Shown here: positions 1 to 64,000 of the stretch, piece after piece | Numbering within the stretch: the stretch's first letter is position 1 | How the letters are laid out: each line of letters opens with the position of its first letter | DNA from: Paracoccus sediminicola | GTDB lineage: Bacteria; Pseudomonadota; Alphaproteobacteria; Rhodobacterales; Rhodobacteraceae | Direction of reading: 5' to 3' | NCBI RefSeq assembly: GCF_027912835.1 | Contig: NZ_CP115768.1 | Span: 372,001-436,000, forward strand | Length of the DNA stretch: 64,000 nt | Made by a program: the position numbers and the translations under genes | The notes under the pieces: generated by a model | Databases searched by the model: none | What the model was told of the DNA's origin: nothing | The model's input: the letters and a program-made list of their open reading frames with translations, nothing else

Positions 1-519
1 AAGCTGATCTATGAATATCGCGAGCCCGGAGCCGAGCAGATCGGTCTGCTGAATGCCATCGTTCAGGCGCTGGGCGGCGACCCGCAGACCTGGCTGACAC
101 TTCAGCCCTGGAACAACTTCTTCCTGATGATCGTGCTGGTCTGGATCCAGACCGGCTTTGCCATGGTGATCCTCTCGGCCGCGTTGCGCGGCATCCCCGA
201 AGAAACCATCGAAGCCGCGGTGCTGGACGGTGCCTCGCACTGGCAGATCTTCTTCAAGATCAAGGTGCCGCAGATCATGGGCACCATCGCCGTTGTCTGG
301 ACCACGATCACCATCACCGTGCTGAAGGTCTTCGACATCGTCTTCGTGATGACCAACGGCCAGTGGGGCACGCAGGTGCTGGCGAACCTGATGTATGACT
401 GGATGTTCCGCGGGACGCCCGATTACGGACGCGGCTCGGCCATCGCCATCGTGCTGATGGTGCTGGTGCTGCCGATCATGATCTGGAACATCAGGAACGT
501 CCGCAAGGAGATGCGCTGA
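1..519 (+). CDS. aglF: Alpha-glucoside ABC transporter permease, AglF-like (5' end outside window)
   Basis: The reading frame is open from base 1, so only the C-terminal 172 residues are present. They belong to a MalF-type inner-membrane permease of a binding-protein-dependent sugar importer. The EAA loop that docks on the ATPase is visible as EAAVLDGASHWQIF around residue 65 of the fragment, followed by hydrophobic membrane segments and a basic C-terminus (RNVRKEMR). The stop codon shares one base with the ATG of the next permease, so the two are translationally coupled. The family call is firm; the AglF name rests on the downstream AglG-, AglA- and AglK-like genes, the order known from the Sinorhizobium agl operon. 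Confidence 0.85.
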   Translation, partial: KLIYEYREPGAEQIGLLNAIVQALGGDPQTWLTLQPWNNFFLMIVLVWIQTGFAMVILSAALRGIPEETIEAAVLDGASHWQIFFKIKVPQIMGTIAVVWTTITITVLKVFDIVFVMTNGQWGTQVLANLMYDWMFRGTPDYGRGSAIAIVLMVLVLPIMIWNIRNVRKEMR

Positions 520-1649
520 TGGAAGGCATGGCCGGACAGAAATCCTCGCTCACCTGGGCGGTGAATATCGCAGCTCTGCTGCTGGTGATCCTCTGGACCA
601 TCCCGACTGCGGGTCTGCTGGTCTCGTCCTTCCGCGACCGCGATCAGATCTCGGCGACGGGGTGGTGGAAATCCATGGTCGCGCAAGAGCAGACCGGCTT
701 CGTGCGCACGGGCGGAGCGGACGATCAGGTGCAGGATGGCGATCTTTACGTGCTTGAGGGCAGCCTCGTCGAAGAGGGTCAGACGCTTGCCGCCTGGGGC
801 ACCAGCTCGCGCGATCCGGGGGCCTTCGCGCCGGGGGATTCGACCGAGGTGGACGGCGCCACGCTGAGCGTGGCCGAGAATGGCGGCTATCGGCTCGAAT
901 CGACCGTGCCCTTCGAAATGCGGCGCGGCGAGCGGATCTTCGTCGTTACCGAGAGCCCGCCAAGCTTCACCACCGAGAATTACAGCCGGGTTCTGAACGC
1001 CGAGGGGATCGGTCGTGCCTTCATGAACACCATGACGGTAACCATTCCGGCGACGGTGATCCCGATCCTGATCGCGGCCTTCGCAGCCTATGCGCTGGCG
1101 TGGATGGAGTTCCCGGGCCGAGCGCTGCTGACCGCGGCGGTGGTCGGCTTGCTGGTCGTGCCGCTACAGGTCTCGCTGATCCCGCTGCTGAGGCTTCACA
1201 ACGAGATCGGGCTCGGCAAGGGGTATGTCGGCATCTGGCTTGCCCATACGGGCTTCGGTCTGCCACTGGCGGTTTATTTGCTGCGCAACTACATGGCCGG
1301 ACTGCCCCGCGAGGTGATCGAGTCCGCCCGCGTCGACGGCGCGACGGAGTTCCAGATCTTCCGCAAGATCATCCTGCCGCTGTCCTTCCCGGCACTGGCC
1401 TCATTTGCGATCTTCCAGTTCCTCTGGGTCTGGAACGACCTTCTCGTGGCCACCGTGTTCCTCGGCAATACCCGTGAACAGCTGGTCATGACCGGCGTGC
1501 TGCGCGAGTTGATGGGGTCGCGCGGCGGTGACTGGGAAATCCTCGCCACCTCTGCATTCATCTCGATTGCCGTTCCGCTGCTTGTGTTCTTCGCCATGCA
1601 GAAATATCTGGTCCGCGGCCTGCTGGCAGGATCGGTCAAGGGTGGATGA
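519..1649 (+). CDS. aglG: Alpha-glucoside ABC transporter permease AglG
   Basis: This is the second inner-membrane permease of the importer, 376 residues. It has a first membrane segment near residues 15-35, then a soluble periplasmic stretch of roughly 100 residues rich in Gly, Asp and Glu, then five membrane segments. An EAA loop (ESARVDGATEFQIF) lies near residue 270. The long loop between membrane segments 1 and 2 makes it longer than a typical MalG (about 280-300) and is characteristic of the AglG/ThuG branch. It starts on the last base of the upstream permease stop and overlaps the glucosidase gene by four bases, so the operon is tightly coupled. Substrates of related systems are sucrose, maltose, trehalose and other alpha-glucosides. 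Confidence 0.88.
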   Translation: MEGMAGQKSSLTWAVNIAALLLVILWTIPTAGLLVSSFRDRDQISATGWWKSMVAQEQTGFVRTGGADDQVQDGDLYVLEGSLVEEGQTLAAWGTSSRDPGAFAPGDSTEVDGATLSVAENGGYRLESTVPFEMRRGERIFVVTESPPSFTTENYSRVLNAEGIGRAFMNTMTVTIPATVIPILIAAFAAYALAWMEFPGRALLTAAVVGLLVVPLQVSLIPLLRLHNEIGLGKGYVGIWLAHTGFGLPLAVYLLRNYMAGLPREVIESARVDGATEFQIFRKIILPLSFPALASFAIFQFLWVWNDLLVATVFLGNTREQLVMTGVLRELMGSRGGDWEILATSAFISIAVPLLVFFAMQKYLVRGLLAGSVKGG

Positions 1650-3193
1650 TGACACAGTTGGACAAGGCGAAGGACTGGTGGAAAGGCGCGGTGATCTATC
1701 AGGTCTATCCGCGCAGCTATCAGGACACGACGGGGGACGGGACGGGCGATCTGGCGGGCATCACCGACAGGTTGGACTACATCGCCTCGCTCGGGGCGGA
1801 TGCGGTCTGGATCTCGCCCTTCTTCCGGTCGCCGATGAAGGATTTCGGCTATGATGTCAGCGATTACCGCGACATCGACCCGATCTTCGGGACCATGTCC
1901 GATTTCGATACGCTCGTGTTGCGTGCGCATGAACTCGGGCTGAAGGTGCTGATCGATCTGGTGCTGTCGCACAGCTCGGACCAGCATCCCTGGTTCGTCG
2001 AAAGCCGCGCCAGCCGCGACAATCCCAGGGCCGACTGGTATGTCTGGTCCGATCCGAAGCCGGACGGGACGCCGCCGAATAATTGGCTGTCGATCTTCGG
2101 CGGCTCTGCCTGGCAGTGGGATTCCCGGCGTGAGCAGTATTATCTGCATAATTTCCTGACCGCGCAGCCCGATCTGAATTTTCACAACCCGGATGTGCAG
2201 CAGGCGCTTCTCGATGTGGCGAAGTTCTGGCTGGAACGTGGCGTGGACGGGTTCCGGCTGGATACGATCAACTTCTACACCCATGACGCCGAGCTGCGCG
2301 ACAACCCGGCCCTGCCGCCGGAAGAGCGTAACGACCAGACCGCGCCCAAGGTGAACCCCTATAATCACCAGCTGCATCTCTATGACAAATCGCGCCCCGA
2401 GAACCTGATCTTCCTCGAAAAGCTGCGTGCGGTGATGGAGCCTTACAACGCCGCCGCCGTTGGCGAGATCGGCGACAGCCAGCGCGGGTTGGAGCTCTTG
2501 GGCGAATACACGTCAGGCGATAAGCGGATGCATATGTCCTATGCGTTCGAGTTTCTCTCGGGCCGCGACCTGACGGCGCAGCGCGTCATAGATGTGTTCG
2601 AAGACGTGGCTGAAAAGGCCCCGGACGGCTGGCCTTGCTGGGCGTTTTCCAATCACGACGTGGTGCGCCACGCGACACGCTGGGGGCTCAGCGACGCTGC
2701 CGTTGCCGCCTATGCGCATGTTCTGCTGGGGATGCGCGGATCGGTCTGCATATATCAGGGCGAAGAGCTTGGGCTGCGCGAGGCGGATGTGCCTTTCGAA
2801 GCGTTGCAAGACCCGTATGGCATCGAGTTCTGGCCTGAATTCAAGGGCCGCGACGGCTGCCGGACTCCGATGGTCTGGCAGGCGCAATCCAATACCAATG
2901 CCGGTTTTACCACCGGCGTGCCGTGGCTGCCGATCCCGGCCGAGCATCTTTCGCTCGCCGTGTCCGAGCAGGACCAGCGCGCCGGCTCGGCGCTGAACCA
3001 TTACCGCAACGCCATCGCGCTGCGCCACAAGCATCGCGCCTTGCAGACCGGCACGCAGGAGCTGCGGGCCGAGCGCAACGTGCTGACCATCGAACGGCGC
3101 GAGAATGACGACCGCGTCACGCTGCGCATCAACCTGTCCGACACGGATGCGGACGGGCTGGGACCGTGGCAGGTCGAGATCACTGAAGCATAG
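1646..3193 (+). CDS. aglA: GH13 alpha-glucosidase AglA
   Basis: This is a 515-residue cytoplasmic glycoside hydrolase of family 13 that would release glucose from alpha-glucosides brought in by the surrounding ABC transporter. The alpha-amylase superfamily regions are all present: the DVSDY motif near residue 70, the nucleophile Asp206 in GFRLDT, the acid/base Glu274 in VGEIGD, and Asp338 in SNHDVV. There is no signal peptide, which fits intracellular hydrolysis. The ATG overlaps the stop of aglG (ATGA), and a second in-frame ATG follows at once. The ATPase gene starts 27 bases downstream. Exact preference (sucrose, maltose, trehalose, isomaltose) cannot be read from the sequence. Confidence 0.9.
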   Translation: MMTQLDKAKDWWKGAVIYQVYPRSYQDTTGDGTGDLAGITDRLDYIASLGADAVWISPFFRSPMKDFGYDVSDYRDIDPIFGTMSDFDTLVLRAHELGLKVLIDLVLSHSSDQHPWFVESRASRDNPRADWYVWSDPKPDGTPPNNWLSIFGGSAWQWDSRREQYYLHNFLTAQPDLNFHNPDVQQALLDVAKFWLERGVDGFRLDTINFYTHDAELRDNPALPPEERNDQTAPKVNPYNHQLHLYDKSRPENLIFLEKLRAVMEPYNAAAVGEIGDSQRGLELLGEYTSGDKRMHMSYAFEFLSGRDLTAQRVIDVFEDVAEKAPDGWPCWAFSNHDVVRHATRWGLSDAAVAAYAHVLLGMRGSVCIYQGEELGLREADVPFEALQDPYGIEFWPEFKGRDGCRTPMVWQAQSNTNAGFTTGVPWLPIPAEHLSLAVSEQDQRAGSALNHYRNAIALRHKHRALQTGTQELRAERNVLTIERRENDDRVTLRINLSDTDADGLGPWQVEITEA

Positions 3194-3220
3194 CCGGACC
3201 GCAACCGGGGGGAGAACAAC

Positions 3221-4396
3221 ATGGCCGATCTGAAGCTGACGGATATCGCCAAATCCTATGGCGACGTGAATGTGCTGCGGAATATCGATCTCGACATCAA
3301 ATCGGGCGAGTTCATTGTCTTTGTCGGCCCCTCTGGCTGCGGCAAATCCACGCTTCTGCGCATGATCGCGGGGCTGGAACGGATCACCGGCGGCACGCTG
3401 GAGATCGACGGGGAGAAAATGAACGATATTCCGCCCAGCCAGCGCGGTATCGCGATGGTGTTCCAGTCCTACGCGCTCTATCCGCATATGACGGTGCGCG
3501 ACAATATGGCCTTCGCGCTGAAGATCGCAGGCCAGTCCAAGGATCAGATCCAGCAGGCCACCGACCGCGCCGGAAAGATGCTGCAACTGACGCCCTATCT
3601 GGACCGCCTGCCGAAGGCGCTGTCGGGCGGTCAGCGGCAGCGCGTGGCCATCGGCCGGGCCATCGTGCGCGACCCGAAGGTTTATCTCTTCGACGAGCCG
3701 CTTTCAAACCTTGATGCCGCATTGCGCGTGGCGACGCGGATCGAGATCGCGCAGCTCAAGGAATCGATGCCTGACCGCACGATGATCTATGTCACCCACG
3801 ACCAGACCGAGGCGATGACGCTGGCCGACCGCATCGTCGTCCTCGCCGGTGGCGGCATTGCCCAGGTGGGCGCCCCGCTGGAGCTTTACGAACGTCCGGT
3901 CAATGAATTCGTGGCCCAGTTCATCGGCTCTCCTGCGATGAATCTGTTGCCGGGCCGGATCACCGGCACCGGCGCGCGCACCAGTGTCCGGCTCGATGGC
4001 GGTGGCGAATGCGAGGTTGCGATCCCGACGAAGCCCGAGGATGAGGGGATGCAGGTCAATCTCGGCGTTCGCCCGGAAGATATGCGCATCACCGATGGCC
4101 CGTCATTGTTCGAGGGCAAGGTCGATCTGACGGAAGCCCTGGGCGAGGTCACGCTTCTGTATTTCGGCACCGGGCAGGAGGCCGATCCGGTCATCGCCAA
4201 ACTGCCCGGCATCCACAGCCAGCTGAATCACCAGACGGTTCGGCTGACCGCCGATCCCGAGGTCATGCATCTCTTCCACGAGGGGAACTCGCTGCTTTAT
4301 CGCGACGGCCCGCCACCGCCGCGCCCGTCAGAGACGCCCGAACCCGCTGGGGGCGAGGATCTCGACGAGGTGGTCAAGCCGACTCCGGCACGCTGA
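3221..4396 (+). CDS. aglK: Alpha-glucoside ABC transporter ATP-binding protein AglK
   Basis: This 391-residue cytoplasmic ATPase of the MalK/UgpC type energises the alpha-glucoside importer. Walker A (GPSGCGKST) is near residue 37, the signature LSGGQRQR near 133, Walker B with the D-loop (FDEPLSNLD) near 157, and the switch histidine in THDQTEA near 190. A C-terminal regulatory domain of about 140 residues follows, ending in a Pro-rich tail (PPPPRPSETPEP). The start is preceded by a strong Shine-Dalgarno sequence (GGGGGGAGAA). It appears to be the last gene of the agl operon, because the next gene belongs to potassium uptake. ATPases of this group often serve several CUT1 importers. Confidence 0.9.
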   Translation: MADLKLTDIAKSYGDVNVLRNIDLDIKSGEFIVFVGPSGCGKSTLLRMIAGLERITGGTLEIDGEKMNDIPPSQRGIAMVFQSYALYPHMTVRDNMAFALKIAGQSKDQIQQATDRAGKMLQLTPYLDRLPKALSGGQRQRVAIGRAIVRDPKVYLFDEPLSNLDAALRVATRIEIAQLKESMPDRTMIYVTHDQTEAMTLADRIVVLAGGGIAQVGAPLELYERPVNEFVAQFIGSPAMNLLPGRITGTGARTSVRLDGGGECEVAIPTKPEDEGMQVNLGVRPEDMRITDGPSLFEGKVDLTEALGEVTLLYFGTGQEADPVIAKLPGIHSQLNHQTVRLTADPEVMHLFHEGNSLLYRDGPPPPRPSETPEPAGGEDLDEVVKPTPAR

Positions 4397-4458
4397 GGCG
4401 TCTGATTGACCACCCGTGCCCATGCGCCTAATGCTGGCGCAAAGGCGAAGGGGTCGGC

Positions 4459-5835
4459 ATGAAGATCATCATATGCGGGGCAGGGCAGGTCGGGTGGCAG
4501 ATCGCGCGCCACCTGTCGGGCGAACGCAACGATGTCACCATCATCGACAATAACGGCGAACTCGTCCGCCGCGCGACCGAGTCGCTGGACGTGCAGGGCG
4601 TCGAAGGCTTCGCCAGCCATCCCGACGTGCTCGACCGGGCGGGCGCCCGCGATGCCGATCTGATCATCGCGGCGACATTCTCGGACGAGGTGAACATGGT
4701 CACCTGCCAGGTCGCCCATTCGGTGTTCCGGGTGCCGCGCAAGATCGCCCGGCTGCGCAGCTCGGCCTATCTGGATGCGATCTATTCCGATCTTTACCGC
4801 ACCGATCACCTGCCCATCGATGTGGTCATCAGCCCCGAGCGCGAGGTCGCGCAGGCCGCGCTGTCCCGGCTGCGCGCGCCGCAGACCTTCGAGGCCGAGG
4901 ATTTCCTCGACGGGCGGGTCCGGCTTCTCGGGCTGGCGCTGGATCAGGACAGCCCGGCACTGAACACGCCGCTGCGACAGCTGAGCGACCTGTTCTCGAG
5001 CCTGCGCGCGATCGTCGTCGGGGTGCGCCGCGAGGGGCGGCTCTTCGCGCCCGAGGCCAATGACCAGCTTTTCGCTGGCGATCAGATCTATGTCTTCACG
5101 GATCGCGACGATGTGGTCCGCACCTTGGAAATCTTCGGCAAGGAAACCACCCGGCCCGAGCGCGTCGTCATCATCGGCGGCGGCAATGTCGGGCTCGCCG
5201 TCGCGCGCGAGCTGGAAAAAAGCCGCAACCGCGTCCGCACCAAGATCATCGAAAGCAATCGCGAGCGGGCGGAAATCAGCGCCGACGTGCTGGAACGCAC
5301 CATCGTTCTGCATGGCGACGGTCTGTCGAGCGAGCTGCTGGAAGAGGCGGCTGTCGCAAAGGCCGACGCGGTGCTGACCCTGACCCATGACGACAAGGTC
5401 AACATCCTCGCCGCGGTGCGCGCCAAGCTGGCCGGTGCCAAGCTGGTGGTCAGCCTCGTGAACGATCCGACGCTGGTGCCGCTGATGGGGCCTCTGGACA
5501 TCGACGCCTATATCAATCCGCGCTCGACCACGGTCTCGACCATCCTGCGCCATGTTCGCCACGGGCGGGTGCGCGACATCTATTCGATCGGCGACGCCGA
5601 GGCCGAGGTGATCGAGGCGCAGATCCTTCCCACCTCGTCCATGTCGGGCAGGACGATCCGCGATATCGACCTGCCCGAGGGCGCGCTGATCGGCATGGTC
5701 ATGAAGGATGACCGGATCATCAAGCCGAACCCCGATACGCGCATCGAAGAGGGCGATATCGTCTGCATCTTCGCGCTCACCGCGGATGTTCCGGAGGTCG
5801 AGCGGCTGTTGCAGGTCGCCATCGACTTCTTCTGA
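4459..5835 (+). CDS. trkA: Trk system potassium uptake regulator TrkA
   Basis: TrkA is the peripheral, NAD(H)/nucleotide-binding gating subunit of the Trk potassium transporter. The 458-residue protein has the duplicated RCK layout: a Rossmann N domain opening with GAGQVG at residues 7-12, an RCK_C domain around 140-215, a second Rossmann domain (GGGNVG near 239) and a second RCK_C domain at about 370-455. It sits on the cytoplasmic face and binds TrkH, encoded by the next gene, which starts on the last base of the trkA stop. The trkA-trkH-hfq-hflX order is common in alphaproteobacteria. Confidence 0.95.
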   Translation: MKIIICGAGQVGWQIARHLSGERNDVTIIDNNGELVRRATESLDVQGVEGFASHPDVLDRAGARDADLIIAATFSDEVNMVTCQVAHSVFRVPRKIARLRSSAYLDAIYSDLYRTDHLPIDVVISPEREVAQAALSRLRAPQTFEAEDFLDGRVRLLGLALDQDSPALNTPLRQLSDLFSSLRAIVVGVRREGRLFAPEANDQLFAGDQIYVFTDRDDVVRTLEIFGKETTRPERVVIIGGGNVGLAVARELEKSRNRVRTKIIESNRERAEISADVLERTIVLHGDGLSSELLEEAAVAKADAVLTLTHDDKVNILAAVRAKLAGAKLVVSLVNDPTLVPLMGPLDIDAYINPRSTTVSTILRHVRHGRVRDIYSIGDAEAEVIEAQILPTSSMSGRTIRDIDLPEGALIGMVMKDDRIIKPNPDTRIEEGDIVCIFALTADVPEVERLLQVAIDFF

Positions 5836-7466
5836 TGGAGCGTTTGTCGCGTCTGCCACTCTTCGTGCTGCTCATCGGTGTTGCCGGGGCGGCGATGATG
5901 CTGCCCGCGGGCTATGCCGCGGCAGGAGACTGGAACGCCATCGCGCGGAATTTCTTCTTCAGCGGTATCCTGTTGCTGGTGATGGCCGCATTGCTTGCCG
6001 TGGCGCTCGCCGCCAGCCCGATTTCGTCCGGACCTCATGGTCGCTCGGCGCTTGCGACGATGCTCGGTGTGTTCGGGCTGCTGCCGGTGGCGCTGGGCCT
6101 GCCGCTGGCCATGTCGCTGCCCGATACGGGCATGTTCAACGCCTGGTGGGAAATGGTGAGCTGCCTGACCACCACCGGCGCAACGCTCTATGCCGCCGAG
6201 ATGCTGGCCCCGCCGCTGCATCTCTGGCGCTCTCTGGTCGGCTGGATGGGTGGGCTTTTCATCCTGGTCACCGCCGTCGCCATCCTTGCCCCGTTGAAGG
6301 TCGGCGGATTCGAGATCCTCTCTTCGCCCTATGGGCGCGATGAGCGTTTCCCGCGTCTGCCTGACAGCGCCGGTCCGCCCAAACAAGCCGCGCAATATTA
6401 CCTCGCCGATGGCGATCGAGGCACGCCCAGTTCGCGCGCGCTTCGGTCGCTCTTTGATGTCCTGCCCTATTATGCGGGCTTCACCCTGGTGCTCTGGGTG
6501 CTGCTGTTGCTGGGCGGCGATCCGGGGCTGATCGCGCTGTCTCGGGCCATGGGCACCATCTCGACATCGGGCATCTCGCCGGTCTCGGGGGCGACGGGGG
6601 TGCATTCCGGCATTTTCGGCGAAATGATGGTGTTTGCCTTCATGATCCTCGCCACATCGCGGCGGTTCTGGCCCGGAGGAGAGCAACTCCGCGCGACCGA
6701 CTCGCTGCGCAGCGACCCCGAATTGCGCCTTGGCGTCGGGGTGGTTCTGCTGGTGGCCGCGGTGCTTTTCGCGCGGCATTTCTTTGCCACGTTTGAACAG
6801 GTGACCGACGCCGAGGACCCTGCGACGGGGCTGCTGATCACGCTTCAGGACGCGGCGCTGGCCACATGGGGAGGGCTTTTCAACGCTTTGTCCTTCCTGA
6901 CCACCACCGGCTGGAATTCCGTCGACTGGCAGGGCGCGCGAAGCTGGTCGGGGCTGGAATCTCCGGGGCTGCTGCTGGCCGGGCTGGCGATTATGGGCGG
7001 CGGCATCGCTACGACGGCGGGCGGGGTGAAGCTGCTCCGCGTGTTTGCTCTGGCACGGCAGAGCGAGCGCGAACTGGAACGTATCGTGCACCCGACCTCG
7101 GTTTCCGGCGGCGGGCGTATGGGGCGGCGTCTGCGCGGCGAGGGGGCCTATCTCGCCTTTATCTTTTTCATGCTGTTCGCCCTATCCATCGCGGCGACAG
7201 TGATCCTGATCTCGATCCACCAGATCGAGTTCGACACGGCAGTGATGCTGTCGGTGTCGGCGCTGACCAATACCGGTCCGCTGGCGGGGACCATCGCGCT
7301 GACTCCCAGCTTTGAAGCCAGCGCCGGCATTGCCTCGAACCCATGGGAGGGATGGTCGGGCCTCGCGACCTTGCCGAAAACCGTGCTCGCGGGCGCGATG
7401 ATCGTGGGCCGTGTCGAAACGCTGGTGATTCTGGCCCTGCTCACACCGGATTTTTGGCGGCGCTGA
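5835..7466 (+). CDS. trkH: Trk potassium transporter membrane subunit TrkH
   Basis: This 543-residue polytopic protein of the TrkH/KtrB/HKT superfamily forms the K+ permeation path. The four membrane-pore-membrane repeats are represented by selectivity-filter segments with TTTGATL near residue 112, TSGISP near 245, TTTGWNS near 356 and a fourth with TNTGPLAG near 478. Those glycines line the K+ filter in the family. The gene overlaps trkA by one base, so the two subunits would be made together. About 100 non-coding bases containing a plausible promoter separate it from hfq. Confidence 0.94.
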   Translation: MERLSRLPLFVLLIGVAGAAMMLPAGYAAAGDWNAIARNFFFSGILLLVMAALLAVALAASPISSGPHGRSALATMLGVFGLLPVALGLPLAMSLPDTGMFNAWWEMVSCLTTTGATLYAAEMLAPPLHLWRSLVGWMGGLFILVTAVAILAPLKVGGFEILSSPYGRDERFPRLPDSAGPPKQAAQYYLADGDRGTPSSRALRSLFDVLPYYAGFTLVLWVLLLLGGDPGLIALSRAMGTISTSGISPVSGATGVHSGIFGEMMVFAFMILATSRRFWPGGEQLRATDSLRSDPELRLGVGVVLLVAAVLFARHFFATFEQVTDAEDPATGLLITLQDAALATWGGLFNALSFLTTTGWNSVDWQGARSWSGLESPGLLLAGLAIMGGGIATTAGGVKLLRVFALARQSERELERIVHPTSVSGGGRMGRRLRGEGAYLAFIFFMLFALSIAATVILISIHQIEFDTAVMLSVSALTNTGPLAGTIALTPSFEASAGIASNPWEGWSGLATLPKTVLAGAMIVGRVETLVILALLTPDFWRR

Positions 7467-7509
7467 GTCGCGGATCGGCCACAGCGCGGCTCACTTCGTG
7501 CTCACATGC

Positions 7510-7538
7510 TTGTCAGTACCCGATTCGTCTCTTAAGTT
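7510..7538 (+). promoter_or_regulatory. Candidate sigma-70 promoter for hfq-hflX
   Basis: TTGTCA at 7510-7515 is followed after 17 bases by TAAGTT at 7533-7538, about 30 bases upstream of the hfq ATG. This is the only reasonable -35/-10 pair seen in the 102-base gap behind trkH. The -10 match is only partial, so this is a prediction from spacing and position. Confidence 0.35.
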
Positions 7539-7568
7539 TTGGAAAACAATTAGAACAGGGTTCCGACC

Positions 7569-7802
7569 ATGGCCGGTGACAAGCAAAATCTTCAGGACGC
7601 CTTCCTCAACCACGTCCGAAAGGCCAAGGTCCCGGTCACGATCTTTCTGATCAACGGGGTCAAGTTGCAGGGCGTGATCACCTGGTTCGACAATTTCTGC
7701 GTGCTGCTGCGCCGCGACGGCCAGTCGCAGCTGGTGTATAAATCGGCCATCTCCACGATCATGCCGGGCGCACCGATCAGCCTGTATGAAGGTGAAGACT
7801 GA
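7569..7802 (+). CDS. hfq: RNA chaperone Hfq
   Basis: Hfq forms a hexameric ring that pairs small RNAs with mRNAs. The 77-residue protein has the N-terminal QNLQDAFLN helix, the Sm1 segment ([13 protein letters not shown]) and the Sm2 segment ending YKSAIST. In many Hfq proteins, including that of E. coli, this last motif is YKHA; here codon TCG gives Ser in place of the pore-facing His (His57 in E. coli). The conserved Gln of the proximal uridine pocket (in QNLQD) and the Lys of YK are kept. The acidic tail after the fold is very short (GED). The next gene begins immediately after the stop. Confidence 0.96.
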
Positions 7803-9101
7803 TTGGCCGAGGCCCATATCACCGAACGCGCCCCGACCCGCGCCTTTGTGATCCATCCCGATATCGACGGCAGCGGCGGCAATCGCCGGACGCCTGAGAA
7901 TGCTCTGGAAGAGGCTGTCGCACTCGCGGAAGCGCTTCCGGGGACCCGGATCATCGGATCGCAGGTCGTGCGGCTGCGCAACCCCTCTCCGGGGCAGCTT
8001 TTTTCAGCCGGCAAGCTGAAAGAGGTCGCGACCGCGCTGAAAGCAGCCGAGGCCGAACTGGTGCTGGTCGACGGGCCGGTCAGCCCGGTTCAGCAACGCA
8101 ATCTGGAAAAAGCCTGGGACGTGAAGATCCTCGACCGGACCGGGTTGATCCTCGAAATCTTTGCCGACCGCGCAAGGACGCGCGAAGGTGTGTTGCAGGT
8201 CGAACTCGCCGCGCTCTCTTATCAGCGGACCCGGCTCGTCCGCGCCTGGACCCATCTGGAACGCCAGCGTGGCGGGCTGGGTTTTGTCGGCGGCCCCGGC
8301 GAAACCCAGATCGAGGCCGACCGCCGTGCGATTGATGAACAGATGACCCGGCTGCGCCGCCAGCTTGACCGGGTGGTAAAGACGCGCACGCTGCACCGCG
8401 CCTCGCGCGCCAAGGTGCCTTATCCGATCGTCGCGCTTGTCGGCTATACCAATGCCGGAAAATCGACGCTGTTCAACAGGCTGACCGGGGCCGAGGTCAT
8501 GGCCAAGGACATGCTGTTTGCGACGCTCGACCCGACCATGCGCGCGATCCGGCTGCCGGGCGGGCGGCAGATCATCCTTTCGGACACGGTGGGGTTCATC
8601 AGCGAATTGCCGACCGAACTGGTCGCCGCCTTTCGCGCCACTCTGGAAGAGGTGCTTGAGGCCGACCTGATCCTGCATGTCCGCGACATCAGCCATCCCG
8701 AGACCGAGGAACAGGCCGCGGATGTCGCCGAGATCCTGGATTCGCTCGGCGTCGCCGAGGATGTCGCGCTGATCGAGGTGTGGAACAAGATCGACGCGCT
8801 GACCCCGGCCACCCAGCAAGCGCTGCGCCGCGCAGATCAGCGCACCGAAGGGGTGCAGGCAGTCAGCGCGCTGACCGGGGACGGGCTTGATGAGCTGTCG
8901 CAAGCCATTGACGAGGCTTTGGAAACTGCGCTCGAGCAGCCTCGAAGCCAGGAGCGGCTGAGTCTCGATTTCAGTGACGGACGCCGCAGGGCTTGGCTGC
9001 ACGAGGCTGGGGTGGTCGAACGCGAAGAGGCCACGGATGACGGGCTGACCGTTCATGTGAACTGGACCGAACGGCAGCGCGACAGCTTCCGGTCGCTCTG
9101 A
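7803..9101 (+). CDS. hflX: Ribosome-associated GTPase HflX
   Basis: HflX is a GTPase that binds and splits stalled 70S ribosomes, notably after heat stress. The 432-residue protein has the N-terminal HflX nucleotide-binding-like domain (about 1-190, with SAGKLKEV near residue 70 and GGPGETQIEADRR near 160), then the G domain with G1 GYTNAGKST near 213, G3 DTVGF near 260 and G4 NKID near 325. The chosen start is a TTG placed directly after the hfq stop codon, since the frame has no ATG before residue 180. The start codon is therefore the least certain part. Co-transcription with hfq is typical for proteobacteria. Confidence 0.94.
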   Translation: MAEAHITERAPTRAFVIHPDIDGSGGNRRTPENALEEAVALAEALPGTRIIGSQVVRLRNPSPGQLFSAGKLKEVATALKAAEAELVLVDGPVSPVQQRNLEKAWDVKILDRTGLILEIFADRARTREGVLQVELAALSYQRTRLVRAWTHLERQRGGLGFVGGPGETQIEADRRAIDEQMTRLRRQLDRVVKTRTLHRASRAKVPYPIVALVGYTNAGKSTLFNRLTGAEVMAKDMLFATLDPTMRAIRLPGGRQIILSDTVGFISELPTELVAAFRATLEEVLEADLILHVRDISHPETEEQAADVAEILDSLGVAEDVALIEVWNKIDALTPATQQALRRADQRTEGVQAVSALTGDGLDELSQAIDEALETALEQPRSQERLSLDFSDGRRRAWLHEAGVVEREEATDDGLTVHVNWTERQRDSFRSL

Positions 9102-9124
9102 CCGCGCGCATCCCGCCGGCGATC

Positions 9125-9370
9125 TTACAGGCTGTTATCGCTGTTCAGCAGATCGGCGGCGCGGACCGTCCGACCGCTTGGCAGTTTGCACAGATCGGCG
9201 CGCCGCCCGCCCGCCGTCGCCGCGATCACCTCTCCGCCGACCCTCTGGCAATAGAGGATCGAGGGCGTCAGTGGCAGGGCCGCGCCCGACCCCCCGCTCC
9301 GGGAAGCGCTTGAAGAGCCGCCGCAGGCACTCAACGCCGCAATCGCGGCAAGCGGAACAAGATATTTCAT
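9125..9370 (-). CDS. Small DUF333-like lipoprotein
   Basis: This 81-residue protein begins with a lipoprotein signal (hydrophobic stretch ending ALSAC, lipidated Cys near residue 16), followed by a Gly/Ser linker. The C-terminal half, with YCQRVGGEV, LCKLPSG and AADLL, resembles the short DUF333 module (Tyr-Cys, Gly-Gly, then Cys-x-Leu-Pro-x-Gly). It would sit on the periplasmic face of a membrane; no function is established for the family. It converges on hflX with a 23-base gap and stands alone. The lipobox is clear; the DUF333 assignment is by motif only. Confidence 0.7.
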   Translation of the reverse strand: MKYLVPLAAIAALSACGGSSSASRSGGSGAALPLTPSILYCQRVGGEVIAATAGGRRADLCKLPSGRTVRAADLLNSDNSL

Positions 9371-9589
9371 CTGGTCGTCCTAGTCGGTTCGGTTCAGAGA
9401 TTGACCGGAGTGTTAACCAGAGGCAAGCGCAAGCCGCACTGCCGACTCCGCAATGGCGCACAACCCGTTAACAATCATTAAAAAATTTTTCGAGAGCCGG
9501 AGCATCGGCAGGTCTCCGCCGCAACCTCAAAGGGCAGCGCGGTGCTGTTCGGCGCGCGCTCCTGCACGCTTTTCTTCGTCTTCGGCAAT

Positions 9590-9622
9590 GGAAATATCTC
9601 GGGCTCCGGGGCAGCGCCCCGG
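9590..9622 (-). terminator. Hairpin plus GATATTT motif downstream of radC
   Basis: On the minus strand a perfect 7-bp G+C stem (9606-9612 with 9616-9622, three-base loop) is followed by AGCCCGAGATATTT. There is no U run. The same hairpin-plus-GATATTT arrangement occurs behind dapD and rsmD near 37.2-37.3 kb, so this is probably a lineage-specific 3' end or terminator element. Confidence 0.5.
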
Positions 9623-9635
9623 TCCGGTGATGCGA

Positions 9636-10412
9636 TCAGAGCAGCCCTTCGCGCCGGAAACTCACTTCGCGCCCCGCGCCTATCACCAGATGGTCATGAA
9701 TGGCGATTCCCATGACCTCGGCCCCGGTCAGGATGCGATGCGTCATTTCGATATCCGCCTCCGAAGGGGTGGGATCGCCAGAGGGGTGATTATGGACAAG
9801 GATCAGCGCCGAGGCCCCAAGCTCCAACGCGCGGCGCAGAATTTCGCGCGGATAGACCGGAACGTGATCGACCGTGCCGCGCCCCTGCGCTTCATCCGCG
9901 ATCAGCACGTTCTTGCGGTCGAGAAACAGCACGCGGAATTCCTCGGTGCCCGCATGGCTCAGCGCGGTGTGACAGTAATCGAGCAGCGCGTCCCAGCTGG
10001 ACAGCACAGGGCGTTGCAGGACCCGCCCGCGCGCCATGCGCTGGGCCGCGGCGGCGACGATCTTCAGCTCGGTCACCACGGCGGGCCCGGCCCCCGTGAC
10101 CGCGGACAGGCGGGCCGGAGGCGCGGCCAGCACCCGCGCGAAATCGCCGAATGTCTCGATCAGGCGGCGTGCCAGAGGCTTTGCGTCCTGACGCGGAATG
10201 GCCCGGAACAGAACCAGTTCCAGCAATTCGTAATCCGGCATCGCTTCAGCCCCGCCCGCCATGAAACGTTCCCGCAGCCGGGCGCGGTGATCCGCCAGGT
10301 AGGATGGAACACGGCCCGCACGTAACGCCGGGCCGTCGGGTATCGCCTCGTCCCCGTCCGGTCGGAACAGGGGCAGGGGCGTTCCGTGAAACCGGTCTCG
10401 ATTCGGTGGCAT
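9636..10412 (-). CDS. radC: RadC family JAB1/MPN-type protein
   Basis: This 258-residue protein has the two parts of the RadC family: an N-terminal helix-hairpin-helix region (about 40-110, with SAVTGAGPA) and a C-terminal JAMM/MPN metallopeptidase-like domain with the HNHPSGDPTPSEAD metal motif near residue 210. Despite the historic name, a direct role in DNA repair is unproven. The start at 10412 (MPPNRD) was chosen over longer in-frame starts, because the upstream residues look like translated leader. It ends before a hairpin at 9606-9622. The gene upstream on the other strand (nucleoside uptake) is divergent. Confidence 0.9.
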   Translation of the reverse strand: MPPNRDRFHGTPLPLFRPDGDEAIPDGPALRAGRVPSYLADHRARLRERFMAGGAEAMPDYELLELVLFRAIPRQDAKPLARRLIETFGDFARVLAAPPARLSAVTGAGPAVVTELKIVAAAAQRMARGRVLQRPVLSSWDALLDYCHTALSHAGTEEFRVLFLDRKNVLIADEAQGRGTVDHVPVYPREILRRALELGASALILVHNHPSGDPTPSEADIEMTHRILTGAEVMGIAIHDHLVIGAGREVSFRREGLL

Positions 10413-10581
10413 GGCGTCAGCATGGGCATGGCTGATTAAGAAAAACTTAACCCGGCCGCACGACAAAGCCTGAGAGCGCCCGGCTTCCCAAAGCTTCACA
10501 CCGACTGCGCACGGCACGCTTTTTTCAGGAATCGCCGGTTGCCTCCCGGTGCTGACCTTGGGTCAGTGGCAAGAAACCGCC

Positions 10582-10612
10582 TTGACCCCCGGCCCGGCTT
10601 TCGCCCTAAACT
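10582..10612 (+). promoter_or_regulatory. Candidate promoter of the nucleoside uptake operon
   Basis: TTGACC at 10582-10587 is followed by CCTAAA (17-base spacing) or TAAACT (19-base spacing), 45-50 bases before the start of the binding-protein gene. A ribosome-binding sequence (AAGAGG) follows. Assigned by motif and position only. Confidence 0.4.
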
Positions 10613-10658
10613 CGGGACCATCGCGGGCTATCTCGCCCGCAGGACATAAGAGGTTGCC

Positions 10659-11648
10659 ATGACGGTGCAGAAAACCCTTTTCGCCTCGGCCGCTGCGTTC
10701 GGCCTGATGGCGGGCATGGCGTCGGCAGAGCCGGCGCTGATCTTCGATCTGGGAGGTAAATTCGACAAATCCTTCAACGAGGCCGCCTATACTGGCGCGG
10801 CGCGTTGGGCCGAGGAAACCGGCAACTCCTACAAGGAGTTGGAAATGCAGTCCGAAGCACAGCGCGAACAGGCGCTGCGGCGTCTGGCGCAGAGCGGTGC
10901 GAACCCGATCGTGATGACCGGCTTTGCCTTCGGCGAGGTGCTGAACAAGATCGCCCCCGACTATCCGGACACGAAATTCGTCATCATCGACGCCGTCGTC
11001 GAACAGCCCAATGTGCAGTCGAATGTCTTCAATGAAGGCGAGGGCTCGTATCTCGCCGGGATCATGGCCGCGCAGGCCTCGGAATCCGGCACGGTAGGCT
11101 TTATCGGCGGCATGGACATTCCGCTGATCCACAAATTCGAATGCGGCTATCGTCAGGGCTTCCTGGCGGCGAATCCCGAAGGCGAGGTGCTGATCAACTA
11201 TACCGGCACCACCCCCGCAGCGTGGAACGACCCGGTGAAGGGCGGCGAACTGACTCGCGCCCAGATCTCGCAAGGCGCCGATGTGATCTATGCCGCAGCG
11301 GGCGGCACCGGGATCGGTGTGCTGCAAACCGCCGCCGATGAGGGCGTCCTGTCGATCGGCGTGGACAGTAACCAGAACCATCTTCACCCGGGGCAGGTGC
11401 TGACCTCGGTGGTCAAGAACGTCGATGTCGCGGTGTTCGACGCTTTCACCGCCGGAGAAGAGGTCGAGCCGGGCGTGAAAGTCTGGGACGTGGCCTCGGA
11501 CGGGGTGACGGTCGCCATCGACGACAACAACGCCGAGCTGGTCACCGATGAGATGCAGGCCGCCGTCGACGAGGCCCGCGAAAAGATCGCCTCCGGCGAG
11601 ATCGAGGTGCATGACTACATGACCGATAATAGCTGCCCGGTGGATTGA
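10659..11648 (+). CDS. BMP family ABC transporter substrate-binding protein (nucleoside type)
   Basis: This 329-residue periplasmic binding protein belongs to the BMP/PnrA group, known for purine nucleoside uptake. A cleavable signal peptide spans about residues 1-23 (ends ASAEP). The mature protein starts with the family hallmark FDLGGKFDKSFN and keeps GGMDIPLIHKFECGY near residue 150, AAGGTG near 212 and GVDSNQ near 235. It heads an operon with an ATPase, two permeases and a purine nucleoside phosphorylase, which supports nucleosides as ligands. The ATG of the ATPase gene overlaps its stop codon. Confidence 0.9.
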   Translation: MTVQKTLFASAAAFGLMAGMASAEPALIFDLGGKFDKSFNEAAYTGAARWAEETGNSYKELEMQSEAQREQALRRLAQSGANPIVMTGFAFGEVLNKIAPDYPDTKFVIIDAVVEQPNVQSNVFNEGEGSYLAGIMAAQASESGTVGFIGGMDIPLIHKFECGYRQGFLAANPEGEVLINYTGTTPAAWNDPVKGGELTRAQISQGADVIYAAAGGTGIGVLQTAADEGVLSIGVDSNQNHLHPGQVLTSVVKNVDVAVFDAFTAGEEVEPGVKVWDVASDGVTVAIDDNNAELVTDEMQAAVDEAREKIASGEIEVHDYMTDNSCPVD

Positions 11649-13333
11649 TGCCGGACGGCGCGACCAATGCAGGGGGGCCGTCCGCGGCCCCCCATAACGC
11701 TCCGAAAGATGCGGCGCCCGCCATCGAGTTGCGCGGGATTTCCAAATCCTTTGGTCCGGTTCAGGCCAACAAGGATATCGACCTGACCGTCGCGCGCGGC
11801 TCGATCCACGGGATCATCGGCGAAAACGGCGCCGGTAAATCGACGCTGATGTCGATCCTGTATGGCTTCTACAAGCCCGACCGGGGCGAGATCCGCATCA
11901 ACGGCACGCCAATCCAGATCACCGATTCCATGACCGCGATCCGCGCCGGGATCGGCATGGTCTTCCAGCATTTCAAGCTGGTGCGGAACTTCACTGTTCT
12001 CGAAAACATCATTCTTGGTGCCGAGGACGGGCCGATGCTGCGCCCGTCTCTGGCGCGTGCGCGCACCCGACTTCGTGAACTGGCCGAGGAATACGAACTT
12101 CAGGTCGATCCCGACGAGACGGTCGAGGAGTTGTCGGTCGGCCATCAGCAGCGGGTCGAGATCCTCAAGGCGCTGTATCGACAGGCTGATATCCTGATCC
12201 TCGACGAGCCCACGGGCGTGCTGACCCCTGCCGAAGCAGATCACCTGTTCCGCATTCTTCAGGGGCTGCGCGACGAGGGGAAGACGATCATTCTCATCAC
12301 GCACAAGCTGCGCGAGATCATGGATATCACCGACACGGTCAGCGTGATGCGGCGCGGCGAGATGGTGGCCTCGGTCAAGACCGCCGAGACCTCTCCAGAG
12401 GAGCTGGCCGAGCTGATGGTGGGGCGCAAGGTGCTGATGGAGGTCGACAAGACACCGGCCCAGCCCGGAGATACCGTGTTGCAGGTCCGCAATCTGCGCA
12501 TGGTCGATGAGGACGGGGTCGAGCGTATCCGCGGCATCGATTTCGAGATTCGCGCGGGCGAGATCGTCGGCATTGCCGGTGTCAGCGGCAACGGCCAGAC
12601 CCAGCTTTTGGAATTGCTGGGCGGGTTCCCGGAAAAAGGCGCGACGGTCAGCGGCGAGATCGTGATGAACGGAGATTCGCTGGACCTCACCGGCTCGAAA
12701 TCCGACGCGGCGACACGGCGCGCGCGCGGCATCGGCCATGTGCCCGAGGACCGGCAGGACGAGGGGCTCATCATGGATTTCGCGGCGTGGGAGAATGTCG
12801 CCTTCGGCTATCACCATTCCGAGGAGTATTCGAACGGGATCTTCATGGATCGCATCGCGATCCGAAAGGATGCCGAGGCCAAGATCGAGCGCTTCGACAT
12901 CCGCCCGCCAAGCTGCGATCTTGCGGCGCGCAATTTCTCGGGCGGGAACCAGCAGAAGATCGTCGTCGCCCGAGAGGTCGAGCGCAACCCGGATCTGCTT
13001 TTGATCGGCCAGCCGACCCGCGGCGTGGATATCGGCGCGATCGAATTCATTCATAAACGCATCGTCGAGCTTCGCGACGCCGGCAAGGCGGTGTTGCTGG
13101 TCAGCGTCGAGCTGGATGAGATCATGTCGCTCAGCGACCGGATCCTGGTGATGTTCGACGGCACCATCACGGGTGAGAGACGGGCCGAGAACACCTCGGC
13201 GCGCGAGCTCGGGCTGCTCATGGCCGGCGTCACCGATACCGAGCACGCCTCTGCCGAGGATGGCATCCCGCCAGAACACAGCCACCCGGTCGATCACGGC
13301 GAGGCGCCGCAGAACCCGGCGGACCGCCCATGA
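11648..13333 (+). CDS. Nucleoside ABC transporter ATP-binding protein (double ATPase)
   Basis: This 561-residue protein carries two fused ABC ATPase domains, as in the MglA/RbsA and YufO families. Domain 1 has Walker A GENGAGKST near residue 60, signature LSVGHQQR near 160 and Walker B LILDEPTGVL near 183. Domain 2 (from about 275) has a degenerate P-loop GVSGNGQT, signature FSGGNQQK near 435 and LLIGQPTRGVD, the asymmetric pattern usual for this family. A charged tail with several His and Pro residues follows. The ATG at 11648 shares a base with the upstream stop; a TTG one codon earlier is less likely. Confidence 0.9.
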   Translation: MPDGATNAGGPSAAPHNAPKDAAPAIELRGISKSFGPVQANKDIDLTVARGSIHGIIGENGAGKSTLMSILYGFYKPDRGEIRINGTPIQITDSMTAIRAGIGMVFQHFKLVRNFTVLENIILGAEDGPMLRPSLARARTRLRELAEEYELQVDPDETVEELSVGHQQRVEILKALYRQADILILDEPTGVLTPAEADHLFRILQGLRDEGKTIILITHKLREIMDITDTVSVMRRGEMVASVKTAETSPEELAELMVGRKVLMEVDKTPAQPGDTVLQVRNLRMVDEDGVERIRGIDFEIRAGEIVGIAGVSGNGQTQLLELLGGFPEKGATVSGEIVMNGDSLDLTGSKSDAATRRARGIGHVPEDRQDEGLIMDFAAWENVAFGYHHSEEYSNGIFMDRIAIRKDAEAKIERFDIRPPSCDLAARNFSGGNQQKIVVAREVERNPDLLLIGQPTRGVDIGAIEFIHKRIVELRDAGKAVLLVSVELDEIMSLSDRILVMFDGTITGERRAENTSARELGLLMAGVTDTEHASAEDGIPPEHSHPVDHGEAPQNPADRP

Positions 13334-13376
13334 TCCCGGCAATCGGTGACAGGCGTTTCGGCGTTGGGGGCGGGTG

Positions 13377-13841
13377 ATGTCGATTCTGGATCTCATCTTC
13401 GCGTTATTCTTGCTTGATGTCGTCTGGCGGGAGGCTGTGCAGATCGCACCGGCCGGCTCTGATACCGAGATCACGGTGACGCCCGCACCGGATGCAGCGC
13501 CGGGGGACGACGCCGAGATACCGGACATGCCGGAGTTGCCCGATGCCGCACTCGCACCGCTTTACAGCGATGCGGCCCCTGCGGGCGGGGCTGTCGAGCG
13601 AATCGAGTTGTCGGATGGAAGATTATGCGAGCTTCGCGACGTGGTCGGGCCGGACGCGGAAGGGGTGATGACCTTCACCCTCTCCGCGATCTCCGAGACC
13701 GGCCGGGACTATGAAATGCCGGTGCGACTGTCGCTTGGTGCCGCAGAGGCGGCCGGGGATGACCGCATGCCACGGCTGGCGAAACAGGATAGCTGTCGCT
13801 CGGCGCATGACCGGATTCAGCAGATCGAGCAGGGTGAATAA
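13377..13841 (+). CDS. Unknown small protein inside the nucleoside transporter operon
   Basis: This 154-residue protein is not recognised. It has a hydrophobic N-terminus (LIFALFLLDVVW, about residues 4-18) that could be a signal anchor, a Pro/Ala/Asp-rich linker at about 28-70, and a small C-terminal domain with two cysteines (in GRLCEL near 83 and KQDSCRS near 140). This suggests an envelope protein exposed to the periplasm. It starts 43 bases after the ATPase gene, and its stop overlaps the permease ATG by one base, so it is translated within the importer operon. An accessory role in uptake is possible but is inference from position. GTG at 13374 is an alternative start. Confidence 0.75.
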   Translation: MSILDLIFALFLLDVVWREAVQIAPAGSDTEITVTPAPDAAPGDDAEIPDMPELPDAALAPLYSDAAPAGGAVERIELSDGRLCELRDVVGPDAEGVMTFTLSAISETGRDYEMPVRLSLGAAEAAGDDRMPRLAKQDSCRSAHDRIQQIEQGE

Positions 13842-14938
13842 TGGATAAGATGCCGAAATGGGCGGATGTGCTGCTCACGCCGCTGATCTCTTTGGTGCTG
13901 GCGTTTGCCATATCCGCCCTGGTGATCCTCGCTATCGGGGAAAGCCCCTGGGTGGCGTTGCAGACGATGGTGACCGGGGCGCTCGGCTCCAGCTACGGTT
14001 GGGGCTTCACCCTGTATTACACGACAAATTTTATCTTTACCGGTCTGGCGGTGGCGGTGGCTTATCACGCGCGGCTGTTCAATATCGGGGGCGAGGGGCA
14101 GGCGGGGCTCGGCGGTCTTGGCGTGGCCATCGTCTGCCTGTTTCTGCCCTGGCCGCACTGGTCGCTGGCGCTGATCGCGGCAATGCTGGCCTCGGCGGCG
14201 TTCGGCGCGGCATGGGCCTTCATTCCGGCAATCTTGCAGGCCAAGCGCGGCAGCCACATCGTCATCACCACCATCATGTTCAACTTCATCGCCGCGGCGC
14301 TGCTGAACTGGGCCTTGGTGAACTGGCTGCGCCCGGTTGGCAGCATGGACCCGGCCTCGGCCAACTTCCCCGAGGCCACCCATCTGCCGAAAATCACCGA
14401 CTTCTTCGCCGCGTTCGGCATAGAATGGGGCACGCATACCCCGGTCAATGTCACCTTCCTGATCGCGCTTGCCGCCTGCGTCATGGTCTGGCTGCTGATC
14501 TGGCGCACCAAGCTCGGCTATGAGATCCGCGCGCTCGGCCGGTCCGAGACGGCTGCGCGCTATGCCGGCATCTCGCCGGTGAAAATCACCGTGATCGCCA
14601 TGCTGGTCTCGGGCGGGCTGGCCGGAATGATGGCGATCAACAATGTGATGGGCGAGGCCGAAAGGCTGGTGCTGAACAATGTCGAGGGCGCCGGTTTCAT
14701 CGGCATCGCCGTGGCGCTGATGGGCCGCAATCACCCGCTTGGCGTGGCGCTGGCGGCGCTGCTCTTCGGATTTCTCTATCAGGGCGGAGGCGAGCTTGCG
14801 CTATGGACCTCGATCCCGCGTGAATTGATCGTGGTGATCCAGGCCCTCGTGATCCTCTTTACCGGCGCGTTGGACAATATGGTGCGGATGCCGCTCGAGG
14901 CGTTTTTCGTTGCGCGCCGCAAGAAGAGGAGCGCGTGA
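13841..14938 (+). CDS. Nucleoside ABC transporter permease 1
   Basis: This 365-residue inner-membrane permease of the BPD_transp_2 type is related to YufP/NupP of BMP-linked importers. About eight to ten hydrophobic segments are visible. Family motifs are FNIGGEGQAGLGG near residue 78 and IRALGRSETAARYAGI near 230, the cytoplasmic coupling loop. It ends with a basic tail (ARRKKRSA). It is coupled by one-base overlaps to the small upstream gene and to the second permease, with which it should form the membrane heterodimer. Confidence 0.9.
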   Translation: MDKMPKWADVLLTPLISLVLAFAISALVILAIGESPWVALQTMVTGALGSSYGWGFTLYYTTNFIFTGLAVAVAYHARLFNIGGEGQAGLGGLGVAIVCLFLPWPHWSLALIAAMLASAAFGAAWAFIPAILQAKRGSHIVITTIMFNFIAAALLNWALVNWLRPVGSMDPASANFPEATHLPKITDFFAAFGIEWGTHTPVNVTFLIALAACVMVWLLIWRTKLGYEIRALGRSETAARYAGISPVKITVIAMLVSGGLAGMMAINNVMGEAERLVLNNVEGAGFIGIAVALMGRNHPLGVALAALLFGFLYQGGGELALWTSIPRELIVVIQALVILFTGALDNMVRMPLEAFFVARRKKRSA

Positions 14939-15903
14939 TGGATATCAACACGATCATCCAGATCCTCGATTCCGCCGTGCGGCTGATGACGCCGCTTTTG
15001 CTGGCCTGTCTGGCCGGGCTTTATTCGGAACGCTCGGGCGTGTTCGATATCGGGCTGGAAGGCAAGATGCTGATGGCGGCCTTTTCGGCGGCGGCGGTGG
15101 CGGCTGTCACCGGCTCGGCATGGCTTGGGCTGATCGCGGCGGTGGCGGGCTCGCTGCTGCTGTCCATCGTGCATGGCGTGGCCTCGATCACCTTCCGTGG
15201 CAACCAGCTGATTTCGGGCGTGGCGATCAACTTTCTGGCCTCGGGCATGACCGTGCTGCTCGGGCAGACATGGTTCGGCCTTGGCGGGCGCACACCGCCC
15301 CTGTCCGGCGCGGGCCGCTTCGGTTCGATCGAACTGCCCTTCGCCGATGCGCTTGCGCCGGTGCCGGTGATCGGGCCGATCTATGACGAGCTGATCTCGG
15401 GACATTCGATCCTTGTCTATGTCGCGTTCCTGGCGGTGCCGCTGACCTGGTGGCTGTTGTTCCGCACCCGTTTCGGTCTGCGCCTGCGCGCGGTCGGCGA
15501 GAATCCGGCCTCGGTCGATACGGCGGGGGTGTCGGTCACAAGGCTGCGCTATGTCGCCATTGCGATTGCAGGGGTGCTGTGCGGGCTGGCGGGGGCCTAT
15601 CTGGCCACGGGCCTGTCTGCGGGTTTCGTCAAGGAAATGACCGCCGGGCGCGGCTTCATCGCGCTGGCGGCGCTGATTTTCGCCAAGTGGCGGCCCTGGG
15701 GGGCGCTGTTCGCGACCTTCCTGTTCGGCCTGCTGGAGGCAATCGCCAACCGCTATCCCAATCTGGATCTGGGCCCGATCACCATCCCGTCCATGTTCAT
15801 GAACGCGCTGCCCTATATTCTTACCGTCATCATCCTTGCCGGCTTCGTGGGCCGCGCCATCCCGCCGCGCGCGGGCGGAGAACCCTATGTCAAAGAGCGC
15901 TGA
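14938..15903 (+). CDS. Nucleoside ABC transporter permease 2
   Basis: This is the second membrane subunit of the importer, 321 residues (YufQ/NupQ-like). It has the motif FDIGLEGKML near residue 42, the coupling loop LRAVGENPASVDTAGV near 185, and seven or more membrane segments. The start at 14938 overlaps the upstream stop. The last codons overlap the start of the phosphorylase gene by 17 bases, so uptake and nucleoside cleavage genes are translated together. Confidence 0.9.
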   Translation: MDINTIIQILDSAVRLMTPLLLACLAGLYSERSGVFDIGLEGKMLMAAFSAAAVAAVTGSAWLGLIAAVAGSLLLSIVHGVASITFRGNQLISGVAINFLASGMTVLLGQTWFGLGGRTPPLSGAGRFGSIELPFADALAPVPVIGPIYDELISGHSILVYVAFLAVPLTWWLLFRTRFGLRLRAVGENPASVDTAGVSVTRLRYVAIAIAGVLCGLAGAYLATGLSAGFVKEMTAGRGFIALAALIFAKWRPWGALFATFLFGLLEAIANRYPNLDLGPITIPSMFMNALPYILTVIILAGFVGRAIPPRAGGEPYVKER

Positions 15904-16684
15904 ACTCGCCGATCTCATCCGCAGCCGGGCAGGGGAGGCGGCGCCGGAATACGGGCTGATCCTCGGCTCGGGGCTCGGGCATCTCTCCGAGGCTGTGGAT
16001 GGGGTCGCGATCCCTTACGACTCGCTGCCCGGCTTTCCTCATGCGGGTGTGTCGGGTCATGTTCCGCAGCTTGTGATCGGCGCGTTGGAGGGCGCTCGCG
16101 TCGCGGTGTTCGGCGGGCGCTCGCATTACTATGAGAGCGGAAAGGCCGATGCGATGCGGCTGCCACTGGAAACGCTCGCGGCGCTTGGCACCGAAAAGCT
16201 TATCCTCACCAATGCGGCGGGGGCTGTGAATGCCGAACTCGCGCCGGGCGGGCTGATGCTGCTGAACGATCATATCGCCTTTGCAGGCACCAACCCGCTG
16301 ATCGGGGAAAAGACCGACGCGCGGTTTGTCCCCATGACCGAGGCGCATGACCCGGAGATGCGCGCCGCGCTGAGAGAGGCCGCCGCCGCCGAAGGGGTAG
16401 AACTGCCCGAAGGCGTCTATGGCTGGTTCTCTGGCCCAAGCTTCGAGACGCCGGCAGAGATTCGCGCGGCGCGTGTGCTGGGGATGGATGCGGTCGGCAT
16501 GTCCACCGTGCCGGAAATCATCCTCGGCCGGTTCCTCGGCCTGCGCTGCGCGGCGATCTCGGTCATCACCAATATGGGCGCGGGCATGTCTGACGAATCT
16601 ATCAGCCATGATCACACCAAGCAGATGGCGCCACTGGGCGCGGCCAAGCTGGAAAAACTGCTGCGCCGTTTTCTGCGCGGATAG
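15887..16684 (+). CDS. Purine nucleoside phosphorylase (trimeric class)
   Basis: This 265-residue cytoplasmic enzyme of the NP-II/MTAP superfamily would split imported inosine, guanosine or related nucleosides with phosphate into base and ribose 1-phosphate. Landmarks are the phosphate loop GSGLGHLSE near residue 24, a GRSHYYE segment near 85, TNAAGAVN near 107, SGPSFETPAEIRA with the ring-stacking region near 185, and the base-specifying Asn in VITNMGAG near 230. Asn there is typical of enzymes using 6-oxopurines. ATG 15887 (MSKSAEL) gives the right N-terminus and overlaps the permease. It may be called PunA, DeoD2 or XapA; the symbol is left open. Confidence 0.9.
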   Translation: MSKSAELADLIRSRAGEAAPEYGLILGSGLGHLSEAVDGVAIPYDSLPGFPHAGVSGHVPQLVIGALEGARVAVFGGRSHYYESGKADAMRLPLETLAALGTEKLILTNAAGAVNAELAPGGLMLLNDHIAFAGTNPLIGEKTDARFVPMTEAHDPEMRAALREAAAAEGVELPEGVYGWFSGPSFETPAEIRAARVLGMDAVGMSTVPEIILGRFLGLRCAAISVITNMGAGMSDESISHDHTKQMAPLGAAKLEKLLRRFLRG

Positions 16685-16889
16685 GTCTTTCCTATGCGGC
16701 GCGGCCACGGGGCGCATGGTCGGGCTGCGTCGGAATGTCGCAATCCGGCGCGGGATGCGGAGACGAAAACGCAACACATGCGGTGATTTGCCCGAAATAC
16801 CGCGCCCGCCCCTTCTGGACTGGCACGAAATTGATCGCTAGAGATGAGCACGCAAAGGCTGCGATTCAAGCGGCCCGATACAACATAGA

Positions 16890-16908
16890 AGGCCCGCCCG
16901 CCGGGCCT
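16890..16908 (+). promoter_or_regulatory. Hairpin in the petABC leader or 3' end of the nucleoside operon
   Basis: A 7-bp stem (16890-16896 with 16902-16908, five-base loop) sits six bases before the Shine-Dalgarno sequence of petA. It lacks a U run. It could end the upstream transcript or shape the petA leader. The remaining bases of 16685-16924 hold no gene or convincing promoter that I can support. Confidence 0.3.
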
Positions 16909-16924
16909 GAACCGGAGAATTGCC

Positions 16925-17488
16925 GTGACCCACGCTGAAGAACACGAAGGCACGCGGAGGGATTTCCTCTACTACGCTACCGCCGGGGCCGGAGCGGTCG
17001 CGACGGGTGCCGCCGCCTGGACGCTCATCAACCAGATGAATCCCTCGGCCGATGTGCAGGCCCTGTCCTCGATCATGGTCGATATCAGCGGCGTCGATGT
17101 GGGCACGCAGCTGACGGTCAAATGGCTCGGCAAGCCGGTCTTCATCCGCCGCCGCACCCCGGAAGAGATTGAGGCCGGTCGCGCCGTCGATGTCTCTGAT
17201 CTCATCGACCCGGTCGCGCAGAACGCGAATCTGTCGGGCGAGGAACCCGCGACCGATGAAAACCGCACCCTCGACCCCGAGGGCGAATGGCTGGTCCAGA
17301 TCGGTGTCTGCACCCATCTCGGCTGCGTGCCGATCGGCGAGGGTGCGGGCGATTTCGGCGGCTGGTTCTGCCCCTGCCACGGCTCGCATTACGACACGGC
17401 GGGCCGCATCCGCCGCGGTCCCGCGCCCCGCAACATGGATATTCCCGTGGCGTCCTTCGTCGACGACGCAACGCTGCAACTCGGCTGA
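16925..17488 (+). CDS. petA: Ubiquinol-cytochrome c reductase Rieske iron-sulfur subunit
   Basis: This is the Rieske protein of the cytochrome bc1 complex, which passes an electron from ubiquinol to cytochrome c1. It has 187 residues with a Tat-like N-terminus ([14 protein letters not shown]) and a single anchoring membrane helix at about 15-35. The 2Fe-2S ligands are Cys129 and His131 (CTHLGC) and Cys149 and His152 (CPCHGS); Cys134 and Cys151 form the usual disulfide. The start codon is GTG at 16925, preceded by GGAGA. It opens the petABC (fbcFBC) operon, with cytochrome b 11 bases downstream. Confidence 0.96.
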
Positions 17489-17499
17489 GGAGGCGCCCA

Positions 17500-18822
17500 A
17501 TGTCCGGAATCCCGCACGATCACTATGAACCGAAAACGGGCGCCGAGCGCTGGCTGCATCGCCGCCTGCCGATCGCCGGTGTCATCTATGACACGCTGAT
17601 GATCCCGACGCCCAAGAACCTCAACTGGATGTGGATCTGGGGCATCGTCCTGACCTTCTGCCTGGCGTTGCAGATCGTCACCGGCATCGTGCTTGCGATG
17701 CATTATACGCCCCATGTGAACATGGCCTTCGACAGCGTCGAACATATCATGCGTAACGTGAATGGCGGCCAGATGATCCGCTATCTGCACATGAACGGTG
17801 CCTCGCTGTTCTTCTTTGCGGTGTATCTGCACATCTTCCGCGGGCTGTTCTACGGGTCCTATAAAGCCCCGCGCGAGGTGACCTGGATCATCGGCATGCT
17901 GATCTATCTGTGCATGATGGGCACCGCGTTCATGGGCTATGTGCTGCCCTGGGGTCAGATGTCCTTCTGGGGCGCGACCGTGATCACCGGGCTCTTCGGC
18001 GCCATCCCCGGCATCGGCCCGAGCATCCAGGAGTGGCTGCTCGGTGGGCCGGCGGTGGATAATGCCACGCTGAACCGCTTCTTCTCGCTGCATTATCTGC
18101 TGCCCTTCGTCATTGCCGGGCTGGTGGTCGTCCATATCTGGGCCTTCCACTCGACCGGCAACAACAACCCGACCGGGATCGAGGTTCGCCGCACATCGAA
18201 GGCCGAGGCGGAAAAGGACACGCTGCCATTCTGGCCCTATTTCGTCATCAAGGATCTGTTCGCTCTGGCGGTGATCCTGGTGCTCTTCTTTGCCGTGGTC
18301 GGCTTCATGCCGAATTATCTGGGCCACCCCGACAACTATATCGAGGCGAACCCGCTGGCGACGCCGGAACATATCGTGCCGGAATGGTATTTCCTGCCCT
18401 TCTACGCGATCCTGCGCGCCTTCACCGCCGATGTCTGGGTCGTGCAGCTGGTGAACTTCGTGTCCTTCGGGATCATCGACGCAAAGTTCTTCGGTGTGCT
18501 GGCCATGTTCGGCGCGATCCTGGTTATGGCTCTGGTGCCGTGGCTGGACACCAGCCGGGTCCGCTCTGGCCGGTTTCGTCCTCAGTTCAAGTGGTGGTTC
18601 TGGCTGCTCTGCATCGACTTCGTGGTTCTGATGTGGGTGGGCGCCATGCCGGCAGAGGGGATCTATCCCTATATCGCGCTGGCTGGCTCGGCCTATTGGT
18701 TCGCCTATTTCCTTGTGATCCTGCCGCTCCTCGGCATCATCGAGAAGCCCGAGCCGATGCCCTCGACGATCGAGGAAGACTTTAACGCGCACCACGCCGC
18801 ACAAACCCATCCTGCCGAGTAA
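17500..18822 (+). CDS. petB: Cytochrome b of the bc1 complex
   Basis: This 440-residue integral membrane subunit binds hemes bL and bH and forms both quinone sites. Landmarks are the heme-ligand helices (H-x13-H pattern, with [22 protein letters not shown] near residue 95 and a second helix with HYLLPF and [15 protein letters not shown] near 200-225), and the Qo-site PEWY motif near residue 297. The length matches the full-length bacterial bc1 form, not split b6/IV. ATG 17500 ([10 protein letters not shown]) was chosen; the frame stays open upstream into petA but those residues overlap Rieske coding sequence. Confidence 0.96.
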
Positions 18823-18834
18823 GGAGAGGCAAGC

Positions 18835-20148
18835 ATGACCATGAGAATCACGACCCTCACGGCCGTGGCCGCGCTGACCCTTGCTGCCCAAGGCTGGGCG
18901 CAGGAAGGCGAAACGGTAGACGCCGTAACCATCATCGAAGAGGCTCCTGCAACGGCTGAAACCGAAGCGGGCGCAGCGACGGAGGCCCCATCCGGAGAAG
19001 AGGCCGATACCGAAGAGGCCGCTGCTGACGCGGAAGGCGCGGCGGAAGCCACCGCGGAAGAGACTGCCGCCGAAGAAGCTACGGCAGACGAAGCTGCTAC
19101 CGAAGAGGCCGCTACTGGAGAAGCCGCTGCCGAGTTAGAGGCCGGCGAGGCTGAGGCCGCAGACACAGAGGCTGAGGCGCAGCCCGCGAGTGATGAGGAA
19201 GTTGCCGCAGACGACGCCGCCGAAGACGGCGAAGCTGCCCCCGCAGTCGCAGAAGATGAGCCCGCCGCAGCTGCGGAGGGCGAGGCTGCCGAGGCAGATC
19301 CCGCAGCGGAAGACGGCGCCGCAGATGACGCGACGGCTGAGGGCGAGGCGCCCGAACCCGCCGAGGCGGAGGGCGAAGCCGGTGACGGGGGCGAAGAAAG
19401 CGCCGCCGAAGAGGTGGAAAGCGAAGAATACGCGCATGTCACCGATATCGACTTCAGCTTCGAAGGTCCGTTCGGCAGCTTCGACCAGTTCCAGCTTCAG
19501 CGCGGTCTGCAGGTCTATACCGAGGTCTGCGCCGCCTGCCACGGTCTGCGTCAGGTGCCGATCCGCACGCTTAGCGACGAATATGGCCCGGAACTGCCTG
19601 CCGATCAGGTGCGCGCCTATGCGGCGAATATGTTCGTCATAGATGCAGAAACCGGCGAAGAGCGTCCGCGCGTCCCGACCGACCATTTCCCGACCGTGAC
19701 CGGCGAGGGGATGGGGCCGGATCTGTCGCTGATGGCTAAGGCCCGCGCCGGATTCCACGGACCTTACGGCACCGGCATCAGCCAGCTGATCAACGGAATG
19801 GGCGGCCCGGAATATATCTATTCCGTGCTGACCGGCTATACCGGCGAAGAGGTCGAGCAGGCCGGGACCTATCTCTATGGGAACGAAGCTTTCGCGGGCG
19901 GTCTGATTTCGATGCCCGCACCGTTGTCGGACGGGCTGGTGACCTATGAGGACGGGACCGAGGCGACGGTCGATCAGATGTCGCGCGACGTGTCGGCCTT
20001 CCTGATGTGGACTGCCGAGCCGAAGATGATGGCGCGCAAGCAGAACGGCTTTGTTGCGGTGATCTTCCTCATCGTGCTGGCGGCGCTGCTTTATTTCACC
20101 AACAAGAAACTGTGGTGGGACGTGAAGCACGGCCGTCGCGAGGATTGA
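18835..20148 (+). CDS. petC: Cytochrome c1 with long acidic insertion
   Basis: This 437-residue heme c subunit of the bc1 complex takes electrons from Rieske. It has a signal peptide (about 1-22, ending GWAQ), then a low-complexity segment at about 24-198 made almost only of Ala, Glu, Asp, Thr and Gly, then the cytochrome domain starting at YAHVTDIDF. The heme-binding CAACH is at 232-236, the axial Met probably lies in the SMPAPL segment near 363, and a C-terminal membrane anchor spans about 402-422. An acidic insertion of similar size is known in Paracoccus denitrificans cytochrome c1, so this is a genus marker. The gene is last in petABC and is followed by a strong terminator. Confidence 0.95.
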
Positions 20149-20190
20149 CCGGGCGGCCATGCCGACCGCATCCATATCCGAACCACCCAG

Positions 20191-20220
20191 AAACGCGCCC
20201 TTCGGGGCGCGTTTTTCTTT
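20191..20220 (+). terminator. Rho-independent terminator of petABC
   Basis: A perfect G+C-rich stem (20193-20200 with 20205-20212, extended by A-T pairs) closes on a TTCG tetraloop and runs into TTTTCTTTT. It lies 43 bases after the petC stop and is the clearest intrinsic terminator in the window. Confidence 0.9.
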
Positions 20221-20333
20221 TCCTTGACCGGCTTGCCGGCGGGCCGCCCTATCTTCGGGCGGATGGAAGAAGGGCCGGGCGATGGCGCGCCCGGCCCTGT
20301 TGCCGTCCCGCTTGGGCGGGCTGTCGAAGCGGA

Positions 20334-21761
20334 TCAGAGACCCAGCGAGCCGTAGACATTGGCGATACGGCGGATCGCGACGACATAGGCGGCGGTCCGC
20401 AGATCGGTGACCCGCTCATCGTCGAACCAGACCTCCTGCATCTTGCGGTAATTGTCGCGCATCGTGTCGTCGAGACCCGAGCGCACCAGCTCGATCTCGT
20501 CTGCACCGTGCAGATAGGCCTCCTTGAAGCCCTCGGTCATGGTCCAGGCCAGTCCGGAATCGGATGAGAGCCGCTCGATCTCCGAGATCAGAAGCCGGTT
20601 GCGATGCTCTTCATAGCGGCGCTCCATCCGGCCGAGGCTGATCTGCGACAGGTTCTTCACCCATTCGAAATAGGAGACGGTCACACCGCCCGCATTGGCA
20701 TACATGTCCGGGATGACGACCACGCCGCGCTTTTTCAGCACCTCGTCGCCATCCGAGGTGATCGGACCGTTCGCGGCCTCGATGATCAGCTTGGCCTGGA
20801 TTCGCGGGGCGTTTTCAGCGGTAATGACGCTTTCCACCGCGGCGGGGATCAGAATGTCGCACTCGTCTTCGAGTGCGTCGAGCCCGGCCGGGCGGAAGCT
20901 CGCACCCGGGAAGTTCTCGACCCCGCCGGTCTCGGTGATGTGCTTTTTCAGGGCGACGATATCCAGCCCGTCGGGATTGTGGACCGAGCCGTTATATTCG
21001 ACCACGGTCACGATCGCGCAGCCATCTTCTTCCGAGAGGAACTTGGCGGCATGATAGCCCACATTCCCGAGACCCTGCACGACGACGCGCTTGCTTGACA
21101 GCGGTCCCTCGATGCCGGCGCGCTTCAGCGCATCGGGGTGGCGGAAGAACTCGCGCACCGCATACTGGACGCCGCGCCCGGTCGCCTCGACCCGGCCCGA
21201 AATCCCGCCAATGGTGACCGGCTTGCCGGTCACACAGGCCTTGGCGTTGATATCGTCGGGGTGCAGCCGCTTATAGGCATCGGCCATCCAGGCCATCTCG
21301 CGCTCGCCCGTGCCCATATCGGGGGCAGGAACGTTCTGCGACGGAGAAATCAGACTGCGGCGCGACAGCTCATAGGTGAAGCGGCGCGTGATTCGCTCCA
21401 GCTCGTCCTCGTCCCAGTCGCGCGGATTGATCCGCAGACCGCCTTTCGAGCCGCCGAAGGGCACTTCGACCAGCGCGCATTTATACGTCATCAGCGCGGC
21501 AAGCGCCTCGACCTCGTCCTGATTGACCGACATGGCATAGCGGATGCCGCCCTTCACAGGCTCCATATGTTCGGAATGGACCGAGCGATAGCCGGTGAAG
21601 GTGTGGATCGCGCCGCGCAGCCGCACCCCGAAACGCACCGTGTAAGTCGAGTTACAGACCCGGATCTTTTCCTCCAGCCCCGGCGGCAGCTTCATCAGGG
21701 AAGCCGCCTGGCTGAACATCCGATCGACTGAGTCGCGGAACGACGGGTGGGCGTTGGACAT
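20334..21761 (-). CDS. Glutamate dehydrogenase (Glu/Leu/Phe/Val dehydrogenase family)
   Basis: This 475-residue cytoplasmic enzyme interconverts glutamate and 2-oxoglutarate plus ammonia. Signatures are PVKGGIRY near residue 88, the catalytic-Lys segment VPFGGSKGGL near 117, PAPDMGTGEREM near 160 and the Rossmann motif VVQGLGNVG near 228. Length and pattern fit the hexameric NAD- or NADP-dependent class rather than the 180-kDa GdhB type. The start is set at ATG 21761 with a good AGAG site upstream; a GTG two codons earlier is possible. A TetR-type regulator gene starts 148 bases away on the other strand and may control it. Confidence 0.92.
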   Translation of the reverse strand: MSNAHPSFRDSVDRMFSQAASLMKLPPGLEEKIRVCNSTYTVRFGVRLRGAIHTFTGYRSVHSEHMEPVKGGIRYAMSVNQDEVEALAALMTYKCALVEVPFGGSKGGLRINPRDWDEDELERITRRFTYELSRRSLISPSQNVPAPDMGTGEREMAWMADAYKRLHPDDINAKACVTGKPVTIGGISGRVEATGRGVQYAVREFFRHPDALKRAGIEGPLSSKRVVVQGLGNVGYHAAKFLSEEDGCAIVTVVEYNGSVHNPDGLDIVALKKHITETGGVENFPGASFRPAGLDALEDECDILIPAAVESVITAENAPRIQAKLIIEAANGPITSDGDEVLKKRGVVVIPDMYANAGGVTVSYFEWVKNLSQISLGRMERRYEEHRNRLLISEIERLSSDSGLAWTMTEGFKEAYLHGADEIELVRSGLDDTMRDNYRKMQEVWFDDERVTDLRTAAYVVAIRRIANVYGSLGL

Positions 21762-21909
21762 GAGCACTCTCCGCTTTGCCTATTCCTTTGGCAGAGCATC
21801 GTTGCTACGGCGGATTTTCGCAATGCCATTTCACCAAATCGCTCTGGCCTTGTGGTTAACAAGCTCGCGGATTTATCTTTCGCCGGTACGACACAGTTTA
21901 GGCAGTCCA

Positions 21910-22560
21910 ATGGTTAACGAGGCACGGTCCATCACCAGGGGCCGGAAATACGGTCAGGTGCTGGAGGGCGCGCGACGCGTCTTCATGCGCGATGGTTATG
22001 AAGGGGCGAGCGTCGACGATATCGCCCGAGAAGCATCTGTGTCCAAGGCAACGCTCTACAGCTATTTTCCCGACAAGAAGCTGATGTTCGACGCGGTGTT
22101 CCGCGACGAGCTGGACCGCGAGCGTCTGGATGGCACCGCGCTGATCGGGTTGGATCTGCCGGTGGATCAGGTTCTGCGCTTCACCGGCCATCTGATCGCC
22201 AACCATGCGGTGTCCGAGTTCGGATCCCGTACCCTGCGGCTGGCCATTGCCGAGGCCGAGCGTTTCCCGACTCTTTCGGCGGAGTATTACGAACTTGGCC
22301 CGGCGGCGCTGCGACGCCAGCTGGAACGGCAGCTTCGCCGCTGGCAGCAGGACGGGCTGCTGCGCGACGACATTGCGGATCTGGGTCTTGCCGCCGACAG
22401 CTTCGTGCAGCTCAGCATGGCGCGGGTGAAGGATCGGGTGATGCTGATGGGCCGGGCCTCGGTCGATGACGCGATGATCCGGCGGACCGTCGATAACGCC
22501 GTCGACACGTTCCTGCGCGCTTATGGCACGGATTCGGCACGGCAATTGCTGGCAAGCTGA
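21910..22560 (+). CDS. TetR/AcrR family transcriptional regulator
   Basis: This 216-residue DNA-binding repressor has an N-terminal TetR helix-turn-helix (about 10-60, with GYEGASVDDIAREASVSKAT) and a C-terminal helical ligand-binding and dimer domain. The ATG at 21910 gives the standard short arm before the helix-turn-helix; longer in-frame extensions overlap the divergent promoter region. The gene is divergent from glutamate dehydrogenase, an arrangement that often means joint control from the shared 148-base gap. The ligand cannot be told from sequence. Confidence 0.9.
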   Translation: MVNEARSITRGRKYGQVLEGARRVFMRDGYEGASVDDIAREASVSKATLYSYFPDKKLMFDAVFRDELDRERLDGTALIGLDLPVDQVLRFTGHLIANHAVSEFGSRTLRLAIAEAERFPTLSAEYYELGPAALRRQLERQLRRWQQDGLLRDDIADLGLAADSFVQLSMARVKDRVMLMGRASVDDAMIRRTVDNAVDTFLRAYGTDSARQLLAS

Positions 22561-22689
22561 TGGGGTTGTGACCCGCCATGGGCGCTGCGGGCTTAACAGC
22601 GGCGCCTCCACAGCGTATAGGTTTTCGCAAGGCCCCCGGCTCAGCGGGGCCGTGTGACGCAGGACCATACGAAACCTCATCAGGGACAG

Positions 22690-23049
22690 ATGAACGAGAT
22701 GATGAAGACGCCCCGCCTTTTCGCCCCGCTCGCCGCCGCGCTTGCGCTTGCCGGCTGCATGGCCGCGCCGCCGCAGGCTCCGGTGGATCAGGCCGTGGTC
22801 AACCCGCAGGTCGCGCCGCTGCCCACCGCTTCCGATGACGGTCTGGTCGAGCGCAAGCCGGATCTCTGCAAGGCCAGCACCTATACCAGCTATATCGGCC
22901 AGCCGGGCAGCGTCGTGCCGACGCTCGGGATCACGCGCGAGTATCGCGTCGTCGAGTATCGCGGCATCGAGCCGCAGGAATATGATCCCAACCGGATCGT
23001 GTTCCGGCTGGACAGCGCCGGGAACATCTCTGCCGTGGATTGCGGCTGA
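22690..23049 (+). CDS. I78-type peptidase inhibitor lipoprotein (first of a pair)
   Basis: This protein of about 119 residues has a lipoprotein signal (lipobox LAGC near residue 20) and a C-terminal domain that fits the I78 inhibitor family: Cys in DLCKAS, then YIGQPGS, a YRVVEYRG segment, an Arg in NRIVFRLD and the closing GNISAVDCG. I78 proteins are small eglin-like inhibitors of serine proteases. The predicted location is the periplasmic face of a membrane. Its stop overlaps the ATG of a second I78-like lipoprotein by one base. Alternative starts at 22699 or 22702 cannot be excluded. Confidence 0.78.
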   Translation: MNEMMKTPRLFAPLAAALALAGCMAAPPQAPVDQAVVNPQVAPLPTASDDGLVERKPDLCKASTYTSYIGQPGSVVPTLGITREYRVVEYRGIEPQEYDPNRIVFRLDSAGNISAVDCG

Positions 23050-23336
23050 TGCGGGCGCGTCTGACATTCTGCGCCGTAGCGCTTGGCGCGCTTGCGGGCT
23101 GTATCGAGACCGCCGAGCCCTCGGGCCCGGCAGAGCCGCCTCCGCCTTCGGATGCCTGCGGTGCTTCGCAGCATCAGCGGCTGGTTGGCCAGAGCAGCGC
23201 AATCCTCGCCGGTGGCGCGCTTCGCGAGGCGCGGCGCATCGGGCCGGACATGGCGGTGACGTCGGATTATCGCCCCGAGCGGATGAATATCGAATATGAC
23301 GAGAACGGGATCATCACCAAGATTTCCTGTTACTGA
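23049..23336 (+). CDS. I78-type peptidase inhibitor lipoprotein (second of a pair)
   Basis: This 95-residue protein is a shorter, diverged relative of the preceding gene product. It has a lipobox (LAGC, Cys near residue 17), a Pro-rich linker and an I78-like domain: Cys in DACGAS, RLVGQSS, an Arg-rich middle, the DYRPERMNIEYDENG segment and a terminal Cys. Tandem placement with a one-base overlap points to duplication followed by divergence. Target proteases are unknown; a subtilisin-like protease is encoded about 28 kb away but no link is shown. Confidence 0.75.
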   Translation: MRARLTFCAVALGALAGCIETAEPSGPAEPPPPSDACGASQHQRLVGQSSAILAGGALREARRIGPDMAVTSDYRPERMNIEYDENGIITKISCY

Positions 23337-23429
23337 CCGGCCCTGGGCGCGGCCTGGCTTATGGCGACCGGCCGCGCATCGCATGTTTTTGCCGTTGATC
23401 GTGGCGGCGAGCGGTGCCACGATCCCAAG

Positions 23430-23765
23430 ATGCAGAACCCGCATCACCCTCTGACCCCCCAGCCCGACAGAATAGCCTTCGACCGCGCCGAGCTTGGCGT
23501 GATCCTGTCGGTCTATGGCCGCATGGTCGCGGCAGGAGAGTGGCGCGATTACGCAATGGCGTTTCTGCGTGACGTGGCGGTGTTCTCGATTTTCCGCCAC
23601 AGCGCCGAGACCCCGATCTATCGCGTGGAAAAGCGGCCCCGGCTGCGCAACCAGCAGGGCATGTATGCGGTGATCGGCATGGATGGACGCATTCTCAAGC
23701 GCGGTCACGATCTGAAACAGGTGCTGCGCGTGTTCGACCGCAAGATGATCCGGGCGGTCGACTAG
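23430..23765 (+). CDS. DUF2794 protein
   Basis: This 111-residue cytoplasmic protein matches, by recognition, the alphaproteobacterial DUF2794 family: a short N-terminus, then FDRAELGVILSVYGRMV near residue 15, the WRDYA segment, and IYRVEKRPRLRNQQGMY near residue 62. No function is known. There is no signal peptide or membrane segment. Its stop overlaps that of thiQ on the other strand by four bases. The start at 23430 lacks a strong ribosome-binding site; an in-frame ATG at 23361 is possible. Confidence 0.75.
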   Translation: MQNPHHPLTPQPDRIAFDRAELGVILSVYGRMVAAGEWRDYAMAFLRDVAVFSIFRHSAETPIYRVEKRPRLRNQQGMYAVIGMDGRILKRGHDLKQVLRVFDRKMIRAVD

Positions 23766-24454
23766 CCAAGATAAGCGGCAAGCGGCGCGGGCGGATGGTC
23801 CAGCAATGGGCCTGTCGGGACTGCGGGCTGCGCGAGCCCATCTATCACTACCACCGTCTGGGGCGCGAAGGCGCGGGCGTCCTTCGGGTCATGCGTGACC
23901 ATCAGCACCGTCGCACCGCTGCGTTCCGCGATCCGGCCAAGAAGCTCGAGCATCTCCGACTTGAGCGCCGGGCCGAGCGCCGAGAACGCCTCATCGAGAA
24001 GCAGTACGGGCCGGGCGCGCAGCGCCACGCGCGCCAATGCCACGCGGCTTTGCTGGCCGCCGGAAAGATTGGCGGGGCGACGCTCGGCCATGCCGGACAG
24101 CCCGACCTCGTCGAGGGCCCGCGACACCGCCCGTTCCTGATCCGCCGAGAGCCGGAGGTCGGGCCGCAGACCCAATCCGACATTCTGCGCCACGCTGAGA
24201 TGGGGGAACAGGTTCTGGTCCTGAAACAGCACCGACACCGGACGCTCGCCGGGGGCCAGCACCCCCATGTCGCGCCCCTGCCAACACACCCGTCCCGAAG
24301 ACAGCGGCACGAAGCCCGACACCGTTCCAAGCAGCGTGGACTTGCCAGAGCCGGAGGGCCCGATCACCGCGACCCGCGCCCCTGCATCAATGCCGAAATC
24401 GGCGCGCAGACGGAAATCGCCCAGCCTCGCCTCGGCAGCCTCAAATCGCAGCAT
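23762..24454 (-). CDS. thiQ: Thiamine ABC transporter ATP-binding protein ThiQ
   Basis: This 230-residue ATPase powers thiamine/TPP import. Walker A GPSGSGKST is near residue 34, the Q-loop (FQDQNLFPH) near 78, signature LSGGQQSR near 128, Walker B LLLDEAFSAL near 150 and the switch His in THDPKD near 183. It is the last gene of the thiBPQ operon, overlapping thiP by 14 bases. The operon lies behind a TPP riboswitch, which makes the substrate assignment stronger than from the ATPase alone. Confidence 0.92.
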   Translation of the reverse strand: MLRFEAAEARLGDFRLRADFGIDAGARVAVIGPSGSGKSTLLGTVSGFVPLSSGRVCWQGRDMGVLAPGERPVSVLFQDQNLFPHLSVAQNVGLGLRPDLRLSADQERAVSRALDEVGLSGMAERRPANLSGGQQSRVALARVALRARPVLLLDEAFSALGPALKSEMLELLGRIAERSGATVLMVTHDPKDARAFAPQTVVVIDGLAQPAVPTGPLLDHPPAPLAAYLG

Positions 24455-25988
24455 TCACACGTCCTCCGCGGTCGAAGATCCAGAACAGGGCAAAACTGAT
24501 CGCCATCAGCAGCACCGCGCAGGCCGCGGCATCGGCCATGCGATAGCTGTTCATCAGCTGATAGAGCTTCAGCGGCAGCGTCGCGTTCTCGCTGTCGGCA
24601 AAGAGCGTGATGACGCCCAGATCGCCCATCGCCAGGGCCGCAGCCAGCCCTGCTGCAAAGCCCAGCGGGCGCGACAGGCGCGGCAGGATCAGCAGCCGCA
24701 GCCGCGCCAGCCCGCGCATGTCCAGCGAATCGGCCAGCCTTCCGTAATCCGCGCGCAGGCTCCGCGCTGCCGGGATCAGGATGCGCAGCGCAAACGGCAG
24801 CGCCATTGCCGCGTTGATCCCGACCGTGACGGGCAGCGCGAGCTCGGTGGGCGAGGCCAGCCCGCGCAGCAGCAGGTAAAGCCCCGTGCCGAGCACAAGC
24901 GGCGAGGCGACGATGGGCAGCATCCCCGCCGCCTCGACCCAGCGATTGCCCCGCGCGACGCTAAGCGCGAGCGGCAGCGCCAGCACGAGCGTCGCAAAAG
25001 CCGAGATCAGCGCCATCACCACCGAACGCAGCGCCGCCGCCCAGATCGGCGCGGGCAGCCCGGTCAGCCGCGGCAGCCCCTGCGCGATCACCGAAAGCAT
25101 CGGCACAAGCAGGAAGCCGGCGGCAAGGGCAATCGCCACCAGATCCATCCCGCGACGCCAGCCGGGCGGGCCGCGCAGTCCGGAATCGCGATCCATCCCC
25201 GCGCCGAACCCGGCGGGAATCGCCACGCGTGAGGACAGCGCCAGCGCAACAAGGCACAGCGCCACCTGCACCAGCCCCAATGTCGCCGCCTTGCCGAGAT
25301 CGAAATCGAAGCGGAACGCCTGATAGATGGCCAGCTCGACCGTGGTCGCGCGCGGCCCGCCGCCGAGCGCCAGCGCCACCGCAAAGGAGGTCAGGCAGAC
25401 CAGAAACACCGCCAGCCAGGCGCCCGGCAGCACCTCGCGCAGCATCGGCCGCTCCAGATGCCTCCCGATATCGGCCGGCGCAAAGCCCAGCGAACGGGCC
25501 AGCCGGAACCGCTCGGACGGGATCGCCTGCCAGCCATGAAGGATCATCCGCACCGAGAGCGGCAGGTTGAAGAACACATGCGCGAGGACCACCCCCTGCC
25601 AGCCATAGATCGACACCGGGCCCAGCCCCAGCGGCGCAAGCGCCTGGTTGACCAGCCCCGAGCGACCAAAGACCGAGACCAGCCCCATGATCGCCACGAT
25701 CACCGGCAGGATGAACGGTGCCCCGAGCAGCGTGATCAGCACAGCGCGCCCGAAAAATCGCCGCCGGGCCAGCGCGCGGGACACCGGGATCGCCAGCCCG
25801 GCCGATAGCGTGGCCGAGACCACCGCCTGCCAGATCGTGAACCAGACCGCCCGCCAGTCCCATGTCCCGAGCCCCGAAAGGCCGCCCGCTTGCAACGCCA
25901 CCGCGCCAAGCGTGCCCATCACCAGCAGGACAAGCCCCGCCGCGACGGCGGGACCGGCGGGGTCTATTGCGCGAAAACGCTGAGCCAT
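24441..25988 (-). CDS. thiP: Thiamine ABC transporter permease ThiP
   Basis: This 515-residue inner-membrane protein has two fused permease halves, as in ThiP and Fe3+-type permeases, with about 12 hydrophobic segments. Each half carries an EAA-like coupling loop (SERFRLARSLGFAP near residue 177; RADYGRLADSLDMRG near 415). It overlaps thiB by 25 bases upstream and thiQ by 14 downstream, so all three subunits are coupled. Family and operon context agree on thiamine uptake. Confidence 0.92.
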   Translation of the reverse strand: MAQRFRAIDPAGPAVAAGLVLLVMGTLGAVALQAGGLSGLGTWDWRAVWFTIWQAVVSATLSAGLAIPVSRALARRRFFGRAVLITLLGAPFILPVIVAIMGLVSVFGRSGLVNQALAPLGLGPVSIYGWQGVVLAHVFFNLPLSVRMILHGWQAIPSERFRLARSLGFAPADIGRHLERPMLREVLPGAWLAVFLVCLTSFAVALALGGGPRATTVELAIYQAFRFDFDLGKAATLGLVQVALCLVALALSSRVAIPAGFGAGMDRDSGLRGPPGWRRGMDLVAIALAAGFLLVPMLSVIAQGLPRLTGLPAPIWAAALRSVVMALISAFATLVLALPLALSVARGNRWVEAAGMLPIVASPLVLGTGLYLLLRGLASPTELALPVTVGINAAMALPFALRILIPAARSLRADYGRLADSLDMRGLARLRLLILPRLSRPLGFAAGLAAALAMGDLGVITLFADSENATLPLKLYQLMNSYRMADAAACAVLLMAISFALFWIFDRGGRVNAAI

Positions 25989-26938
25989 TCATCAAGCGCC
26001 GGTTTGCGCAGCGCCTCGGCTTCCTCTTCGTTCAGGAAGATGGTCTTTCCGGGCCGGGGCAGCGCCGCGAAATAGGCCGGAAGCAAATCGCGCTTGAGCT
26101 TGGCCGGATAGGACCAGTTCGCCTCGGCGATCATGCTCTGGAAATCCTCGGAAAGAACATAGTCCATGAATTGCTGCGCCAGCGCGGGCTGATCGGTCCC
26201 GGCAAGCTGTGCGGCCAGCTCGACCATGAAGTAATGCCCCTCGGGAAAGATAGCGGCAGCCTTGGTCGTGTCCTGCTCGGCGCCGATGTGATAGGCGGGC
26301 GAGGTTGTATAGCTTAGCACCATATCGGCCTCGCCATCGGTGAACATGCCATAGCTTTCGGACCAGCCCTGGGTCACGGTCAGCACCTTCGGACGCAGCT
26401 TTTCCCAAGCCGCGCGGGAGTCGTCGCCATAAACGCTGTTCACCCACAGCAGCAGCGCCAGCCCGCTGATCGAGCTGCGCGGATCCTGGATCACGATCTT
26501 GAGGTCATCGGGCGCATCGAGCAGCGCGTCGAAACTTTCGGGCGGGTTGTCCATTCGGGTCTTGTCATAGACAAAGGCCGTCTCGCCCCAGTTGAAGGGC
26601 AGGAACACCTCATCAGTCCACTCGATGGGCAGGGTCAGCCCGGACAGGTCCTGGCCATGCGGCGCGAACAGCCCGGATTGGCGGGCGCGCATGGTCACGT
26701 CGCTGTTCAGCCCGATCACCGCATCGGCCTCGGTCTGCTTGCCCTCCAGCAACAGCCGGGGCAGCACATCGCCGGTGACGAAGTTCAGGTCGCAATCGCA
26801 GACCGCCTCGAAGCCCTCCTCGATCTTCGGACCCGGCCCCCATTCCGAGGCGAAGTAGTCGGGCGCATAGACGGTGAATTCATCGGCGGCCAGCGCCGGG
26901 CTGGCGGAGATCATCAATGCCAGCAGGGCATTACGCAT
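25964..26938 (-). CDS. thiB: Thiamine-binding periplasmic protein ThiB
   Basis: This 324-residue substrate-binding protein delivers thiamine or its phosphates to ThiPQ. The signal peptide covers about residues 1-18 (MRNALLALM..., cleavage after ALAAD). The mature protein shows the ThiB/TbpA pattern with LTVY-like FTVYAPDYF at its start, GLNSDV near 83, and a WSESYGMFTDGEADMVLSYTTSP segment near 195-220. ATG 26938 has a strong AAGGAGG site; the longer frame upstream would run through the riboswitch. It is the first gene after the TPP riboswitch, so expression should fall when TPP is plentiful. Confidence 0.93.
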   Translation of the reverse strand: MRNALLALMISASPALAADEFTVYAPDYFASEWGPGPKIEEGFEAVCDCDLNFVTGDVLPRLLLEGKQTEADAVIGLNSDVTMRARQSGLFAPHGQDLSGLTLPIEWTDEVFLPFNWGETAFVYDKTRMDNPPESFDALLDAPDDLKIVIQDPRSSISGLALLLWVNSVYGDDSRAAWEKLRPKVLTVTQGWSESYGMFTDGEADMVLSYTTSPAYHIGAEQDTTKAAAIFPEGHYFMVELAAQLAGTDQPALAQQFMDYVLSEDFQSMIAEANWSYPAKLKRDLLPAYFAALPRPGKTIFLNEEEAEALRKPALDEWLSVFAQ

Positions 26939-26984
26939 ATCGTCCTCCTTCTGTTCAATGTCGGAAAGAAAGGATGACGAAACC

Positions 26985-27059
26985 TTCCCTCCGCCGGTCG
27001 TGAACCGGATCAGGTTCAACGGGTCCGCGAAAGCGTCTCAGCCCGAAGGCACCCCGAGG
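26985..27059 (-). ncRNA. TPP (THI-box) riboswitch upstream of thiBPQ
   Basis: On the minus strand the segment contains the conserved THI-box cores: a GGGGTGCC start, the CTGAGA element followed by a variable stem, the ACCTGATC element and a closing GGCGGAGGGA. It lies about 45 bases before the thiB start, next to its ribosome-binding site, so control of translation initiation is likely in this GC-rich lineage; no intrinsic terminator is visible between it and thiB. Binding of TPP would switch off thiamine import. Confidence 0.95.
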
Positions 27060-27146
27060 TGGAACCGAAGATAGCAGCGGAGGTTGGCTGTGCAAGGCCC
27101 CCATCGCGACGACAGGTCGACGCTTTAGACAGAAAGGACCGCAACC

Positions 27147-27671
27147 ATGTTCAACGAAGCCGTCAAGCACGTGCCCGCCCGTGCGGGAGAGGATACCGTC
27201 AACGTCTTTATCGAGACGCCTCGCGGCAGCCGGCAAAAGATGAACCTGCACGAGAGCGGGCTGTTTCGGATTGGGCTGGAGCTGCCGGAGGGAATGCGCT
27301 TCCCCTTTGCCTTTGGCTTCGTGCCGCAGACCCGTGCACCGGATGGCGACCCGCTCGACATCTTGCTGCTTTGCGACGGCGAGCTTCCCGCGGGGTCTCT
27401 GATCGAGGCGCGGCTGATCGGCGTGCTGAAAATGGAGAATGAGGAAGATGGCGCGTTGGTCCGCAATGACCGCGTCGTCGCCATCGCCACGATGAGCAGG
27501 ATCTATAACGACCTCGCCGACCTTGCCGAGGCGCGAAAAGAATTCGTCTGGGACATGCAGCTGTTTTTCGAATCCTATAACCGGATGATCGAGCGCGGCT
27601 ATGAGTTCAAGGGGCAGGGCGACCGGAACGAGGCGATCTCGCTGTTCGAGGAGTCGGTGTTGCAGCAATAG
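27147..27671 (+). CDS. Inorganic pyrophosphatase-like protein with altered active site
   Basis: This 174-residue protein aligns along its length with family I soluble pyrophosphatases: [12 protein letters not shown] near residue 20, [10 protein letters not shown] near 52, the metal motif DGDPLD near 64, [10 protein letters not shown] near 95 and FFESYN near 145. The three Asp of the DGDPxD motif are kept, but several residues that are active-site in E. coli PPase appear changed (the Glu of KYE is Asn, Tyr55 is Phe, the Lys of YK near the end is Asn, and the Asp/Lys group after VLKM is not clearly conserved). It may be a divergent PPase or have another phosphohydrolase or binding role. A good ribosome-binding site precedes ATG 27147. 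Confidence 0.72.
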
Positions 27672-27739
27672 CATATGGCTCTGGCGCCTTGCCGCGGGCC
27701 GGGCGGGCGGCTAACGAGGGCGTCAAAGGAGATCCCGCG

Positions 27740-28840
27740 ATGAGCCTCAACAGCTTCGGCCATGTCTTCCGCGTTACCACCTGGGGCGAAAGCCACGGGC
27801 CGGGGCTTGGGGCGGTGATCGACGGCTGCCCGCCCGGCGTGGCTCTGGACGAGGGCTGGATCCAGCCCTTCATGGATCGCCGTCGCCCGGGCAGTTCCAA
27901 GAATACCACCCAGCGGCAAGAGCCCGACCGGGTCCGCATTCTGTCGGGCGTGTTCGAAGGCCGCAGCACCGGCACACCGATCATGCTGATGATCGAAAAC
28001 ACCGATCAGCGCTCCAGGGATTACGGCGAGATTGCGACCGCCTTCCGTCCGGGCCATGCCGACATCGCATATCATCAGAAATACGGCATTCGCGATTACC
28101 GCGGCGGCGGTCGTTCGAGCGCGCGCGAAACCGCCGCGCGGGTCGCGGCGGGCGCGGTCGCGCAGGCGGTGCTGCGTGAATTGGTGCCGCAGCTCTCGGT
28201 GATCGGATATATGGTGCAGATGGGCGATCTGCGGCTCGACCGGTCCAGCTTCGACGAAAGCGCGATCCGCCAGAACCCGTTCTTCCTGCCGGATGCGGCA
28301 GCGGCCGTCGAGTGGGAGGATTACCTCACCGGTATCCGCAAGGCGCAGAACAGCGTCGGCGCCGCGATCGAGGTGCTTGTGCGCGGTTGCCCGCCCGGTC
28401 TCGGCGCGCCGGTCTATGGCAAGCTCGACACCGATCTCGCCGCGGCAATGATGTCGATCAATGCGGTGAAGGGCGTCGAGATCGGCGAGGGCATGGCAGC
28501 GGCGGGCCTGACCGGCACCGACAATGCCGACGAGATCCGCATGGGTGCGGATGGCCCGGAATATCTGTCGAACCACGCCGGAGGAATCCTCGGCGGGATC
28601 TCGACCGGGCAGGACATCACCATCCGCTTCGCAGTCAAGCCGACCTCATCCATCCTCACCCCACGCCGCACCATCAATCAGGCGGGGGAAGAGATCGAGC
28701 TGATAACCAAGGGCCGTCACGACCCTTGCGTCGGCATTCGCGCCGTGCCGGTGGCCGAGGCGATGGCGGCTTGCGTCGTGCTCGATCATCTTTTGCTCGA
28801 TCGCGCCCAGACCGGCGGTCAACGAGGCCGGATCGGCTGA
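27740..28840 (+). CDS. aroC: Chorismate synthase
   Basis: Chorismate synthase converts 5-enolpyruvylshikimate 3-phosphate to chorismate using reduced FMN, the last step of the shikimate pathway. The 366-residue protein has the signatures [18 protein letters not shown] near residue 15, GRSTGTPI near 75, the RPGHAD and [12 protein letters not shown] segments near 105-135 and RGCPPGLG near 215. ATG 27740 (MSLNSF) follows AAAGGAG; upstream in-frame starts are unlikely. The length agrees with proteobacterial AroC. Confidence 0.96.
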
Positions 28841-28883
28841 GAGGCAGGGGCGTGACCCCGCTTCGGCGGCGAAATGTCGCGGA

Positions 28884-29606
28884 TCAGAAATCCAGCAACG
28901 CGTAATGCGCCGCCGGGTGAATGCCGGGGACCTGATCGGCCAGCACGTTGCGGAAGGCCGGGCGCGACTTGATCGTCGCATACCACTGCCGCACCAGATC
29001 CGAGCGGTCCCAATCCACATCCGAAATATAATCGAGACAGGAGAAATGCGCCGCCGCTGCGAAGTCGGCGATGCTCAGCGTCGGGCCAGCCAGCCAGCGG
29101 CGCTCTTCCAGAAGGCGGTGCATGTAATCGATATGCACCTTGATCGCGCCCAGCCCGGCCTTGACCACGCGGCTGTCGGGATAGCCGGTTTTCTGCACCT
29201 TCTTCCAGACCCGCTCATTCAGCACCGGGCGGGTAACCTCGGCATTGAATTTGTCGTCGAACCAGGCACATAGCCGGCGAACCTCATAACGTCCGGCGGC
29301 GCCGTCCGGCATCAGCGGCGGGACCGGGACAGTTTCGTCGAGATATTCGCAAATGGCCTGGCTTTCCGCCAGCAGCATCCCGTCGAGCCGCAGCACCGGG
29401 ATCTTGCCGGCAGGGTTGCGGCGATAGAGTTCGGGGTCTTGCTCCCAGTAGCGCTCTTCGGCGAGTTCCACCTCGATCCGCTTCTCGGCCAGCACCAGCC
29501 GCACCTTTCGCGAGAAGGGCGACAGCGGCGAGTGATATAGCCGCGCGGGCTGGCTGGCCGTGGGGCGCGGGGTGGCGGCGGCGGACGATGCGTAACGGTC
29601 GGTCAT
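28884..29606 (-). CDS. Glutathione S-transferase family protein
   Basis: This 240-residue cytosolic protein has an N-terminal thioredoxin-fold GST domain (about 22-100, with [24 protein letters not shown] and the glutathione-contact ESQAICEYL) and an all-helical C-terminal domain (about 110-230). The Ser of SPFS stands where the catalytic residue of many bacterial GSTs lies. The start at 29606 (MTDRYASS) leaves a 20-residue Ala/Ser/Thr-rich leader before the fold; a later start is possible. It converges on aroC and is divergent from argC. Substrate is unknown. Confidence 0.88.
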
Positions 29607-29734
29607 GGGGCGGTGATACGCGAAGCGCGCCGCGCCTTTCAACACCATCCGCGCATCGCTCGGCGGGGCTTTGCCCGCATTGCCCCCGCGCGGCGGCGGC
29701 GTTATGTCTGGCACGCAAGCAGGAAAGGGCAGCG

Positions 29735-30652
29735 ATGGCATATCAGGTCTTCATCGATGGCGAGGCCGGCACGACGGGGCTCCAGATCCGCGACCGTCTG
29801 GCCCGGCGCGACGATATCGAGCTGATCCGGATCGACCATGCGCTGCGCAAGGATGCCGAGGCGCGCCGCGATTGCTTTGCCGCGGCGGACCTTGCGATCC
29901 TCTGCCTGCCCGACGATGCCGCGCGCGAGGCGGTGGCGCTGTCCGCGGATCTGCCGGTTCGGCTGATCGACGCCTCGACCGCGCATCGCATCAGCCCTGG
30001 CTGGGCCTATGGTTTCCCCGAATTGACCCGGGATGCCCGCGCGCAGGTCGCGGATGCGCGGCATGTGGCCAATCCGGGCTGCTACGCAACCGGCGCCATC
30101 GCCATGATCCGGCCCCTGGTCGAGGCCGGGCTGATCGGCCCGGAAGAGGCCGTTTCGGTCAACGCGGTCTCAGGTTACACCGGTGGCGGCAACGCGTTGA
30201 TCGCCGAATATGAGTCAGGCGATGCACCGCCCGCTTTTCTGTATGCGCTCGCGCAAAGCCATAAGCACATCCCCGAGATCATGGCGCTGAGCGGGCTTGG
30301 CGTGCAGCCGGTCTTCGCGCCATCGGTCGGGAGTTTCGCGCAAGGCATGGCGGTGTCGCTGCCGCTGCATCTGGGTGGGGCGCGCAGCCTGTCCTCTCTC
30401 CATGCGGCGCTGGCGGAACGCTATGCCGGGGCGCAATTCGTCCGGGTCCGCGAGGCGGAAGAGGTCGGGGCGCGGGTCGATCCGACGGCGCTGAACGGCA
30501 CCAACATGCTCGATATTTCGGTGCATGGCGATGATGCCTCGGGCTGCGCGGTGGTGGTCGCCGTGCTCGACAATCTCGGCAAGGGTGCCTCGGGCGCGGC
30601 GGTGCAGAATCTCAATATCATGCTCGGGATTGACGAGGGGGCCGGGCTATGA
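29735..30652 (+). CDS. argC: N-acetyl-gamma-glutamyl-phosphate reductase (type 2)
   Basis: ArgC reduces N-acetyl-glutamyl phosphate to the semialdehyde with NADPH in arginine biosynthesis. At 305 residues it is the shorter type 2 form. Landmarks are the nucleotide loop [11 protein letters not shown] near residue 6, the catalytic-Cys segment [12 protein letters not shown] near 110, and the HKHIPEI-like SHKHIPEIM near 174. ATG 29735 has an acceptable ribosome site (AAAGGGCAG). The downstream gpmI ATG overlaps its stop by four bases. Confidence 0.93.
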
Positions 30653-32172
30653 GCGGCAAGAAACCGGTCGTGCTTTGCATCCTCGATGGCTGGGGAATCT
30701 CGGACCGGCCGGAGCAGAGCGCGCCCGATCAGGCGCAGACCCCGACCTTTGATCGGCTGATCGCGCATGCGCCGCATGACACGCTGATCACCTATGGGCC
30801 GGATGTCGGCCTGCCGAAGGGCCAGATGGGCAATTCCGAGGTCGGCCACACCAATATCGGCGCGGGCCGGGTTGTGGCGATGGATCTGGGTCAGATCGAT
30901 CTCGCCATCGAGGATGGCAGCTTTTACGACAATACCGGTCTCGGTGCCTTTATCGACAAGCTGAAGCAGACCGGCGGAACGGCGCATCTGATGGGCGTCG
31001 TCTCGGATGGCGGGGTGCATGGTCATATCCAGCACGTCATTGCGGCGGTGAACGCGGTGGCGCGGCAGGGTGTGCCGGTTGTGGTCCATGCGATCACGGA
31101 CGGGCGCGACGTGGCGCCGAAATCGGCGATGGGGTTCGTCACGGAATTGCAGGGCAGCCTGCCGGAGAATGCAAGTATCGGCACGGTGATCGGGCGCTAT
31201 TTCGCTATGGATCGCGACAATCGCTGGGACCGGGTCAGCCGCGCCTATGCGGCGATGATTGGCGGGCGGGGCGAGGCCGCGCCGCATGCGGATCAGGCCG
31301 TCGAGGCCGCCTATCAGCGCGACGAGACGGACGAATTCATCCAGCCCACGGTGATGGACGGCTATCAAGGCGCGCGCGACGGGGATGGGTTCTTCTGCCT
31401 GAATTTCCGTGCAGACCGCGCGCGAGAGATCCTTTCGGCCATCGGGAGGCCGGATTTCGATGCGTTCGACACCGGCCCGCGCCCGGATTGGGCGGCGCTG
31501 CTGGGGATGGTCGATTATTCCGAACAGCATAATGATTTCATGTCCACCGCCTATCCCAAGCAGCATGTGGCGAACACTCTCGGCGCCTGGGTGGCGTCGC
31601 GGGGGCTGCGCCAGTTCAGGCTGGCCGAAACCGAGAAATACCCGCATGTCACTTTTTTCTTGAATGGCGGCAAGGAGACGCCCGAACCGGGCGAGGACCG
31701 GCATATGCCGTCAAGCCCGAATGTGGCGACCTATGATCTCCAGCCGGAAATGGCGGCTGACGAGGTGGGCGAATATCTGGTCCGTGCCATCCGGGAGGGC
31801 TATGAGCTGATCGTGGTGAATTTCGCCAACCCCGACATGGTCGGCCATACCGGCAGCCTAGAAGCGGCGGTCAGAGCCTGCGAGGCGGTGGACCGCAATC
31901 TCGGCCGTGCGCTGACTGCGCTGGAAGAGGTTGGCGGCGCGGCGGTCATCATCGCCGATCACGGCAATTGCGAGACGATGATCGATCCAGAGACGGGCGG
32001 ACCGCATACTGCCCACACCACCAATCCGGTGCCGGTCATCGTGACCGGCGATCCGTCGGTCGCCGGACTGCGCAGCGGCGGGCGGCTGGCCGATGTGGCG
32101 CCGACGGTGCTTGATCTGATGGGGCTGCCGCAGCCACCTGAGATGACTGGCCAGAGCCTGATCGAACGCTGA
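30649..32172 (+). CDS. gpmI: 2,3-bisphosphoglycerate-independent phosphoglycerate mutase
   Basis: This 507-residue cytoplasmic enzyme interconverts 3- and 2-phosphoglycerate in glycolysis and gluconeogenesis. It belongs to the alkaline-phosphatase superfamily: the metal site LDGWG near residue 11, phosphoserine motif MGNSEVGH near 62, GGVHGH near 123, DGRDVAP near 155, and the second metal cluster [12 protein letters not shown] near 395 and ADHGNCE near 435. It overlaps argC by four bases and the next gene by one base. Confidence 0.95.
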
Positions 32173-33377
32173 TGACAGGTATGTTCCGCAAACTCACCGG
32201 CCCGCTGACCGCGCTCGCGCTGTGCCTTCCCGTCAACGCGGCACATGCGCAGGAAAGCGCCGGAGAGGGCGCCGCCCGCGCCGCGTTCCAGCTGCGCGAG
32301 GCCACCGGCCGGCTGGAAGAGGCGCTCAGCAAGGAAGATCAGGTCACCGCATTGACCGAGATGATCCAGGCTTACGAATCCGGGTTGTCGTCGCTGCGGG
32401 CAGGGCTGCGGCAGGCAGGCATCCGCGAACAGGAGATCCGGGCCGAGTGGGAATCGCGCCGCGAGCAGCTCTCTTCTATCATCGGGGTGATGATGTCGAT
32501 GGAACGCTCGCCCGAGACGCTGATGCTGCTGCATCCCGACGGTCCCGAGGCCACGGCGCGCTCGGGCATGATCCTGTCCAGCGTGGCCCCCGGACTGCGC
32601 GAGCAAGCCGATGCGCTGAAGGCCAGTCTCGACGAAATCGCCGAGCTGCGCGAACTTCAGGAAGATGCCGCGAACACGCTGGCCGAGGGGCTGGGCCGGG
32701 TCCAGGACGCCCGCCGCCTGCTGGCGAGCGCGGTGACCGACCGGTCGACCATGCCAAAGCGCTTTGCAGAGAACCCCGAGGAATTGCAGGTGCTGGAACG
32801 CTCTGCCGCGACGCTTGATGCCTTTGCAGAGGGCATTGCGGACATGGAATCCGATGTCGGCCCGCCTCTGGCCGATTTCGAGGGCGCGCAGGGGTCGCTG
32901 CCGCTGCCCGTGCGCGGCAAGGTGCTGCGCCGTTTCAACGAAGCCGACGCGGCCGGAATCGAGCGTCCGGGGCTGGTGATCGCCACGGCACCCGCATCTC
33001 TGGTCACGGCACCTTGGCCGGCAACGATCCGCTATCGCGGACCGCTGCTGGATTACGGAAATGTCACAATTCTTGAACCGGCACAGGATTATCTGCTGAT
33101 TCTCGCTGGCATGTCGCAGGTCTTCGGCGAGGTCGGCGACGTGCTTGCCGCCGGTGAGCCTGTGGGGCTGATGGGCGGCACGGAACCGCCTGCGCAAGAG
33201 TTCGGGATTGAATTCGTCGTGAATGCGGCGACAGGCAGGGATGCGGATCGCAGCGAAACACTGTATCTGGAACTGAGGCGGGACAAGGAAACGCTCGATC
33301 CGGCGGAATGGTTCGTGCTGAACCATATCGTCGAAGACGAGCAGGGCGAGACGCAAGAACAGGCGGAGACGCAATGA
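32172..33377 (+). CDS. EnvC-like murein hydrolase activator with degenerate LytM domain
   Basis: This 401-residue periplasmic protein has a signal peptide (about 1-26, ending AHAQE), a long coiled-coil region of about 30-240 (Glu/Leu/Ala/Arg-rich) and a C-terminal M23/LytM-like domain of about 240-385. The Zn-binding His residues of active M23 peptidases (HxxxD, HxH) are absent: the segment usually reading HxH is LLILAG. This is the pattern of EnvC, which activates amidases at the division site instead of cutting itself. It is coupled to gpmI and overlaps ctpA by four bases. The gpmI-envC-ctpA-rppH order recurs in alphaproteobacteria. Confidence 0.85.
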   Translation: MTGMFRKLTGPLTALALCLPVNAAHAQESAGEGAARAAFQLREATGRLEEALSKEDQVTALTEMIQAYESGLSSLRAGLRQAGIREQEIRAEWESRREQLSSIIGVMMSMERSPETLMLLHPDGPEATARSGMILSSVAPGLREQADALKASLDEIAELRELQEDAANTLAEGLGRVQDARRLLASAVTDRSTMPKRFAENPEELQVLERSAATLDAFAEGIADMESDVGPPLADFEGAQGSLPLPVRGKVLRRFNEADAAGIERPGLVIATAPASLVTAPWPATIRYRGPLLDYGNVTILEPAQDYLLILAGMSQVFGEVGDVLAAGEPVGLMGGTEPPAQEFGIEFVVNAATGRDADRSETLYLELRRDKETLDPAEWFVLNHIVEDEQGETQEQAETQ

Positions 33378-34867
33378 AGCATTATCTCATCGCAGGCATT
33401 GGCGGCACTCTTGCCGGGGTCCTGCTGACCACGCAGTTTGCCGGGCCGATCGCGGCGCAGAGCTCTGGCGGCAATAATTCGGTTTACGAACAGCTCGACA
33501 TGTTCGGGAATGTGTTCGAACAGGTCCGCAATCAATATGTCGAGGAAACCGAGGCGCAGGATCTGATCGAGGCCGCGATCAACGGGATGCTGCAATCGCT
33601 GGACCCGCACAGCTCGTTCCTCCCCGCAGAGGATTACGAGGACATGCAGACCCAGACCCGCGGCAGCTTCGGCGGCCTCGGCATCGAGGTCGGGCAGGAG
33701 GACGGCGTCGTCAAGGTCATCTCGCCGATGGACGACACCCCCGCAGACGAGGCCGGGGTCGAAGCCGGGGATTACATCACCCATGTGGATGGCGAGTCGC
33801 TGATGGGGCTGACGCTCGATCAGGCAGTGGATCTGATGCGCGGCCCGGTCGGCTCGGAGGTGACGATCACCGTGCTGCGCGAGGGCGAGCAGGAACCGTT
33901 CGACATCGACATCACCCGTGACACGATCAAGCTGACCGCCGTGAAAGGACGTGTCGAGGGCCATGCCGTCGTGCTGCGCGTCGCCACCTTCAACGACGAA
34001 ACCATGCGCAGCCTTGAGGAAGAGCTTGCGAAAGCCGTCGAGGAGCTGGGCGGGATTGATCAGATCACCGGCATCATGCTGGACCTGCGCAACAATCCGG
34101 GCGGGTTGCTGGATCAGGCGATCTATGTGTCGGACGCCTTCCTCGATCGCGGCGAGATCGTCTCGACGCGTGGCCGCACCCCCGAGGAAAGCGAGCGCTG
34201 GAACGCCGAGCAGGGCGATCTGGCCGAAGGCAAGCCCATGGTGGTGCTGATCAATCGCGGCTCCGCCTCGGCCTCCGAGATCGTGACCGGTGCCTTGCAG
34301 GATCATCGCCGCGCCATCGTGGTTGGCGAAAAATCCTTCGGCAAGGGCTCGGTCCAGACGGTGCTGCCGGTCACGTCGGACAGCGCCATGCGGCTGACCA
34401 CGGCCCGGTATTATACGCCTTCGGGCCGCTCGATCCAGGCGCTCGGGATCAATCCCGACATCATCGTGGCCCAGCCCGCCGCCGCGCCGACCGAGGAGGA
34501 TGAGGAAGAGCCGCGGACCAATTCCAGCTTCATCAGCTCGGAAGCCGATCTGCGCGGTGCGCTGAATAATGACAGCTATTCCGAGGAAGAACGCCGTCAA
34601 CTGGAAGAGGAAGCCGCCGAGGTTCAGGCCACGGCAGAGCTGCGCGAAGAGGATTACCAGCTCGCCTATGCGATCGACATCCTCAAGGGGCTTGCGGCGG
34701 TGGATTTCGACGCGGATGAAATCGCCGCGGCTGAAACCCCCGCCGTGACCGGCGAGGATTCCGGCACCGAGGACGCCCCCGCCGTCACCGAAAGCGACGA
34801 GGCCACAGATGAGGGCGCAGCTGACGGCGACGCCCAGACCGACGCCGAGGAGGACGCGCAGGAATGA
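33374..34867 (+). CDS. ctpA: S41 family carboxy-terminal processing protease CtpA
   Basis: This 497-residue envelope protease cuts C-termini of periplasmic proteins. It has an N-terminal signal or anchor (about 1-30), a PDZ domain of about 85-165 ([11 protein letters not shown]...), and the S41 catalytic domain with Ser299 in GSASASE and Lys324 in FGKGSVQT; the 25-residue Ser-Lys spacing equals that of E. coli Prc. A C-terminal extension after about 370 is very acidic (Glu, Asp, Ala, Thr rich). ATG 33374 overlaps the envC-like stop, and the stop overlaps rppH. Linkage to an EnvC-type activator suggests a role in peptidoglycan hydrolase control. Confidence 0.93.
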
Positions 34868-35361
34868 GCGGCGCGGATGACGGGCGGCGCGGCCCTTCCG
34901 GGCTGCCCTATCGCCCCTGCGCCGGGGTGGTGCTGGTGAATGACGCCGGGCTGGTCTTTGCCGGCCAGCGCATCGACACGCCCGGGGCCTGGCAGATGCC
35001 TCAGGGCGGGATCGACGAGGGGGAAACCCCGCGAGACGCCGCCTTGCGCGAACTCGGCGAGGAAACCGGCCTGCCGCCAAGCGCCGTCGAGATCCTGTCA
35101 GAGGCGGAGGATTGGGTCTATTACGATCTCCCCGACGAGCTGGTCGGGAAGATGTGGAAGGGCCGGTTCGGCGGCCAGCGCCAGAAATGGGTGCTGATGC
35201 GCTTCACCGGGGATGATGCGCAGGTCGATATTGCGACTGAACATACCGAATTCGATGACTGGGGCTGGCTGCGGGCCGATGAGCTGATCGGAAAGATCGT
35301 GCCTTTCAAGCGCGGCGTCTATGAACAGGTCATCGCGCGGTTCCGCGATCATCTCGCCTGA
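34864..35361 (+). CDS. rppH: RNA pyrophosphohydrolase RppH
   Basis: RppH removes pyrophosphate from the 5' triphosphate end of mRNAs, which starts RNase E-dependent decay. The 165-residue protein carries the full Nudix box [20 protein letters not shown] at about residues 42-61, preceded by [11 protein letters not shown] and followed by the RppH-specific W-x-YYDLP and WVLMRF segments. It overlaps ctpA by four bases and ends the gpmI-to-rppH operon. Confidence 0.94.
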
Positions 35362-35366
35362 CAGGC

Positions 35367-35382
35367 CGGTCGGGGCCGACCG
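35367..35382. terminator. Candidate bidirectional hairpin between rppH and the LOG gene
   Basis: A 6-bp G+C stem (35367-35372 with 35377-35382, four-base loop) lies in the short gap between two converging genes. There is no U run on either strand, so function as a terminator is uncertain. Confidence 0.3.
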
Positions 35383-35415
35383 CGCTGACCGGCATGGCCC
35401 CCGCCGAGGCGCCGC

Positions 35416-36246
35416 TCAGCCCGGCCGCGCCGGCTCGAATTCGTCGATGATCTTCACAGCCTCGTCTGCTGTCTCGACATAGCGGAACAGTTCCAGATCG
35501 CCCGCGCCGATCGTGCCGGCTTCGGCCAATGCCTGCCAGTCGATGATTCCGTCCCAGAACTCCTGCCCGAACAGCAGGATCGGCACCGGCCGCATCCGCC
35601 CGGTCTGGATCAGGGTGAGCGTCTCGAACAGCTCGTCCAGCGTCCCGAACCCGCCGGGGAACACCGTCACCGCCCGCGCGCGCATCAGGAAATGCATCTT
35701 GCGGATGGCGAAATAATGAAAGTTGAAGCAGAGATCCGGCGTTACATATTCGTTCGGCGCCTGCTCATGCGGCAGAACGATGCCCAGCCCGACGGATTGG
35801 CCGCCGACATCATGCGCGCCCTTGTTTCCCGCTTCCATCACCCCCGGCCCGCCGCCGGTGCAGATGACATATTCGCGGCCATAGGTTTCCAGGCTCCGCT
35901 CGGTCATGATGCGGGCGAAGCGATAGGCTTGTTCGTAATATTTCGACAGATCGGCCAGCGTCTCGGTCCGCGCGCTGTCCTTGTTCTCGGGGGCGGGGAT
36001 GCGGGCGCCGCCGAACATCACCACGGTGGATTCGACCCCGCGCTCGTCCAGGATCATCTGCGGCTTCAGCAGTTCCAGTTGCAGCCGCACCGGGCGCAGC
36101 TCTTCGCGCAGCAGGAAATCGGTATCCGCAAAGGCAAGCTTGAAGGCGGGCGCGCGGGTCTGCGGCGTGTCGGGCATGTCCTGCGCCGCCTCGGCATCTT
36201 CGCGGCTATGCGGGAAGGGGTGGGCGCGGGAGTCTTCGTCGTTCAT
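35416..36246 (-). CDS. LOG family (TIGR00730-type) protein
   Basis: This 276-residue cytoplasmic Rossmann-fold protein has the LOG hallmark PGGFGTLDELFE near residue 198 and the nucleotide segment GGGPGVMEAGNKGA near 130. Members include cytokinin riboside 5'-monophosphate phosphoribohydrolases and bacterial PpnN-type nucleosidases; many were wrongly labelled lysine decarboxylases. An N-terminal extension of about 70 residues makes it longer than minimal LOG proteins. Reaction and substrate cannot be fixed from sequence. It converges on rppH and is divergent from dapD. Confidence 0.85.
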   Translation of the reverse strand: MNDEDSRAHPFPHSREDAEAAQDMPDTPQTRAPAFKLAFADTDFLLREELRPVRLQLELLKPQMILDERGVESTVVMFGGARIPAPENKDSARTETLADLSKYYEQAYRFARIMTERSLETYGREYVICTGGGPGVMEAGNKGAHDVGGQSVGLGIVLPHEQAPNEYVTPDLCFNFHYFAIRKMHFLMRARAVTVFPGGFGTLDELFETLTLIQTGRMRPVPILLFGQEFWDGIIDWQALAEAGTIGAGDLELFRYVETADEAVKIIDEFEPARPG

Positions 36247-36341
36247 GGGGGCCTCTGATCGGTCGGGCGCATTGCGCCGGGTCAGATCCCCGCTTATAGC
36301 CCTTGGGCAAGAGTTTCTACCCTGAGCCGAGGAGAACCCGC

Positions 36342-37202
<861 letters not shown>

Positions 37203-37205
37203 GGA

Positions 37206-37243
37206 CCGGGGGCTTCGCGCCCCCGGGCCCCGCGGGATATTTC
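37206..37243 (+). terminator. dapD 3' hairpin with GGATATTT motif
   Basis: An 8-bp stem (37206-37213 with 37219-37226, five-base loop) starts four bases after the dapD stop and is followed by GGCCCCGCGGGATATTTCT. There is no U run. It has the same build as the elements behind radC and rsmD. Confidence 0.55.
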
Positions 37244-37282
37244 TGTCAGGATGAAGGCGGTTTTCGTCCTGATTCAAATATC
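37235..37282. repeat. Imperfect inverted repeat between dapD and rsmD
   Basis: GGATATTT and TCAGGATGAA on the left arm are mirrored by TTTCGTCCTGA and AAATATCC on the right arm, around a short G+C-rich centre. The two arms are the outer ends of the 3' elements of two converging genes, so each strand carries a copy of the same motif. Transcripts through it would form a long hairpin. Confidence 0.7.
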
Positions 37283-37283
37283 C

Positions 37284-37329
37284 TCGGGGGTGAATGGCCG
37301 ACAGGCCAGAGGGGGCGCGAGCGCCCCCT
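37284..37329 (-). terminator. rsmD 3' hairpin element
   Basis: Read on the minus strand, a stem of seven to nine base pairs (37310-37317 with 37322-37329) begins just after the rsmD stop, followed by a spacer and CCCCCGAGGATATTTGA. It is the counterpart of the dapD element on the opposite strand. Confidence 0.5.
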
Positions 37330-37333
37330 GGGA

Positions 37334-37894
37334 TCACGCGGCGCGCCGGAGGATTGTCACGATGGTTTCGCCGTAACGCCGCTGGTCCAGCATGGCGAAA
37401 CCCTCGGGAAGCTGCGGCGGAAGATTATCTTCCCAGACGATCAGCGCGTCATCGCTCAGCCAGCCGCCGCTCAGCGCCGATTGCAGCGCCGCCTCGCCGA
37501 GACCCTGCCCATAGGGCGGGTCCATGAAGACCAGCCCATAGCCCGCGCCGCGATTGGGGCCGAGCCGGGTCGCGTCGCGACGCCAGATATCGGTGACCCC
37601 CATGGCGCGCGCCTTTTCCACATTGGCCCGCAACAAGTCGCGCGCCGTGGCACCGTCATCCACGAAGGCCACCCGCGCCGCGCCGCGTGACAACGCTTCC
37701 AGCCCGAGGGCGCCGGACCCGGCGAAAAGATCGAGAACGCGCACGCCCTCCAGACCGATCCCGAGGCTGTTGACGATCAGATTGAACATCGTCTCTCGGA
37801 CCCGGTCTGTGGTCGGGCGCAGATGCGCCGATATGTCTCCGGCGCCGATCTCGGCCAGTTTCAGCCCGCGCAGCCTGCCGCCGACGATCCTCAC
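37334..37894 (-). CDS. rsmD: 16S rRNA (guanine(966)-N2)-methyltransferase RsmD
   Basis: RsmD methylates N2 of G966 in 16S rRNA during 30S assembly, using S-adenosylmethionine. The 186-residue protein shows the class I methyltransferase fold: RIVGGRLRG at the start, PTTDRVRE near residue 28, the SAM loop LDLFAGSGALGLEALSRGA near 55-73 and the catalytic DPPYGQG near 126. Its start overlaps the stop of the upstream flavoprotein gene by four bases. Confidence 0.94.
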   Translation of the reverse strand: MRIVGGRLRGLKLAEIGAGDISAHLRPTTDRVRETMFNLIVNSLGIGLEGVRVLDLFAGSGALGLEALSRGAARVAFVDDGATARDLLRANVEKARAMGVTDIWRRDATRLGPNRGAGYGLVFMDPPYGQGLGEAALQSALSGGWLSDDALIVWEDNLPPQLPEGFAMLDQRRYGETIVTILRRAA

Positions 37895-39099
37895 AGCAGC
37901 TCTTTCACCGCTGTGTCCGGATCGGCGACGAGCGCCGGATCGGGGGATCGGCCCGCCTCGATCAGCCGCTTGCCGACCATATAGGCGCGCGCTTCGTTCA
38001 GCGCATCCACCGCGATCAGCCGGTCGCCGCGATAATACCAGACCGAGCCGCCAAGCGCATCAGATCCGGCGCGTTTGACCACCCGATCATGCCCGGCGTT
38101 CAGGCCGGCGATCTGAAGCTTGGCGTCATATTGATCCGACCAGAACCACGGCTTCGGCGCATAGTCCTGACCCGCGCCGAGCATGTTCGCGGCGACCAGC
38201 TCGGCCATGTCGATGGCATTGCCGACGCTTTCCAGCCGGACGCGCTCGCCCTGCCACGGAAAAGAGGCGCAATCCCCCGCCGCCCAGATCGCCGGGTCCG
38301 AAGAGCGTCCCTGCGCATCGCAGGCGATGCCGTTGTCCAACGCCAGTCCGGCATCGGCGGCCAATGCGGTCTCGGGCGCGATGCCGATCCCGAGCACCAC
38401 CAGATCGGCGGGGATCTCCTGCCCGTCGGAAAGCTGCACAGTTTCGATCCGCGCGTCACCCTTCAGCCGCGCCAGGGTCCTGTTCTCGAGAATATGCACA
38501 TCGTGATCGCGATGCAGCGCGCGGATCATCTCTGCGGTTTCGGACGACGCGACACGGCCGAGAATGCGCGCGCCGGCCTCGATCACCGTCACGTCGAGCC
38601 CCAGCTTTCGCGCCACCGCGGCCGCCTCCAGCCCGATATAGCCGCCCCCGATCACCACCAGCCTGCGGCCCGTGACAAGCTGAGGTTGCAACCGGTCGAT
38701 ATCGCCGAGATTTCGGACCGTGTGCACCCCCGCCAGATCTCCGCCAAGCCCGGCGGGCAGACGTTTCGGCGCCGCGCCGAGTGTCAGGGCAAGCTGGTCG
38801 TAGGCAAAGCGGCCATCCGTCGTCTCGATCTGTCTGGTCGCGCGGTCGATGCGCATGGCGCGGACGCCTGTCATCAGGCGGATTTTCTGTTCGTCCCACC
38901 ATTCCGGGCCGCGCAGCGTCAGCCGCTCGACCGGCATGTCGCCCAGCAGATAGGCTTTCGAAAGGGGTGGGCGCTGATAGGGCGCGACGGGCTCGTCGCC
39001 GATGACGGTAATCGCGCCGTCATGACCGAGCGCGCGCAGCTTGGCCGCCATCGAGGCCGCGGCCTGTCCGCCGCCAATGATGAGAATATCCATCGCCAT
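37891..39099 (-). CDS. FAD/NAD(P)-dependent oxidoreductase, ferredoxin-reductase type
   Basis: This 402-residue flavoprotein resembles rhodocoxin and putidaredoxin reductases, which pass electrons from NAD(P)H to small 2Fe-2S ferredoxins of P450 or dioxygenase systems. It has the FAD motif GGGQAAASMAAKLR near residue 8, the NAD(P) motif GGGYIGLEAAAVARKLG near 152 and the second FAD motif with WAAGDCAS near 272. A reductase C-terminal domain follows from about 320. No ferredoxin or oxygenase gene lies next to it, so its partner is unknown. It is co-transcribed with rsmD, which is probably incidental. Confidence 0.88.
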   Translation of the reverse strand: MAMDILIIGGGQAAASMAAKLRALGHDGAITVIGDEPVAPYQRPPLSKAYLLGDMPVERLTLRGPEWWDEQKIRLMTGVRAMRIDRATRQIETTDGRFAYDQLALTLGAAPKRLPAGLGGDLAGVHTVRNLGDIDRLQPQLVTGRRLVVIGGGYIGLEAAAVARKLGLDVTVIEAGARILGRVASSETAEMIRALHRDHDVHILENRTLARLKGDARIETVQLSDGQEIPADLVVLGIGIAPETALAADAGLALDNGIACDAQGRSSDPAIWAAGDCASFPWQGERVRLESVGNAIDMAELVAANMLGAGQDYAPKPWFWSDQYDAKLQIAGLNAGHDRVVKRAGSDALGGSVWYYRGDRLIAVDALNEARAYMVGKRLIEAGRSPDPALVADPDTAVKELL

Positions 39100-39164
39100 T
39101 CATCCTTTCGCCGCCTGTCATGGCCCGCGCGGCGCATCGGTGCAAGCCCCGCGGATTTCCGCGC

Positions 39165-39193
39165 TTGACAAAATTCCGGTCCCGCGCCACACA
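39165..39193 (+). promoter_or_regulatory. Candidate tRNA-Ala promoter
   Basis: A consensus TTGACA at 39165-39170 is followed after 17 bases by CACACA, placed 12 bases before the mature tRNA 5' end. The -35 is perfect while the -10 lacks the final T; weak conservation of that T is a known trait of Rhodobacter-type promoters. Confidence 0.5.
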
Positions 39194-39204
39194 GCGCGCC
39201 TGAT

Positions 39205-39280
39205 GGGGCCATAGCTCAGTTGGTAGAGCGCATCGTTCGCAATGATGAGGTCAGGGGTTCGACTCCCCTTGGCTCCACCA
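39205..39280 (+). tRNA. tRNA-Ala (anticodon CGC)
   Basis: The 76-base cloverleaf is complete: acceptor GGGGCCA pairs with TGGCTCC, the D arm is GCTC...GAGC, the anticodon loop TTCGCAA shows CGC (reads GCG), the T arm contains GGTTCGACTCC, and the CCA end is encoded. GCG is a frequent Ala codon in this GC-rich genome. Confidence 0.97.
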
Positions 39281-39304
39281 TCATCCCGCCTGTTGCCTGT
39301 TCGC

Positions 39305-39339
39305 CACAAGCCGGATCTCCGGCCCTCTTGTGCTATTTT
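39305..39339 (+). terminator. Probable terminator of tRNA-Ala
   Basis: CACAAG at 39305-39310 pairs with CTTGTG at 39327-39332, enclosing an inner CCGG/CCGG stem with an ATCT loop, and is followed by CTATTTT. It lies 25 bases behind the tRNA. Confidence 0.55.
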
Positions 39340-39453
39340 GATGCGCGCTCAGCCGCTTGGCAAAAGCAAGAATTACTTGTCATTTAGCCCGCTTTAATTG
39401 TTTCCTCACCCTCGGAAAAACGCGCAAGCTGGCGCGGCAAGAGGAGGCTTGGA

Positions 39454-41121
39454 ATGACACGGCATGGCGGACAGCTTTTGGTCGATTGCCTGGAGGCGCT
39501 CGGCGCGACGAAAAGTTTCGGAATTCCGGGGGAAAGCTATCTGGCGGTGCTGGATGCGCTGCATGATACGGCGGGACGACTGGATTTCGTGCTGTGCCGG
39601 AACGAGGGCGGCGCGGCATTGATGGCGGCCGCCTATGGCAAGCTGACCGGATCTCCCGGTATCTGTTTCGTCACGCGGGGTCCGGGCGTTACCAATGCGT
39701 CGATCGGTGTGCATACGGCGATGCAGGACAGCGCGCCGATGCTGCTTTTCGTGGGTCAGGTCGGCACCGACATGAAAGGCCGCGAAGCCTTTCAGGAGAT
39801 TGATTACCGCGCCGTTTTCGGCACCATGGCGAAATGGGCGGTAGAGATTGACGATGTGGCGCGGCTGCCCGAGATCGTCGCCCGCGCCTGGACCACGGCG
39901 ACGACCGGCCGGCCCGGCCCGGTGGTGATCGCGCTTCCCGAGGACATCATCAGCGCGCCGACCGATGCCGCTCCGCTGCGCGGCCCGGCCGAGATTGCCG
40001 CACCCGCCCCGCCGCCCGCGGCGCTGGACAAGGCGCGCGGCCTGCTGGAAGCCGCAAGTCGCCCGCTGATCCTGATCGGCGGCTGCAACTGGACCGAATC
40101 CGGACGCCAGGCGATGAAGGATTTCGCCGAAGCCTCGGATATTCCGGTGGTCGCGGCCTTCCGCTATCAGGACCAGTTCGACAATTTCTCGCCCGTGTTC
40201 TGCGGCGAGGCCGGGGTCGGGATGCCGCCCCATGTGCGGCGGCTGATTTCGGAGGCCGATGTCATTCTTGCGGTGAATATCCGCTTTGGCGAGATGACCA
40301 CCGACGCTTATACGCTTCTGAACGTGCCCGAGCCGGCTCAGAAGGTGATCCATGTGCACGGCTCGGATCGCGAGATCGGCAAGATCTACCAGCCCGCTCT
40401 CGGCATCCAGTCGGGGCCGGATGAATTCGCCCGCATCATCGAGCCGGTGCGCGGAGACTGGGCGGCGTGGCGCGAGGCGGGGCGGGCCGATTACGAGGAA
40501 TCGCTCGAGCCGCCGCCGCAACCATCGCCGGTGGATATGGGGGTGGTCACGGCACGGCTGCGCGAGATCCTTCCCGGGGATGTGATCCTGACCAACGGGG
40601 CAGGCAATTTTTCCGTCTGGCCCAACAAGTTCTTTCCCTTCGGCAGCCGGGCGCGGTTGCTCGCCCCGCAATCCGGCGCGATGGGCTATGGTCTGCCCGC
40701 CGCCATCGCCGCCCGGATCGCCTATCCCGATCGGCGCGTCGTCTGTTTCGCCGGTGACGGCGATTTCCAGATGACCTGCACCGAGCTGGCGACCGCGCTG
40801 CAACATTACGCCCAGCCGATTGTGCTTGTGCTGAATAACGGGATCTACGGCACCATCCGCGCCCATCAGGAACGGAATTATCCCGAACGCGTCTCGGGGA
40901 CGGACATGACCAATCCCGATTTCGCCGCACTCGCCCGTGCCTATGGCTTTCATGGCGAGCGGGTCGAGACGACGGCAGATTTCGACGCCGCGTTCGAGCG
41001 CGCGCTTGCGTCGCCGACCGGGGCGGTACTGGATCTGAACATCGCCCCCGAGGCGATCACCCCGCGCCAGACGCTCAGCCAGATGCGCGACGCCGCCCTG
41101 GCCGGGAAGCGGAGCAGATGA
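39454..41121 (+). CDS. Thiamine-diphosphate-dependent enzyme (acetolactate synthase-like)
   Basis: This 555-residue cytoplasmic protein has the three domains of the acetohydroxyacid synthase/benzoylformate decarboxylase superfamily. Glu27 in GIPGES activates the cofactor; the central domain covers about 190-330; the ThDP motif runs from GDGDF at 434 to the Asn pair at 461-462. It lacks the regulatory-subunit gene found beside biosynthetic acetolactate synthases, and sits first in a catabolic cluster, so a decarboxylase or carboligase of a degradative route is more likely. Its stop overlaps the HyuA-type gene by four bases. The exact reaction is unknown. Confidence 0.87.
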   Translation: MTRHGGQLLVDCLEALGATKSFGIPGESYLAVLDALHDTAGRLDFVLCRNEGGAALMAAAYGKLTGSPGICFVTRGPGVTNASIGVHTAMQDSAPMLLFVGQVGTDMKGREAFQEIDYRAVFGTMAKWAVEIDDVARLPEIVARAWTTATTGRPGPVVIALPEDIISAPTDAAPLRGPAEIAAPAPPPAALDKARGLLEAASRPLILIGGCNWTESGRQAMKDFAEASDIPVVAAFRYQDQFDNFSPVFCGEAGVGMPPHVRRLISEADVILAVNIRFGEMTTDAYTLLNVPEPAQKVIHVHGSDREIGKIYQPALGIQSGPDEFARIIEPVRGDWAAWREAGRADYEESLEPPPQPSPVDMGVVTARLREILPGDVILTNGAGNFSVWPNKFFPFGSRARLLAPQSGAMGYGLPAAIAARIAYPDRRVVCFAGDGDFQMTCTELATALQHYAQPIVLVLNNGIYGTIRAHQERNYPERVSGTDMTNPDFAALARAYGFHGERVETTADFDAAFERALASPTGAVLDLNIAPEAITPRQTLSQMRDAALAGKRSR

Positions 41122-43202
41122 GCGCCGGGCAGGACATCAGGCTCGGGGCCGATATAGGCGGCACCTTCACCGACATCGTGCTGGATCTGCGCGGCACGAT
41201 CCACTCGACCAAGGTGCTGACCGATTACACCGCGCCCGAACAGGCAATTCTGGACGGCATCGGCATCGTCACCGCCGAAGCCGGAATCAGCGCCGCCGAG
41301 ATCGGGCTGGTGATTCACGGCACCACTCTCGCCACCAATGCGCTGATCGAGCGGCGCGGTGCGCGCACCGCCTTCATCACCACCGAAGGTTTCCGCGATG
41401 TGATCGAGATGCGGACCGAGAACCGCTTTGCGCAATATGACCTGTCGATTGAACTGCCCAAGCCACTGATCCCGCGTCAGGACCGCTTTCCGGTCGGCGG
41501 CCGGATCAGCGCCACCGGGGATGAGCTGGCTCCGCTGGACGAGGCGGCGCTGCGCGATATCGCCCGCCGGATCGCCGATGCGGATTTCGGTTCCGTGGCC
41601 ATTGGCTTCATTCATTCCTACATGAACGACTCTCATGAACGCCGCGCGCGTGAGATTCTGGCCGAAACGCTTGACCTGCCGATCTCGATCTCTGCCGAGG
41701 TCTCGCCGCAAATGCGCGAGTTCGAGCGTTTCAACACGGTCTGCGCCAATGCCTATGTGCGGCCGCAAATGGCCAGCTATCTCATGCGTCTCCAGGCACG
41801 GCTGGGCGAGATGGGCGCAGATTGCCCGGTCTTCATGATCCATTCCGGCGGCGGTCTGGTCTCGGTCGAAACGGCGGCAGAGTTTCCGGTCCGGCTGGTC
41901 GAATCCGGCCCGGCAGGCGGCGCGATCTTTGCCGCCGACATCGCGCGGCGCTTCGATCTGGGCCGTGTGGTCAGCTATGACATGGGCGGGACCACGGCCA
42001 AGATCTGCCTGATCGACGATTTCCAGCCGCAGACCGCACGCAGCTTCGAGGTGGCGCGCAGCTATCGCTTCGCCAAGGGCTCGGGGATGCCGATCTCGAT
42101 CCCGGTGATCGAGATGATCGAGATCGGGGCAGGGGGCGGCTCGCTGGCCTGGGTTGACGATATGAGCCGCATCCAGACCGGCCCGGAATCCGCGGGATCA
42201 GAGCCCGGCCCGGCCTGTTATCAGCGCGGCGGCACGCGGCCCGCGATCACCGATGCCGACCTGCTTCTGGGCAAGCTCGATCCCGATAATTTCGCTGGCG
42301 GCAAGATCACCCTTTCGACCGATGACGCCGCGAGCGCCGTTGACGTCGAGATCGGCGCGAAGCTGTCCCTCGACACGCCGGAAGCGGCTTTCGGCATCGT
42401 CGAGGTGGTCGATGAGAACATGGCCAATGCGGCGCGGGTCCACGCGGTCGAGAATGGCAAGAATATCTCGGATCACGGGATGATCGCCTTTGGCGGCGCG
42501 GCCCCGCTGCATGCGGCGCGGCTCTGCGAAAAGCTGAATATTGGCCGCTGCATTATCCCTGAAGGTGCGGGGGTCGGCTCGGCGATCGGGTTTCTGCGCG
42601 CGCCATTCGGCTATGAGGCGGTGGCCTCGCAGATATCGGCGCTGTCTGATTTCGACCCGGCGCGGCTGAACGCCCTGCTCGACGGGCTGAAGGACACGGC
42701 CGAGCATTTCGTCCGTGGCGGCAGTTCCGGCGAGATCGAGCGCGAGATCGTGGCCTTCATGCGCTATCGCGGTCAGGGCTGGGAAATCCCGGTCGAGCTT
42801 CCCGACCGCGCCTTTACGTCAGAGGACCGTGCGATGATCCGCGATGCCTTCCGCGACCGTTATGCCGGGTTCTTCGGCCGTGCCGTCGATGGGCCCGAGA
42901 TCGAATTCGTGACCTTCTCGGTCAAGGCGCAGGACCGGCGTCCCGAGGCCGCGCGCATCCAGCTTGCCGAGACCGGCACCACACGCGCGCCCGCGACGAC
43001 GCGCAAGGTGTTCGACCCTGCCGCGGGCCGGGCGCTCGACACGGCGATCTTTGCCCGCGACGCGCTTTCGCCCGGCGAGCGTATCCCGGGTCCGGCAGTG
43101 ATCGCAGAGGCCGAGACCTCGACCGTCGTCACCTCTTTATTCGACGCCGTCATCCAGCCGGACCGCGCGATCCTGCTGCTGCGCAAGGAGGCCGCATCAT
43201 GA
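41118..43202 (+). CDS. Hydantoinase/oxoprolinase subunit A (HyuA family)
   Basis: This 694-residue subunit of an ATP-dependent cyclic-amide hydrolase or carboxylase family (N-methylhydantoinase A, 5-oxoprolinase, acetone carboxylase relatives) opens with the actin-like phosphate loop GADIGGTFTDIVLD near residue 9 and has HGTTLATNALIERRGA near 65, a second actin-fold motif VVSYDMGGTTAK near 285 and FGGAAPLHA near 458. It overlaps both neighbours by four bases and should form a complex with the HyuB-type product. Substrate is not known; candidates are N-methylhydantoin, oxoproline or related rings. Confidence 0.9.
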   Translation: MSAGQDIRLGADIGGTFTDIVLDLRGTIHSTKVLTDYTAPEQAILDGIGIVTAEAGISAAEIGLVIHGTTLATNALIERRGARTAFITTEGFRDVIEMRTENRFAQYDLSIELPKPLIPRQDRFPVGGRISATGDELAPLDEAALRDIARRIADADFGSVAIGFIHSYMNDSHERRAREILAETLDLPISISAEVSPQMREFERFNTVCANAYVRPQMASYLMRLQARLGEMGADCPVFMIHSGGGLVSVETAAEFPVRLVESGPAGGAIFAADIARRFDLGRVVSYDMGGTTAKICLIDDFQPQTARSFEVARSYRFAKGSGMPISIPVIEMIEIGAGGGSLAWVDDMSRIQTGPESAGSEPGPACYQRGGTRPAITDADLLLGKLDPDNFAGGKITLSTDDAASAVDVEIGAKLSLDTPEAAFGIVEVVDENMANAARVHAVENGKNISDHGMIAFGGAAPLHAARLCEKLNIGRCIIPEGAGVGSAIGFLRAPFGYEAVASQISALSDFDPARLNALLDGLKDTAEHFVRGGSSGEIEREIVAFMRYRGQGWEIPVELPDRAFTSEDRAMIRDAFRDRYAGFFGRAVDGPEIEFVTFSVKAQDRRPEAARIQLAETGTTRAPATTRKVFDPAAGRALDTAIFARDALSPGERIPGPAVIAEAETSTVVTSLFDAVIQPDRAILLLRKEAAS

Positions 43203-44818
43203 GCCAGCTCGAGGAAATCCGCATGCAGGTAATGTGGAACCGGCTGGTCTCGGTTGTCGAGGAACAGGCGATGACGCTGCTGCGCACGGCTTTTTCGACC
43301 TCGGTGCGCGAGGCGGGCGATCTCTCGGCGGGGGTCTATGATGCGGAAGGCGCCATGCTGGCGCAGGCCGTCACGGGGACGCCCGGGCATGTGAATACGA
43401 TGGCGCAGGCGGTGAAGAACTTCATCGACGAGATCCCGCGGCAGCAGATGTTTCCCGGCGACACCTATGTCACCAACGACCCATGGCTGGGGACCGGGCA
43501 TCTTCACGACATCACCATGGTCTCACCGTCATTCAAGGGAGACAGGCTGATCGGGTTCTTCGCCTGCACCGCGCATGTCGTGGATATTGGCGGGCGCGGC
43601 TTCGGGGCGGACGGCAAATCCGTCTATGAAGAAGGGATCCAGATCCCGATCATGAAATTCGCCGAGCGTGGCGAGGTGAACCGCGATCTGGTCAGGCTGC
43701 TGCGCGCGAATGTCCGCGAGGCAAGCCAGGTGATCGGGGATTTCTACTCGCTCGCGGCCTGCAACGATGTGGGCCATGCGCGGCTGATCGAGATGCTGGA
43801 CGAAACCGGCATGACCGATCTCGAGGCGCTCGGGGATTTCATCCTCTCGCGGACCGGCAAGGCGATCCGCGAACGCATCGCGGCGCTGCCCGACGGGTCG
43901 TGGTCGAACGAAATGGTGACGGACGGTTATGACGACCAGATCCTGCTGAAGGCGCGGCTGGACATTGCGGGAGAGCGGGTGCAGGTCGATTTCGCGGGTT
44001 CCGCGCCCGTCAGCCGCTGGGGGATCAACTGCCCGCTGATCTACGCGAAAGCCTATGCCTGCTATGCGCTGAAATGCGTAATCGCGCCGGATATCCCGAA
44101 CAATGCGGCCTCGCTCGCGGTGTTCGACGTAAGCTCGCCCGAAAATATTCTGAACGCGCCGCGACCGGCACCGGTCTCGGTGCGACATGTGCTGGGTCAT
44201 ATGGTGCCGGATCTGGTGCTTGGCGCGATGGCGCAGGCGCTGCCCGGTCAGATCCAGGCCGAAGGGGCGGCCTCGCTGTGGAACGTGCATATCTCGGCCC
44301 GCCCGGTCGCCGGTCAGGAGGGACGGCGCGCCGAGGTTCTGATGTTTAACTCGGGCGGAACCGGGGCAAGGCCGGGGCTCGACGGGCTGTCCGCGACAGC
44401 TTTTCCGTCCGGCGTGCACACCATGCCCATCGAGGCGACCGAGCATACCGGCCCGATCGTCGTCTGGCGCAAAGAGCTGCGTCCGGATTCCGGCGGGGCC
44501 GGCACGCAACGCGGCGGTCTGGGCCAGATCATCGAGATCGCGCCCGCCGAGGGGCACGAATTCGATTTCTCGGCCATGTTCGACCGCGTCACCGAACCGG
44601 CGCGGGGCCGCGATGGCGGTCAGCCCGGCGCGGCTGGCGCGGTCGAGCTCGATGACGGCACCGTGCTGCGACCCAAGGGCTGGCAGCATGTCCCCGAAGG
44701 CCGCCGGCTGGTGCTGCGCCTGCCCGGCGGCGGCGGGTTCGGAGATCCGGCGGGGCGCAGCGCGTCGGCGCGCGAGGATGATCGGGTCAAGGGCTATGTG
44801 ACGGCTGACGACGCATGA
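43199..44818 (+). CDS. Hydantoinase/oxoprolinase subunit B (HyuB family)
   Basis: This 539-residue partner subunit has the family start IRMQVMWNRLVSVVEEQAMTL, the TNDPWLGTGHLHDITMV metal-site segment near residue 98, a VDFAGSAP motif near 262, RHVLGHMVPDLVLGA near 327 and a Gly-rich tail (LPGGGGFGDP). The HyuA/HyuB pair is translated together through an ATGA overlap. A hairpin at 44850-44880 may end the transcript or partly separate the next two genes. Confidence 0.9.
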   Translation: MSQLEEIRMQVMWNRLVSVVEEQAMTLLRTAFSTSVREAGDLSAGVYDAEGAMLAQAVTGTPGHVNTMAQAVKNFIDEIPRQQMFPGDTYVTNDPWLGTGHLHDITMVSPSFKGDRLIGFFACTAHVVDIGGRGFGADGKSVYEEGIQIPIMKFAERGEVNRDLVRLLRANVREASQVIGDFYSLAACNDVGHARLIEMLDETGMTDLEALGDFILSRTGKAIRERIAALPDGSWSNEMVTDGYDDQILLKARLDIAGERVQVDFAGSAPVSRWGINCPLIYAKAYACYALKCVIAPDIPNNAASLAVFDVSSPENILNAPRPAPVSVRHVLGHMVPDLVLGAMAQALPGQIQAEGAASLWNVHISARPVAGQEGRRAEVLMFNSGGTGARPGLDGLSATAFPSGVHTMPIEATEHTGPIVVWRKELRPDSGGAGTQRGGLGQIIEIAPAEGHEFDFSAMFDRVTEPARGRDGGQPGAAGAVELDDGTVLRPKGWQHVPEGRRLVLRLPGGGGFGDPAGRSASAREDDRVKGYVTADDA

Positions 44819-44849
44819 GCCGCCGCTCGCCCCTTGTACCGGCATCGGA

Positions 44850-44880
44850 CCCGCGCGACTTTGCCCGTGACGCGCGCGGG
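44850..44880 (+). terminator. Candidate hairpin after the HyuB gene
   Basis: An 8-bp G+C stem (44850-44857 with 44873-44880) with a 15-base loop is followed by TTATTC. It lies 31 bases behind the HyuB stop within the 118-base gap. Read-through is possible because the next genes are on the same strand. Confidence 0.35.
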
Positions 44881-44936
44881 TTATTCGCACATCTCAGCGT
44901 GCAGATCTGCGCCGCAACAGAAAAAAAGGAAATGTC

Positions 44937-45755
44937 ATGTCGAAACCCTTCAACCGCATCCTGATCACCGGCGCTGCCGGACGCCTGGGCACCGAGCTGC
45001 GCCGTGGGCTCGCACCACTGGCCGCGCATCTGCGCCTGGCCGATCGCGAGCCCTGCGACGATCTCAGGGAGAATGAAGAATCGGTGGCGTTCGATCTGTC
45101 CGACGAGGCCGCGGTGATGGAAGCCGTGCGCGACGTCGATGCCATCGTGCATTTCGGCGGCGCCCCGCATGAGCGGCCCTGGGACGATGTGCTGAACAGC
45201 AATATCCGCGGCAGCTACCATATTTACGAGGCGGCGCGGGCGCATGGGGTGCGGCGGGTGATCTATGCCTCGTCGGTCCATGCCATCGGTTATCACCGGC
45301 TGGCCGACCATGTTCCCTGCGACGCGGTTGGCCGCCCGGACAGCCTTTACGGCGTATCGAAATGCTTCGTCGAGGCGCTGGCCTCGATGTACTGGGACAA
45401 GTTCGGCATCGAGAGCGGCTGCCTGCGCATCTTTTCCTCGTTCCCCGAGCCCGCCGACCGCCGCATGCTGTGGTCCTGGCTGAGCTTCGACGATTGCGTG
45501 CGGTTGGTGTCTTCGGCGCTGACCGCTCCGCATCTGGGGTTTTCGATCATCGCGGGCATGTCCGACAACAAGGTCAAGCCGGTCGATAACGGTCCTGCCG
45601 GGCATCTTGGCTTCAGGCCGCAGGACAGCGCCGAGCCATATCGCGACAAGGTCGAGGCCGCCAACCCGCCTGCCGATCCGCAGGACCTCTCCACCCAGTG
45701 CATCGGCGGCTGGTTCGTCAATCTCGGCCACCCGGACGACGAACAGGAGGAGTGA
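44937..45755 (+). CDS. NAD(P)-dependent dehydrogenase, uronate-dehydrogenase-like extended SDR
   Basis: This 272-residue cytoplasmic protein is an extended short-chain dehydrogenase: the nucleotide loop TGAAGRLG near residue 12, the DAIVHFGG segment near 70, ASSVHAIGY near 110 and the catalytic Tyr138/Lys142 (YGVSK). The layout resembles uronate dehydrogenases and nucleotide-sugar epimerases. GGAAATGTC precedes the ATG. Its stop overlaps the next ATG by one base, so it works with the FAD oxidoreductase. Substrate is unresolved. Confidence 0.86.
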   Translation: MSKPFNRILITGAAGRLGTELRRGLAPLAAHLRLADREPCDDLRENEESVAFDLSDEAAVMEAVRDVDAIVHFGGAPHERPWDDVLNSNIRGSYHIYEAARAHGVRRVIYASSVHAIGYHRLADHVPCDAVGRPDSLYGVSKCFVEALASMYWDKFGIESGCLRIFSSFPEPADRRMLWSWLSFDDCVRLVSSALTAPHLGFSIIAGMSDNKVKPVDNGPAGHLGFRPQDSAEPYRDKVEAANPPADPQDLSTQCIGGWFVNLGHPDDEQEE

Positions 45756-46960
45756 TGCGGGACAGCTATGATGTCGTGGTCGTCGGCGGCGCGGTCATCG
45801 GTTGTGCTGTCGCCTATTACCTGACCGCCAATCCCGATTTCGACGGGTCGGTGCTGGTGGTCGAACGCGACCCCAGCTTCGGCCGGGCCTCGACCGCGCT
45901 GTCCTGTTCGGGAATCCGCACGCAGTTTTCCAACGCGGTGAATGTTCGGATCAGCCAATATGGCGCCGAGGTGATCCGCGACTTCGCCGAGATGGCCGCG
46001 CTGGGCGAGGACCGGCCCGACCTTCAGTTCCATCAAGGCGGCTATCTGTTCCTCGCCGCCTCGCCGGAACAGGAACGGGTCCTGCGCGAAAATCATGAGG
46101 TGCAGCGGCGCTGCGGTGCCGATGTGGTGCTGTGGAACCGTGACGAGCTGGCCGCGGCTTTCCCGCATCTGCGCGTGGACGATATCCGCCTGGCGTCCTA
46201 TGGCCGCTCCGGCGAGGGCTGGTTCGACAATACCGGCATGATGGCCGGATTTCGCGCCAAAGCCCGCGCGCAGGGGGCGGATTTCGTCACCGATGAGGTG
46301 GTGGCGATCGGGCGGGGCAGGGGCCGTGTCGACAGCGTCACGCTTGCCTCCGGCGCGACGGTTCGGGCGGGATGGGTCGTCAATGCCTCGGGTCCGCGCG
46401 CCGCGCTGACGGCGCGGATGGCCGGGCTGGATCTGCCGGTCGAGCCGCGCAAGCGAACGCTCTTCGTCTTTGACTGCGCGCGCTCGCCCGAAGGCTCGGC
46501 GGCGATCAATCAGGGCCGGCTGCCGCTGATGATCGACCCTTCCGGCGTGTTCTGCCGCCCCGAGGGACGCTATTTCCTGGCCGGTTGCCGCCCGGATGAG
46601 GATCCGGTGGTGGACTGGGACGATTTCGAGCCACGGCATTCGGAGTTCGAAGAGAAGATCTGGCCGATGCTCGCCGCCCGCTCCGAGGGATTCGAGGCGA
46701 TCAAGGTGATGAACCAGTGGGCCGGGCACTATGCGTATAATACGCTGGATCACAACATGATCCTCGGCGCCCATCCCGAGCTTGGGAACTTCATCTTCGC
46801 CAACGGTTTTTCCGGGCACGGGCTGCAACAGGGACCGGCCACGGGGCGCGGCGTGTCCGAGCTGGTGATCTATGGCGGATACCGGACGCTTGACCTTTCC
46901 GAGGTGGGATTCGAACGTGTGCTCCTGTCGCGCCCTTTCCTGGAAAAGGCGATCATCTGA
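45755..46960 (+). CDS. FAD-dependent amine/amino-acid oxidoreductase (DAO family)
   Basis: This 401-residue flavoprotein of the D-amino acid oxidase/sarcosine oxidase superfamily starts with the FAD motif VVVGGAVIGCAVAYYL near residue 7, has an ERD segment near 37, and ends with a GHYAYNTLDHNMILG motif near 330 and a second FAD contact, NGFSGHGLQQGPATGRG, near 350. It probably oxidises a secondary amine, N-methyl amino acid or D-amino acid. Start 45755 has an excellent AGGAGG site and overlaps the dehydrogenase stop. Together with HyuAB-type genes this points to breakdown of an N-containing compound (inference). Confidence 0.86.
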   Translation: MRDSYDVVVVGGAVIGCAVAYYLTANPDFDGSVLVVERDPSFGRASTALSCSGIRTQFSNAVNVRISQYGAEVIRDFAEMAALGEDRPDLQFHQGGYLFLAASPEQERVLRENHEVQRRCGADVVLWNRDELAAAFPHLRVDDIRLASYGRSGEGWFDNTGMMAGFRAKARAQGADFVTDEVVAIGRGRGRVDSVTLASGATVRAGWVVNASGPRAALTARMAGLDLPVEPRKRTLFVFDCARSPEGSAAINQGRLPLMIDPSGVFCRPEGRYFLAGCRPDEDPVVDWDDFEPRHSEFEEKIWPMLAARSEGFEAIKVMNQWAGHYAYNTLDHNMILGAHPELGNFIFANGFSGHGLQQGPATGRGVSELVIYGGYRTLDLSEVGFERVLLSRPFLEKAII

Positions 46961-47040
46961 AATAATCCCGCCCGGCACCGGCGGGTCGCGGGGGTCATGA
47001 CACGCACCGGACTCCGATACAGCCTGCACGGAGCGGCGCG

Positions 47041-47955
47041 ATGAACGGGCGCGCGCCGCGCCTGCCGCCGCTGAACGCGCTGCGGGCCTTCTGGGCGGTC
47101 ATGCGGCGCGGCAGCTTCCGCGCCGCCGCCGACGAGCTTTTGGTCACACCTCAGGCGATCAGCCAGCAGATCCGACTGCTGGAGGAAACGCTCAATCTGC
47201 GTCTCTTCACCCGGCGTGGGCGCGCGATCGAGCCGACCGAGGAGGCACAGATCCTGTCGCGTTTCGTCGCCGCCGGATTTGACGAGTTCTCCGAAGGCAT
47301 TCGCCGCGTCACGCAGACCGCGCAGCGCAGCCGGATCAACATCAATGTCAGCCCTTATTTCGCGACACGCTTCCTGCTCGAACGGCTGGAATCTTTCCGC
47401 CGCCAGATGCCCGGCGCCGATCTGCGGCTGACCACGATGGTCGAACTGCCCGATTTCGACCGCGACGACATCGACGTGGCGATCCAATGGGGGTTCGGCG
47501 ACTGGGCCGGGCTCGACGCGCAATTGCTGGTCCGCGATCCCAAGATCATCTGTTGCGCGCCGGATCTCGCCCCGGAGCTGACCGGCCCCGAGGATCTTTC
47601 CGCCCAGACCCTCCTGCACCCGGTGCGCGCCCTCAGCCTCTGGGATCGGGTTTTCGCGCATCTCGGGCTGGACAGCGACGGGATCACCGGCGCGCTCCAG
47701 TTGCAGGATGCGGCAACCATGCGCCGCGCGACCATATCGGGCATGGGGGTCGGGCTGATCTCGCGTCGCGACGCAGCGGAGGATTTGGCGGCGGGCCGTC
47801 TGGTGGCACCTCTGGGTGCGGATGTGCTGGCCGGGATGGCGCCCAAGGATGTGCCGGGCTTCTATCTGCTGCTGCCGCGCGCGCATCGGCGTATCGAGAT
47901 CATTCGCCGCTTCTGCGACTGGATCAGCGCAGAGAACTGGGATGCGCTCATCTGA
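47041..47955 (+). CDS. LysR family transcriptional regulator (GcvA-like)
   Basis: This 304-residue regulator has an N-terminal LysR helix-turn-helix (PPLNALRAFWAVMRRGSFRAAADELLVTPQAISQQI near residues 8-45, GcvA subgroup) and a periplasmic-binding-protein-like effector domain from about 95. It follows the catabolic cluster on the same strand with an 80-base gap, so it may control it, although LysR genes are more often divergent from their targets. Effector unknown. Confidence 0.9.
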   Translation: MNGRAPRLPPLNALRAFWAVMRRGSFRAAADELLVTPQAISQQIRLLEETLNLRLFTRRGRAIEPTEEAQILSRFVAAGFDEFSEGIRRVTQTAQRSRININVSPYFATRFLLERLESFRRQMPGADLRLTTMVELPDFDRDDIDVAIQWGFGDWAGLDAQLLVRDPKIICCAPDLAPELTGPEDLSAQTLLHPVRALSLWDRVFAHLGLDSDGITGALQLQDAATMRRATISGMGVGLISRRDAAEDLAAGRLVAPLGADVLAGMAPKDVPGFYLLLPRAHRRIEIIRRFCDWISAENWDALI

Positions 47956-48432
47956 CGGCCCCGATGGCTGGCGTGCAGATGATTTAATGAAGTTTTCACA
48001 GGCAATTCACACACGTTTCAAGAGATGTGCCGATAGGATGATTTCATCGGGGACGGCAGTGTAAACCCCGAATTTTCGAGTACCACGTCGTTAAGGTTCG
48101 CGGGATCCGTGGGAATGGTCATCGCAATTCGTGCCAAGACCGTCTGGTAAATTTCCACGAATCCCGCGGCCAATCACGGCGCAAAGTAACCAGTGAGGCG
48201 GCCGCAGCGCGCGCCGCATATCACGAGTTGCCCAGGTTTTGGGGGCCGGGCGCAGGCACCGGATCGGACGGCCGTGGCGGTCAACGAGGGAAGACCGCCG
48301 CAGTCGGCCGCTCCGGTGCGGCGCTGGCACGAGGCGCCGGATCACCAGCTGCCGGCCAAGCCCGATCAGCTTCGACATGGCGGCACACAGGCGCCATCAT
48401 GTTCCAGACAGAGAGTTCATCAGATATCGAAG
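47956..48432. other. Intergenic stretch without recognised gene
   Basis: This 477-base gap separates the LysR gene from the small minus-strand gene. It is less G+C rich near its left end. An open frame on the minus strand at 48091-48378 (95 codons, Arg-rich, no recognisable family, no good ribosome site) is not supported as a gene. No tRNA, terminator or repeat was seen. It could hold remnants of a decayed gene or transcripts I cannot recognise. Confidence 0.5.
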
Positions 48433-48657
48433 CTACGGACGCCGGTCGCGAGTGTCGCCGTCGCCTGCACCCGCATCGTCCAGATCGGCGGGACCGACCC
48501 GGTCGGCGATCACCACCAGCCAGGCCAGCGTCTCGCGCTGCGCCGGGCTCAACCGTTCATCGCCCACGAGCTTCACCGCATGCGCGCGCAATCCGGGCCA
48601 AGCGTGGTAGAATTCTGAAATCGAGTCGATCCCGAGCCGCGATTGCTGTTCTGCCAT
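48433..48657 (-). CDS. Small orphan protein divergent from the SARP-like regulator
   Basis: This 74-residue protein is not recognised. It has an ordered-looking core (IDSISEFYHAWPGLR, then LSPAQRETLAWLVVIADRVG) predicted to be two or three helices, and a short Asp/Gly/Arg-rich tail. It has no signal peptide. A strong GGAGGA site precedes ATG 48657, which supports translation. It shares a 142-base AT-rich divergent region with the winged-helix/TPR regulator gene, so it may be co-regulated with the following cassette. Function unknown. Confidence 0.62.
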   Translation of the reverse strand: MAEQQSRLGIDSISEFYHAWPGLRAHAVKLVGDERLSPAQRETLAWLVVIADRVGPADLDDAGAGDGDTRDRRP

Positions 48658-48799
48658 GATCGTCCTCCTCCACGGGGCTCCCATGAGGGCAGTTTGGATC
48701 AGCGGATCGCGCCTTGGGGCGTGAATATAGTGTGAGCGGCTTGGCGATCGAGCAAACTGTAAAGTAGAGTTAATTTATGTTTGATTAGATTGGTCTGCC

Positions 48800-50434
48800 A
48801 TGGGTGAGCCTCTGCAAATCTCACTGTTCGGAACCTGCGCCGTTAAAATGGCCGGCGCGGACGGGGTGGAGATACGCGGGGCCAAGCATCGCGCGCTGAT
48901 CTCGCTTCTGGCGACGGCGCCTCTGGGGCGTCGCACGCGCTCCTTTCTTCAGCACACGCTCTGGGGCGATGCGGGCTATGATAGCGGCCACCAGAACCTG
49001 CGTCGTGCCCTGTCGGATCTGCGCAAGATCCTCGGCGAGGATTTCGACAGGATTCTGCACATCACCAGCACCGATGTCGAGATCGACCTCGATGCGCTGC
49101 GCTTTACCGGCGACCCGCATCGCGGCGCGTTTCTCGAGGATCTGAACGTCCAGACCCCGGCCTTCGCCGCATGGCGTCAGAAGCTGCGCGACAATCCGGC
49201 AGGCGCCGCGACGCTCTGCGCGCGGGGCGCGATCACGCAATCGCCGAAGCCGCGCATCACCGCGCTGCCGCTGAGCGTGCTGGGAGAGGATCCGCAGCTG
49301 CGCGCCTTCGGCGACTGGGTGGCCGAAGAGATCTGCCGGGTTTTGTCGCGATCCTCGCTGTATTCGGTGATCTCGCATCTCTCGGCGCGCGCGATGGTGC
49401 AGCGCATGATCGACCTCGCCGATGTGCGCGACACGCTGGATGTCGATTACATGATTACCGGCACGATCCGGCGCTATCGCGGCGACTGCGTGCTCGATTT
49501 CGACTTTCTCGATGCCCGCAGCGGGGTCATCGTCTGGAACCGGCATTTCTCATGTCCCGAGGACAGCTTCACCGACGAACTGCCCGAACGGCTCATCAAT
49601 GTCGTCGTTTCGGCGGGGCGGACCATTGCCGACGCGGCGATCGGCCATATTCGCGACAAAAGGCTGGGCGACATTGCCGATCATCAGCTGGTGCTGGGCG
49701 GCGTTTCGCTGATGCACCGCCCGGCGCTGCGCGATTTTCTCCGCTCGCAAGAGCTGCTGATCGAGGCCGCCGAGCGTATGCCGCAAGCGCCGGAGGTCCA
49801 TGCCTGGCTGGGCAAATGGTATGTGCTGAACGTCTTCAAGAACTACACGACAAACCGAAAGCGCGACACGCAGCTCGCGCTCGACTGCACCGAGCGTGCT
49901 CTGGATCTCGACCCGACCTCCAGCTTTGGGCTGACCATCAACGGCTTCGTCCATGGCAATCTGCTGAAGCGGCTGGATGTCGCTGAGGCGCGCTATTGCG
50001 CAGCGCTCGAGGTCAATCCGAATGAAAGCCTCTCCTGGCTGCTGCGCGGAACGCTGCTGGCGTTTCGCGACAACGGCCAAGCCGCGATAGAGGCTACGGA
50101 CACGGCGCGGCGGCTCTCGCCCATCGATCCGTTCGGGTATTATTATGACAGCCTCTCGGCCTCGGCGCATCTCGCTGCCGAGGATTATCCACGCGCGCTG
50201 GCGCTGGCCGACCAATCATTGCAGGTCAATGACCGACATCTTTCGACGCTGCGCACCCAGATCGCGGCGATGTATTTTCTGGACGATATCGAGGGCTGCC
50301 GGCAGGCGGCCGAAACGCTGAGGCGGCGCTTCCCCGAGTTTCGGCTGGACAGCTATGGCCGTGACCATCCGGGCGCGGGATCGAAGACGGGGCAGCGCGT
50401 GCTCGAAGCCTTGCGCGCCTCGGGGATCAGGTAA
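48800..50434 (+). CDS. SARP-like transcriptional regulator with winged-helix and TPR domains
   Basis: This 544-residue cytoplasmic protein starts with an OmpR/SARP-type winged helix (about 5-110: LQISLFGTCAVK, KHRALISLLATAP, LWGDAGYDSGHQNLRRALSDLRKILG). A middle domain of about 150-290 (VLGEDPQLRAFGDWVAEEIC..., TGTIRRYRGDCVLDFDFLDARSG) resembles the module often placed before TPRs in CadC- and cyclase-linked regulators. The C-terminal half, about 290-530, is a TPR array (ALDCTERALDLDP, ALEVNPNESLSWLLRG, ALADQSLQVNDRH). TPRs suggest that a protein partner or oligomerisation controls it. The PAP2-like and protease genes follow on the same strand after 19 bases and are the likely targets. Confidence 0.85.
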   Translation: MGEPLQISLFGTCAVKMAGADGVEIRGAKHRALISLLATAPLGRRTRSFLQHTLWGDAGYDSGHQNLRRALSDLRKILGEDFDRILHITSTDVEIDLDALRFTGDPHRGAFLEDLNVQTPAFAAWRQKLRDNPAGAATLCARGAITQSPKPRITALPLSVLGEDPQLRAFGDWVAEEICRVLSRSSLYSVISHLSARAMVQRMIDLADVRDTLDVDYMITGTIRRYRGDCVLDFDFLDARSGVIVWNRHFSCPEDSFTDELPERLINVVVSAGRTIADAAIGHIRDKRLGDIADHQLVLGGVSLMHRPALRDFLRSQELLIEAAERMPQAPEVHAWLGKWYVLNVFKNYTTNRKRDTQLALDCTERALDLDPTSSFGLTINGFVHGNLLKRLDVAEARYCAALEVNPNESLSWLLRGTLLAFRDNGQAAIEATDTARRLSPIDPFGYYYDSLSASAHLAAEDYPRALALADQSLQVNDRHLSTLRTQIAAMYFLDDIEGCRQAAETLRRRFPEFRLDSYGRDHPGAGSKTGQRVLEALRASGIR

Positions 50435-50453
50435 CTCAGACAGGAGATACATC

Positions 50454-51563
50454 ATGTCGGCTTCAGGCGGGTTCGGAGGGTTCGGCGGCTTCGGAGGATT
50501 TGGCGGGTTCGGAGGATTTGGCGGCTTCGGGGGCTTCGGCGGCTTTACAGGGCTCGGCGGGTTTCTGGGGCAGGGTGACACCGGCGCCTATGATCCTGCG
50601 ACGACAATGGGTTTGCTGACCACATCCGAGGCGCTGAACCATCTGGCCGGGGCTGATCCCGCACCGCAGGGCCAAGACCTGCCCGCCAATGATCCCGGCA
50701 ATCTCGCGCGTTGGGCGGTCTGGGTGCGCGGATCGCTTTACGTCGCCGAATTCTTGAAGGGGCTCGACTGGGGCATGGATGGCGGCGGCCCAGTCACGCT
50801 GTCCTTCGACGGGGCAGAGATGTTTCGCGTGCAGCGGCCTTCCTCCGCGCTGTTGGTCGATCAGTGCCGCCATGTGCGCGACTATGCCGCCTTGCGCGAA
50901 GAGCGGGGGACCGAAATCACCTCGCAGCTCGGCTTTCCGACCCCTTATTTTGCGATGCTGCTGGGTTTGCATAGCGGCCAGCACGGGCGCAGCTTCGAAC
51001 TGATTACCGCAACGCAGGTCATGGCCGCCCATGTTGCGATGGTGGTGAAACACGCGCTTGCCGTGCGCCGCCCCGACCAGATCGACGGGCGCATCGCGCC
51101 GATGATCCCGACACCGGGTCACGGCAGCTTTCCGTCGGCCCATGCGACCGAGGCTTACGCAGTGGCCACCGTGCTGGAGTCTCTGGTCGGCGCGTGGGGC
51201 TCGCTGGGCGATGCGGGGCCGCGTCTGCGGATGCTTTACGGGCTGGCTGAGCGTGTGGCGGTCAATCGCACGGTCGCCGGGGTGCATTATCCGATCGACA
51301 GCTGGGCCGGCGCCGCGCTGGGCGTCGCGGTGGGCCGCGCCGTGCTTGGGCGCTGCGGGCAGGACATGCCGATCCGCCCGGCCCGCTACGAGCCCGTCGA
51401 TGCCGATTTCTTCGATCACGATTTCCACGACGAGCAAGCCGCCGCCCGCGCCGGTCTCAGCCGCGCAGCGACCGGATCACGGGCCGGGGCGGGACAGTGT
51501 TTCTCCTGGCTATGGGCGAGCGCCTGCAAGGAGCGGCAGGGAAGCGGCGGGGCGGTGTCATGA
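50454..51563 (+). CDS. PAP2/vanadium-haloperoxidase-fold protein with N-terminal GGF repeats
   Basis: This 369-residue protein has an N-terminal run of nine perfect Gly-Gly-Phe units (residues 5-31) plus two degenerate ones, a linker, and a PAP2/chloroperoxidase domain of about 130-300. All three pocket motifs are present: Lys199 to Arg206-Pro207 (KxxxxxxRP), PSAH with His230, and Arg272-x5-His278-x3-Asp282. These bind phosphate in acid phosphatases and vanadate in haloperoxidases; sequence alone does not decide between them. There is no signal peptide or membrane segment, unlike lipid phosphatases. It lies 19 bases after the regulator gene with an AGGAG site, and its stop overlaps the protease ATG. 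Confidence 0.85.
   Translation: MSASGGFGGFGGFGGFGGFGGFGGFGGFGGFTGLGGFLGQGDTGAYDPATTMGLLTTSEALNHLAGADPAPQGQDLPANDPGNLARWAVWVRGSLYVAEFLKGLDWGMDGGGPVTLSFDGAEMFRVQRPSSALLVDQCRHVRDYAALREERGTEITSQLGFPTPYFAMLLGLHSGQHGRSFELITATQVMAAHVAMVVKHALAVRRPDQIDGRIAPMIPTPGHGSFPSAHATEAYAVATVLESLVGAWGSLGDAGPRLRMLYGLAERVAVNRTVAGVHYPIDSWAGAALGVAVGRAVLGRCGQDMPIRPARYEPVDADFFDHDFHDEQAAARAGLSRAATGSRAGAGQCFSWLWASACKERQGSGGAVS
50466..50564 (+). repeat. Tandem 9-base repeat coding for Gly-Gly-Phe
   Basis: Eleven consecutive 9-base units of the form GGN GGN TTY; the first nine encode GGF exactly (50466-50546), the tenth reads TGL and the eleventh GGF. Codon choice varies between units (GGA/GGC/GGG, TTC/TTT), so the peptide repeat is conserved better than the DNA repeat. 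Confidence 0.95.
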
Positions 51564-53680
51564 ACCGCATGGCGGATGGTGGCCAGAGTCGTCGCCTCTT
51601 CCGCTATGACGGCCCCTATGAGACATGGTCATTCGGCGCCGCGCTGGGCCGCGCATTCTCTTTCCCCGCTTTGGCCGAAGATGCGGCGCAGCATTACGCG
51701 GCGCTGGTCGAGGGCGGGGCCGAGCCGGCGGCATTGAAGGCGCAGCCTCCGGTTGTTCTGCGCTTGCCGCCGCTGTGGAATCCGGGTGCAAAGTCGCTCG
51801 CCGCGATCCCCTTTGCGATGTCGCGCCCCGACGAGCGGGGCCGTTACCGGGATCTGCGAGAGCAGGACTTCGACCGGCTGCGCCTGGCGGCATCTGCTGC
51901 CGGTGAGGGGGCCGCGCCGCGCTATCGGGTGAATTATCCGATCTCGGCGCAAAGCTGGGTCACGGATTACGACCCGTCGCGCGCAATGGAAAGCTGGCAG
52001 AGACCCGCGACCCGCCCGCGCGTGATCATTGGCGTAATCGATGACGGGATTCCGTTCCTGCATCGTGGCTTCGTGGAAAACGACGGGCGCTCGCGGATCA
52101 GCCATTGCTGGCTCCAGCCCGCCGCCGCGCCCACGGGTCCCGCCGCTGTGCCCTTCGGGCGCGAATGGACCAATGCCCGCATCGATGCCCTGCGCGCCAG
52201 CGGCACCGATGAGATGCGGCTTTATCGCGAAGCGGGTGCGATAGACGCCAGGCTTCCTGAACTGGGACTGCATCTGCGCCGCCGGGCGACTCACGGTGCC
52301 CATATCGCCGGACTCTGCGGCGCGGATGATCCCGTGCTGCGCGCCGCGCCCCTGGGTGACGAGGTGCAGATCGTTGTCGTGCAGCTGCCCAACACCATTG
52401 CCTGGGACACGTCGGGTTTCGGCAAGGAGATGTATATGCTCAGCGCGCTGCATTACGTTTTCGACCGCGCCCGCAGGATCGCCGCCGCTTTCCCCGGCGG
52501 CCCAGAAGAGCTGCCGCTGATCGTGAATTTCAGCTATGGCTGGAGCGCCAACCGCCATGACGGCGGTGCCACGATGGAGCGGGCGATGGAACAGCTGATC
52601 TCGCGCCGTCGGGCGATGCAGCCGCTGAGCTCGCTGAACATGCCGATGGGGAATAATTTCGCCAAGTCGATGCATGCGAGCATCGGACCCGCGGACATGA
52701 CGGGTGGCGAGGCGCGGATTGGCTGGCAGGTATTCCCGGATGACCGCACCTCGAGCTATCTCGAAATCTGGTTTCCGGAAGGGCAGGGTGGTCCGGGGTC
52801 CGGTGTGCGGCTGACGCCGCCCCCAGGAACGACGCTCGACAGCCCGGCGGAGATTTCTCTTGACGGTGAAGAGGCTCCCGAAGGCGGGGACGTGTTTCAT
52901 CACATGCCGCTGCGGATCGGCGGGAAGGTCGTGGGGATGCTCTCGGCCGATCTGCATCTGGGCGAGCGCTGGCGGGTGACGCTGGCGCTGATCCCGACAG
53001 TCGATAGTCGTGGTGAGGGTCGCCGCGCGCCCTCGGGACTCTGGAAGATCGCGCTGCGCGGACCCGGTCTTGGCCACGATGAGCGGATCGGGGTCTGGTT
53101 GCAGCGCGATGACGATCCCGAAGCGCTGCGCAGCTTCGGCCGGCAGAGCCGTCTGGTCAATCCCGACGTATCCGGGGCGAATCCCGGCCCGCTTGAACCG
53201 GCGTTACCAAGCGGGAAGGTGCGGGGCTATGGCACGTTCAACGGCATCGGCTCGGCGCCGTCGGTGACGCGCGTTTCAGGCTATGTGATGGGGTCGGATG
53301 CGCCGAGCCTCTATAGCGGAGCCGCCGCGCTGACATTCACGGACGGCGCGCTGAAGGTGATCGGTGTCCGCCCGGCCTTCGCCGCGCCTGCCGATCGCGG
53401 GCTGCACCGCGCCGGGCTGCAATCCATCGGTGTGCTGAGCGGCAGCGCCGCGCAGCTTCAAGGCACCAGCGCCGCCTGCGCGCTCGCCACACGCTGGATG
53501 GCCCTGAACATCGCGGCAGGGCACGACATCCATGCAGGGCTCAGATGCTTCTTTCGAGGGGATGACCACGGGCGCGATCCCGCCCCGGCCCTTCGCAGCG
53601 GCGAAACAGATCGCTCAGACAGCGATGCGATCCGGGCGGCGCGTCTGGGTGATGGGCTGATCCCTTTTCCCCATCCCTGA
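51560..53680 (+). CDS. Subtilisin-like S8 serine protease with large insertion
   Basis: This 706-residue protein has the subtilase triad: Asp161 in GVIDDGIP, His245 in THGAHIAG and Ser637 in QGTSAAC. The His-Ser distance of about 390 residues is far larger than in subtilisin (about 160), so an extra domain is inserted; part of it (about 395-530) looks beta-rich. About 150 residues precede the catalytic domain but there is no signal peptide, so secretion by the Sec route is not indicated. ATG 51560 overlaps the stop of the PAP2-like gene (ATGA), so the two are coupled. Its substrate is unknown; the GGF-repeat protein is an obvious candidate partner (inference). Confidence 0.85.
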   Translation: MNRMADGGQSRRLFRYDGPYETWSFGAALGRAFSFPALAEDAAQHYAALVEGGAEPAALKAQPPVVLRLPPLWNPGAKSLAAIPFAMSRPDERGRYRDLREQDFDRLRLAASAAGEGAAPRYRVNYPISAQSWVTDYDPSRAMESWQRPATRPRVIIGVIDDGIPFLHRGFVENDGRSRISHCWLQPAAAPTGPAAVPFGREWTNARIDALRASGTDEMRLYREAGAIDARLPELGLHLRRRATHGAHIAGLCGADDPVLRAAPLGDEVQIVVVQLPNTIAWDTSGFGKEMYMLSALHYVFDRARRIAAAFPGGPEELPLIVNFSYGWSANRHDGGATMERAMEQLISRRRAMQPLSSLNMPMGNNFAKSMHASIGPADMTGGEARIGWQVFPDDRTSSYLEIWFPEGQGGPGSGVRLTPPPGTTLDSPAEISLDGEEAPEGGDVFHHMPLRIGGKVVGMLSADLHLGERWRVTLALIPTVDSRGEGRRAPSGLWKIALRGPGLGHDERIGVWLQRDDDPEALRSFGRQSRLVNPDVSGANPGPLEPALPSGKVRGYGTFNGIGSAPSVTRVSGYVMGSDAPSLYSGAAALTFTDGALKVIGVRPAFAAPADRGLHRAGLQSIGVLSGSAAQLQGTSAACALATRWMALNIAAGHDIHAGLRCFFRGDDHGRDPAPALRSGETDRSDSDAIRAARLGDGLIPFPHP

Positions 53681-53738
53681 GCCATGGATCGCGAGGGGCC
53701 AGCGGAAGCGGCAGCTTCGAAACGACATCAACCGAAGA

Positions 53739-53764
53739 CCCGCCGCAATTTTATGCGCGGCGGG
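53739..53764. terminator. Candidate hairpin between converging protease and chemoreceptor genes
   Basis: An 8-bp G+C stem (53739-53746 with 53757-53764) encloses a ten-base AT-rich loop. It lies in the 123-base gap between two converging genes and could serve both, though no U run follows. Confidence 0.4.
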
Positions 53765-53803
53765 CCTGTCTAGACTGCGAAGCAGCGAGGCCGCGAGAGT
53801 GAC

Positions 53804-55120
53804 TCAGGCCACGTTGCGGATGGCGGCAGAAAGCCCCGTGGCAGTCGGGCTTGTCTCGAATTTCTCGAGCAGCCGGGTCAGGTCATTCACCTGTGCCGAG
53901 AGCGATGTCGCCGCCGAAGCATAGCTTTCCGACATGGACAGGTTCGCCTGGTTCACGCTGTCCAGATGCGAGAGCGCAGACGAGACCTCTTGCACGCCGG
54001 TAGACTGTTCGGCAGTGGCGTGGGCGATGCCGGCGATATTGTCGACCACGCCACGCACGGCGTTCTGGATATCGGTCAGCGCGCTGCCGGTTTCACGGAC
54101 CAGATTGGCACCGGACTGCACTTCGGCTTCGCTCTTGCCGATCAGCTCGGCGATGCTTTGCGAAGCCTTGCCCGATTGCTGGGCGAGATTGCGAACCTCT
54201 TGCGCGACAACGGCAAAGCCGCGCCCGACCTCTCCCGCGCGGGCCGCTTCGACGGCGGCGTTGATCGAGAGCAGGTTTGTCTGGAAGGCGAAATTCTCGA
54301 TCACGCTGGTGAATTCGCCCATGCTTTTGGTGTGCTGCTCGATGCGTTCGATGGCGGCGACCGCGTCGGCGACGACGTCATTGCCGCGCTTGACCACCTT
54401 CTCGGCATCCTGGGCAGCGTTGTTCATATCCTGCGCCGCGTTGCTGGTCATCGAGGTGTTGCCCGAGATCTGTTCGACCGCGGCCGCGGTCTGTTCCAGC
54501 GAGGCAGCCTGGCTTTCGCCGCGACGGGCCAGATCGTCGGCGCCCTGTGCGATCTGCGAGGTTTCCTTGTGGATCAGCGCGGCGCGTTCGCGGATGTCGT
54601 TCACCATGATCGAGAAATTCTCGACCGTGCGGTTGAAGCTGTCGCGAACCTCGCGGAACTCGGTTGGCATCTCGCCCTCGAGCCTATGGTTCAGCTTTCC
54701 ATCCGCAAGCCTGCGCAACCCGTCGATGATGCTGGCGACCGCGGCCTTTTTCTCGGTGATGTCATTGGCCATCTTGAGAACTGCCGTCACTTTCCCGTCC
54801 TGGTCGACCAGTGGCACATAGCTGCCGTTGATCCAGACGGTTTGCCCGCCGCGCGTCACCCGCTCGAATTCGCCGGTAAAAGCCGCTCCCGAGCCAAGCT
54901 GCCGCCAGAAATCGGCATATTCCAGACTGGTCGCGAAATCGGGCGTCGCGAATTTCCGGTGGTGCTTGCCGATGATTTCGTCACGGCGATAGCCCATGAG
55001 TTGCAGGAAATTGTCATTGGCATCGACAATCGTGCCGTCAGGGGTGAATTCGATCATGGCTTGCGCAAGGCTCAGCGCCTTGACGCGGTCATGGTCGTCG
55101 ATCTTCTTCGATTCGGTCAT
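53804..55120 (-). CDS. Soluble PAS-domain methyl-accepting chemotaxis protein
   Basis: This 438-residue chemoreceptor lacks membrane segments. It has an N-terminal PAS/PAC sensor of about 15-125 ([23 protein letters not shown]), a HAMP-like linker (about 125-185) and a signalling domain whose hairpin tip, [35 protein letters not shown], lies near 265-305. The tip is the binding site for CheA and CheW. It is probably a cytoplasmic receptor sensing redox, ligands or energy state, similar to Aer-type or McpB-type proteins. No other chemotaxis genes are in the window. It ends without an obvious CheR-binding pentapeptide. Confidence 0.92.
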
Positions 55121-55281
55121 CGCCGTCCTCGTTGCTCATCCTGATCCGAGGGATAGGCGCAAATGATTAAGAACTGTTTGAGATGCGCTGTTTTCTCCGA
55201 GAGCTGCGCCGGGCCGCGTCTCGCGGCATGGACTTTGCGCGGCGCTGGTGGCTAAGAGAAGGCCGTGACAGGGGAATAGCG

Positions 55282-56103
55282 ATGCGGATTCTGTTTCTGG
55301 GCGATGTGATGGGCCGGGCCGGACGTGCTGCGGTCGCCGAGCGGCTGGCGGGGCTGAAGGCCGATCTGCGCGCGGATTTCTGCGTGGTCAATGGCGAGAA
55401 CGCCTCGGGCGGGATGGGGCTGACCGGGGGTCACGCACAGCTTTTCCTGGAGGCGGGGGCGGATGTTGTGACGCTGGGCGACCACGCTTTCGATCAGCGT
55501 GACATGCTGGGTTTCATCGAGAAAGAGCCGCGCGTGCTTCGTCCGCTGAACTTCGCCAAGGATGCGCCGGGGCGCGGCGCCGGCGTGTTCGAGGCGTCGC
55601 GCGGACGCAAGGTGCTGGTCGCGCAGGTGCTTGGGAATGTGTTCATGAAACGCGCCTATGACGACCCTTTTTCGGCGCTGGATACAGTGCTGCGCGCGCA
55701 TGCGATGGGTCCGATGGCCGGGGTGCAGGCGGTGCTGGTCGATTTTCACGCCGAAGCCACCTCGGAAAAAATGGCCGCCGGCCATTTCTGCGACGGGCGG
55801 GCCAGCCTCGTCGTCGGAACGCATACCCATGTGCCCACCGGAGACGCGCAGATAATGTCGCGCGGGACCGGGTATCTGACCGATGCCGGGATGTGCGGCG
55901 ATTACGACAGCGTCATCGGCATGGACAAGTCCGAACCGCTGCGCCGCTTCGTCACCGGCATGAACCGTGAACGCTTCAGCCCCGCCATGGGCGATGTCAC
56001 GCTGAGCGGTGTGCTGGTCGAGACAGACGACCGCACGGGGCTTGCCCGCGAGATCTGGCCGGTTCGGCTGGGCGGGCGGCTGCAACACAGCCTGCCCGCC
56101 TGA
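55282..56103 (+). CDS. YmdB family metallophosphoesterase
   Basis: This 273-residue cytoplasmic enzyme matches the YmdB/TIGR00282 group, for which 2',3'-cyclic-nucleotide phosphodiesterase activity is reported. Metal-site motifs are FLGDVMGRAGR near residue 4, NGENASGG near 38, LGDHAFDQ near 66, DFHAEATSEK near 155 and GTHTHVPTGDAQI near 180. ATG 55282 (MRILFLG) was chosen over upstream in-frame starts because the family begins at this point. It is divergent from the chemoreceptor and followed after 96 bases by an SLC13-type transporter. Confidence 0.9.
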   Translation: MRILFLGDVMGRAGRAAVAERLAGLKADLRADFCVVNGENASGGMGLTGGHAQLFLEAGADVVTLGDHAFDQRDMLGFIEKEPRVLRPLNFAKDAPGRGAGVFEASRGRKVLVAQVLGNVFMKRAYDDPFSALDTVLRAHAMGPMAGVQAVLVDFHAEATSEKMAAGHFCDGRASLVVGTHTHVPTGDAQIMSRGTGYLTDAGMCGDYDSVIGMDKSEPLRRFVTGMNRERFSPAMGDVTLSGVLVETDDRTGLAREIWPVRLGGRLQHSLPA

Positions 56104-56199
56104 TCCTTCGTAAGCCTCGCGGTCCCTTGCACAGGCTGGGCGGATCGGCCAATGATGCGCCGATTGGCCGGCGCTGCCGGTTGCGAGCTTGAGGACTGA

Positions 56200-57978
56200 A
56201 TGTTCGGCTTCGAACTCTCCGAAACCGCCTCTGCCATTTCCACGATCTTCATCATCGTCGGAATGCTGACGCTTTTCGTTCGTGAGACCTACCCCCCAGA
56301 GGTGACGGCGATCCTCGGCGCGACCGTCCTGCTGGCGCTGGGAATCCTGCCAACGGACCGGATGGCGGATATCCTCGCCAATCCGGCACCCTGGACCATC
56401 GCTTTCATGTTCATCATCGTCGGCGGGCTGGTGCGCACCGGCGCGCTTGACTGGATCGGTCAGCACGCCGCGCGCCACGCGAAAAGCCGGCCCTTCCTGA
56501 CCCTGGCCGGGCTGTCTGCGACGGTGCTGGCAATGTCGGCTTTCGTGAACAACACACCGCTCGTCGTGGTGATGATGCCGATCTTCATCCAGCTCGCACG
56601 CGAGCTGGAACAGGCGCCGTCGAAGCTGCTCATGCCGCTGTCCTATCTGTCGATCCTCGGCGGGACGGTAACCATGATCGGCACCTCGACCAACCTGCTG
56701 GTCGACGGTGTGGCACGGCAGGCGGGACAGCCCGCTTTCGGGATTTTCGAGATCACCCCGGTCGGCCTGGCGATGGCCATTGTCGGGCTGTGCTATCTGC
56801 TTTTCGTGGCCCCGCGCCTGCTGCCCGAGCGCAGCTCGATGTCGTCGCTGGTCTCGACCCGCTCAAAGATGAAATTCTTCACCGAGGTCGCCATCCCCGA
56901 GGGCAGCACGCTGGTCGGGCGCAAGCTTGAAGAGATCGACATCTTCACCCGAGAGAACGCCCGCGTCATCGACGTGCTGCGCGGAGACGCCTCGCTGCGC
57001 CGCGACCTGGCCGCGGTGACGCTGGAAGCCGGCGATCGGGTGGTGTTGCGCACGCCCATGTCAGAGGTTCTGGGCCTGCAGGGCAACAAGGATCTGCGCA
57101 TGGTCGACAAGCTGAGCTCGGTCCAGACCTCGACCGTCGAGGTGCTGATCACGCCAGGCTGTCACATGGTCGGGCGTTCGCTGGGCTCTATGCGGCTCCG
57201 GCGCCGATATGGCGTCTATGTGCTGGCCGCACATCGCAAGAACCAGAATATCGGCCGGCAGCTCGATGATCTGGTGGTGCGTGTCGGAGACACGCTGCTG
57301 CTAGAGGGTGCGCCCGCCGATATTCAGCGCCTGTCCTCGGATATGGAGATGGTCGAGGTCACCGCCCCGTCGGATCGCGCTTTCCGCCGCAAGCACGCTC
57401 CGATCGTGGTGGCGGTGCTGGCCGGGGTGGTGATCCTCTCGGCGCTGGAAATCGCACCGATCCTGCTGCTGGCGTTCATCGGCGTGGCCGTCGTTCTCGG
57501 CACGCGCTGCATCGATGCCGATGAGGCGCTGAGCTTTGTCGACGGGCGGCTTCTGGCGCTGATCTTTGCCATGCTCGCCGTCGGGGTGGGGCTGGACAGT
57601 TCTGGCGCGGTCGAGCTGATCGTGTCCTGGGTCGCGCCGCTTCTGTCGAGCCTGCCGAGCTGGGCGCTCGTGCTTGCCGTGTATCTGCTGGCGATGGCAC
57701 TGACCGAGACGGTCACCAATAACGCGGTGGCGGTGATCGTCACCCCGGTGGCGATCAGCCTGGCAGGGTCGTTGGGTGTCGATCCGCGACCGCTCATCAT
57801 CGCGGTGATGATGGGCGCTTCGGCCAGTTTCGCCACCCCCATCGGCTATCAGACCAACACGCTGGTCTATGGCCCGGGCGGCTATCGGTTCACCGACTTC
57901 ATCCGTGTCGGCCTGCCGCTCAATTTGCTCATGGCGTTGACGGCTTCGCTGACCATCCCCATCTTCTGGCCCCTGTAG
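56200..57978 (+). CDS. SLC13-type transporter with two RCK_C domains (first)
   Basis: This 592-residue inner-membrane protein of the DASS/CitM superfamily probably moves sulfate, dicarboxylates or another anion with Na+. Two conserved substrate-site segments are present: FVNNTPLVVVMM followed by TMIGTSTNLLVDG near residue 110-170, and ETVTNNAVAVIVTPVA followed by TPIGYQTNTLVYGPGGY near 505-565. Between the membrane halves lie two cytoplasmic RCK_C (TrkA-C) domains at about 215-395. A second transporter of identical layout is encoded at 58386-60170 on the other strand. The substrate is not determined. Confidence 0.9.
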   Translation: MFGFELSETASAISTIFIIVGMLTLFVRETYPPEVTAILGATVLLALGILPTDRMADILANPAPWTIAFMFIIVGGLVRTGALDWIGQHAARHAKSRPFLTLAGLSATVLAMSAFVNNTPLVVVMMPIFIQLARELEQAPSKLLMPLSYLSILGGTVTMIGTSTNLLVDGVARQAGQPAFGIFEITPVGLAMAIVGLCYLLFVAPRLLPERSSMSSLVSTRSKMKFFTEVAIPEGSTLVGRKLEEIDIFTRENARVIDVLRGDASLRRDLAAVTLEAGDRVVLRTPMSEVLGLQGNKDLRMVDKLSSVQTSTVEVLITPGCHMVGRSLGSMRLRRRYGVYVLAAHRKNQNIGRQLDDLVVRVGDTLLLEGAPADIQRLSSDMEMVEVTAPSDRAFRRKHAPIVVAVLAGVVILSALEIAPILLLAFIGVAVVLGTRCIDADEALSFVDGRLLALIFAMLAVGVGLDSSGAVELIVSWVAPLLSSLPSWALVLAVYLLAMALTETVTNNAVAVIVTPVAISLAGSLGVDPRPLIIAVMMGASASFATPIGYQTNTLVYGPGGYRFTDFIRVGLPLNLLMALTASLTIPIFWPL

Positions 57979-57989
57979 GAGGAACGCTC

Positions 57990-58364
57990 ATGGCTCTGAA
58001 ATCGATCCTGACGGCTGCTCTGGCCGCCGCCGCCCTGACGGGCTGCGCAATCCCGAATGCGCGGGCCGTGCCGGACGATGTGCGTCTGCTCAATGACCGG
58101 CTCTCGGTGACTTTCTCGAATGGCGTGCAATGCCATGTCGAGAACGTGTCGCAGCGAATGTCTGGCGCGCTGCCCGACTGCCCGGTGGCGGCAAGCTATG
58201 ACCTGCGCGGCGCGCGGGATTCCTATTTCGGCAACCGCATCACCGAGCCTTACGCCGATGTGGCGATCACCACGGCGGATGGGCGCGTGACGGCGATCAA
58301 GACGCCGGAATCGCGGGACTGGCCGGCGCGTCTGAACAGCGATGCCGAGGTCGACGCCGACTGA
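57990..58364 (+). CDS. Small lipoprotein between two SLC13-type transporters
   Basis: This 124-residue protein is not recognised. It has a lipoprotein signal (ALTGC, Cys near residue 19) and a small mature domain with Cys residues in VQCHV and PDCPVA and a closing acidic tail (SDAEVDAD). It starts 11 bases after the first transporter gene with AGGAGG, so it belongs to that operon. The predicted place is the periplasmic face of a membrane. A helper role for the transporter is inference. Confidence 0.72.
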   Translation: MALKSILTAALAAAALTGCAIPNARAVPDDVRLLNDRLSVTFSNGVQCHVENVSQRMSGALPDCPVAASYDLRGARDSYFGNRITEPYADVAITTADGRVTAIKTPESRDWPARLNSDAEVDAD

Positions 58365-58385
58365 GTATCCCCCCGGCGACCCCGA

Positions 58386-60170
58386 TCACAGCGGCCAGAC
58401 GATCAGCAGCATCGGCACCGAGACGAGCATCACGATGATTTCGAGCGGCAGCCCCATCCGCCAGTAATCTCCGAAGCGGTAATCGCCCGGCCCCATGATG
58501 AGCGTGTTGTTCTGATGCCCGATGGGCGTCAGGAAAGCGCAGGCGGCGGACACGGCAACGCCCATCAGGAAGGCGTCCGGGTTCACGCCGAGCTGTTCGG
58601 CCAGACGGATCCCGACCGGGGCGGCGATGATCGTGGTGGCGTTATTGTTCAGGATATCCGACATGAACATCGTGGTGATCATCAAGAGCGCCAGCGCCAC
58701 CCAGGCCGGAAAGCCGGCGGTGAGGCTTGCCAGCCCGCCCGCGATCAGCGCCGTTCCCCCGGTTTCGTCCAGAGCCAGCCCGAGCGGGATCATCGACCCC
58801 AGAAGCACGACCACCGACCAGTCGATATGGTCGTAGATCTCGTTGATCGACAGCACCCCGAACAGCACATAGGCGACCACGACGCAGCCGAGCGCGATGG
58901 GCATCGTTACCAGCCCGAGACTGGTCAGAAGCACGGCACCGATAAACAGCCCGAGCGTCAGCGCCATCTGCCATTCGCGCATCACCATGCGCCCGCCGCC
59001 CTCAAGCGGCAGCACGCCGAGCGTGTCGGTCACGATCTCCAGCTGGCTGTCCGGGACAAGCAGCAGCATCAGATCCCCGGCCTCGATCGGCGCGTTGCGC
59101 AGGCTTGCCGAGATGATCCGCCCGCGCCGACGCAGCCCCATCAAAACGGTGTCGTGACGGTTTATGAGCCCGACGCTTTGCACGGTCTTGCCAACGATGC
59201 TGGCGCCGACCGGCACGAGACATTCGACCAGCGTCTCATGCTCGTCCCGGCGCGGACGGGCGCGCGCCTCGGACCGGCCGTCGGGATAGGCGAGTTTCTG
59301 GCCCGAGCGGAATTCGTCCAGCACCTCGGCCGGGGCGCGCATGGTGATGACGTCACCGGCGGCGAGCAGGGTCGTCTTGTCGTCGAGTTCGACCGCGTGA
59401 TGATGCTGGCTCAGCCCGGTGATCCGGATCTCGACCTTGGCGGCGGCCTCTTCCAGCTCGGCAAGGCTGTGCCCCGCGAGGCTGCTTTCCTCCGTGACGA
59501 CCAGCTCGACCTGATAGCGGCGATGACGCAGCCGCTGGCTGCTCTCGGCGCTGGCATCGGCGCGCAGGGGGATCAGGCGCCAGCCGATCAGCGCGATGAA
59601 GGCGATCCCGGCCAGGGCCACCGCGCCGCCGACGGGCATGAACTGGAACATGCGATAAGGCTCGCCCAGCACGTCCTGGCGGAAGCCCGACACGATCAGA
59701 TTGGGTGGCGTGCCGATCAGCGTCAGCATGCCGCCGAGAATGGTTGCAAAGGCAAGCGGCATCAGCGTCAGTCCGACCGCCCGTCCGGCGCGCCGCGCCA
59801 CCTGCATGTCGATGGGCATCAGGATTGCCAGCGCGGCGATATTGTTCATGAAGCCCGACAGGAACCCGCCAATCCCCGACATGATCGCGATATGCAGGCT
59901 GACCGGGCGGTTCTCGGCCACAACCAGCCGGGTCAGAGCCGCCACCGCGCCCGACCGCATCAGCCCCGCCGTGGCGATCAGGATCAGCGCGACGACCATC
60001 GTGGCCGGGTGCCCGAAGCCGCTGAAGGCCTGATCTCCGGGCACGACGCCCAGAATCACCCCGGCCATCAGCCCGGCAAAGGCGACGAGGTCATGACGCC
60101 ACTTGCCGATAAACATCAGCACCATGACGGCGCCGAAAATCGAGAACAGCGTGATCTGCGGGAAGGTCAT
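58386..60170 (-). CDS. SLC13-type transporter with two RCK_C domains (second)
   Basis: This 594-residue transporter is a paralog of the one at 56200-57978. It has [13 protein letters not shown] and [15 protein letters not shown] near residue 110-165, two RCK_C domains at about 210-390, and [14 protein letters not shown] with [17 protein letters not shown] near 510-565. The motif differences (GTPPN versus GTSTN, GHQNN versus GYQTN) suggest a different substrate or coupling. It converges on the small lipoprotein gene and its 5' end faces yebC. Confidence 0.9.
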
Positions 60171-60324
60171 GGCGCGGTTGCCCCCTCGTTGCCGCGCTCA
60201 GCTTACCGATTGGCCCGGCAATGGTAAAACCCATCGCTGCGCCCGGCTCTCTTGCGATCCGCACCCTTGCTGGATTACAAGCGCGCGATACCCGATTATT
60301 GCTGACCTCGAAGGACGACCGATC

Positions 60325-61068
60325 ATGGCAGGCCATTCAAAATGGGCGAATATCCAGCACCGCAAGGGTCGCCAGGACGCCATCCGCTCGAAACTGTTTT
60401 CCAAGCTGGCGAAGGAAATCACCGTCGCCGCGAAGATGGGCGATCCCGATCCCGAAAAGAACCCGCGGCTGCGGCTGGCGGTGAAAGAGGCCAAGTCGAA
60501 CTCGGTCCCCAAGGATGTGATCGACCGCGCCATCAAGAAATCCCAGGGCGGCGACGCCGAGAATTACGATGAAATCCGCTACGAAGGCTATGGCCCGAAC
60601 GGCGTCGCCATCATCGTCGAGGCGATGACCGACAACCGCAACCGCACCGCCTCCAATGTGCGCTCGACCTTCAGCAAGAATGGCGGCGATCTGGGCCAGA
60701 GCGGCAGCGTCAGCTTCATGTTCGACCGGGTGGGTGAGATCAAGTATTCCGCCGAGGCAGGCGATGCCGACACGGTGATGATGGCCGCGATCGAGGCCGG
60801 GGCCGATGATGTCGAATCCGACGAGGAAGGCCACTGGATCTATTGCGCCGACACCGATCTGAATGATGTCTCGACCGCACTTGAAGCAGCACTGGGCGAA
60901 TCCGAGACCGCCAAGCTGATCTGGAAGCCGCAGGCGCCGACCGAGGTCACCGACATGGAGACCGCGCAGAAGCTGATGAAGCTGATTGAGACGCTGGAAG
61001 ACGATGACGACGTGCAGAACGTCACCGGCAATTTCGACCTCTCGGACGAGATCGCCGCGCAGCTCTGA
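60325..61068 (+). CDS. yebC: YebC/PmpR family protein
   Basis: This 247-residue cytoplasmic protein of the YebC/TACO1 family opens with the invariant [18 protein letters not shown] and has [20 protein letters not shown] near 52 and [23 protein letters not shown] near 95. Members act as transcription regulators or as translation factors that relieve stalling at proline-rich stretches. ATG 60325 is fixed by the conserved N-terminus. Its stop TGA abuts the stop of the ArgP-like gene on the other strand with no gap. Confidence 0.96.
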
Positions 61069-61947
61069 TCAGCGCGGCAGCGGCCGCAGCGCCGCCGCCG
61101 CCTTTCGCCGGATCGCCTGGGTCAGCGGGGACAGCGACGGCGCCATGATCCGCGCCACCTGCCAGTAAAGCGCGACAGGCAGCGCCGCATCTGGCAGAAG
61201 CGGGATCAGCCGCCCGGCGCGCAGATCGTCGCGGATGAGGGTTTCGGGGTTCATTCCCCAGCCCATGCCCAATCTCGCCGCCTGTGCGAAGGCCTCGGAA
61301 CTCGGTATCAGATGGGTCGGCAGCGCGATCCTGCCGCCGATATGCCGCCGAACCCATAAATCCTGCAATCCATCCTTGCTGTTGAACGTGATCGCCGGTG
61401 CGCGCCGCAGCGTGTCGGGCGTGACACCCTCTCTGAAATGCCGTGCGAAAAACTCTGGCGTGGCAACGGCGATATAATCCATCGCGCCCAGCCCATGGCT
61501 GTCGCAGCCGGCGACCGGGCCGCGCTGCGCGGTGATGGCCGCGCTCACCTGACCGGAGCGCAGCCAGGTTTCGGCATGATCCTGATCGTCGATCACCAGA
61601 TCGAGCAGGCCCGGCGCCTCGGGCAGTGCTGCGACGGCCCATGTCGCCAGGCTGTCCGCATTGACGGCGATGCGCAGAACCGCCTGCTTGCTGGCCCCGC
61701 CAATGCCGTCACCAAGCCCGGTTTCCAGCAGTCGCACCTGATCGAGATGCGCCACCAGCCGCTGCCCCGCGGAAGTCGGAGTGATCGGAGGTCCGCGATC
61801 CAGCAGAACCTGACCGACCCTTGCCTCGAGCGTCTTGATACGCTGCGACACCGCCGGCTGGGTGATGCCGAGCGCGTGGGCGGCGGCCTCGAAGGAACCG
61901 CGCCGCGTGACTTCGGCCAGTGCGGCAAGGGCAGGATAGTCGATCAT
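61069..61947 (-). CDS. LysR family regulator, ArgP/LysG type
   Basis: This 292-residue LysR regulator begins with MIDYPALAALAEVTRRGSFEAAAHALGITQPAVSQRI, the wording typical of ArgP/LysG, and has a periplasmic-binding-like effector domain from about 90. It is divergent from a LysE/ArgO-type exporter gene across 86 bases. ArgP and LysG activate the exporter when basic amino acids (Arg, Lys) accumulate, so the pairing supports both assignments. The start at 61947 matches the family; upstream residues in the frame overlap the promoter region. Confidence 0.9.
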   Translation of the reverse strand: MIDYPALAALAEVTRRGSFEAAAHALGITQPAVSQRIKTLEARVGQVLLDRGPPITPTSAGQRLVAHLDQVRLLETGLGDGIGGASKQAVLRIAVNADSLATWAVAALPEAPGLLDLVIDDQDHAETWLRSGQVSAAITAQRGPVAGCDSHGLGAMDYIAVATPEFFARHFREGVTPDTLRRAPAITFNSKDGLQDLWVRRHIGGRIALPTHLIPSSEAFAQAARLGMGWGMNPETLIRDDLRAGRLIPLLPDAALPVALYWQVARIMAPSLSPLTQAIRRKAAAALRPLPR

Positions 61948-62033
61948 AAGCAATACTAATCCCATATCGAGATAATCAATTTCCGTTATTCGCGGCGTGA
62001 TGGCAAGACAGCGCGGCAAGACGGAGCAAAACG
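61948..62033. promoter_or_regulatory. Divergent control region of the ArgP-like/exporter pair
   Basis: The 86-base gap is AT-rich at 61948-61990 compared with its surroundings, with ATA-rich segments and a possible interrupted dyad of the T-N11-A type used by LysR proteins. It should carry both promoters and the regulator site. Exact boxes cannot be fixed by eye. Confidence 0.5.
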
Positions 62034-62630
62034 ATGCTGAACACTTATTTCGCCGGAATGGGTACAGGGCTGTCGCTGATCGTGGCCATCGGTGCGCAGA
62101 ACGCCTTTGTGCTGCGCCAGGGTCTGCTGCGCAGCCATGTCTTCGCGGTCTGCCTGTTCTGCGCGGTTTCGGATGCGATCCTTGTCACGCTCGGCGTCTA
62201 TGGTGCGGCCCGGCTGACCCGGCTGGCGCCGTGGTTCAACGAGGTGATGCGCTGGGGCGGGGCGGCATTCCTGTTGGTCTATGGCGCGCGGGCGCTGCTT
62301 TCGGCCTGGCGCGGCGGCGACGCGCTGCGGGCGGCCGGCGCGGCGCAGCGCTTCTGGCCCACCATGGCGACCGTCGCCGCGATCACCTGGGCCAATCCGC
62401 ATGTCTATCTGGACACGGTGGTTCTGCTCGGTGCGATCTCGGCGGATTTCACCGACAAGCAGAGCTTTGCCGCGGGCGCGATCACCGGCTCGATCCTGTT
62501 CTTTTTCGCGCTTGGCTATGGTGCAAGATTGCTCGGGCCTATCTTCGCGAGGCCGCGTGCCTGGCAAGTCCTTGATCTGGCAATCGCCTCGGTGATGTGG
62601 TCTATCGCCTTAAGGCTGATATGGGGATGA
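62034..62630 (+). CDS. LysE/ArgO family amino acid exporter
   Basis: This 198-residue inner-membrane protein has five to six hydrophobic helices and the family motif LSLIVAIGAQNAFVLRQGL near residue 13-31, plus TWANPHVYLDTVVLLG near 117. LysE and ArgO export lysine, arginine or toxic analogues such as canavanine. It is divergent from its presumed ArgP-like activator. An EamA transporter gene follows after three bases, so the two are probably co-transcribed. Confidence 0.92.
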   Translation: MLNTYFAGMGTGLSLIVAIGAQNAFVLRQGLLRSHVFAVCLFCAVSDAILVTLGVYGAARLTRLAPWFNEVMRWGGAAFLLVYGARALLSAWRGGDALRAAGAAQRFWPTMATVAAITWANPHVYLDTVVLLGAISADFTDKQSFAAGAITGSILFFFALGYGARLLGPIFARPRAWQVLDLAIASVMWSIALRLIWG

Positions 62631-62633
62631 TGC

Positions 62634-63530
62634 GTGGACGACGAACAGCGGAGCGACCTGATCGGGGTCGGCTGGATGGTGCTGACCGGGGTCCTGTTCG
62701 TCGGGGTCAATGTCCTCGTCAAATATTTCGGTCAGGGACTGCCTCCGGCGCAGTCGGCATTTCTCCGCTTTCTCTTCGGACTGATCCTGCTGTCGCCGCT
62801 GCTGCCACGCATCCTGCGGACCAGCATCCCGCGACCGCTCTACAAGCTCTTTGTGCTGCGCGGCGCGCTGCACACGATCGGCGTGGTGCTGTGGTTCTTC
62901 GCCATGACGCGGATCCCGATTGCGGAGGTCACAGCGATCGGCTTTCTCAACCCCATCGTCGCCACGCTTGGCGCGGCGCTTTTGCTGGGCGAGAGGATCT
63001 CGTGGCGGCGCGGGCTGGCCATTGCCGCCGCGCTGGTCGGCGCGCTCGTGGTGCTGCGCCCGGGAATGCGGGCGCTTGAACTCGGCCATCTTGCCCAGGT
63101 TTCTGCCGCCGTGGCGCTGGGATCATCCTATCTGGTGGCGCGGCGGCTGGCGCAGGGCGTCTCGGCCGAGCTGGTGGTCGTCATGATGTCGGTGACGGTT
63201 GCCGTCATGCTCGCGCCGGTGGCCATTGCCGTCTGGGTCCCGCCGAGCCTGGCGCAGATCGGCGGGCTGGCACTCGTCGCCGTCTTTGCGACTGCGGGTC
63301 ATTACACGATGACCCGGGCCTTTGCCGTGGCGCCGATGGCGGTGACGCAGCCGGTTACCTTTCTGCAGCTGATCTGGGCAAGCGTCGTCGGCGTGGTGCT
63401 GTTCGCCGAGCCTCTGGACCCGATGGTGATCCTTGGTGGCGCCATGATGATTGCGGCGATCAGCTATATCACCTGGCGCGAGGCGCGGCTGCGGAGCAGA
63501 ACGCATCATCTGCCCGACGGTCACCACTGA
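62634..63530 (+). CDS. EamA/DMT family transporter
   Basis: This 298-residue protein of the drug/metabolite transporter superfamily has ten hydrophobic segments arranged as two EamA repeats (about 8-140 and 150-285). Motifs are ITEVTAIGFLNPI-like PIAEVTAIGFLNPIVATL near 95 and VAPMAVTQPVTFLQLIWA near 228. The start is GTG at 62634, three bases after the exporter stop. Substrate unknown; family members export amino acids and other metabolites, so joint expression with the LysE/ArgO gene is sensible. Confidence 0.88.
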   Translation: MDDEQRSDLIGVGWMVLTGVLFVGVNVLVKYFGQGLPPAQSAFLRFLFGLILLSPLLPRILRTSIPRPLYKLFVLRGALHTIGVVLWFFAMTRIPIAEVTAIGFLNPIVATLGAALLLGERISWRRGLAIAAALVGALVVLRPGMRALELGHLAQVSAAVALGSSYLVARRLAQGVSAELVVVMMSVTVAVMLAPVAIAVWVPPSLAQIGGLALVAVFATAGHYTMTRAFAVAPMAVTQPVTFLQLIWASVVGVVLFAEPLDPMVILGGAMMIAAISYITWREARLRSRTHHLPDGHH

Positions 63531-63534
63531 TCCC

Positions 63535-64000
63535 TCAGGACCCGGAAAGCCGTCTCAGCACATCCGCGCGTTGGACCACCCCGCCCCCAGAGACCGGCCG
63601 CGCCGCGCTGTCCGCAAGCGCCGCGAGCACCTGCTTCAACGGCAGGTCGGCGGGCAGGGCGCTGCCCTCTGCCGTGCCGTCCGTCGCCAGGTCGCCGGCG
63701 GTCAGCACATCCAGCGGGTTCATATGCGCGACGAAATCCGCGACATAATCACTGGCCGGGCTGGCGATGATCTCTCGCGCGGTGCCGGTCTGCACGATCC
63801 GCCCGCCCTCCATCAGCGCGATGCGGTTGCCGAGCTTGAACGCCTCGTCGAGGTCGTGGCTGACAAAGAGAATGCTACGGCCAGTCTGGCGCTGCAGCGC
63901 CAGCAGCTCATCCTGAAGCCGCGTGCGGATCAGCGGGTCGAGCGCGCTGAAGGGCTCGTCCATGAGCAGGATCGGTGCCTCGGTGGCAAAGGCGCGGGCC
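63535..64000 (-). CDS. Choline/glycine betaine ABC transporter ATP-binding protein, C-terminal part
   Basis: The gene runs off the right edge; about 155 C-terminal residues are visible, read from 63999 in frame. They include ARAFATEAPILLMDEPFSALDPLIR (Walker B and D-loop), the switch His in VSHDLDEAFKLGNRIALM, and a C-terminal tail of about 60 residues that corresponds to a partly preserved CBS-like region. The wording fits ProV/ChoV/OpuAA ATPases, which drive uptake of choline, betaine or proline for osmoprotection. It converges on the EamA gene with a four-base gap. Confidence 0.85.
   Translation of the reverse strand, partial: ARAFATEAPILLMDEPFSALDPLIRTRLQDELLALQRQTGRSILFVSHDLDEAFKLGNRIALMEGGRIVQTGTAREIIASPASDYVADFVAHMNPLDVLTAGDLATDGTAEGSALPADLPLKQVLAALADSAARPVSGGGVVQRADVLRRLSGS

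Follow-up and report, generated by a model that had tools for sequence, protein, structure and literature searches.

A conserved module of regulator, PAP2-fold enzyme and protease, with a lineage-specific array of short peptide units on the enzyme

What kind of system places a TPR regulator, a PAP2-fold enzyme that begins with nine copies of the tripeptide GGF and a subtilase one behind the other? The question is raised by a locus of Paracoccus sediminicola (contig NZ_CP115768.1) located in the window, which is the whole 64,000-nucleotide stretch of DNA that was analysed. The features of the locus are:

48433-48657, minus strand: small divergent gene (74 aa)
48721-48736, plus strand: operator-like direct repeat GTGAA-N6-GTGAG, 11-bp period, then CTTGG
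48800-50434, plus strand: regulator gene (544 aa)
50454-51563, plus strand: gene of the PAP2-fold enzyme (369 aa; KX6RP, PSAH and NRX5HX3D motifs)
50466-50546, plus strand: (GGF)9 array, residues 5-31 of the PAP2 protein
51560-53680, plus strand: S8 subtilase gene (706 aa; triad D161/H245/S637, oxyanion N365)

All four genes claimed by the original prediction were found in the window sequence, and the subtilase start overlaps the PAP2 stop by ATGA. Conserved co-occurrence and gene order among homologs had also been expected, and our survey bears this out: PAP2 lies directly 5' of the protease in all 22 close loci, which were found via protease similarity, and the homologs were not scattered without a shared order. 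The regulator is located ahead of PAP2 in 21 of these 22 loci, and the contig of the remaining one ends there. The protease served as the search anchor for L002-L023 and L054-L088 and is therefore present in them by definition; PAP2 was present in 53 of these 57 protease-anchored loci and not seen in L067, L081, L083 and L088. The distant set L054-L088 corresponds to 35 of 41 match rows, the rest being that of the own genome, two that were second pieces and three that were weak. A further set, L127-L155, was anchored on PAP2, so that its protease figures are free of protease-search bias, and the regulator was present in all 29 of its loci. The regulator adjoins an array-bearing PAP2 in 82/83 loci, the exception being a contig end. 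The regulator-PAP2-protease unit is spread over Pseudomonadota, with two loci in another class, and that this module is real and conserved is well supported. In the searched genomes, which were drawn evenly from the larger groups, the PAP2 profile was found in 13/385 class genomes and 21/398 phylum genomes. Some genomes hold several copies of the module, and it is also found on plasmids (12 of 36 plasmid records were predicted to be conjugative). The flanks vary between loci; within 4 kb, the largest clusters were, by look, LysR-type proteins (11 loci) and ABC ATPases (10 loci), both common families, and a third cluster was a protein of ~560 aa in 7 loci of one group.

The predicted unit of four genes is reduced to a core of three, the regulator, PAP2 and protease genes, because the small divergent gene looks, from homology searches, limited to a close alphaproteobacterial clade. 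Of the 22 close loci, 18 gave a tblastn match to it, L016 and L021 were added by blastp, and a search of the genes called in L054-L088, 35 distant loci, did not detect it (L127-L155 lay outside this search). The minus-strand gene is present as claimed, but a start at 48684 is less likely than one at 48657, since homologs have a Met at about this position and GGAGGAGG precedes that ATG. Its product has a conserved end (..DRVGPADL) and gave no match in Pfam.

The regulator has a TolB_N/FlgO-like middle and a TPR C-terminus, and we infer a SARP/HilA-like winged helix at its N-terminus. The NCBIfam HilA/EilA model matches the window regulator (E 2e-4), its TPR matches in Pfam are sub-threshold, and neither Trans_reg_C nor BTAD of Pfam gave a match at E <= 1; Trans_reg_C was matched in 8 of 54 regulator relatives. 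Structure comparison showed a TPR superhelix fold, with Rap-pheromone complexes and the CadC periplasmic domain among the fold matches. The likeness of the TPR region to Rap is generic. No membrane segment was found in the window regulator by a crude hydropathy scan, and 3 regulators showed a hydrophobic start in the same kind of scan. The relatives are mostly longer than 500 aa, and in some of them the winged-helix N-terminus is swapped for a class III nucleotide cyclase. Pfam detected the cyclase domain in 7/54 regulators (set A3), while 16 cyclase-type loci were assigned by eye from their N-termini, a regular expression having caught only one.

The direct repeat is located 79 bp 5' of the regulator start. 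SARP operators are typically direct repeats of 11-bp period, and the repeat, as a putative operator recognized from sequence, fits the predicted action of the regulator at this locus. The window and all 21 close loci that hold the regulator have GTGAA-N6-GTGAR ahead of its gene, compared with 3 of 11000 shuffled control regions. In distant systems of the DNA-binding type it was present in just 13/42 with the window counted in (6/23 divergent and 7/19 same-strand, window included), and it was absent from all 16 cyclase-type systems, 3 of the 61 systems surveyed being beyond the script limits. The repeat of L155 runs the opposite way. With its TTGG extension, the repeat has one site in the own genome. 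A promoter scan gave one minus-strand match, at chance level, and Rfam gave no match.

The gene behind that of the regulator had been predicted to code for a PAP2/haloperoxidase-like enzyme, and the PAP2 assignment stands. The window protein matches PAP2 in Pfam (E 5e-11), as does every member of the wider set (45/45), and K168, R175, H199, R241 and H247 (A1 numbering), the conserved residues of the three PAP2 motifs, are invariant in all 45. The PAP2 model comes closest in fold to class A acid phosphatases, which makes a phosphatase likelier than a haloperoxidase. The pocket residues are common to vanadium haloperoxidases and phosphatases. An LW..A..E motif is conserved at the C-terminus, and the model shows a confident enzyme core beside a disordered array. 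The claim that neither enzyme carries a Sec signal agrees with our crude hydropathy scan, in which none of 83 PAP2 proteins had a strongly hydrophobic N-terminus at the cut-off used; internal windows above 1.6 were found in 10/83 PAP2, 3/77 S8 and 9/82 regulator frames.

The subtilase match of the window protease in Pfam (E 0.0012) is below the gathering score, and Peptidase_S8 was matched in 39/42 of the wider protease set. D161, H245, N365 and S637 are invariant in 42/42 proteases, which gives the S8 triad and the oxyanion Asn, and a long insert separates the H and S of the triad. In the 29 PAP2-anchored loci, 19 proteases belong to this S8 family, and the 10 loci without it hold a glutamic peptidase in 5 cases, another subtilase in 2, an M24 peptidase gene downstream in 1, a marginal papain-like frame on the opposite strand in 1 and no clear protease in 1. 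In L133, inspection of 2.8 kb downstream revealed no clear protease. A DJ-1/PfpI-like frame, recognized by eye, is located 1.6 kb off in that locus. The candidate proteases of L139 and L140 are doubtful. The swap of protease class, with the repeat protein retained, fits processing of the repeat protein, and it is plausible that the protease is a putative processor of this protein, or the TPR protein its putative sensor, as had been proposed. S8 includes a tripeptide-releasing family, and it is attractive to suppose that the protease acts as a tripeptidyl-peptidase on the array, which would suit the three-residue units; four-residue units and the glutamic-peptidase systems speak against the simple version of this idea.

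The GGF repeat noticed in the window protein is real, and it turned out to be one case of something general in the family: an N-terminal tandem array was present in 83/83 PAP2 loci examined, with a unit that changes between lineages. The unit has 2-6 residues (three in 73 loci; 2, 4 or 6 in the other 10) and is present in 3-19 identical copies. There are 48 different units, for example GGF, GGV, TGW, NSQ, GHE, GKM, DAR and AGR; Gly is found in 70 of the 83, and pairs of basic residues in none. Each array is homogeneous inside its protein, and at least 55 unit changes fall on the PAP2 tree; L018 has GGF and L019 GGV at a core difference of 3%. Residues off the modal unit amount to 3/2395, a figure biased towards uniformity as array limits were set by matching. 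In the control, 1 of 954 other proteins of the loci had an array in the first 120 residues, and this was poly-Val. Three arrays, those of L059, L071 and L140, scored below 12, being short or imperfect, and that of L134 lies 94 residues behind the script-chosen ATG, which is probably a wrong start. One database PAP2 entry has its annotated start just behind the array. A six-frame scan of L002-L023 and L054-L088 revealed no partner protein with a matching repeat; a (DPV)n frame that it picked up in L066 is unrelated.

The codons of the array are more telling, since the codon-position result is free of the array-limit matching bias. Identity between array copies is 0.979, 0.991 and 0.375 at codon positions 1, 2 and 3, respectively. 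Third-position identity of adjacent copies is 0.279 versus 0.373 in shuffled order (0/1000), and their codon identity is 0.276 versus 0.418 predicted from operon usage. The (GGF)9 of the window has uniform residues and scrambled third positions. In L056, L065 and L084 positions 1 and 2 also differ (identity 0.81-0.87) with the residues uniform, and therefore Ser switches between AGY and TCN were needed. As judged from these codons, the array is held at the protein level and DNA repetition is avoided. Slippage or DNA-level phase variation behind the present arrays was rejected, as the codon-position data are against it. Units of 9 and 12 bp leave the reading frame unshifted. Loss of uniformity in antisense frames was dropped as a support, one antisense frame being equally uniform in several loci, which is expected because third positions coincide there.

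In plain partial Mantel tests of the unit against protease or regulator, the values were small and positive and mostly exceeded permutation (72 triads), and for S8 given PAP2 the unit composition was within permutation (106/500). Coevolution of the unit with the regulator or the protease was nevertheless unconvincing: under three settings, 25, 39 and 14 of 200 tree simulations equalled the value for TPR given PAP2 and 113-123 of 200 that for S8 given PAP2, in simulations that covered 68 of the 72 triads (L015, L023, L074 and L153, split, short or doubtful, were dropped) and produced fewer different units than the 41 observed.

We tentatively propose that the module is a cytoplasmic circuit of regulator, enzyme and protease, in which the array would be a tag for the protease and/or the TPR sensor and would be cut into short peptides. 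The TolB_N-TPR regulator, with a winged helix here and a cyclase elsewhere, would activate its own operon via the GTGAA direct repeat, and the operon would yield a dedicated protease and a soluble PAP2 phosphatase-fold enzyme, acting on an inferred substrate and carrying the array as the cognate tag of the module. The protease would most likely cleave the array, which is disordered in the model; this would shorten the enzyme and set free one short peptide in many copies. The TPR domain may sense this peptide or the array itself and report, as feedback, enzyme level or protease activity. A partner reading the unit would have to fit every copy, which would keep the copies alike within a lineage, and one reader for all copies would also permit whole-array change between lineages. 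In favour of this circuit are the spread of the unit of regulator, PAP2 and protease, the general presence of the array and its codon pattern, its disorder beside a confident core, the exchanged proteases, the TPR superhelix, the restriction of the direct repeat to DNA-binding-type systems and the varying NSF copy number on Phaeobacter plasmids. Against it, units such as GGF, GHE, AGR, NSQ and TGW have no common chemistry, which would demand widely differing specificities of a single protease family. The unconvincing coevolution of unit and TPR part, the missing or doubtful proteases of L133, L139 and L140, the low frequency of the direct repeat in distant systems with its reversal in L155 and the generic nature of the likeness to Rap also count against it. 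It is possible, if doubtful, that the module is an intracellular peptide code of Gram-negatives, with proteases of more than one class freeing enzyme-borne tri- or tetrapeptides, a TPR regulator with DNA-binding or cyclase output reading them, words differing by lineage, and selection keeping the copies alike as protein and distinct as DNA.

Rather unlikely, in our view, is that the array keeps the enzyme inactive or in place until its triggered removal by the protease switches the enzyme, with the TPR domain sensing something else. The link between protease and array-bearing enzyme does persist through changes of protease class, the N-terminal tail is disordered in the model and a multi-copy array would make the cut sites redundant; moreover, the nearest solved relatives of the S8 protein are the germination (Csp) proteases, which activate a pro-enzyme by cutting. 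One site would be enough, yet the copies are many and identical, and no reason is given for wholesale unit change in species as close as those of L018 and L019.

We consider it unlikely that like arrays pack together and cluster the enzyme, with matching keeping copies uniform and paralogs apart and the protease dissolving the clusters. Such packing would agree with uniformity independent of unit identity, with the prevalence of Gly and with the fact that no second (GGF)3 is found elsewhere in the own genome, which makes a same-repeat partner unlikely; in a plain side-by-side comparison of nine genomes with two PAP2 loci, the two units differ in each. However, the units are too unlike in chemistry for one packing mode to be likely, their length is not constant and the array is unstructured in the single-chain model.

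A passive spacer, in an ordinary TPR-regulated scavenging operon of phosphatase and protease whose repeat arose from replication slippage, is very unlikely. PAP2, S8 and TPR are common families, and copy number on Phaeobacter plasmids varies in 9-bp steps (seven records, all with the unit NSF, carry 5, 6 or 7 copies; two of them with identical PAP2 cores have 6 and 7, respectively). Slippage leaves like DNA, though, but here the third positions are scrambled under uniform residues, L056, L065 and L084 differ even at positions 1 and 2, and a spacer does not need uniformity. The stress or defence role once suggested is so far unsupported, and an anti-phage or conflict system with the PAP2 enzyme as toxic effector freed by the protease is highly improbable: patchy occurrence, several copies in some genomes, plasmid location and variable flanks would suit it, but the four window proteins matched no PADLOC model at E <= 1, no match was found in 50,697 phage records, and 12 viral contigs gave only short matches of 29-34% identity.

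To our knowledge, a segment that selection keeps almost perfectly uniform, yet is nearly arbitrary in sequence and replaced wholesale between lineages, is known only from multi-copy peptide precursors. Such a signature fused to a soluble enzyme, beside a TPR regulator and usually an exchangeable protease, points to a type of control circuit that is easily missed in annotation; among 109 listed database relatives of the PAP2 protein, 12 show an array. Should the array serve as a peptide store, the module would represent unrecognised TPR-peptide signalling in Gram-negative bacteria; as a cleavable or self-matching tag, the array would be a new way of gating an enzyme. The module may be an undescribed means of enzyme control or self-signalling in the cell, and its natural copy-number variants, together with the catalytic residues and the direct repeat, offer direct ways to test it.

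No published account of the gene set was found among the matches listed from the open-licence literature, and a term search found neither PAP2 nor haloperoxidase in Kaur et al. 2020 (PMC7159879). The RRNPP systems (Rap, PlcR, AimR), as described in excerpts of PMC10075063, resemble the module in having a TPR receptor-regulator gene beside a candidate peptide source and a peptide that differs among related lineages; their receptors are given there as 250-500 aa, and the window regulator, with 544 aa, is above this range. The TPR superhelix is a further likeness, Rap being among the fold matches. Unlike in RRNPP, the candidate peptide of the module is present in many copies, as an array on an enzyme in which no signal peptide was seen. 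The module also differs in that its hosts are Pseudomonadota and its sensor can carry a cyclase. The fungal protease KEX2 is a subtilisin relative. In the excerpted accounts of fungal KEPs (PMC6339444, PMC7329392, PMC9769878), many near-identical short motifs are paired with KEX2 and the units are highly diverse across species, as in the module, but KEPs are secreted and KEX2 sites flank their cores, whereas the units of the module abut without spacers. Neither a secretion signal nor KEX2 sites between repeats are seen in the module proteins, and an enzyme domain follows the array. The module resembles SARP and HilA/CadC-type regulators in the HilA/EilA match, the CadC fold match and a putative operator with an 11-bp direct repeat period; the window regulator differs in having no membrane segment and in its coupling to a repeat-tagged PAP2 and a protease, and the relatives in the exchange of the N-terminus for a class III cyclase. 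The Csp subtilases of clostridial spore germination are the best profile matches of the S8 protein among solved structures (E 2e-26), but their partner genes differ from those of the module, whose hosts here are presumably not spore formers. Finally, the enzyme is distinguished from class A acid phosphatases and vanadium haloperoxidases by its N-terminal array with no signal peptide seen, its C-terminal LW..A..E motif and its recurrent protease and regulator partners.

Our analysis confirmed the cassette of regulator, repeat-bearing PAP2-fold enzyme and subtilase put forward in the original prediction, and its extent exceeds what was described there. The genes in the window are:

48800-50434, + strand: regulator gene
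50454-51563, + strand: PAP2-fold enzyme gene
51560-53680, + strand: subtilase gene, sharing an ATGA overlap with the PAP2 gene
start better placed at 48657 than at the predicted 48684, divergent from the other three: small gene

The conserved co-occurrence and order that the prediction named as support for a system were also borne out, and the regulator-PAP2-protease module is real and conserved. With the subtilase as query, genome contigs yielded 22 close loci in Paracoccus, roseobacters, Roseibium and others, all with the PAP2 gene immediately 5' of the subtilase gene and 21 with the regulator 5' of PAP2, the contig of the remaining one (L011) ending at that point; the small gene was detected by tblastn in 18. 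Subtilase relatives occur in 30 of 149 family genomes, and 31 of the 35 places fetched from this search hold a PAP2 gene plus regulator, in three main orders (regulator>PAP2>protease>; <regulator PAP2>protease>; <regulator PAP2> <protease). PAP2 is thus present in 53/57 protease-anchored loci pooled. When the search was anchored on PAP2, the enzyme was found in 13/385 class genomes and 21/398 phylum genomes, two of the latter 21 belonging to another class, and the 29 fetched loci all contain a regulator, with the subtilase family of the window in 19.

Several loci show further peculiarities. L067, from an incomplete genome, has a single open frame that matches the N-terminal part of the regulator and, beyond it, the subtilase starting at residue 244, as if the intervening genes had been lost. 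A ~690-aa protein with subtilase-like motifs, recognized by eye, lies 3' of the triad in L006, L008, L010, L012 and L023, and a ~560-aa protein lies near the protease in seven loci (L065, L068, L072, L073, L081, L082 and L141). On the Phaeobacter plasmids L169-L175 the whole triad is plasmid-borne; 21 plasmid records match their PAP2 gene, 11 of them predicted conjugative.

Around the PAP2 protein, both the protease class and the regulator N-terminus are swapped. The ten loci without the subtilase family of the window hold a glutamic peptidase (five loci, matching Pfam Peptidase_A4 at E 2e-18 to 1e-28), another subtilase (E 4e-20 and 4e-21; two), an M24 peptidase gene 3' (one) or an opposite-strand marginal papain-like match (one), and no clear protease was found in the tenth, L133. 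Most regulators have TPR repeats. Their N-terminus, assigned by eye at individual loci, is probably SARP-like in the window and elsewhere OmpR-type (8/54 members match Trans_reg_C) or a cyclase of class III (7/54 match Guanylate_cyc, best E 1e-14).

The N-terminal tandem array was found in 83/83 PAP2 loci, counting the window, whose protein begins MSAS and continues with (GGF)9; in three loci the array is short or imperfect, and the start of L134 is doubtful. The repeated unit has 3 residues in 73 loci, 4 in 7, 2 in 2 and 6 in 1, with a median of 9 copies (range 3-19). With rotations merged there are 48 distinct units, among them GGF, GGL, GGI, GGV, GGA, TGW, SAY, GAF, NSQ, GHE, GNQ, GTQ, GAH, AGR, GWE, EAV, GKM, DAR and TGN, and, with four residues, GGNA, GGSH and GGGI. 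Gly occurs in 70 of the 83 units, and Pro and Cys in none. The same measure applied to 954 other called locus proteins gave one positive, a poly-Val stretch. An unrelated open frame of 886 aa in L066 contains a long (DPV)n repeat (L066:11241-11399), and the outliers L154 and L155 have (NK)n inside a longer imperfect LNK-type repeat, with a different subtilase as protease. An array is visible in 12 of the 109 listed database PAP2 relatives. Annotated starts inside or after the array can hide it, so that many database sequences lack it; the annotated start of P0130 (Roseibium polysiphoniae) is the Met just after the array seen in the same-species locus L012.

Copies within an array agree at 97.9% and 99.1% of first and second codon positions and at 37.5% of third positions. 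Third-position likeness of adjacent copies is below that of shuffled order (0.279 vs 0.373; 0 of 1000). Codon identity, too, falls short of the expectation from same-operon codon usage, both over all copy pairs (0.371 vs 0.420) and between adjacent copies (0.276 vs 0.418), with 60/82 arrays under expectation. Recent slippage as the origin of the present arrays is therefore ruled out. Rather, the array is conserved as protein, its residues kept and DNA repetition avoided or lost. The unit itself changed at least 55 times on the PAP2 tree (83 tips), and L018 (GGF) and L019 (GGV) differ by 3% over the remaining protein. Among seven Phaeobacter plasmid records read, the unit NSF is constant, in 5, 6 or 7 copies among close strains, including 6 vs 7 on identical cores.

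A uniform array of arbitrary sequence would imply a reader obliged to fit every copy, and there are two candidates, the protease, which would cut the array, and the TPR domain of the regulator, which would sense it or a peptide. Cleavage by the protease together with sensing by the regulator is the reading we favour, because the array can persist through a change of protease class and because, to our knowledge, multi-copy peptide precursors, such as the KEX2-processed repeat proteins (KEPs) of fungi, are the only case leaving such an evolutionary pattern. Two serious rivals are that the array restrains the enzyme until the protease removes it, and that like arrays pack together and cluster the enzyme. 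Coevolution of the unit with protease or regulator gave no convincing signal against a phylogenetic null in which units were simulated along the tree.

A direct repeat, GTGAA-N6-GTGAR (11-bp period, followed by CTTGG in most), lies 68-79 bp 5' of the regulator start in the window and in 21/21 regulator-holding close loci (shuffled-region control, 3/11000). In the non-close set it is present in 7/19 same-strand DNA-binding systems, window included, in 6/23 divergent systems, oriented towards PAP2, and in 0/16 cyclase-type systems; most distant DNA-binding systems lack the exact repeat, and in L155 it is oppositely oriented. Extended by TTGG, it has one site in the genome, the one at this locus. 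This putative operator is compatible with a winged-helix regulator controlling its own operon. A second repeat, GTGAA-N6-GTGAA, lies at 47995-48010 (-), 3' of a LysR-type gene with no gene obviously downstream, making 2 GTGAA-type direct repeats in 64 kb vs 0.13 expected.

The four window proteins matched no PADLOC model, and no description of the gene set was found among the literature matches listed (open-licence papers), so we provisionally regard it as undescribed. Although the module regulator falls outside the receptor length stated for RRNPP systems (TPR-receptor peptide quorum sensing), and the secretion signal and cleavage sites characteristic of KEPs were not seen in the module, it could work like either of these systems.
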